A stretch of DNA of 33,706 bases from positions 1 to 33,706 of the forward strand of contig CANQHQ010000015.1 of the NCBI GenBank assembly GCA_947623825.1, read 5' to 3'. Within the stretch, counting starts at the first letter, position 1. Each line of letters opens with the position of its first letter. Origin of the DNA: an uncultured Bacilli bacterium. Its GTDB lineage: Bacteria > Bacillota_I > Bacilli_A > RF39 > UBA660. The translations under genes and the position numbers were made by a program. The notes below the pieces were generated by a model that made no database searches, was not told the origin of the DNA, and saw only the letters and a list, made by a program, of their open reading frames with translations. This document shows, piece after piece, positions 1 through 33,706 of the stretch.

Positions 1-165
1 ATCGGAAATTGGTCTCTGGAGGGTAGAGTTATCCGATGAAGGAGAAACTCCAAACTGTGAAGTTTGGGCGTGATTTATTTATAAATCACTTTGTTCTGTG
101 GACTGGAATGTTTAAAATTTTTCTAAATGCACCATAATAATCATAGATTAAATTAGGAGGGACTT
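1..165 (+). promoter_or_regulatory. Structured untranslated leader upstream of clpC, class not recognised
   Basis: This stretch has no gene but can fold extensively. ATCGGA at 1-6 pairs with TCCGAT at 32-37, enclosing CTCT/AGAG (14-17/24-27). Three further hairpins follow: GGAG/CTCC (41-44/48-51), CCAAACT/AGTTTGG (50-56/61-67) and GTGATTTA/TAAATCAC (70-77/82-89). The second and third share bases 50-51, so they compete slightly. The window may begin inside the element. I compared it by memory with common riboswitches and T-boxes and found no convincing match. The last hairpin could instead terminate an upstream gene, although only TTTGTT follows it. The clpC ribosome binding site AGGAGGG lies at 155-161. 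No CIRCE or CtsR operator was seen. Confidence 0.45.
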
Positions 166-2463
166 ATGTTTTCAAAATTTACAGAAGATGCTCAAAAAAT
201 ATTATTAGGTGCAAAAAAGGAAATGCAAGAATTGAAACATCCTTATGTAGGTAGTGAACATTTAATGTTATCCATTTTAAAAAATCATTCTGATTTAAAG
301 AAGAAATTATTGGATTTTCATATTTCTTATTCTCTTTTTCGTGAAAAATTGATTGAATTTGTTGGGGTTGGGAAAGAAGAAAATTCTTGGTTTTTGTATA
401 CGCCATTATTGAAAAGAATTATTGAAACGGCTATTTTAATGGGAAAAGAATGGAATCATGATGAAGTAAGTACCGAACAATTATTCCTTGCGATTCTAGA
501 AGAGGGAGATGGTATTGCGATTCGTATCTTTAATCAGTTGGATGTGGATGTGATAGAACTACAGGAATACTTTTCTAGTCATCCTTTGATTCGTAAGAAA
601 AAGAGTGGGAAAAAGTTATTAATAGAGGATTTAGGAACGGATTTAACAAAAAAAGCCTCCAATTTGGAATTAGATCCTGTTATTGGGAGAGAAGAAGAAT
701 TATCTCGCCTGATTGAAATTTTGTGTCGACGGACGAAGAATAATCCATTATTGATTGGGGATGCAGGAGTAGGGAAAACCGCAATTGTAGAAGAATTGGC
801 ACGTCGTATATGGAATCGTGAAGTTCCAGAACAGTTGTTAGACAAGAGAATCTTATCGGTATCGATTGCTACTTTGGTTGCGGGAACGAAATATCGTGGA
901 GAATTTGAGGAACGATTGACGAAAGTTTTAACGGAAATTGAGAAAGAGGACTCGATTTTATTATTTATTGATGAAATTCATACGTTGATGGGAGCGGGTG
1001 GTGCGGAAGGTGCCATCGATGCAGCTAATATTTTAAAACCAGCCTTGGCACGAGGAAAAATTCGATTGATTGGGGCTACAACGGTAGAGGAGTATAAAAA
1101 AAGCATCGAAAAAGATAAGGCTATGGACCGACGATTTCAAACGATTATGGTTTCTGAACCGACCGATCAAACGGTATACGATATTTTAACGAAATTAAAG
1201 CCATTATATGAAGAATATCACCATGTACGTGTGTCGGATGAAGTGATTCAAAAAATGATACAATATACCAATCGCTATATGGATTTTCGTAAACAACCGG
1301 ATAAATCGATTGATGTATTAGATGAAGTATGTTCCCGTGTTTCTTTGAAGAAGAATAAGAAGAAGGAACTTTTGTCTACGTATGAAAGTCAATATAGGGA
1401 AGTGTTAGAAAAAAAGAATCAGTTCATTATGAATCAAAGTTTTGAAGAAGCCTCTCATTTGAAAGGATTAGAAAAGGACCTTTTAACCAAAATTCATTCG
1501 TTAGAATTGCGAAAACAATCGGTATCTAATTATCCTTCTGTTACGATTGAAGATGTGAGAAATGTAGTTTCTTCTAAGACAAAAATTCCTATTTATGATG
1601 GAAAGGTATCCAATCATTTTTTTGTTCAAATGGAAAGAAAGTTACATAATGAGGTCTATGGTCAAGAAAAAGCCATTTCGCAACTAATGATGATTACAAA
1701 GAAAATTCAATTGGGATTTTATGATAAGAATCGACCGCCTTCTTTTCTATTTGTAGGTCCTACGGGAGTCGGAAAGACGTTGTTAGCGAAGAAATATAGT
1801 GAGATTCTCTTTGGGGAAAATCAGTTGATTCGATTTGATATGAGTGAATATTCTGATAGTAGTTCTGTATCTAAATTGATTGGATCGAATCCTGGATATG
1901 TTGGTTATGATGATGGAATGAATCGCTTGGAAGAAGTTCGAAATCATCCTCACGCAGTGATTTTGTTTGATGAGATTGAAAAAGCCCATCCTGCGGTGTT
2001 AAATCTTTTTTTACAAATCTTAGAAGATGGGCAATTAACGGATACAAAGGGGAATGTTGTTTCGTTTCGAAATCATATTATTATCATGACTTCGAATTTA
2101 GGTTTTCAAAAGGAAAATCTTGGTTTTTCAGAAGGAAAAAATTCGGTTCAAAAAGACGTACGGGAATTTCTTTCTGTAGAATTGTGTAATCGAATTGACC
2201 AGGTCATTGAATTTTCTAAGATGGAGGAGTCAGTGGTTGAAGCCATCATAAAAAAACGATTATCGCAAATTAAAGATCAATTTAAGCAACATGGAATTCA
2301 GTTACGATTTGGGCATCGGATTCTATCTCAAATTTTGGATTTGTCTCAGTTTTCTATTTTTGGAGCGCGTCGCATTGATAAGATTCTAGAAGATAAGGTC
2401 GATAATCTTGTGATTAACGAAGTGTTGAGTGGGGAAAATCAGATTTATTTAGAAAAAATTTGA
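166..2463 (+). CDS. clpC: ATP-dependent Clp protease ATP-binding subunit ClpC
   Basis: Hsp100 AAA+ unfoldase that feeds proteins to the ClpP peptidase in the cytoplasm. An N-terminal substrate/adaptor domain (about 1-145) precedes D1, with Walker A GDAGVGKT at 198-205, Walker [10 protein letters not shown] near 264-272 and the arginine finger in MDRRF. A UVR-like coiled middle region (about 405-445) identifies ClpC rather than ClpA or ClpB. D2 has Walker A GPTGVGKT at 531-538, Walker [13 protein letters not shown] near 598 and a sensor-2 GAR near the C terminus. At 765 residues it is about 45 shorter than Bacillus ClpC but has every domain. The ATG follows AGGAGGG by four bases. The usual partners ctsR, mcsA and mcsB are not seen, but the window starts just upstream. 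cysS follows with its own promoter. Confidence 0.95.
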
Positions 2464-2498
2464 TTTCTCCTTTTTCTTTCCTATGGATAACAAAGTTA

Positions 2499-2507
2499 TG
2501 ATATAAT
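2499..2507 (+). promoter_or_regulatory. Extended -10 promoter for cysS
   Basis: TGATATAAT is a perfect extended -10 (TGnTATAAT) in the clpC-cysS gap. No good -35 lies 17 bases upstream, which is common for extended -10 promoters. A second similar box, TGATAAAAT, lies at 2548-2556 but would leave almost no leader before the start codon. Confidence 0.55.
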
Positions 2508-2572
2508 ATAAGTAGTTTGGTAATTCCATAATTATCCCATATTTATATGATAAAATAAAGTAGGTGGAGAAG

Positions 2573-3967
2573 ATGAAAATATTTAATACATTGACGAGAC
2601 AAGTAGAGGAATTTGTTCCTCATGAAGAAGGGGTCGTTCGGATGTATACTTGTGGTCCAACCGTTTATAATTATGCCCATATTGGAAACTTGCGTACTTA
2701 TATATTTGAAGACGTTTTAGAAAAAGGGTTACGATATCTTGGATATGATGTTCGCCGGGCGATGAATATCACGGATGTCGGTCATATGACGAGTGATGCG
2801 GATTCTGGTGAAGATAAGATGGAAAAAGGGGCAAAGCGAGAAGGAAAGACCGTTCGTGAACTTGCCGATTTTTATACGAAGGCTTTTTTCGACGATTGTG
2901 AAAAGTTGAATATTCGTAAACCGAGTATTGTCGAACCTGCCAGTCATCATATTGATGTTTATATTAAGATGATTTCCAAGATGTTAGAGGATGGTTACGC
3001 CTATCTTTCGAACGGAAATGTGTACTTTGACATCAGTAAAGCGAAGGATTATTATCAATTATCTGGGAAAAATCCTGAGGATTTGATGGTTGGCGTTCGC
3101 GATACGGTAGAAGAAGATTCTGCCAAAAGAAATCCTGCTGATTTTGGTTTGTGGTTTACGGTCAGTAAATTTTCAAATCAAGAGATGAAATGGGATTCTC
3201 CTTGGGGTGTAGGATATCCGGGTTGGCACATCGAGTGTAGTGGAATTAGTGGAAAATTTTTAGGAGAATACTTGGATATTCATTGTGGTGGGGTTGATAA
3301 TATTTTCCCTCATCATACGAACGAAATTGCGCAAAGTGAGGCCTATTTTGGTCATAAATGGTGTAATTATTGGGTTCATGGAGAACATTTGAATGATACT
3401 TCTGGAAAAATGTCTAAATCAAAGGGAGAATTTTTAACTTTATCTGTGTTGATGAACCGAGGTTTTCAACCATTAAGCTATCGTTATTTTTGCTTGGGAA
3501 GTCATTATAGAAAAGGTCTTGCTTTTTCCTTTGAGGCGTTAACGCAAGCAGAACAGGCTTATCAAAAATTAAGAAATCGTATTAAAAAGTTAGATCGTAC
3601 TCCTAATTTACGGGAAGGAAAAATTGATGAATATAAGAATGCTTTTAAAGATGCCATTTCCAATGATTTGAATACTTCTAGTATGTTAACTTTGGTTTAC
3701 GATGTTTTGAAAGATGAGGAACTTACGGATTTTACGAAATTATATTTGATTGAAGATTTTGATAAAGTGTTGTCTTTAGATTTGGTTATCGAGGATGAAG
3801 AAGTAGATTCTACTTTTGAACAACATATTTTGGAACAGATTGAGGCTCGTAATCAAGCAAAGAAAGAAAAAAATTATGAAGAAGCGGATCGAATTCGAGA
3901 TTCTCTTCTCCAAGAAGGAATTCGATTGATTGATAGTCGTGATGGAACTACGTATGAAAGAATATAA
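2573..3967 (+). CDS. cysS: Cysteinyl-tRNA synthetase
   Basis: Class I aminoacyl-tRNA synthetase that charges tRNA-Cys with cysteine. The chosen ATG gives MKIFNTLTRQ and follows AGGTGGAG (2562-2569). A GTG at 2564, three codons earlier, overlaps that site and is less likely. The family motifs are present: zinc ligand Cys in MYTCGPTVYN, the HIGH box as HIGN, the second Cys in WHIECSG, the His in DNIFPHH with HTNEIAQSEA, and KMSKS in SGKMSKSKGEF. The length of 465 residues is normal for bacteria. In Bacillus cysS lies directly upstream of mrnC; here a protease gene and an opposed VanY-like gene come between. The next gene starts 14 bases after the stop, so the two are probably one transcript. 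Confidence 0.96.
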   Translation: MKIFNTLTRQVEEFVPHEEGVVRMYTCGPTVYNYAHIGNLRTYIFEDVLEKGLRYLGYDVRRAMNITDVGHMTSDADSGEDKMEKGAKREGKTVRELADFYTKAFFDDCEKLNIRKPSIVEPASHHIDVYIKMISKMLEDGYAYLSNGNVYFDISKAKDYYQLSGKNPEDLMVGVRDTVEEDSAKRNPADFGLWFTVSKFSNQEMKWDSPWGVGYPGWHIECSGISGKFLGEYLDIHCGGVDNIFPHHTNEIAQSEAYFGHKWCNYWVHGEHLNDTSGKMSKSKGEFLTLSVLMNRGFQPLSYRYFCLGSHYRKGLAFSFEALTQAEQAYQKLRNRIKKLDRTPNLREGKIDEYKNAFKDAISNDLNTSSMLTLVYDVLKDEELTDFTKLYLIEDFDKVLSLDLVIEDEEVDSTFEQHILEQIEARNQAKKEKNYEEADRIRDSLLQEGIRLIDSRDGTTYERI

Positions 3968-3981
3968 GTAGAGGTGATTTC

Positions 3982-4680
3982 GTGATTTATTATTCCTATG
4001 ATTTGATTGGGTATGGTTTGGTTCTTTTCGGTGTTTTAATCACTATTATAGCGCAATCTTATGTGAGTAGCAGTTATGCGAAATATCGTACCAAATCTTC
4101 CAAAAAAGGACTTACTGGGCAGGAAGTAGCCCGTATGATTTTGGATGCCAACGGGTTGAATGATATTTATGTGACAGAAGTGAAAGGACAATTGACCGAT
4201 CACTATGATCCAAATCGGAAAGTCGTTCGGTTATCTACCGATGTGTTCCATGGAGATAGTATTGCTTCTTGTAGTGTGGCTGCGCATGAAGTGGGTCATG
4301 CGGTTCAGGATAAGGAAGGGTATTTTTTCATTCGATTACGTGGCTATATTTTTCCTTTGGTTAGTTTTGCTTCTAAATTTGGTTATCTTGCGATTGCGAT
4401 TGGTTTTTTGTTTAATTTTTTGGACTTGGCATGGGGTGGTATTGGATTATTACTTATTATCTTATTCTTTCAACTGATTACATTACCAGTGGAATTTAAC
4501 GCATCGCAAAGAGCCCTTGGCTACCTTGAAGATATGAAGATTTTGAATTCCTCTGAGAAAGAGGGTAGTGAAAAAATGTTGCGTGCTGCTGCCTTGACTT
4601 ATGTAGCTAGTTTGGCAACTACTTTGTTAGAAATATTGAGGTTAGTTTTAATAATTGGTTCTAGAGATCGTGATGAATAA
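3982..4680 (+). CDS. YugP-family membrane zinc metallopeptidase
   Basis: Probable integral membrane zinc protease of the Bacillus YugP family (neutral zinc metallopeptidase). A membrane segment at about 9-28 precedes a soluble portion with the zinc site AAHEVGHAVQ (HEVGH at 102-106). More membrane helices follow at about 121-165, with the candidate third ligand Glu171 in LPVEFNASQRAL, and a last helix at about 203-226. The length of 232 residues is typical. GTG is the start, preceded by GAGGTGATT at 3971-3979. Its substrate is unknown; a role in membrane protein turnover is inference. It is probably co-transcribed with cysS and ends at a bidirectional terminator shared with the opposed VanY-like gene. 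Confidence 0.85.
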   Translation: MIYYSYDLIGYGLVLFGVLITIIAQSYVSSSYAKYRTKSSKKGLTGQEVARMILDANGLNDIYVTEVKGQLTDHYDPNRKVVRLSTDVFHGDSIASCSVAAHEVGHAVQDKEGYFFIRLRGYIFPLVSFASKFGYLAIAIGFLFNFLDLAWGGIGLLLIILFFQLITLPVEFNASQRALGYLEDMKILNSSEKEGSEKMLRAAALTYVASLATTLLEILRLVLIIGSRDRDE

Positions 4681-4698
4681 ATTTTGGAAATCATAAAA

Positions 4699-4726
4699 AA
4701 ATCAAGCGTTTTGCTTGATTTTATTT
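4699..4726. terminator. Bidirectional terminator between the YugP-type and VanY-like genes
   Basis: AAATCAAGC (4699-4707) pairs with GCTTGATTT (4713-4721) around a five-base loop. A T-run follows on the plus strand and an A-run precedes it, so it can end both convergent transcripts. The stem overlaps the first base of the minus-strand stop triplet at 4721. Confidence 0.85.
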
Positions 4727-6613
4727 TGTATATTGTTTTGCTTTTTCTTGTGGAACGATGTCTTCTTCTAGGTAGAAACCTTCTACCATAGTTGGGTCAA
4801 TCTCTCCATCTTTGTTGTATGAGTTTTCATTCGCTACTAAGTATCCAACAATGTCTCCTCCATCCTGAAGGTATTGTTGAATTAACTCTGTTTCTTGTAA
4901 ATTGATATGTTTTAATTCCTCATCTACTTTAATTACAACGACATATCCAGTTCGGATATCATTATAATCTAAGTATGGTTTCTTGCTGTTTTCTTTTTTC
5001 TCCATATCAAACTTTGTCGTATAGACGCGAGCCCCTTCTTTTAAAGTAACCTTTTCTAAGTATTCTAGCGGTTCTTCTGAAACTTCTAAGTTTGTTACTG
5101 GACTTTTCTCTGGTACTGTTTGTTCTTCTTGTTTTTCTGGTTCTTTTTCGCTGTTTTCTTTTTCTTCTTCTTGTGTTTCTGATTCTTTTTCACTGTTTTC
5201 TTCTTCTTGTGTTGTTTCTTCTACTGGTTTTGTCTGTGATTCTGTCGATGGTGTCGTTTCTGTTTCTGAAACGGTTTCTTGTTCCACTGTTTCTGTTTCT
5301 TCCATTACTAGATTATTTGCATTTAATTCTTTTAAGTAATAGTATTCATCAAACGTAATATCTAATTCTTTTATTTCTTTGGCTACTTCTTTTCCTACAT
5401 ATCTTAACTGCCATGGCTCTTCATCATATCCAGTAATATTTGTTTTTCCTTGTGGATATCGAATGATAAATCCATATTCATCGGCATGTTCTTTAAACCA
5501 ATCATAGTCACTTTGAATTAGATATTTTTCTTGATCGTAGTAACCTACGGTTCTAATATCGATTGCTAATCCAGTTTGATGTTCTGAATGTCCAGGTCTT
5601 GCCGATACAGCATCTACTTTTTCAAGATCGTTATTGTATTCTTGAAGATGTCTGTTGTAGACCGTTTCTTGGTAGTAATATGGACGATAAGCACTAAATG
5701 GTTCGACGATTACGCCTGCTTTTTCTGCTTCACGAGCTAATTGATTATAGGCTTCTGCTGCTTCTTTTCTCAATTTATATTGGCTGTGATTCTCTAGTAC
5801 TTGTAAGTCTTTTGGTTCATAATCACTTGGTAATTTATTGTATTTATTTACTAGTACCAAATTACTTTCTGGATTTTGGATTTCCACAACATCTGTGTAA
5901 AACTCCTTATCTAACCCAATGTTCACCTGTAATACAGCATCTTGAACGGATGTATTGTTTTTCTTCTTGTAGGCTTTATAGCGTTCCAATTTTGTTGGAT
6001 CATAGGAAGGAATGCTTTCATATTCCTTTATTTCTTTTTTTGCTCTTTCAATTTCTTGTTTTGCTTTACTTTCTTTTTCAATTTTTTGTCTTTGTAACTC
6101 TTCTTCTTGTTGCTGTTTTATTTGAGCAGCTTGGTCACTTTTTTTCTTAGAACTTAATGCAAGGGGAATGATCGTTGTAAGAATACATACGAGAGCTACT
6201 GCACAAAAAATATTTCTACGAGTTGTTTTTTTCTTTTTATCTACTTTTTTCTTTTCGCTAGGTTTTTCCTTGGTTACTTGTGTTTTAACTGGTTTTCTTT
6301 TCTCTTTTTCTTCTTTTTTTACTAGAGCAGTTTGTGTTTCTTTTTTCTTTTTGATTGGTTTGGTTGTTCTTTTATTTGTAATTGTTCTAGCATCCAAGGA
6401 TTTCATAATTTTTCTTTCTGCGTTTTTGTAGATATCTTCTAGTTCAGGTATCTGATTTTCTCGTAATTTCTTTTCTAAAGCCTCTTGAATTTTCTTTTTT
6501 GATTTTGTTGGTTTGATTCCTAGTAGAGTATAGTAGTTTTTTAGTGAACTTTTTCTTGTTACTTTTCTCATTTCCGTTCTACTTCTCCTTTTCTCCTTTT
6601 TTTGTTGTGTCAT
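4721..6613 (-). CDS. Membrane-anchored VanY/LdcB-type carboxypeptidase-like protein with a J-domain-like N terminus
   Basis: Probable wall peptide carboxypeptidase homologue (D-Ala-D-Ala or L,D type), 630 residues. Residues 24-82 (from NYYTLLGIKP) resemble a J domain without HPD. A Lys-rich stretch, one membrane helix (135-155) and a coiled coil (about 157-200) follow. The peptidase domain (about 265-420) has SAYRPYYYQ, SARPGHSEHQTGLAIDI (ligands His345 and Asp352) and EPWQLRYVG. Glu399 is the expected base, but the third ligand is Gln402 where the family has His, so activity is uncertain. A Glu/Thr-rich spacer (438-505) leads to an unrecognised C-terminal domain. The first ATG follows AAAGGGGAA; residue 16 (6568), behind GGAGAAAAGGAG, is an alternative start. 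It is transcribed alone from a consensus promoter, against its neighbours. Confidence 0.85.
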   Translation of the reverse strand: MTQQKKEKRRSRTEMRKVTRKSSLKNYYTLLGIKPTKSKKKIQEALEKKLRENQIPELEDIYKNAERKIMKSLDARTITNKRTTKPIKKKKETQTALVKKEEKEKRKPVKTQVTKEKPSEKKKVDKKKKTTRRNIFCAVALVCILTTIIPLALSSKKKSDQAAQIKQQQEEELQRQKIEKESKAKQEIERAKKEIKEYESIPSYDPTKLERYKAYKKKNNTSVQDAVLQVNIGLDKEFYTDVVEIQNPESNLVLVNKYNKLPSDYEPKDLQVLENHSQYKLRKEAAEAYNQLAREAEKAGVIVEPFSAYRPYYYQETVYNRHLQEYNNDLEKVDAVSARPGHSEHQTGLAIDIRTVGYYDQEKYLIQSDYDWFKEHADEYGFIIRYPQGKTNITGYDEEPWQLRYVGKEVAKEIKELDITFDEYYYLKELNANNLVMEETETVEQETVSETETTPSTESQTKPVEETTQEEENSEKESETQEEEKENSEKEPEKQEEQTVPEKSPVTNLEVSEEPLEYLEKVTLKEGARVYTTKFDMEKKENSKKPYLDYNDIRTGYVVVIKVDEELKHINLQETELIQQYLQDGGDIVGYLVANENSYNKDGEIDPTMVEGFYLEEDIVPQEKAKQYTK

Positions 6614-6672
6614 CGCATTTTTCCCCTTTTATCGACTTATAAAAGACACAACTATCCGCGTTTTTCCGTTGT

Positions 6673-6701
6673 ATTATATTGCTTTTTTTTTGATTTGTCA
6701 A
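6673..6701 (-). promoter_or_regulatory. Consensus sigma-70 promoter for the VanY-like gene
   Basis: On the minus strand TTGACA (6701-6696) and TATAAT (6678-6673) are exactly 17 bases apart, with an A-rich spacer. This is a perfect consensus vegetative promoter and implies strong, constitutive expression of the wall protein. The transcript would have a leader of about 50 bases. Confidence 0.85.
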
Positions 6702-6752
6702 TCTTATTTAAAAAAAACTGTTATCAAATTGCCTTTGTTTATGGGATGTTCC

Positions 6753-6781
6753 TTCATCAAATTTCTATTGTATGTTATAAT
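6753..6781 (+). promoter_or_regulatory. Promoter for mrnC-rlmB-sigma operon
   Basis: TATAAT at 6776-6781 has an upstream TG (6773-6774), giving an extended -10. TTCATC at 6753-6758 is a moderate -35 with 17-base spacing. It is divergent from the VanY-like promoter about 75 bases away. The predicted start near 6788 gives a leader of about 47 bases before the mrnC start chosen here. Confidence 0.6.
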
Positions 6782-6834
6782 GCAGGTAGGTGACTATGTG
6801 TGCCTTGAACTGAGTGAAAGGAATGTGTGCTTTT

Positions 6835-7218
6835 ATGGATGTGTTAGAGATTAATGTTTTGGTTTTGGCCTATTTAGGGGATACTATTTATGAAAATTAT
6901 ATTCGTCATTATTTGATTGACCAAGGGATTCGTCATGTCGATTCTCTTCAAAAAGAGTCCATTCGTTATGTAAGTGCGAAAAGTCAGGCAAAGTTTTTAC
7001 AGGCGTTATTGGAACAAGATTATTTTACAGAAGAGGAGTTAGATGTGATCCATCGTGCACGCAATTATAAGAATCATTCTCATCCCAAGAATTGCGATGT
7101 GTTAACCTACAAATACGCTACGGCATTGGAGGCTCTTTTGGGGTATTTGGATCTTCTTGGAAAGAAAGAGAGAATCGATGAAATCATGCAGATTATTTTA
7201 GGAGGAAAACTATGTTAG
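6835..7218 (+). CDS. mrnC: Mini-ribonuclease III (23S rRNA maturation)
   Basis: Stand-alone RNase III catalytic domain that trims 23S rRNA ends in Bacillus. The signature LAYLGDTIYENYIRHYLI and the motif NYKNHSHPKNCDVLTYKYAT with ALEALLGYL match the family, and there is no dsRNA-binding domain. From ATG 6835 it has 127 residues. That start lies 12 bases after AAAGGA (6817-6822). ATG 6823 touches the site directly and GTG 6814 has no site, so both are less likely. The stop overlaps the rlmB start, as in Bacillus, where mrnC and rlmB are neighbours. Just upstream, 6796-6813 reads ATG, four codons, TGA in the same frame and resembles the region around 6823; see findings. Confidence 0.92.
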   Translation: MDVLEINVLVLAYLGDTIYENYIRHYLIDQGIRHVDSLQKESIRYVSAKSQAKFLQALLEQDYFTEEELDVIHRARNYKNHSHPKNCDVLTYKYATALEALLGYLDLLGKKERIDEIMQIILGGKLC

Positions 7219-7910
7219 TATACGGTAGAAATGTTGCTTATGAATTTTTAGAAAAAAAAGAAAAAATAAGAAAAGTTTATTTACAGGAAGATTTCCATGA
7301 CAAAAATTTAATTATTGCGCTCAAAAAATTCAATATCCCTATGATTTTTCGTTCAAAAACGGAATTAGACCAACTTGCAAATGGAGTTCATCAGGGTATA
7401 ATTCTCGATGTAGTGGATTTTGACTATAGTAATTATAAGGATTACTTAGACAAAGAGGATGCTATCTTTGTCATTTTGGATCATTTGGAAGATCCTCATA
7501 ACCTAGGTGCCATTATTCGAACCGCTGAAGCAGCAGGAGTAGATGCCGTGATTCTTCCTAAAAATCGTGGTGTATCGGTCAATGCCACTGTAATGAAAAC
7601 GAGTGTGGGTGCGATAGAAAACATTCCTGTTTGTATGGTTACCAATCTAAATGAAACCATCAAAGATTTAAAAGAACATGGATTTTGGATTGTTGGAACG
7701 GCTTTGGAAAATAGCACAGATTATCGAGCAATAGATTATTCCGGGAAAATTGCTTTGGTAATAGGGAATGAAGGAGAAGGAATGAGTCGATTAGTAAAAG
7801 AATCCTGTGATTTTATAGCGAAAATCCCTATGAGAGGTAAAGTAAATAGTCTCAATGCCAGTGTGGCAGCCGGAATTATGATTTATGAAATACTTCGGCA
7901 GAAAGGATAA
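7212..7910 (+). CDS. rlmB: 23S rRNA (guanosine-2'-O-)-methyltransferase RlmB (SpoU/TrmH family)
   Basis: SPOUT-class methyltransferase using S-adenosylmethionine to 2'-O-methylate 23S rRNA (G2251 in E. coli). The N-terminal substrate-binding domain (about 1-75) begins MLVYGRNVAYEFL. The three SpoU motifs are clear: DPHNLGAIIRTAEAAG, LVIGNEGEGMS and VNSLNASVAAGIMIYE. It has 232 residues, the usual length. The ATG overlaps the mrnC stop (ATG at 7212, TAG at 7216-7218), with GGAGGAAA at 7201-7208, so translation is probably coupled. A tRNA methyltransferase of the same family cannot be excluded, but the position after mrnC favours RlmB. Confidence 0.9.
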   Translation: MLVYGRNVAYEFLEKKEKIRKVYLQEDFHDKNLIIALKKFNIPMIFRSKTELDQLANGVHQGIILDVVDFDYSNYKDYLDKEDAIFVILDHLEDPHNLGAIIRTAEAAGVDAVILPKNRGVSVNATVMKTSVGAIENIPVCMVTNLNETIKDLKEHGFWIVGTALENSTDYRAIDYSGKIALVIGNEGEGMSRLVKESCDFIAKIPMRGKVNSLNASVAAGIMIYEILRQKG

Positions 7911-7911
7911 A

Positions 7912-8523
7912 ATGAAAGAATATCAGAAGTATAATGATTATGAGTTGCTTTATATGGTAGCTGAAAACGATGAAACGGCTTTTTCGATTCTCTACGAGAA
8001 GTATTGTCCACTTATGCAAAAATATGCCAAACAATATTATGAATACTACAAGCAATATGGAGTGGACTACGATGATTTGTGTCAAGAAGCATATTTGGCT
8101 TTTGATCGTTCTCTCCGTTATTATAAGGATAAGAATGAAACTCTTTTTTATACTTTTTTGTGTATTACAATCCGTAGTCGATTATTGAATTATATTAAGT
8201 CTTTTTTGGCTAAAAAAAATTGCTTTTTCCGAGAGGCTTTGTCTTTGGATCAAGTTTATGGAGATTCCGATGTTGTTTTGGGGGATTTTGTGAGTGATCC
8301 CCAGGCGATTTCTCTTGATGATCAATTGGCACAACGATGGGAAATGATTTCTGTACGAAAGTTTTGTGCTGAACTGGATTTTAATGATTCTCAGGTCTTT
8401 GAATTGTATTGGAATGGTTTTTCGAAAGTTGAAATTTGTACTCTTTTAGAATTACCTTCTACAAAAATCAGTACCATTGTTCGTCGAGTAAGAAAACTTC
8501 TTCGCGAATATTTAAGTGATTGA
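7912..8523 (+). CDS. sigH: RNA polymerase sigma factor, SigH-like
   Basis: Alternative sigma-70 family factor. Region 2 reads YGVDYDDLCQEAYLAFDR and continues into FYTFLCITIRSRLLNYIKS, as in SigH. Region 4 has a helix-turn-helix near the end (SKVEICTLLELPSTKISTIV). From the chosen ATG it has 203 residues, near the 218 of Bacillus SigH. GAAAGG at 7901-7906 sets this start; an ATG at 7885 inside rlmB is unlikely. It follows rlmB without a gap. In Bacillus yacP lies between rlmB and sigH; it is missing here. The regulon cannot be inferred; competence or stationary-phase roles are known for relatives. The symbol rests on position and region 2 similarity. Confidence 0.75.
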   Translation: MKEYQKYNDYELLYMVAENDETAFSILYEKYCPLMQKYAKQYYEYYKQYGVDYDDLCQEAYLAFDRSLRYYKDKNETLFYTFLCITIRSRLLNYIKSFLAKKNCFFREALSLDQVYGDSDVVLGDFVSDPQAISLDDQLAQRWEMISVRKFCAELDFNDSQVFELYWNGFSKVEICTLLELPSTKISTIVRRVRKLLREYLSD

Positions 8524-8547
8524 AAAATAGAAAACTAGGTGTATAAT
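8520..8547 (+). promoter_or_regulatory. Promoter for the kinase-like membrane protein gene
   Basis: TTGAAA at 8520-8525 and TATAAT at 8542-8547 are separated by 16 bases. The -35 overlaps the stop codon region of the sigma factor gene. The leader would be only about 10 bases, just enough to hold AGGTGA at 8554-8559. Confidence 0.65.
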
Positions 8548-8563
8548 AATCATAGGTGATACT

Positions 8564-9214
8564 ATGAAACGTACGGATATCATTGACTTTGGACTTGTTG
8601 GTATGTCGCAAGATTACAAAAGAAGTTTTTTTTATCAATTGGATGCCGAACTAAAACAAATTCATCAAAATGGTGGAATTGTGAAAGATTTTTCTCCGCG
8701 TTCGATTTATATTGATGATGAGACTAGAGTCCCGTCTTTCCGTTCGGTTTATCCTAGTTCCAAATTGTATTTCGATGAGGAAGACAAGAAACAAGCCCAA
8801 CTTTCGGATGTTCAGTCTTTGGCTGTTCTTGCTTTTTGTGTTTATTTGGCTGGAGAAAGTGGAGAATTTAGTTTAGAAAACGGGCTTCTTCGATTTGACG
8901 TTTTGGCTAATCACTTAGATTTTGTAAAAGAATATGTTCCCGAAGAAGATTGGGAATATTATCAAAAAGTTTTTATGGCTTTCTCTCATGAGGAGATTCC
9001 TTATTATAGTGATTATATGGACCAGAAGATGTCGCAACAGGGTAGAGAAAATGCTCATCCCAAAGTCATGAGTCGTAGTACGGCTGCTGGTCGCGCTATG
9101 GCTTCACGCGATAATGAAGCAGCATATGTTAATTTTGTTTTAAGTTTTGCTCTTTTTGGTGTCGCAATTATGCTTTCTATCTTCTTTTTTTCTCTTGTTT
9201 GGAAGAACTTTTAG
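8564..9214 (+). CDS. Tail-anchored protein with degenerate protein-kinase-like motifs
   Basis: Unrecognised protein of 216 residues. The ATG follows AGGTGA with good spacing. Residues 27-52 (QIHQNGGIVKDFSPRSIYID) resemble a kinase catalytic loop (IHxxGIVHRDLKPxNILID), but HRD is VKD and the metal-binding Asn is Ser. Residues 80-99 (LSDVQSLAVLAFCVYLAGES) resemble the helix after the activation segment (SDVYSLGVxLYELLTG). The N lobe and a normal activation segment are absent, so an active kinase is very unlikely. One hydrophobic helix (188-212) at the C terminus predicts a tail anchor with the body in the cytoplasm. The gene sits where Bacillus has rpmG, between sigH and secE. The kinase link is my inference from motif shape. 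Confidence 0.55.
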   Translation: MKRTDIIDFGLVGMSQDYKRSFFYQLDAELKQIHQNGGIVKDFSPRSIYIDDETRVPSFRSVYPSSKLYFDEEDKKQAQLSDVQSLAVLAFCVYLAGESGEFSLENGLLRFDVLANHLDFVKEYVPEEDWEYYQKVFMAFSHEEIPYYSDYMDQKMSQQGRENAHPKVMSRSTAAGRAMASRDNEAAYVNFVLSFALFGVAIMLSIFFFSLVWKNF

Positions 9215-9235
9215 TTTTTGACTTATTATTTATTA

Positions 9236-9264
9236 TTGACGAAACTCCCTTTTTGTGCTATCTT
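9236..9264 (+). promoter_or_regulatory. Promoter for secE-nusG
   Basis: TTGACG at 9236-9241 and TATCTT at 9259-9264 are 17 bases apart, with a TG at 9256-9257 making an extended -10. The leader carries a small hairpin AACAC/GTGTT (9272-9276/9283-9287). Confidence 0.65.
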
Positions 9265-9317
9265 AATGATGAACACGAAAAGGTGTTTTTATTTTGATAA
9301 AAAAAGGTGGGTAGGAA

Positions 9318-9686
9318 ATGGCAAAATTTGTGAAGTCCGAACGAGAGTTACCTGATATTGATCAGGAGATGGAAAAATTAAAAAAATCGAAAAAAAAACA
9401 AAAGAAAGCATCTTCCGAGAAAGATACAAAGAAAAAAGAGAAAGATAATAAGAAAGACAATAAGAAGAAAGAAAAAGGTAAGAAAGAGAAAAAGGTAAAA
9501 AATAAGAAGAAACATGGAATTTTTTCTTTCTTGAAATCTGTGAAGAGTGAGGTTTCTAAAGTAAAGTGGCCTTCTAAAAAAGATATGGTAAAATATTCGG
9601 CTGCTACACTTTCCTTTATCTTGTTCTTCTCTCTATTCTTTTATGTCATTGATTTGCTTTTTGCATTATTGAAGACGGGAGTGTAA
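9318..9686 (+). CDS. secE: Preprotein translocase subunit SecE with a long Lys-rich N-terminal extension
   Basis: Essential membrane subunit that clamps SecY in the general secretion channel. The SecE core is residues 67-118: an amphipathic segment with SEVSKVKWPSKKDM and one membrane helix (about 95-118). This minimal single-helix form is normal for Gram-positives, which have about 60 residues. Here residues 1-66 form an extra, extremely Lys-rich, probably disordered cytoplasmic extension. The ATG at 9318 follows AAGGTGGG (9304-9311) with good spacing, so the extension seems genuinely translated. nusG starts two bases after the stop, the usual secE-nusG operon. The Bacillus neighbour rpmG (L33) is absent. 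Confidence 0.92.
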   Translation: MAKFVKSERELPDIDQEMEKLKKSKKKQKKASSEKDTKKKEKDNKKDNKKKEKGKKEKKVKNKKKHGIFSFLKSVKSEVSKVKWPSKKDMVKYSAATLSFILFFSLFFYVIDLLFALLKTGV

Positions 9687-9688
9687 TT

Positions 9689-10225
9689 ATGGATAAACAA
9701 TGGTATGTAGTGAATACTTATTCTGGGCATGAGAATAAGGTCAAAGAAAAACTTGAAATGCGTGCGGAAAGCATGGATATGAAGGATTATATTTTTCGAG
9801 TTATTGTCCCAGAACAAAAGGTAATTAAGTCAAAAGATGGAGTCGAAAAAGAGAAAATCGAGAAAATGTTTCCTGGATATATCTTAGTAGAAATGGTGAT
9901 GAGTGACGAAGCTTGGTACGTAGTCCGTAATACACCAGGGGTAACAGGATTTATTGGATCGAGTGGAAAGGGTGCCAAACCAACTCCCTTACAACCATAT
10001 GAAGTTGATAAAATTTTGAATAGTATGGGAATGAGCCGTATCGATGTCGATAAAGAACTTAAAAAGGGTGTACGCGTTCGTATCATTTCTGAACCATTCA
10101 GTGGTATGTTTGGAGTTATCGATGAAGTCGATGCGGTCGGACAAAAGGTTTCTCTTCTTGTCGACTTGTTTGGACATGAAACTTCAGTAGAAGTAAAATT
10201 ATCTGAAATTGAAGTTGCAAAGTAG
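9689..10225 (+). CDS. nusG: Transcription termination/antitermination protein NusG
   Basis: RNA polymerase-binding elongation factor that modulates pausing and links transcription to translation. The NGN domain starts WYVVNTYSGHENKVKEKLE and contains FPGYILVEM and TPGVTGFIG. The C-terminal KOW domain has EPFSGMFGVIDEVD. The 178 residues match Bacillus NusG. It starts two bases after secE, with GGGAG inside the end of secE as the binding site. No strong terminator follows, so some transcripts may continue into rplK, which also has its own promoter. Confidence 0.96.
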   Translation: MDKQWYVVNTYSGHENKVKEKLEMRAESMDMKDYIFRVIVPEQKVIKSKDGVEKEKIEKMFPGYILVEMVMSDEAWYVVRNTPGVTGFIGSSGKGAKPTPLQPYEVDKILNSMGMSRIDVDKELKKGVRVRIISEPFSGMFGVIDEVDAVGQKVSLLVDLFGHETSVEVKLSEIEVAK

Positions 10226-10274
10226 TAAAAAGCTCAAAAATCTATACATTTATAGTAAAAATAAAAGAAATAAC

Positions 10275-10303
10275 TTGATTTCTTGCGATAATCATGTTAT
10301 TAT
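10275..10303 (+). promoter_or_regulatory. Promoter for rplK-rplA
   Basis: TTGATT at 10275-10280 and TATTAT at 10298-10303 are 17 bases apart, with TG at 10295-10296 forming an extended -10. The transcript would start near 10310 and carry a leader of about 130 bases before rplK. Confidence 0.7.
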
Positions 10304-10310
10304 TTAGGGG

Positions 10311-10438
10311 CTATATTTAATTATATAGATTTAGTGGGAAGCAATGAAGTGAAAAGATTAAGAAGTTAATCGAGCGGATAAAAGCTACTTGGACCACACA
10401 CGTGAAAACGTAACAAAAATTTATAGGAGGTGTTTTTC
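10311..10438 (+). promoter_or_regulatory. Structured rplK leader, possible L1 autoregulatory site
   Basis: The leader has CTATAT/ATATAG (10311-10316/10323-10328). Then GTGG (10334-10337) can close with CCAC (10394-10397). Inside lies a GATTAA/TTAATC hairpin and a short AGC/GCT pairing. The sequence GTGGGA at the 5' side of the closing helix also occurs in the second leader before rplA. The L1 site in 23S rRNA of Bacilli has, from memory, a similar GTGGGA. L1 repression of this operon is known in bacteria, so an L1 site is a reasonable inference. AGGAGG at 10425-10430 serves rplK. Confidence 0.5.
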
Positions 10439-10864
10439 GTGGCAAAAGAAGTTGTAAAAAAGATTAAATTACAAGTTCCTGCTGGTAAGGCTACACCTGC
10501 TCCACCTGTTGGAACAGTATTAGGACCTGCTGGAATTAATTTGCAAGAATTTTGCACAAAATATAATGACGCAACGAGAGATAAGATGGGAGATATTTTA
10601 CCAGTTGAAATTTCTGTATACGATGATAGAAGTTTTGATTTTGTAATTAAAACTCCACCTGCTCCATTCCTTATTAAGAAGGCTGCAGGAGTCAGCAAGG
10701 GTGCTAGTAAGCCTGGAAGCGAAACAGCTGGAAAGATTACAAGAGCCCAACTTAGAGAAATTGCTGAAACGAAATTACCTGATTTAAATGCTTACACAGT
10801 AGAAGAAGCAATGAAAATTGTGGAAGGTACTGCTCGTAACATGGGAATCACAGTTGTTGATTAA
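10439..10864 (+). CDS. rplK: 50S ribosomal protein L11
   Basis: Large-subunit protein of the GTPase-associated centre that binds the 1070 region of 23S rRNA and contacts EF-G. It begins [20 protein letters not shown] and has the Pro-rich N-terminal hinge, then the C-terminal rRNA-binding domain with [13 protein letters not shown] and ending [12 protein letters not shown]. The length of 141 residues is standard. The start is GTG at 10439, eight bases after AGGAGG; a GTG three codons upstream overlaps that site. The usual GPALG after the hinge is GTVLGP here, a local difference in the loop linked to thiopeptide binding. rplA follows after a structured gap. Confidence 0.96.
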
Positions 10865-10890
10865 TTGTTAGAATGAAATGAAAGTTTATT

Positions 10891-10996
10891 CATATAGGTG
10901 CAAACCTATGTGGGAGAGATCCGCTGAAATACTTTGATATCCAAGATATCATATCTCGCTAGGGTGTAGGAATACACCAAATACCACATAAGGAGG
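10891..10996 (+). promoter_or_regulatory. Structured rplA leader, probable L1 autoregulatory site
   Basis: TATGTGG (10907-10913) pairs perfectly with CCACATA (10984-10990), directly next to the rplA site AGGAGG (10991-10996). The junction holds GAGAT/ATCTC (10916-10920/10953-10957) with GATATC/GATATC (10936-10941/10945-10950), and GGTGTA/TACACC (10963-10968/10973-10978). An alternative nine-base-pair hairpin (10891-10899/10904-10912) uses the 5' strand of the closing helix, so the two states exclude each other. GTGGGA and TGAAATAC recall the L1-binding region of 23S rRNA. Control of rplA translation by L1 is inference. Confidence 0.55.
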
Positions 10997-11004
10997 AAAT
11001 AGAC

Positions 11005-11703
11005 ATGGGAAAACATGGAAAAAAGTATGTTGAAGCTGTCAAAAAGGTAGAAAAGACTAAGTTGTATTCAAAAGAAGAAGCCATTGATTTAGCAAAAGAG
11101 ACTTCTATTAGTAAATTTGATGGAAGTATCGAAGTGGCTGTTAGACTTAATCTTGATACGAAGAAAGCAGATCAACAGTTAAGAGGTGCAGTTGTTTTAC
11201 CGCACGGAACAGGAAAAACAAAAAGAGTGCTTGTTGTTGCTAAAGGAGAAAATGCAAAGAAGGCAGAGGAAGCAGGAGCTGATTACGTAGGAGATACCGA
11301 TATTCTACAAAAAATCGAAAAAGAAAATTGGTTCGAATTTGATGTAATGATTGCTACTCCTGATATGATGCCTCTTCTTGGTAAATTAGGTAGAGTACTA
11401 GGACCAAAGGGATTGATGCCAAATCCAAAAACAGGAACCGTTACTATGGATGTTGCTAAAGCAGTTTCTGAGGTAAAGGCAGGACGTGTAGAGTACAGAA
11501 CCGATAGTTTTGGAAATGTGCATGCCATTATTGGGAAAGTTTCTTTTACAAGAGACCAACTAGTAGAAAACCTAGATGCATTTATGGCTACGATTATTAA
11601 GGCAAAGCCTTCTTCTGTCAAAGGAGATTATATTAAGAATATTTCTGTTTCTAGTACGATGGGTCCTGGAATTAAGATTGTAACGAATTCTTTTGACAAA
11701 TAA
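11005..11703 (+). CDS. rplA: 50S ribosomal protein L1
   Basis: L1-stalk protein that guides E-site tRNA release, and a translational repressor of its own operon in bacteria. It begins [20 protein letters not shown] and contains the L1 signature region [20 protein letters not shown] with PKTGTV following. The end is [15 protein letters not shown]. The length of 232 residues is typical. AGGAGG at 10991-10996 sets the ATG. The last codons (FDK and the stop) contain the -35 of the rplJ promoter. Two structured leaders in this operon suit feedback by the L1 product. Confidence 0.96.
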
Positions 11704-11721
11704 AATTGTTTCGATTATAAT
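11693..11721 (+). promoter_or_regulatory. Consensus promoter for rplJ-rplL, starting inside rplA
   Basis: TTGACA at 11693-11698 and TATAAT at 11716-11721 are 17 bases apart, a perfect vegetative promoter. The -35 lies in the final codons of rplA. It would begin transcription near 11728, a few bases before the L10 leader. Confidence 0.85.
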
Positions 11722-11732
11722 AAAGATATTTA

Positions 11733-11829
11733 TTGGTGCCAAAGACAGTAGGTGTAAAAGTAAATCCTACCGAGGACTATCAAAAGTTTGAAGTTCTTGG
11801 CGTGTTCAAGAACTTTTTCAATGGCATCC
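11733..11829 (+). promoter_or_regulatory. Ribosomal protein L10 leader (autoregulatory mRNA structure)
   Basis: The rplJ leader matches the known L10 leader found in Firmicutes. TGGTGCCA (11734-11741) closes with TGGCATCC (11822-11829) allowing G-U. The conserved core GACAGTAGGTG pairs GTAGG with CCTAC and ends CCTACCGAGG (11766-11775). A strong hairpin AAGTTCTTG/CAAGAACTT (11791-11799/11807-11815) follows and may act as attenuator since T bases come next. In the family L10(L12)4 binds this RNA to repress its own expression. Confidence 0.85.
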
Positions 11830-11861
11830 CTAAATAAATGATTTATAGGAGGTGTGAAAGA

Positions 11862-12359
11862 ATGGCAAATGCTAAAATCTTAGAGCAAAAGCAAGTAGTC
11901 ATTGATGAAATCAAAGATACAGTTTCGAATGCTTCGACGATTGTTTTATTTGACTATCGTGGTTTAACCGATGCAGAATCAAAGGAACTAAGAAGAGCTT
12001 TAAAAGAGACTGGCAGTGATTACAAAGTATATAAAAATACTTTAATGGCACGTGCTTTTCATGATTTGAACATTGATTTAACCGAGAGTTTAGAAGGACC
12101 AAGTGCTTTGGCTTTCAGTCATCAAGATGCAATTGCTCCTATCAAGGTTTTATCAGATTTTGCAAATGAGCACCCAGCATTAATGTTAAAAGTAGGGATT
12201 GTAGATGGAGAGAAATCAAATCAAGAGCAACTTACAAAACTTGCAAAACTTCCATCAAGAGATGGACTACTTACGATGCTTGCTGGTGGTATGATGCAAA
12301 TTGCAAGAGACTTATCAATCTGCTTAGATTTATATGCAAAACAAAAAGAAGGAGAGTAA
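11862..12359 (+). CDS. rplJ: 50S ribosomal protein L10
   Basis: Base of the L7/L12 stalk, linking L12 dimers to 23S rRNA. It begins MANAKILEQKQVVIDEIKD and has DYRGLTDAESKELRRAL, then KVYKNTLMARAF, typical of L10. The C-terminal helix that holds L12 ends the protein. From the ATG at 11862 it has 165 residues, the normal size. AGGAGGTG lies at 11848-11855; an ATG at 11838 lies upstream of that site and is not the start. rplL follows 35 bases later and the pair share the L10 leader. Confidence 0.95.
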   Translation: MANAKILEQKQVVIDEIKDTVSNASTIVLFDYRGLTDAESKELRRALKETGSDYKVYKNTLMARAFHDLNIDLTESLEGPSALAFSHQDAIAPIKVLSDFANEHPALMLKVGIVDGEKSNQEQLTKLAKLPSRDGLLTMLAGGMMQIARDLSICLDLYAKQKEGE

Positions 12360-12394
12360 TCTCTTAAATAAATAAAAATTAAGGAGGAAAGAAA

Positions 12395-12769
12395 ATGGCT
12401 AAATTAACAAAGGAAAGCTTTATCGAGAGCTTAAAAGAAATGAGTCTTTTAGAAATTAAAGAATTAGTAGATGCAATGAAGGAAGAGTTTGGAGTAGATC
12501 CAAGTGCTGTTGCAGTTGCTGCTGCACCAGTTGCAGGAGGGGCTGCTGCTGAAGAAGAAAGCAGTACTGTTACGGTTGTATTAACTGCATCAGGAGATGC
12601 AAAAGTAAACGTTATCAAAGTTGTTCGTGAAATCACTGGATTAGGATTAAAAGAATCTAAGGACATCGTTGATAATCTTGGAACAATTAAAGAAAACATT
12701 TCTAAAGACGAAGCTAACGATATCAAGGCAAAACTTGAAGAAGCTGGAGCTACTGTTGAATTCAAGTAA
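12395..12769 (+). CDS. rplL: 50S ribosomal protein L7/L12
   Basis: Flexible stalk protein that recruits translation GTPases. The N-terminal dimerisation domain starts [20 protein letters not shown]. An Ala-rich hinge (about 42-57) leads to the C-terminal factor-binding domain with [19 protein letters not shown] and ending [12 protein letters not shown]. The length of 124 residues is typical. AAGGAGGAAAG precedes the ATG closely, as expected for a protein made in excess over L10. A strong terminator follows. Confidence 0.97.
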
Positions 12770-12792
12770 TTGACAGTGTTCATTGAAAAAAC

Positions 12793-12825
12793 AAAAGAGT
12801 TCGTTGTAACTCTTTTTTCTTTTTG
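12793..12825 (+). terminator. Terminator of rplJ-rplL
   Basis: AAAAGAGTT (12793-12801) pairs with AACTCTTTT (12808-12816) around CGTTGT, followed by a T-rich run. It would end the ribosomal operon. The next promoter overlaps it. Confidence 0.85.
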
Positions 12826-12832
12826 TTATAAT
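12804..12832 (+). promoter_or_regulatory. Promoter for the 12863 gene, overlapping the rplL terminator
   Basis: TTGTAA at 12804-12809 (in the terminator loop and stem) and TATAAT at 12827-12832 are 17 bases apart, with TG at 12824-12825 forming an extended -10. The terminator T-run is the promoter spacer. Confidence 0.65.
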
Positions 12833-12862
12833 TTTATTAATTTATAGAGTGGTGATTCATAG

Positions 12863-13933
12863 ATGAGAGTGGATTGGAATAGGGAAGAGAAAGTAACTCT
12901 TACAGATATTGTGAAAAAACTTTCAGGAGCGTATGCTTCAAAACTTTTGGATGATTCTAGTTTTTGTGATTCTTTTTATGAAATTCTTATGAGCGATGAT
13001 TTTTCTTCTCGTGCTAGCATTTTGGATGTGATTGCATTGGACGAAAAAGAAATTTACGATGAAAATTTTTATCGTTTATGGGAATTGTATGCCAAAAATG
13101 TAACGGAGTATAAAACAGTATTATCTTTTTTACGTTTCTTTTCGAAAGAAGAGATTCTTGGGAATTTGTCTTTGGAATCTCCTGTTCCTTTTATTGAATA
13201 TCCACTCATGTTTGGAGATACAGAGATTCAAAATGGACGACTTTACGAAGTAAAGAATTTTCAGGAAAGAGATATGTTCCGTCACGCGATTCGTCAAAAG
13301 TTTATTCGCGAGTATAATAAAGAAATCAAAAAGGAAGGGAAAGATGTTTCTTCTCTCCTTCCGGAAGAAACTTATGAAGTAGAAGAATCTTCTTTTATGG
13401 AAGATAAGATTCCATTAAAAAACTTATATTTTGGTACTTCTCAAATGGCAGTTACGACGACTGGATTGGATCTTCGATTTCAAGAACTATGTTGGTTGGA
13501 GAAGAAAAATTGCTTTTTGAAAATCAATGGAAAAGATTCTTGCATTTTTCAAAATTTACTTTATCATGAAACTTTGTTGTTGGATGAAACAGGTCAAATG
13601 GTTGTTCCTGAAAAAGAATTAGAAATTTCTGGTTACTCGATTTCTCCTTGTTCTCAAACAAGATCAGTTACTGCTTCTAGCCTTGTTCAAATTAGTTATG
13701 ATGCTAAAGAGCAACTTGAAAAAGTCTTTATGTCTGGAGAGATAGATAACGAGGAATATTTTGAAAGAAGAGATTCTATCGAACTATTAGATGAACTGTT
13801 AGAAGAAAAACAAGAAGTTTCCTATCGCGATTTATCGGAACTTTTGCCTTTTGTACGTCGTCTTTATGAGGAAACGTATGGACCTTTATTCCCTCCAGAG
13901 GAAGAGGACTTCGATTATCCAACGACTTTATAA
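12863..13933 (+). CDS. Uncharacterised acidic cytoplasmic protein with a SHOCT-like C-terminal motif
   Basis: I do not recognise this 356-residue protein. It has no signal peptide or membrane helix and is strongly acidic, ending PPEEEDFDYPTTL. Residues 1-160 look mostly helical; residues 185-265 look like beta strands. Residues 284-312 (EQLEKVFMSGEIDNEEYFER onward) resemble the short SHOCT oligomerisation motif (LxxLxxSGxITEEEFExKK). ATG 12863 follows GTGGTGAT. The gene lies between rplL and the YbxB-type methyltransferase gene, where Bacillus has none, and has its own promoter. A link to RNA polymerase or the ribosome is only suggested by position. The reading frame is long, uses neighbour-like codons and is surely coding. 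Confidence 0.75.
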   Translation: MRVDWNREEKVTLTDIVKKLSGAYASKLLDDSSFCDSFYEILMSDDFSSRASILDVIALDEKEIYDENFYRLWELYAKNVTEYKTVLSFLRFFSKEEILGNLSLESPVPFIEYPLMFGDTEIQNGRLYEVKNFQERDMFRHAIRQKFIREYNKEIKKEGKDVSSLLPEETYEVEESSFMEDKIPLKNLYFGTSQMAVTTTGLDLRFQELCWLEKKNCFLKINGKDSCIFQNLLYHETLLLDETGQMVVPEKELEISGYSISPCSQTRSVTASSLVQISYDAKEQLEKVFMSGEIDNEEYFERRDSIELLDELLEEKQEVSYRDLSELLPFVRRLYEETYGPLFPPEEEDFDYPTTL

Positions 13934-13990
13934 AATTGTGTAAAAAAACGTCTAATCTCTTGACAATCAATTTTGAAAGAAATTTTTTTC

Positions 13991-14019
13991 TTGACCTTTG
14001 AGGTCTCTTAGTGTATTCT
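13991..14019 (+). promoter_or_regulatory. Promoter upstream of the ybxB-type methyltransferase gene
   Basis: TTGACC at 13991-13996 and TATTCT at 14014-14019 are 17 bases apart. Predicted start is near 14026, only a few bases before a strong terminator hairpin. Confidence 0.6.
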
Positions 14020-14033
14020 ATTGGTACGAAAGG

Positions 14034-14071
14034 AGAACTAACTATTATATTTAAAATAGTTGGTTCTTTTT
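14034..14071 (+). terminator. Strong terminator or attenuator hairpin in front of the methyltransferase gene
   Basis: AGAACTAACTATT (14034-14046) pairs with AATAGTTGGTTCT (14055-14067), thirteen pairs with one G-U, around an eight-base loop and followed by TTTT. It is a textbook intrinsic terminator. It lies downstream of the promoter at 13991-14019, so it may attenuate that promoter; alternatively it ends the upstream 12863 transcript. Confidence 0.8.
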
Positions 14072-14089
14072 CATTTTGGGAGTGATATT

Positions 14090-14674
14090 GTGCCTCAATA
14101 TTTTGATAATGTATCGTTACCGAGTGAAGTTCAAAAACTTTCTATCCATATTGGTGAGGTTTCTCTTGAACTCTATTCTGATCGAGGTGTCTTTTCTAAG
14201 AATAAATTGGATTTTGGGACAAGAGTGTTGTTGGAACACATCCCTTTATCGGAAATTCATGGGAAAGTACTGGATGTTGGATGTGGTTATGGACCGATTG
14301 GTCTTTATTTCGCAAAGGCTACCGATTGTGAAGTTACAATGTGTGATGTGAATAAGAGAGCGATTCATCTTGCGAAACGGAATGCCAAAGAGAATCGATT
14401 ATCGGTGTCAGTTATCGAAAGCAATTGTTACGAAGCAATTTCTTCCGTCTATGATGTCATTGTTACGAACCCACCTATCCGTGCAGGTAAGAAAGTCGTA
14501 TATGAAATATTGATGGGAGCGAGAGAACATTTAACGAAGGAAGGATGTCTATTTTGTGTTATTCATAAGGACCAAGGCGCGAAATCGACGATTTCTGATT
14601 TAGAAAAGGTATATAATGTAAGTGTTCTTGAAAAAAATAAAGGTTTTTTTGTAATAAAATGTACAAATCGTTGA
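14090..14674 (+). CDS. YbxB/RsmC-type 16S rRNA guanine-N2 methyltransferase
   Basis: Class I S-adenosylmethionine-dependent methyltransferase. Motif I is VLDVGCGYGPIGLYFAKA and the catalytic motif IV is DVIVTNPPIRAG (NPPI). The start MPQYFDNVSLPSE and LDFGTRVLLEHIPL match the small-domain family containing E. coli RsmC (G1207 of 16S rRNA) and Bacillus YbxB. The length of 195 residues fits YbxB. The start is GTG 14090 after GGGAGTGAT; a TTG at 14060 lies within the terminator stem. As in Bacillus, the gene lies between rplL and rpoB. The exact rRNA target is inferred from the family. Confidence 0.85.
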   Translation: MPQYFDNVSLPSEVQKLSIHIGEVSLELYSDRGVFSKNKLDFGTRVLLEHIPLSEIHGKVLDVGCGYGPIGLYFAKATDCEVTMCDVNKRAIHLAKRNAKENRLSVSVIESNCYEAISSVYDVIVTNPPIRAGKKVVYEILMGAREHLTKEGCLFCVIHKDQGAKSTISDLEKVYNVSVLEKNKGFFVIKCTNR

Positions 14675-14699
14675 CTTGTTGATGAATTTGTGTTATTAA
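14671..14699 (+). promoter_or_regulatory. Promoter for rpoB-rpoC
   Basis: TTGACT at 14671-14676 overlaps the methyltransferase stop codon. TATTAA at 14694-14699 is 17 bases away, with TG at 14691-14692 as an extended -10. The leader would be about 66 bases, AT-rich, with AGGGGTGAA before the rpoB start. Confidence 0.6.
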
Positions 14700-14771
14700 T
14701 ATAAATTGGCAACGTATTATTTTGTGTAAATATGTTCTTTGATTATAAATTATGTATAGGGGTGAATTTTT

Positions 14772-17700
14772 GTGGCATATAAAATAATTGAATGTGGTGA
14801 CCACCGTAAAAGAAGAAGTTTTTCTAGAATCAAAAACACTTATGAATTAAAGGATTTATTAGAGATCCAAACAAAATCTTATAACTGGTTTACGACGACT
14901 GGTATAAAGGAAGTATTCGAAGATTTATTCCCCGTAGAGAACTTTGCTGGGACATTATCTCTAGAATTTGGAGATTATCATTTTGATGAGCCTAGGTTCT
15001 CTATAAAAGAATGTAAAGACAGAGAGACAACCTATTCTGCTCCTTTAAAAGTGGATGTCAGACTTTTTAATCATGAAACAGGAGAGGTAAAGGAACAAGA
15101 GATTTTCTTAGGTGATATGCCTATTATGACCGATAGCGGAACGTTTGTCATTAATGGGGCAGAACGTGTTATCGTATCTCAATTGGTTCGTTCTCCAAGC
15201 GTATATTTTAATTATGAAATTGATAAAAATGGGCGAGCATTGATTACATCTCAAATCATTCCAACACGTGGAACTTGGTTGGAATTTGAAGCAGATGCGA
15301 GAGATGTTCTTTATGTACGTATTGACCGTACTCGTAAAGTAACACTAACGACGTTGTTACGTGCTTTTGGTTTGTCTAGCGATGACGATATTCGTAAGAT
15401 GTTCGGTAAAAATGAATATCTTGAAAATACGATGCTTAAAGATTCTACAAAGAATACCGATGAGGCTCTTATCGAGATTTATGAAAAATTAAGACCAGGA
15501 GAACCTGCTACTTTGGATTCTTCTAAGAACCAAATTATTACGCGTTTCTTTGATGAATTCCGTTATGATTTAGCCCGTGTTGGACGTTATAAATTCAATC
15601 GTAAATTGAATGTTTTAGATCGTTTATTGAATCAAACGTTAGCAGAAGATATCGTAGTAGATGGGGAAGTTGTCGTAGCGAAAGATACGGTAGTAACCAA
15701 ACAAGTTTTAGATACCTTGAAGCCAATTTTTGCGGCTGGATATGGTTTAAAAGATGCCAAAATTAATGATGAACTCGATGTATATAAGAGAGTGCAAGAA
15801 GTAAAAATTTATAATCCTAATAAGAAGAGTGAAAAAATTACCCTTATTGGTAATGATCAAGATGTAGAAGTAAAACGTCTTACGATTCCAGATGTTTATG
15901 CTGCTGTTTCTTATTATTTATGCTTATTAAATGGATTTGGAAATTATGATGAAATTGACCATTTAGGAAATCGTCGAATTCGTCAAGTAGGAGAACTTTT
16001 ACAAAATCAATTCCGTATTGGTGTCAGCCGTATGGAACGTGTTATTCGTGAAAGAATGACCACACAAGAAATGGAAGAAGTGACTCCAAAAACATTAATC
16101 AATATTCGCCCGGTAACTGCAGCCATGAAAGAATTCTTTGGTTCTAGCCAATTGTCACAGTTTATGGATCAAATTAACCCTATTTCCGAACTTACGAATA
16201 AGAGACGTTTATCAGCCTTGGGACCAGGTGGACTTTCTCGTGATCGTGCCGGTATGGAAGTACGTGACGTTAATCCATCACACTATGGTCGTATTTGTCC
16301 GATTGAGTCACCTGAAGGACAAAACATTGGATTAATTACGTCTTTGGCAAGTTATGCAAAAGTAGACGATTATGGATTTATTATGACTCCTTATCGTAAG
16401 GTGGAGAATTGTAAGATTACAGAGCAGGTAGATTACTTAACTGCCGATGAAGAAAATGATGTGATTATTTCTCAAGCAACGGTAACTACGGATGATAATA
16501 ATATGATGATCGACGAACAAGTCGCTGCTAGATTCCGTGGAGAGAATATTTTAGTAAAACCAGAACAAGTAGATTACATCGATGTGTCTCCACAACAGGT
16601 TGTTGCTGTTACGACTAGTTGTATTCCGTTCTTGGAACATGATGATGCAACCCGTGCTTTGATGGGTGCCAACATGCAACGTCAGTCTGTACCTTTATTA
16701 AAGGCAGAAGCACCTTTGGTTGGAACGGGCGTAGAATATATTGCTGCAAGAGATTCTGGGGCTGCGATTGTAGCAAAGGCAGATGGAATTGTAGAATATG
16801 TAGATGCCAAACGAATCGTTATTAAAAACAAGACAGGAAAAGATACCTATTATTTAGCTAATTTTGAAGAAAGTAACCAAGATTCTTGTTATCATCATAG
16901 ACCTTGTGTTCAGGTAGGTGACGAGGTAAAACGTGGACATGTTATTGCGGATGGTCCAAGTATGGATCAAGGAGAACTTGCTTTAGGTAAGAACGTAGTA
17001 GTCGCATTCATGACGTTTAATGGTTACAACTATGAGGATGCCGTTATCTTAAATGAAAAATTGGTCAAAGATGATGTTTATACTTCTATTCATATTGAAG
17101 ATTATCAGATGCAATGTCGTGAAACAAAATTAGGACCTGAAGAAATTACAAGAGATATTCCAAATGTGAGCGATGAAGCAAGAAAGAATCTAGATGAGAA
17201 TGGAATTGTTATTATCGGTACAGAAGTAAAAGAAGGAGATATTCTTGTTGGTAAAGTAACACCAAAAGGAATGGCAGAACTTACTTCTGAGGAAAAATTA
17301 TTACATGCGATTTTTGGTGAGAAGACTCGTGAAGTTCGTGATACTTCTCTTCGTGTACCACATGGAGGAGAAGGAATTGTTCACGATGTAAAGATTTACT
17401 CTCGAAAAGATAATGATGAATTACCTGCGGGAGTAAGCAAAGTTATTCGTGTCTATATCGCGCAAAAACGTAAAATTCAAATTGGAGACAAAATGTCAGG
17501 TCGTCACGGAAATAAAGGTGTTATTTCGTTGATTCTTCCTGAAGAAGATATGCCATATTTACCAGATGGTCGTCCGGTTGATATTATGCTTAACCCACAA
17601 GGTGTACCATCTCGTATGAATATAGGACAGGTTTTGGAAATTCATTTAGGTATGGCTGCCAAAACATTAAATGTTCATGTTGCTACTCCAGTCTTCGATG

Positions 17701-18389
17701 GTGCGAGTGAACAAGACATTGCGGATATGATGGCGGAAGCTGGTATGGATCCGGATGGAAAGACCGTTTTATATGATGGTCGTACAGGAGATCCATTTGA
17801 TAATCGTATCGCTGTAGGTGTCATGTATATGATCAAATTACACCACATGGTTGATGATAAATTACATGCTCGTAGTACTGGTCCATATTCGATGGTAACG
17901 CAACAACCACTTGGTGGTAAGGCACAGTTTGGTGGACAGAGATTTGGAGAAATGGAAGTTTGGGCACTAGAAGCTTATGGTGCAGCGCATACATTACAAG
18001 AGATTATTACCTATAAATCGGATGACGTGTTAGGTCGTGTAAAGGTATATGAATCAATTGTTAAGGGAGAAGAAATTAATCAAGCCGGAGTTCCGGAAAG
18101 CTTCCGTGTATTGATGAAAGAATTCCAAGCTTTGGGTCTTGATATTAGTATTATTGATGATGAAGGTAAGATGATGGGATTGAAAGAAATCGAAGAGGAA
18201 GAAGTCAAAGATGGCTTTATTACCTCGGATGAGGCGATAGCAAAACAGTTACCACCACTTACATCCTCGAGTGATAGTAACTTCGAGGAGGACTCTAGTT
18301 ATTCAGAAGAAGACGAAGAGGATGAAGAGGAAGATTTCGATGAAGATGACATCGATTTCAATGAAAGTTTTATGGAAGGAGATGAATAA
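14772..18389 (+). CDS. rpoB: DNA-directed RNA polymerase subunit beta
   Basis: Catalytic core subunit of RNA polymerase with the rifampicin pocket. GTG at 14772 follows AGGGGTGAA and gives [15 protein letters not shown]. Landmarks are [19 protein letters not shown], the rifampicin region [65 protein letters not shown] and, near the end, [20 protein letters not shown]. The length of 1205 residues is normal for Firmicutes. In the rifampicin region Asn476 replaces His526 (E. coli numbering) and Ile468 replaces Asn518. The C terminus (about 1170-1205) is a very acidic tail. rpoC follows after two bases. Confidence 0.98.
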
Positions 18390-18391
18390 AG

Positions 18392-21300
18392 ATGATTGCA
18401 GTTGATAAATTTGAAGCTTTAAAAATTGGAATTGCATCTCCTGATAAGATTCGTGAGTGGAGTTATGGTGAGGTTAAGAAACCAGAAACCATTAACTATA
18501 GAACACTTCGTCCAGAACCAGAAGGACTTTATTGCGAAAAGATTTTTGGACCAACGAAGGACTTCGAGTGTGCTTGCGGAAAATATAAGAGAGTTCGTTA
18601 TAAAAATATTGTTTGTGATCGATGTGGAGTAGAAGTTACTCGTAGTAAAGTACGTCGTGAACGAATGGGACATATTGAACTTGCTTCTCCTGTTTCTCAT
18701 ATTTGGTTCTTTAAAGGAGTTCCTTCTCGTATGGGACTTGTCCTTGATATGAGTCCAAGAGATTTGGAAGAAGTATTGTACTTTGTAAGTTATGTCGTAA
18801 TTGATAAAGGAAGTACTCCTTTGGAAAATAAGCAAACTCTTTCTGAAAAAGAATATCGTGCTTATTATGAAAAGTATGGTAATACCTTTAAAGTAGGTAT
18901 GGGTGCAGAAGCAATTAAAGAGTTGTTGAAACGTGTCGATTTAGAGAAGGAAATCGCTCAAATTACGAAAGAATTAGAGACAGCCCAAGGACAAAAGAGA
19001 ACGCGTTTAGTAAAACGTGTCGATGTACTTGATGCTTTCTATAAATCAGGAAATAAACCAGAATGGATGATCATGGATTGTATTCCTGTTCTTCCACCAG
19101 ATTTGCGTCCGATGATTCAATTAGATGGTGGTCGTTTTGCTACTTCTGATTTGAATGATTTGTATCGCCGTGTTATTAATCGTAACAATCGTTTAAAGAA
19201 GTTAATTGATTTAGGTGCTCCTGGTATTATTATTCAAAATGAAAAGCGTATGCTTCAGGAAGCAGTAGATGCTTTGTTTGATAATGGTAGACGTGGTCGA
19301 AGCGTAACAGGTGCTGGAAATCGTCCATTGAAATCTCTTTCTAGTATGTTAAAAGGAAAACAAGGACGTTTTCGTCAGAACTTATTAGGAAAACGTGTTG
19401 ACTACTCTGGACGTAGCGTTATTGTGGTTGGACCTAGTCTTAAAATGTATCAGTGTGGTATTCCTAAAGAAATGGCATTGGAGTTATTTAAACCTCATGT
19501 CATTCATGGATTGGTAAGTAAAGATATTGCCCATAATATTAAAGCGGCAAAGAGATTGATTGAAAATCAAGATCCAGTTGTATGGGACATTGTAGAAGAA
19601 GTAATTAAGGAACATCCAGTATTATTGAACCGTGCTCCTACGCTTCATAGACTTGGTATTCAAGCATTCGAACCAATTCTAATTGGTGGTAAGGCAATTC
19701 GTCTACACCCTCTTGTTTGTACGGCATTTAATGCAGACTTTGATGGGGACCAGATGGCAGTCCATGTACCATTATCAGAAGAGGCGAAAGCAGAGGCACG
19801 TTTGTTGATGCTTGGTGCGAATAATATTTTGCATCCAAAATCAGGTGACCCAATTGTTACGCCGTCACAGGATATGGTATTAGGTAATTACTATATTACA
19901 ATGGAAAAAGCAGGACTTCCGGGAGAAGGACGATTATTTAAAAATACAAACGAAGCCTTGATGGCTTACGAGAGAAGAGAAATTACGTTACATACGAGAA
20001 TTGCGATTCCTGTAGATTCTTTCAAATATAAATTATTTACGGAAGAACAACATGGAAAATTCTTAGTAACGACAGTAGGAAAGATTAAGTTCAACGAGAT
20101 TTTACCTGATTCTTTCCCTTATATCAATGAACCATCTGATGAGAATATTCAACAAATTACACCAAATAAGTACTTTATTGAGAAGGGTGTAAATATTCCA
20201 GAAGAGATTCAATCTCGTCCGTTAGTAAAACCATTTGCGAAAGGTGTACTAGAAAAAGTAATCGCACAAATTTTCAAACGTTATAAAACAACTGAAACTT
20301 CTATTATGCTTGATAAATTGAAAGATTTAGGATTCAAGTATTCTACGATTGCCGGTATTACGGTGTCTGCTAGTGACGTTGTAAGTAGTGAAAAGAAACC
20401 GGAAATTGTTCAAGAAGCGAAGAAGATTGTTGATAAGATTAATAAACAATATAAACGTGGTTTGATTACGGATCAAGAACGATATGAAAAAGTCATTGAA
20501 ACTTGGGAAAATGCGAAGGCGCAAGTTACGGCAGAGTTACAAGAAAAAGCGGATGCCGATATTAATAACCCAATCTTCATGATGATGCACTCAAAAGCAC
20601 GTGGTAATATTTCAAACTTTACTCAGGTTGCCGGTATGCGTGGACTTATGGCCAAACCAAATGGAGAAAGTGTAGAAATCCCAGTTCTTTCTTCTTTCAA
20701 AGAGGGATTGACGGTGTCAGAATTCTTCCTTTCTACGCACGGAGCTCGTAAAGGTAGTGCCGATACGGCGTTAAAGACAGCCGATTCTGGATATTTGACT
20801 CGTCGTTTGGTAGATGTCAGTCAAGATATCATTGTAAAAGAAGAGGATTGTGGTACTGATCAAGGTGTCGTAGTACGTGCCTTCATCAATGATAAGACCG
20901 GTGCCGTAATTGAAAGTTTATATGATCGTATTATAGGACGTTATACAAATAAAAAAGTGGTTCATCCTGAAACCAAAGAAGTAATTTGTGATCGATTAAC
21001 CTTTATTACAGAACAGGTTGCGGAAAAGATTGTGAAGGCAGGAGTAGAAGAAGTAGAAATTCGTACCCTTCTTACTTGCGGATGTACCAATGGTGTATGT
21101 CAGAAATGTTATGGACGTAATCTTGCGACTGGTAACATTGTTGAGGTTGGAGAAGCCATCGGTGTTATGGCGGCACAATCTATTGGTGAACCTGGTACCC
21201 AGTTAACCATGCGTACATTCCATACTGGTGGAGTTGCTGGAGGAGAAGATATTACACAAGGTCTTCCTCGTATTCAAGAGTTATTTGAAGCACGAAATCC

Positions 21301-22021
21301 AAAAGGAAAAGCAACGATTGCGGAAATCGATGGAACGGTTACAAAAGTGGATGAAGATCATGGTAAATTTAGAATTTTCATTAAGAATGACGTAGAAACG
21401 AAGGAACACGTTACAAACTATGGCGCAAAATTACGTGTAGAAAAAGGAAATCAAGTTGTAGCTGGTGAGAAGTTAACAGAAGGAGCCATTAGTCCAAAAG
21501 AATTGCTTGCGGTTACCGACCCACTTACAACTCAGGAATATATCTTGAAAGAAGTACAACATGTATATCGTAGTCAAGGTGTAGATATTTCTGATAAGCA
21601 CGTAGAAGTAATCGCTAGTCGTATGATTAGTAAGATGAGAGTTGTCGATGGAGGAGGAACACGTTTACTTCCTGGATTGCTTGTTGGTATTCGCGAATTT
21701 ACAGAAGCAAATAAAGAGGCAATTATTCAAGGAAAGAAACCAGCTTCCGCTCGCCCAGTGTTACTAGGAATTACGAAAGCATCCCTCGAAACAGAATCCT
21801 TCTTATCTGCCGCTTCTTTCCAAGAGACGACACGTATCTTGACGGATGCTGCTATTCGTGGAAAAGTAGATTATCTACAGGGATTAAAAGAAAATGTAAT
21901 TATTGGTAAGTTAATTCCCGCTGGTACAGGAGCGAAAAAGTATAAGAATGTTGATTTTGATTTGGAAAGTCAATTTATTGATGAAGAACCATTAGAAACA
22001 TTAGAAGAAGAATTTATGTAG
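18392..22021 (+). CDS. rpoC: DNA-directed RNA polymerase subunit beta'
   Basis: Catalytic core subunit. The N-terminal zinc ribbon has [20 protein letters not shown]. The active site [12 protein letters not shown] carries the three Mg-binding Asp residues. [20 protein letters not shown] is the bridge helix region, the second zinc site is [15 protein letters not shown] with the preceding CGTDQG, and the trigger loop region shows [16 protein letters not shown]. The length of 1209 residues is typical, without large lineage insertions. The ATG lies two bases after the rpoB stop with GGAG inside the end of rpoB. It ends at a terminator. Confidence 0.98.
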
Positions 22022-22032
22022 AATTCTATTAT

Positions 22033-22070
22033 AAAAAGTAGACACAAAAAAAATGTGATCTACTTTTTTG
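22033..22070 (+). terminator. Terminator of rpoB-rpoC
   Basis: AAAAAGTAGA (22033-22042) pairs with TCTACTTTTT (22059-22068), with CAC/GTG (22043-22045/22055-22057) extending the stem and one bulged base. An A-rich loop and T-run complete a strong terminator, partly usable on both strands. Confidence 0.85.
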
Positions 22071-22246
22071 TTTCTATGAGAGATATGGACTGTTCTATTG
22101 CCATAGGAGGTTCCATGATGAATAGAGTTATCATTGAATGATTATTTTAAAAATCTTCCACTTGATGAAACGAACTGTTTTTGTGACTCTAAAAGGGTTC
22201 CAGAACTTTCTTCTTTCTTTTTATAGAAATTTCTTCCTATTTGTAA
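22071..22246. other. Intergenic stretch with a possible eight-codon ORF
   Basis: About 200 bases between the rpoC terminator and the next promoter hold no recognised gene. AGGAGG at 22105-22110 precedes ATGATG at 22115 with ideal spacing, opening an eight-codon frame (MMNRVIIE) that stops at 22139-22141. No promoter is obvious for it and the rest looks featureless. Confidence 0.3.
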
Positions 22247-22252
22247 TATAAT
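22247..22252 (+). promoter_or_regulatory. Candidate -10 for the 22275 gene
   Basis: TATAAT at 22247-22252 lies 22 bases before the start codon. No convincing -35 was found at the right distance (TAGAAA at 22224-22229 is weak). Confidence 0.4.
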
Positions 22253-22274
22253 ACAAGTGGTTGAGGTGATTTTT

Positions 22275-22733
22275 ATGTTTCATTTAAACGAAAGAGGTTG
22301 GGGATTAACAATTTTCCTTGTATTTATAGGTGTTTTTTTGATTGCCATTGTTCTTATCTCCATCGGAGCTGCTAGAATCGGTTTAGCTCCTAGTAAACCT
22401 ACGCCACAACCGACTCCGATTCCTACTCCTAGTGCCTATCATTATACACAAGACGAATTCAACATGGCGAAACAGTATGAAAAGGATGTTTGGGATGCGT
22501 CATTGCGTTATTTTTCAGACAATTATTCTGGAGTCAACGAGAAAAATGCGATTGTGATTACTTCGGCTACCTTAGTGGATGGTCATTATTTGGAATATCG
22601 TTCCATCGCTGGGAATTCTTGTAGTGGATATAGCGTAGTAAAGAAAGAAGAAGATACCAATCAAGTTAGTACGTACATTCAATGTGGAGGTGTTTATACA
22701 ACTTCAGGGTATGATGCTTCCTTTGAATCATAA
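22275..22733 (+). CDS. Small membrane-anchored extracellular protein with a Pro/Thr linker
   Basis: Unrecognised protein of 152 residues. The ATG at 22275 follows GAGGTGATT; a GTG six codons earlier is unlikely because it lies upstream of that site. Residues 1-9 are short and charged (MFHLNERGW), residues 10-36 are one hydrophobic helix, and residues 40-54 form a Pro/Thr linker (SKPTPQPTPIPTPS). The rest (about 55-152) should lie outside the cell. It has two cysteines, in NSCSGY and IQCGG, that may form a disulfide. The layout loosely resembles a minor pilin, but the GFTLIE-type processing site is missing. It lies between rpoC and rpsL with its own promoter; Bacillus has an L7Ae-type gene in this position. 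Confidence 0.65.
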   Translation: MFHLNERGWGLTIFLVFIGVFLIAIVLISIGAARIGLAPSKPTPQPTPIPTPSAYHYTQDEFNMAKQYEKDVWDASLRYFSDNYSGVNEKNAIVITSATLVDGHYLEYRSIAGNSCSGYSVVKKEEDTNQVSTYIQCGGVYTTSGYDASFES

Positions 22734-22758
22734 AAATTTCAGAAATTATCAAAAAGAA

Positions 22759-22787
22759 TTGACTTTTTTATTTAGAGATGTTATATT
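22759..22787 (+). promoter_or_regulatory. Promoter for rpsL-rpsG-fusA
   Basis: TTGACT at 22759-22764 and TATATT at 22782-22787 are 17 bases apart with TG at 22779-22780 as an extended -10. The leader of about 90 bases has a GTTTTGC/GCAAAAC hairpin (22809-22815/22821-22827) and a short ORF described separately. Confidence 0.75.
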
Positions 22788-22845
22788 ATCTGTGCTTAGT
22801 GAATTTCGGTTTTGCTGTGGGCAAAACTTAAATTTAGGAGTAAAA

Positions 22846-22908
22846 ATGATACACCTGGATATGTGTAAAGAAAGGAGAGATAAAATATGCCTACAATGCA
22901 ACAATTGA
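22846..22908 (+). other. Possible 20-codon leader ORF overlapping the rpsL start
   Basis: AGGAG at 22836-22840 precedes ATG 22846 with good spacing. The frame encodes [20 protein letters not shown] and stops at 22906-22908, inside rpsL and in another frame. It could couple translation to rpsL, or be chance. The rpsL site GAAAGGAGAGAT lies inside it. Confidence 0.25.
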
Positions 22909-23300
22909 TTCGAAAAGATAGGGGAAACAAAGTAAGAAAAAGTAAATCACCAGTTTTGGGATTTGGATTGAATACGATTCAAAAGAAAACAACTAAGTTA
23001 GCTTCTCCTCAAAAACGTGGAGTTTGTACTCGTGTAGGTACGAAGACACCAAAGAAACCGAACTCAGCACTTCGTAAATATGCCCGTGTTCGTTTATCTA
23101 ATGGAAAAGAAGTAGATACTTATATTCCTGGAGAAGGACACAATTTACAAGAGCATAGCGTTGTATTGGTTCGTGGTGGACGTGTAAAGGACTTAATCGG
23201 AGTTCGTTATCATATCGTTCGTGGTACTTTAGATACAGCTGGTGTGAAAGATAGAAAACAAGCTCGTTCTAAATACGGAGCAAAGAAACCTAAAAAGTAA
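22887..23300 (+). CDS. rpsL: 30S ribosomal protein S12
   Basis: Decoding-centre protein and classic streptomycin target. It begins [20 protein letters not shown] and has [20 protein letters not shown], with the lysine equivalent to K42/K43, and the second loop with Lys101 in GGRVKD. The length of 137 residues is standard. In the second loop the usual KDLPGVRYH is KDLIGVRYH: Ile104 replaces the almost invariant Pro. GAAAGGAGAGAT sets the ATG. It heads the usual streptomycin operon rpsL-rpsG-fusA. Confidence 0.97.
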
Positions 23301-23333
23301 AAACGATAGTATTATTGAAGGGAGGAAAAAATC

Positions 23334-23801
23334 ATGCGTAAAAGACAAGCAGTAAAAAGAGATGTTTTACCAGATCCGCTATACAATTCTAAGGTAGTTA
23401 CGAAATTAGTAAACCGTATGATGATTGGTGGTAAAAAAGGTAAAGCACAAACTATTTTATATAAGGCTTTTGATATCGTTAAAGAAAAAACTGGTCAAGA
23501 CCCTTTAGAAGTTTTCAACAAAGCTTTAGAGAATATTAAGCCACTTCTTGAAGTAAAGTCTCGTCGTGTTGGTGGTTCTAACTACCAAGTTCCAATCGAG
23601 GTTAGTGCAGAAAGAAGTCAAGCTTTAGGACTTAGATGGTTAGTGAATTATGCAAGACTTAGAGGCGGAAAAGGAATGGCTGAAAATCTTGCAAACGAAA
23701 TTATTGATGCATCCAATGGAACTGGTGCAGCAGTAAAGAAACGTGAAGATACCCATAGAATGGCAGAAGCAAATAAAGCCTTTGCTCATTATCGTTGGTA
23801 G
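23334..23801 (+). CDS. rpsG: 30S ribosomal protein S7
   Basis: Primary 16S rRNA-binding protein that organises the 30S head and lines the E site. It begins [20 protein letters not shown] and has [40 protein letters not shown] and [10 protein letters not shown], and ends NKAFAHYRW. The length of 155 residues is typical. GGGAGGAAAA lies before the ATG. fusA begins 14 bases after the stop. Confidence 0.97.
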
Positions 23802-23815
23802 GAAAGGAGAAAATT

Positions 23816-25885
23816 ATGGCTCGTGATACGTCACTAGAACATACAAGAAACTTTGGAATTATGGCACATATCGATGCTGGTAAAACAACCACAACCGAGC
23901 GTGTGTTATTCCATACAAAGAAAATCCATAAAATTGGAGAGACTCACGATGGGGCTTCTCAGATGGATTGGATGGAACAAGAACAAGAACGTGGTATTAC
24001 GATTACCTCTGCAGCAACGACTGCTTATTGGAAAGGATATCGTATGAATATTATCGATACTCCTGGACACGTAGATTTTACGGTAGAAGTAAGTCGTAGT
24101 TTAAGAGTTCTAGATGGAGCAGTGGCTTTACTAGATTCTCAAGCAGGAGTGGAACCTCAAACAGAAACAGTTTGGCGTCAGGCTACAGACTTCTCTGTAC
24201 CACGTATTATTTTTGCGAATAAAATGGACAAGATGGGAGCAAATTTTGAGTATACTCTATCTTCTATTAAGTCTAGATTAGGTGTAAATGCGAAACCAAT
24301 TGAATGGCCTATTGGATCAGAAAGTGATTTCCATGGAGTCATCGATTTGGTTACGATGAAGGCTTATGAATTTGACGGAAAACAAGAAGAAGAATACAAA
24401 GAAATTGAAGTTCCAGCTGATTTAAAGAGCGTTGCCGAAGAAAAACGGAACGACTTAATTGAAGCCATTGCCGAATATGACGACGAATTAATGGAAGTTT
24501 ATTTGGATGGTGGAGAAGTCACTGTTGAAATGATGAAAAGAGCAATTCGTAAGGGAACTCTTGATGTGGAGTTCTTCCCCGTTATGTGTGGAACCGCATT
24601 AGGAAACATGGGAATTAAGTTCTTACTTGATGCAGTAGTAGATTATTTACCTGCTCCTACGGATATTGCTTCCATTAAAGGAACGGATTTAGATGGAAAC
24701 GAAGTAGAAAGACATCCATCGGATACGGAACCATTCTCAGCCCTTGCTTTCAAAGTAATGACCGATCCATTTGTTGGACGTTTAACTTTCTTCCGTGTTT
24801 ATTCAGGACATTTAACTAGTGGTTCTTATGTGTTGAATTCTACGAAAGATACGAAAGAGCGTGTTGGTCGATTACTATTGATGCATGCTAATAACAGAAC
24901 AGAAATTTCTGAAGTTTGGACTGGAGATATTGCCGCAATCGTCGGACTTAAAAATACGACAACCGGAGATACGTTGTGTGATGAGAAGAAACCAGTGATT
25001 CTTGAATCGATGGAATTCCCAGAACCAGTTATCCAGTTAGCTGTAGAACCAAAATCAAAAGCGGACCAAGACAAGATGGCCATTGCACTTCAAAAGTTGG
25101 CAGAAGAAGATCCAACGTTCCGTGTTCATACCGATCATGAAACAGGACAAACCGTTATCGCTGGTATGGGTGAATTACACCTAGATGTACTTGTGGATCG
25201 TATGAGAAGAGAATTCCAAGTAGAGGCTAACATTGGTCAACCACAAGTTGCTTATCGTGAAACCATTCGTCAAACTGCGGATTGTGAAGGTAAGTATATC
25301 AAACAATCTGGTGGACGTGGACAATATGGTCACGTATGGGTTAAGTTTGAACCAAATCCAGATAAAGGATATGAATTCGTTGATGCCATTGTTGGTGGTG
25401 TCGTTCCAAGAGAATATATTCCAGTGGTTGATAAAGGATTACAAGAAGCATTACAAACTGGTATTCTTGCTGGATATCCTATGATTGATGTTAAAGCCAC
25501 GTTGTTTGATGGATCTTATCATGATGTAGACTCAAACGAAATGGCCTTCAAGATTGCAGCAAGTTTGGCTCTTAAAGAGGCAAAAAGCAAGTGTAAACCA
25601 GTACTTCTTGAACCAATTATGAAGGTAGAAGTTACTACCCCAGATGAATATTTTGGAAATGTCATGGGAGATTTGACTAGTCGTCATGGTAGACCATTAG
25701 GACAAGAATCCGTTGGAAATGCGATTCGTTTATCCGCTATGGTACCATTATCTGAGATGTTTGGATATGCAACTAGTTTGCGTTCTAATACGCAAGGTCG
25801 TGGAAATTTCGTCATGGTATTCGATCATTATGATGAAGTTCCAAGAAACATTGCAGAAGAAATCATCAAAAAGAGTGGAAATTAA
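23816..25885 (+). CDS. fusA: Elongation factor G
   Basis: Translocation GTPase. G1 is [13 protein letters not shown], switch I ends in the conserved RGITI, G3 is DTPGHVDF, and G4 is NKMDKMG. Domain III has [18 protein letters not shown], domain IV contains [14 protein letters not shown] with the tip ahead of [17 protein letters not shown], and domain V ends the protein. From ATG 23816 it has 689 residues, the normal size. AAAGGAG at 23803-23809 decides this start; a TTG at 23795 inside rpsG is upstream of it. It is the third gene of the operon. A hairpin follows, and tuf has a separate promoter. Confidence 0.97.
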
Positions 25886-25895
25886 TAGTTAATAG

Positions 25896-25912
25896 CAAGA
25901 GAAACTCTCTTG
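25896..25912 (+). terminator. Weak terminator-like hairpin after fusA
   Basis: CAAGAGA (25896-25902) pairs with TCTCTTG (25906-25912) around AAC. The following sequence is TTGTTATAAAATTTTTT, so the T-run is displaced. It may terminate partially and allow readthrough into tuf. Confidence 0.45.
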
Positions 25913-25957
25913 TTGTTATAAAATTTTTTCGGGAAACGAAAAAAGGTATCAAAACAG

Positions 25958-25991
25958 TTGAAAAAAATTCAATTGTTAGATAAAATATAAT
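25958..25991 (+). promoter_or_regulatory. Promoter region for tuf
   Basis: TTGAAA at 25958-25963 is 17 bases from TAAAAT (25981-25986). An overlapping TATAAT lies at 25986-25991. Either could be the -10. This gives tuf its own promoter besides any readthrough from fusA. Confidence 0.6.
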
Positions 25992-26019
25992 AGTAAAAAT
26001 GATTAAGGAGGAACTAAAA

Positions 26020-27189
26020 ATGGCAAAAGAAAAATTTGACCGTTCAAAGCCGCACGTTAACGTAGGTACTATTGGACACGTAGACCATGGTAAAACTACA
26101 TTAACAGCTGCAATTACCAAAGTTTTAGGATGCGCTGTTGATTATGCTGATATCGACAAGGCACCTGAAGAAAGAGAAAGAGGTATTACAATTAATACTG
26201 CTCACGTTGAGTATTCAACTGAGAAACGTCACTATGCTCACGTTGACTGTCCAGGACATGCTGACTACGTAAAGAACATGATTACTGGTGCTGCCCAAAT
26301 GGATGGAGCAATCCTAGTTATTGCTGCTACGGATGGACCTATGGCACAAACTCGTGAACATATCCTACTTGCTCGTCAAGTTGGAGTACCAAGAATGGTA
26401 GTGTTCATGAACAAATGTGATATGGTTGATGACGAAGAATTATTAGAATTAGTAGAAATGGAGATTCGTGATTTATTAAACGAATACGATTACGATGGAG
26501 ACAACACTCCAATTATTCGTGGATCTGCATTGAAAGCTCTTGAAGGAGATCCTAAATATGTAGAATCTATCAAAGAGTTAATGAATGCTGTTGACGAATG
26601 GATTCCAACTCCTGAACGTGATACAGAGAAACCATTCTTAATGAGTATCGAAGATGTATTTACGATTACGGGACGTGGAACCGTTGTTACAGGACGTGTA
26701 GAACGTGGTAAATTAAAACTTAACGATGAAGTAGAAATCGTTGGTATTAAAGATACGAAGAAGACCGTTGTTACAGGAATTGAAATGTTCCGTAAACAAT
26801 TAGACTATGCGGAAGCAGGAGACAATGCTGGTATCTTATTACGTGGTATTGCTCGTGAAGAAGTAGAACGTGGTCAAGTACTTGCAAAACCAGGTTCAGT
26901 TACACCACATACTAAGTTCGATGCAGAAGTTTATGTATTGACGAAAGAAGAAGGTGGACGTCATACTCCATTCTTCGCAAACTATCGTCCACAATTCTAT
27001 TTCAGAACGACAGATGTAACAGGTGTTATTGAATTACCTGCTGGTGTAGAAATGGTTATGCCAGGAGATAACGTTACGATGACAGTTGAATTAATTCACC
27101 CAATCGCTATTGAACAAGGAACGAAGTTCTCTATCCGTGAAGGTGGACGTACCGTTGGTGCTGGTTCAGTTACGAAGATTGATAAGTAA
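26020..27189 (+). CDS. tuf: Elongation factor Tu
   Basis: GTPase that delivers aminoacyl-tRNA to the ribosome. It begins [20 protein letters not shown] with G1 GHVDHGKT at 19-26, G2 in ERGITINT, G3 DCPGHADYV and G4 NKCDM. Domains 2 and 3 are complete ([31 protein letters not shown]). From ATG 26020 it has 389 residues, five or six short of usual. The loss is between TKVL and IDKAPEE, in the loop leading to switch I, where only GCAVDYAD is present. AAGGAGG lies just upstream; an ATG at 25999 precedes it and is not the start. A strong terminator follows. Confidence 0.97.
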
Positions 27190-27202
27190 TTGTATCAAAT
27201 AA

Positions 27203-27240
27203 AAAAGACAAGCAAGGAGCAATCTCTTGCTTGTTTTTTT
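27203..27240 (+). terminator. Terminator of tuf
   Basis: ACAAGCAAG (27208-27216) pairs with CTTGCTTGT (27226-27234) around a nine-base loop, followed by seven T. A strong intrinsic terminator at the end of the translation block. Confidence 0.9.
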
Positions 27241-27270
27241 GTGTTTTTTACGAGATTCAATAGAAGACAT

Positions 27271-27294
27271 AAAAAAAACTACTTGCGTAGTTTT
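27271..27294 (-). terminator. Terminator of the FemX-like gene
   Basis: AAAACTAC (27275-27282) pairs with GTAGTTTT (27287-27294) around TTGC. The A-run at 27271-27278 supplies the T-run on the minus strand. The stem overlaps the minus-strand stop codon at 27293-27295. Confidence 0.8.
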
Positions 27295-28546
27295 ATATTT
27301 TCTTTCCCTTTTTCTCCATTTTTTTCTTATACATATTATACATTGTTGGATTGATGATTAAATCGAATTCTCCAATATATTCGATGGCACTTGCGTTATA
27401 ACCTAGTTTCATTTCGTTGAGACCAGAATACTTATTCTTTTCGTTGAATTCTCCTGCGATTCCATTTAAATTGAAGTAATTGAATCCTTCGTTATTAAAC
27501 TTCTTGATTAGTTCCCATTTTAATAGATAATTACAGTTATAATTTCGATATTCTTGATTGAATCCTTCTATGATTAAGTGTACGCCTTTATCATATTTGA
27601 TCACTAAGCATCCACCAATTGTAATCCCATTTGGATACTGTTGATATAAGTTTGTTGCGATTGCGAGGCTTTCGTGATATAAACCTAGTAGTTTATCGGA
27701 TTCCATCTTCCGATTCATAATTTTCGTGATATCTTTTCCGGCGATACTTAAACGTTGTAATTCTTCATTTAATTCGGAATTGATGTTGATTTCTTTTTCA
27801 TATTCTTTTTGGCTATTTTCGATGTATTTTGAAGGATTAATGTCCGCAAAATAAATTTCGGCATCTTCTTTGAAACAATCGAGAATGGAACGGTAGTATT
27901 TGATTCCTTTATTATGTTTTCTTTTTATAAATTCATAAAGTGTTTCCAATTCTTCATTGGATCCTTGTCTAATTTCTATTCCACATTTGGTTGCTTTACT
28001 GATTTTGTTTCTGATATTCTTGGATAATTGGTGATAGAGACGATCGTTGGTGGTAATCAATTTTGTAATGGCGGTCCAACGAGGTTTATCATTTTCAAAA
28101 AACTTATTAAATCCATGGTGAATATATCCATTTTTCTGAAGAATTTCCAATATTCCGTTAATTTCTGGGTTGTAGGAAATAATTTGTCCATCCTTTTTTC
28201 TTTCTGCACAATGTACTAAGGGATTCATTTTAATATAGAGAAAGCGTTGTTTAAATAATAATTTTTTTAAACGAATTGTTAATTCCTCTATGAAGTCTTC
28301 ATTGGTGTAATCTACTAAATATCCGTAGGGTGCATAGGCAAATTTATAACCTAAAAAAACAGGTTTATAAATCATCATTGTCGCTCCGACTAATTCATTA
28401 CTATTGTTTAGAAATCCTAAAAAATGATGATTATAACCCTCTACTTTCATTGCTTTTCCATAATTCGATGATTGATATGGACTCTTATATTTATGCTTTT
28501 TTGCGTATTCATCGAATTCTTCTTCACTTAAAGTGATAATTTTCAT
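27293..28546 (-). CDS. FemABX-family peptidyltransferase (FemX/MurM-like)
   Basis: Probable aminoacyl-tRNA-dependent enzyme that adds an amino acid to the peptidoglycan stem peptide, in the cytoplasm on lipid-linked precursor. Family traits are QSSNYGKAMKVEGYNHHFLG, FAYAPYGYLVDY, SKNIRNKISKATKCGIEI in the second GNAT-like half, a helical coiled-coil arm (about 240-287), and FNYFNLNGIAGEF near the end. The 417 residues match FemX/FemA-type enzymes. The ATG is preceded by GAGGAGGGG. Which residue it adds cannot be told. It is transcribed alone, opposite to its neighbours and divergent from murD, whose product works in the same pathway. It appears somewhat more AT-rich than the ribosomal block. 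Confidence 0.85.
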   Translation of the reverse strand: MKIITLSEEEFDEYAKKHKYKSPYQSSNYGKAMKVEGYNHHFLGFLNNSNELVGATMMIYKPVFLGYKFAYAPYGYLVDYTNEDFIEELTIRLKKLLFKQRFLYIKMNPLVHCAERKKDGQIISYNPEINGILEILQKNGYIHHGFNKFFENDKPRWTAITKLITTNDRLYHQLSKNIRNKISKATKCGIEIRQGSNEELETLYEFIKRKHNKGIKYYRSILDCFKEDAEIYFADINPSKYIENSQKEYEKEININSELNEELQRLSIAGKDITKIMNRKMESDKLLGLYHESLAIATNLYQQYPNGITIGGCLVIKYDKGVHLIIEGFNQEYRNYNCNYLLKWELIKKFNNEGFNYFNLNGIAGEFNEKNKYSGLNEMKLGYNASAIEYIGEFDLIINPTMYNMYKKKMEKKGKKI

Positions 28547-28573
28547 CTGAACCCCTCCTCTAAAAGGATAAAT

Positions 28574-28602
28574 ATTATATCATATTTTTTTAATATTTTC
28601 AA
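28574..28602 (-). promoter_or_regulatory. Promoter for the FemX-like gene
   Basis: On the minus strand TTGAAA (28602-28597) and TATAAT (28579-28574) are 17 bases apart, and the -10 is extended (TGATATAAT). It leaves a short leader with GAGGAGGGG. Confidence 0.7.
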
Positions 28603-28690
28603 TCTTTTTCCTTGTTCTAGTTTTGGTTGTTTCCTGTTGTCAAATTCTATCAAATTTCCCCTTTTTGGTCAAAAAGAATTGGATTTATAG

Positions 28691-28696
28691 TATAAT
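28691..28696 (+). promoter_or_regulatory. Candidate -10 for murD-eno
   Basis: TATAAT at 28691-28696 lies 22 bases before the murD start. TTGGTC at 28665-28670 is a poor -35 with 20-base spacing. The gap of 172 bases between the divergent genes holds nothing else recognised. Confidence 0.45.
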
Positions 28697-28718
28697 GAAG
28701 TAGAAAGGTGGTTTCTGC

Positions 28719-31361
<2,643 letters not shown>

Positions 31362-31363
<2 letters not shown>

Positions 31364-31388
31364 GATGAAGGAGACTTCATCTTTTTTC
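31362..31388 (+). terminator. Terminator of murD-eno
   Basis: AAGATGAAG (31362-31370) pairs with CTTCATCTT (31375-31383) around GAGA, followed by T bases. The stem begins within the TAA stop of eno (31361-31363). Confidence 0.9.
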
Positions 31389-31401
31389 TTGTGAAAAAGT
31401 A

Positions 31402-31410
31402 TGGTATACT
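31402..31410 (+). promoter_or_regulatory. Extended -10 promoter for the ABC transporter gene
   Basis: TGGTATACT at 31402-31410 is an extended -10 (TGnTATACT). No good -35 is visible. Transcription near 31417 would leave almost no leader before the first ATG at 31420. Confidence 0.5.
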
Positions 31411-31419
31411 GAGGTCGGG

Positions 31420-33198
31420 ATGTGTGGTAGTATGAGGAAAAAGCAGAGTGATTTGAAAGAATTGATTCATTATTTTCAACGTTCTTGGAAATTGATTCGT
31501 TCAGAAAAGAAATTGTTATTTTTTTGCCTTTTTTGTTCTTTACTATTGTGCCTTTTTAGTGTCATTACTCCCTTATTGATGGCTACGTTACTTTTACGAT
31601 TGACCAATGGACTTCTTCAAGAATTGGTAGTAGCGGCGGTCTTTGTTCTTGGGGTAGAACTTTCTAGAAATGTTTTTAATTTCTTGAATTTGCTTGTTTT
31701 TCAAAAGTATTTGATGAAATCGGTTTCTTATTTTCAGGTAGAATTGGCTAGAGAAACTTTGAAGTTAGAAACGTACGAGATGGATCAAAAATCTTCGGGT
31801 GTATTTATTGATCGATTAAATAATGATACTCGCGAAATTGTAAATATTTTTACAAGAGTTGGCGATGTTTTGATTGATTTGTTTTCTAATGTGGGTGTTT
31901 TGGTCGCTATCTTTTTAATTAGTAAAGTATTTTTCTTTTATTTTCTTCTTGTGATTTTTCTTATTTTTACTTTTGAACGAATTCGTCTCCGTAAGCAGAT
32001 GGAACTAGATAAAGAGCGGCGTAAATTAAATGAAAAAAATACAGGTTTAACAGGAGAACTCGTGCGTGGACTTCGTGATTTACGGGTTTTAAATGCTGAA
32101 AATAACTTTATGGATCTTGCGAAAGATCGTTTATGGGAAGTAAATGAAAAAAATTATCAAATTTCTAAAGTGCGTGCGAGTTATACGCTAGGAATTTCTT
32201 CTCTTCGTGATATCTGTTTCTTTTTATTTATTTTATTGGGTGTTTTTCTTGTTTCTCACGATATGTTAACTATTGCGAATTTTGTGATTATTTATATGTA
32301 TCGTAGTCGGGTACTAGGTGTTCTTCAGCACTATTCTATGCTTCTAGAAATGATCAAACAATTTAATTTAGCGGCAGGACGTGTCTTCGCTATTATTGAT
32401 GGAGAAAATTTTGAAAAGGAAACCTTTGGTTCTAAGAAACTTCCAGATTTTCAAGGAAAGATTGAATTCCAAAATGTTTCTTTTTCTTATCGTGATGCGT
32501 CTCCGGTACTTAAAAATACTCAATTTACAGTAGAACCACATCGTGTTGTTTCTTTTGTAGGAAAGAGTGGTTCGGGGAAAAGTACCATCTTTTCTCTAAT
32601 AATGCGTTTGTATTCTGCTTCAGAAGGACAAATTTTGATGGATGGAGTTCCTATTTCTGAGTTATCTAAAAATACGTTACGAGATCAAATTACGATGGTT
32701 CCGCAGAGTCCTTATATTTTTCATTTGAGTATTCGGGATAATTTACGATTGGCTTGTAAAAAAATGACTGAAGAAGAAATGATAGAGGCTTGTAAAACGG
32801 CACAACTTCATGATTTTATTACTTCCCTTCCTGATGGATATGATACGATTTTGGGAGAAGGAGGATTGACTCTTTCGGGAGGAGAGAGACAACGACTTGC
32901 CATCGCTCGGGCGTTACTGAAGAATCCTAAAGTTCTTTTGTTTGATGAAGCGACAAGTGCCTTAGATAATGAGACACAAGACGAGATACAGAAAGCCATT
33001 CAAAATTTAAAAGAGAAATGTACGGTTCTTGTGATTGCACATCGTTTATCAACGGTCGTCGATAGTGATGTTATTTATGTCATCGATCGAGGAACGGTTG
33101 TGGCATCTGGTACACATAGGCAGTTATTAAAGGAAAGTCAAGAATATCAAAAATTGTATGAAAAAGATATTCGGGAAGATTCTGCTTCTGTGAGGTGA
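31420..33198 (+). CDS. ABC transporter, exporter type, fused membrane and ATPase domains
   Basis: Half-transporter that should work as a homodimer or with a partner encoded elsewhere. Six membrane helices occupy about 28-320. The ATPase domain has Walker A GKSGSGKST at 381-389, the Q-loop in TMVPQSPYIF, signature LSGGERQRLAIARAL from 485, Walker B VLLFDEATSALD near 505-516 and the H-loop in VIAHRLST. This is the lipid/multidrug/peptide exporter class; the substrate cannot be told. The length of 592 residues is typical. The first ATG (31420) is adjacent to GAGGTCGGG with no spacer and lies at the predicted transcript start; ATG 31432 is an alternative. The Nudix gene follows four bases after the stop. 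Confidence 0.92.
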   Translation: MCGSMRKKQSDLKELIHYFQRSWKLIRSEKKLLFFCLFCSLLLCLFSVITPLLMATLLLRLTNGLLQELVVAAVFVLGVELSRNVFNFLNLLVFQKYLMKSVSYFQVELARETLKLETYEMDQKSSGVFIDRLNNDTREIVNIFTRVGDVLIDLFSNVGVLVAIFLISKVFFFYFLLVIFLIFTFERIRLRKQMELDKERRKLNEKNTGLTGELVRGLRDLRVLNAENNFMDLAKDRLWEVNEKNYQISKVRASYTLGISSLRDICFFLFILLGVFLVSHDMLTIANFVIIYMYRSRVLGVLQHYSMLLEMIKQFNLAAGRVFAIIDGENFEKETFGSKKLPDFQGKIEFQNVSFSYRDASPVLKNTQFTVEPHRVVSFVGKSGSGKSTIFSLIMRLYSASEGQILMDGVPISELSKNTLRDQITMVPQSPYIFHLSIRDNLRLACKKMTEEEMIEACKTAQLHDFITSLPDGYDTILGEGGLTLSGGERQRLAIARALLKNPKVLLFDEATSALDNETQDEIQKAIQNLKEKCTVLVIAHRLSTVVDSDVIYVIDRGTVVASGTHRQLLKESQEYQKLYEKDIREDSASVR

Positions 33199-33202
33199 GA
33201 AA

Positions 33203-33598
33203 ATGAAAACTTGTATTGTTTTAACTGGTATTTTGAAAAGTAAAGATGAATTTCTGGTTGTAAGACGGCAGGAACATGATTCCCTTTATCCTGGAGCATG
33301 GGAATTTCCAGGTGGACATTTGGAAGAAGGAGAACTTCTTTTAGAGGGACTAAAGCGAGAATTAAAAGAAGAAATTGGCTTCGATGCAGACTGTTCCCCT
33401 AAGATTACCCATTATTACGATACGTTAGTAGAAGAGAATAACGTTTTAGAGCATCACATCGAATTGGATTTTGTGATTGAGGTAGAGAAAGAAAATTTGG
33501 CGATTTCTTTAAGCGAAGAACATGAGGATTATGCGTGGGTTTTTAAAGATTCTCCTCTTCTTGATGATTTTATTTGTGATAAGTTATCGAATCTATGA
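33203..33598 (+). CDS. Nudix hydrolase, MutT-like
   Basis: Small cytoplasmic hydrolase that cleaves nucleoside diphosphates linked to another moiety. The Nudix box is complete: GHLEEGELLLEGLKRELKEE followed by IGF, fitting GX5EX7REUXEEXGU. The lead-in RRQEHDSLYPGAWEFPGG suits substrates such as oxidised dNTPs or sugar nucleotides. The length of 131 residues is typical of MutT-like proteins. GAGGTGA, which overlaps the ABC gene stop, precedes the ATG, so the two are co-transcribed and perhaps coupled. The true substrate is unknown. Confidence 0.9.
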   Translation: MKTCIVLTGILKSKDEFLVVRRQEHDSLYPGAWEFPGGHLEEGELLLEGLKRELKEEIGFDADCSPKITHYYDTLVEENNVLEHHIELDFVIEVEKENLAISLSEEHEDYAWVFKDSPLLDDFICDKLSNL

Positions 33599-33665
33599 GA
33601 TGTTATAGCATCCATTTATGAAATGTTATAGATGAAGTAAAGTAAATGTGGGAAAAATTTTAAAG

Positions 33666-33701
33666 AAAATACAAGTTATATAATTAATTTGTATTTTTTT
33701 T
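33666..33701 (+). terminator. Terminator after the Nudix gene
   Basis: AAAATACAA (33666-33674) pairs with TTGTATTTT (33689-33697) around an AT-rich loop, followed by more T. Between the stop and this hairpin ATGTTATAG occurs twice (33600-33608 and 33623-33631), with no clear function. Confidence 0.75.
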
Positions 33702-33706
33702 ACATT

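Follow-up and report, generated by a model that had tools for sequence, protein, structure and literature searches.

The usual role of a J domain is to bring Hsp70 to a particular place. TopJ of Mycoplasma and DjlA of E. coli are J proteins associated with the membrane, the cell envelope or a surface organelle; unlike the protein described here, both keep the HPD motif, and neither is known to have a VanY domain.

J proteins without HPD constitute a fourth type of J protein (PMC13254874). According to a 2026 review, replacing the H of HPD by Q, or its D by N, abolishes the stimulation of Hsp70, and HPE is apparently the sole change that is tolerated (PMC13254874). Pam16, in which the site reads DKE or DKS, binds the J domain of Pam18 and inhibits it (PMC13254874, PMC8605242). 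The J-like domains of TbPam16 and TbPam18 are thought to work independently of Hsp70 (PMC11349236). In the open literature searched, no description was found of membrane proteins that combine a J domain with LysM or VanY.

A 630-residue membrane protein between yugP and mrnC

The window, which is the whole stretch of 33,706 nucleotides that was analyzed, belongs to a 1.48-Mb draft assembly of 61 contigs. One of its genes encodes the protein whose features are collected in Table 1. The segment singled out in the sequence-only reading, at 6368–6544 on the minus strand, corresponds exactly to residues 24–82 of this open reading frame (4721–6613, minus strand). The N-terminus is basic, the linker that follows the J-like segment is lysine-rich, and another charged stretch lies between the transmembrane helix and the VanY domain. 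Ahead of the helix, 49 lysines and arginines stand against 17 aspartates and glutamates; by the positive-inside rule, the N-terminus with the J-like segment would lie on the cytoplasmic side. Hydropathy and this charge count support the earlier view of a single-pass protein with a cytoplasmic J-like end.

Table 1. Features of the 630-residue protein (coordinates are those of the window).
Feature	Position	Strand	Basis or remark
Whole open reading frame, 630 residues	4721–6613	−	J-like domain, basic linker, transmembrane helix, VanY domain, acidic linker, C-terminal domain
J-like domain (probable), residues 22–80 (approximate)	6374–6550	−	Pfam, genome scan, shuffles, AF2 model, PDB comparison
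QIPE at the HPD position, residues 54–57	6443–6454	−	Profile alignment and sequence reading
Predicted transmembrane helix, residues about 135–153	6155–6211	−	Hydropathy, charge count
VanY / M15B domain, residues 280–408	5390–5776	−	Pfam PF02557, E 3.9e-35
Gln402 (CAG) in place of the presumed third zinc-ligand His of ExxH	5408–5410	−	His in 46 of 47 compared VanY domains
C-terminal domain, residues 489–630	4724–5149	−	Common to other single-transmembrane proteins of 684–803 residues in the genus

The gene (1.9 kb) is inserted between yugP and mrnC on the opposite strand. In 52 of 54 related loci that carry both genes, some of them possibly from the same genomes, yugP and mrnC are 0–244 bases apart. 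The two exceptions, L194 and L210, have 1.5–1.8 kb at this position, and there is no VanY at either junction. The 1.5-kb insert between yugP and mrnC in genome G002 consists of unrelated genes, whose products resemble a zinc-ribbon protein and a lipoprotein. Inserts at the yugP–mrnC junction (window 4681–6828; L048, L194 and L210) differ between genomes. The neighboring yugP has its closest named relatives in draft assemblies from uncultured Bacilli, several of which were apparently sampled from animal guts.

Within the 386 genomes examined from the taxonomic family, the J-like–VanY layout is an orphan. At E ≤ 1e-50, the alignments of VanY relatives in these genomes do not extend upstream of about residue 124, and no homolog of the J-like segment is joined to VanY. 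Most of what a search of the same 386 genomes with the N-terminal segment returned was canonical DnaJ or small J proteins with HPD, and none of the J-domain matches examined is fused to VanY. Searching genome and viral contigs by exact short peptides, an approach that reaches close relatives only, gave no relative of the full-length protein; in phage and plasmid searches, the match was confined to the VanY part.

The C-terminal domain recurs on single-transmembrane proteins of 684–803 residues in the genus, one of them encoded in the genome of the window, and is 34–44% identical to these relatives. These proteins (L131–L135) have a large cytoplasmic region that belongs to no known family in the one member scanned, and the extracellular C-terminal domain is present in four of the five loci, namely those that were read. 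An AF2 model of the C-terminal domain from five sequences has low confidence, with a pLDDT of 58, and a Foldseek search with it turned up nothing meaningful.

A J-like segment without HPD

In sequence, the J likeness is weak yet above chance. DnaJ is the top Pfam family for the segment (E 0.009–0.034, 14.7–16.5 bits), with a score below the curated cut-off of PF00226 (16.5 vs 27.8 bits). When all six frames of the genome were scanned with PF00226, only three matches emerged, which are DnaJ, a J-LysM protein and, in third place, the J-like segment itself (15.3 bits), and the best match in a search of PDB sequences is the J domain of CbpA (E 0.014). Against a profile of 29 J domains from the family, the segment scored 30.0 bits and the best of 20,000 shuffles 13.2, the profile being biased toward the segment because its members were fetched with that segment as query. 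With a second profile, built from 26 J domains obtained with a different query, the segment scored 21.0 bits against 14.8 for the best shuffle, and its open reading frame came first against 2,000 background frames. On neither profile did any of the 20,000 shuffles reach the score of the segment. This signal is confined to helices I–II; the half comprising helices III–IV is, when taken alone, at chance level (1.6 bits, a score matched or exceeded by 8,792 of 20,000 shuffles). The segment had been proposed to mirror all helices of a J domain, and the likeness does rise above chance by Pfam, genome scan and shuffles, but only helices I–II are recognizable.

The HPD site reads KLRENQIPELED, and the tripeptide HPD is absent from the entire protein. 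An ungapped alignment replaces HPD by QIP (residues 54–57 being Q-I-P-E), and the HMMER alignment inserts the I, so that H becomes Q, P is kept and D becomes E; under either alignment, the H is Gln. The earlier claim that HPD is lost is thus upheld, but the replacement is QIP(E) rather than the QIPELED originally given. Because HPD is lost, the J-like domain should not stimulate DnaK. A J sequence that is recognizable, here in helices I–II only, with a non-conservative replacement of HPD is what characterizes type IV or pseudo-J proteins.

An AF2 model of residues 1–110, computed from the single sequence with no alignment, has helices at residues 24–31, 39–52 and 56–83, with a per-block pLDDT of about 80–92 across residues 21–80; such a model may owe much to the NYYTLLGI motif. 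The predicted helices are compatible with a J fold, in which helix I packs against the antiparallel pair II–III. When Foldseek was run with this model, the best PDB rows were J domains (E 0.4–1.3), many of the top viral rows were J domains too, and none in either set passed E 0.001. Among the 50 alignable Foldseek candidates, VIA-align ranked Tim16 from the Tim14–Tim16 complex best, with 1.6 Å over 57 residues and a Z of 7.9 that is not decisive, values below about 13 in helical models possibly reflecting only a common arrangement. Canonical J domains fell below Tim16 (Z about 4–6, rmsd 3.3–6.6 Å). On this model, a J-like fold of the segment is probable, and disorder, an outcome that would have spoken against the original proposal, is not what is predicted.

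Tim16/Pam16 (Magmas), a type IV protein, resembles the window protein in its J-like fold without HPD and in acting at a membrane. Unlike the window protein, it is mitochondrial and peripheral to the membrane, and it has no extracellular domain. The likeness is one of fold only, as the HPD site reads DKE or DKS in Tim16/Pam16 and QIP(E) here.

A VanY domain with Gln402 at a conserved histidine position

The VanY domain scores 120.9 bits against a PF02557 cut-off of 25 (E 3.9e-35). It retains SEHQTGLAID, corresponding to the SxHxxGxAxD motif, together with His345, Asp352 and the catalytic Glu399. The protein shares the Pfam VanY domain, the SxHxxGxAxD motif and the catalytic Glu of ExxH with the VanY / M15B DD-carboxypeptidases and differs from them in having Gln402 as well as additional domains, one J-like at the N-terminus and one at the C-terminus. 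Where relatives read ExWH, the window protein reads EPWQ, with Gln402 encoded by CAG. The equivalent residue is His in 46 of the 47 distinct VanY stretches collected, the one exception coming from an RNA methyltransferase fusion whose VanY part is itself degenerate. This His is presumably the third zinc ligand of family M15.

The complete zinc site of an active M15 enzyme (His, Asp and His plus Glu) is therefore not present, as Gln402 occupies the place of the third ligand. This replacement makes it improbable that the VanY domain still works as a zinc peptidase. A one-base sequencing error at Gln402 is conceivable, although nothing points to one. A search for literature on VanX or VanY enzymes mutated in zinc ligands found no paper. 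The protein had been taken for an extracellular wall peptidase; the assignment to VanY stands, but the peptidase activity is doubtful.

Also encoded in this genome (L138:500–2320; G000 contig C5) is an RNA (uracil-5)-methyltransferase with a C-terminal VanY fused to it. That VanY is degenerate, with F, E, Q and Q in place of the zinc-site and catalytic His, Asp, Glu and His, and frames of similar length in several members of the genus match the fusion.

J proteins with extracellular LysM domains in the same family

The genome of the window encodes a second J protein (L152:1480–2886; G000 contig C6), in which a J domain with HPD is followed by a cytoplasmic region, a transmembrane helix and two LysM domains. 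The same layout was read in L155, L156, L161, L163, L164, L165 and L166, from at least six other genera. HPD is kept in L155, L156, L161, L165 and L166, is HPE in L164 and is replaced by NLE in L163. L155 and L163 belong to a single genus, so that even between such close relatives one has retained HPD and the other has not; judged from these sequences, HPD has been lost more than once among the membrane-tethered J proteins of the family. In L159, from the genus of L164, the membrane and wall parts are present and no J domain is recognizable. One Hsp70 (DnaK) is encoded in the genome of the window, on the same contig as DnaJ.

The J-TM-LysM proteins (L152, L155, L156, L161, L164, L165 and L166) share with the window protein an N-terminal cytoplasmic J or J-like domain, a transmembrane helix and an extracellular domain associated with peptidoglycan. 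They differ in that HPD is mostly kept, in having LysM rather than VanY, and in the linker, which carries a conserved RNR motif before the transmembrane helix. Taken together with the window protein, these relatives indicate that membrane-tethered J domains with a wall-binding part outside recur in the family. The layout of cytoplasmic J domain, transmembrane helix and wall domain is thus recurrent, and the version with a J-like segment and VanY was found only here. The sequence-only reading had recognized no standard architecture in the protein, which is accurate for this version, unique among the 386 family genomes, but not for the wider layout, which recurs with LysM.

A putative pseudo-J adaptor and its alternatives

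The tentatively preferred explanation, possible though short of probable, is that the protein is a type IV pseudo-J membrane adaptor with a probably inactive VanY domain outside, acting with a genuine J domain in the manner of Pam16. It builds on what the computations support, namely the J-like sequence signal and model, the loss of HPD and of a zinc ligand, the existence of J-TM-LysM proteins and a single Hsp70. The orientation in the membrane, the inactivity, the binding to the wall, the partner and the influence on DnaK are inferred, as in the following scheme. The cytoplasmic pseudo-J end would keep the fold and, having lost HPD, would not stimulate DnaK. Outside, the VanY fold would probably have lost zinc catalysis and may retain only the binding of peptidoglycan stems, and the module after it would be one that also occurs in further envelope proteins of this genus. 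The pseudo-J domain would pack against a genuine J domain, as Pam16 does with Pam18, the best candidate being the J domain of the J-TM-LysM protein of the same genome. As a result, DnaK activity would be recruited or restrained on the cytoplasmic side of the membrane, close to sites bound to the wall.

Because both HPD and a zinc-binding residue are lost, an adaptor between the cell interior and the wall is likelier than an enzyme. The Pam16-like pairing is suggested by the structural match to Tim16 and the presence of such a partner, and the J-TM-LysM relative L163, likewise without HPD, counts in favor of a pseudo-J domain. Furthermore, since the layout recurs and VanY has lost a zinc ligand, the link from cytoplasm to wall envisaged at the outset is plausible if the protein serves as a non-catalytic adaptor. 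Weighing against the pseudo-J adaptor are the reliance on a one-sequence AF2 model with Z below about 13, the lack of a sequence signal in helices III–IV and the lack of any J-like segment joined to VanY elsewhere in the 386 genomes. Pam16 is moreover a mitochondrial protein, likened to the window protein by fold only; additionally, the gene lies on a different contig from the J-LysM and DnaK genes, which counts against pairing.

Rather unlikely is a decaying or neutral fusion, in which a VanY gene acquired a J-domain fragment and both parts are degenerating with no J-related function. Such a history would fit a single-species orphan inserted on the opposite strand where yugP and mrnC are adjacent in nearly all related loci, with the signature motifs of both domains (HPD and the third zinc ligand) gone. 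However, the 630-codon frame is intact, VanY is still recognized at E 4e-35, the C-terminal domain has kept its identity to relatives, and the J-like part still yields a compact AF2 model.

Doubtful to much the same degree is an Hsp70-independent docking or assembly module that, like other type IV J proteins, would engage another cytoplasmic partner from the cytoskeletal, division or wall-synthesis machinery. The absence of HPD here and in L163 agrees with it, as does the proposed Hsp70 independence of TbPam16 and TbPam18 (PMC11349236), but no candidate partner was found, and the closest structural match acts through a J partner.

That the segment is a helical hairpin which arose by chance in a lysine-rich tail in the cytoplasm, its J resemblance not due to homology, is very unlikely: the Pfam score below cut-off, helices III–IV at chance level, the basic, low-complexity surroundings and the middling structural Z would allow it, but no composition-matched shuffle reaches the score on two profiles, the genome has only three DnaJ-profile matches, and J domains top two separate searches, one by sequence and one by fold.

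Implications for the family

If the pseudo-J adaptor is extended to the family, transmembrane pairs of a J protein (J-TM-LysM) and a pseudo-J protein (J-like-TM-VanY), both tethered to peptidoglycan, might in some gut Bacilli place and gate DnaK on the inner side of the membrane opposite wall-bound sites, as a bacterial analogue of Pam18/Pam16; this broader proposal is quite unlikely. The occurrence of HPD-bearing and HPD-less versions in one genome makes the pairing hypothesis testable. By having a J or pseudo-J domain in the cytoplasm and a wall-associated domain outside, such proteins would couple chaperone activity to how the wall is placed or what state it is in.
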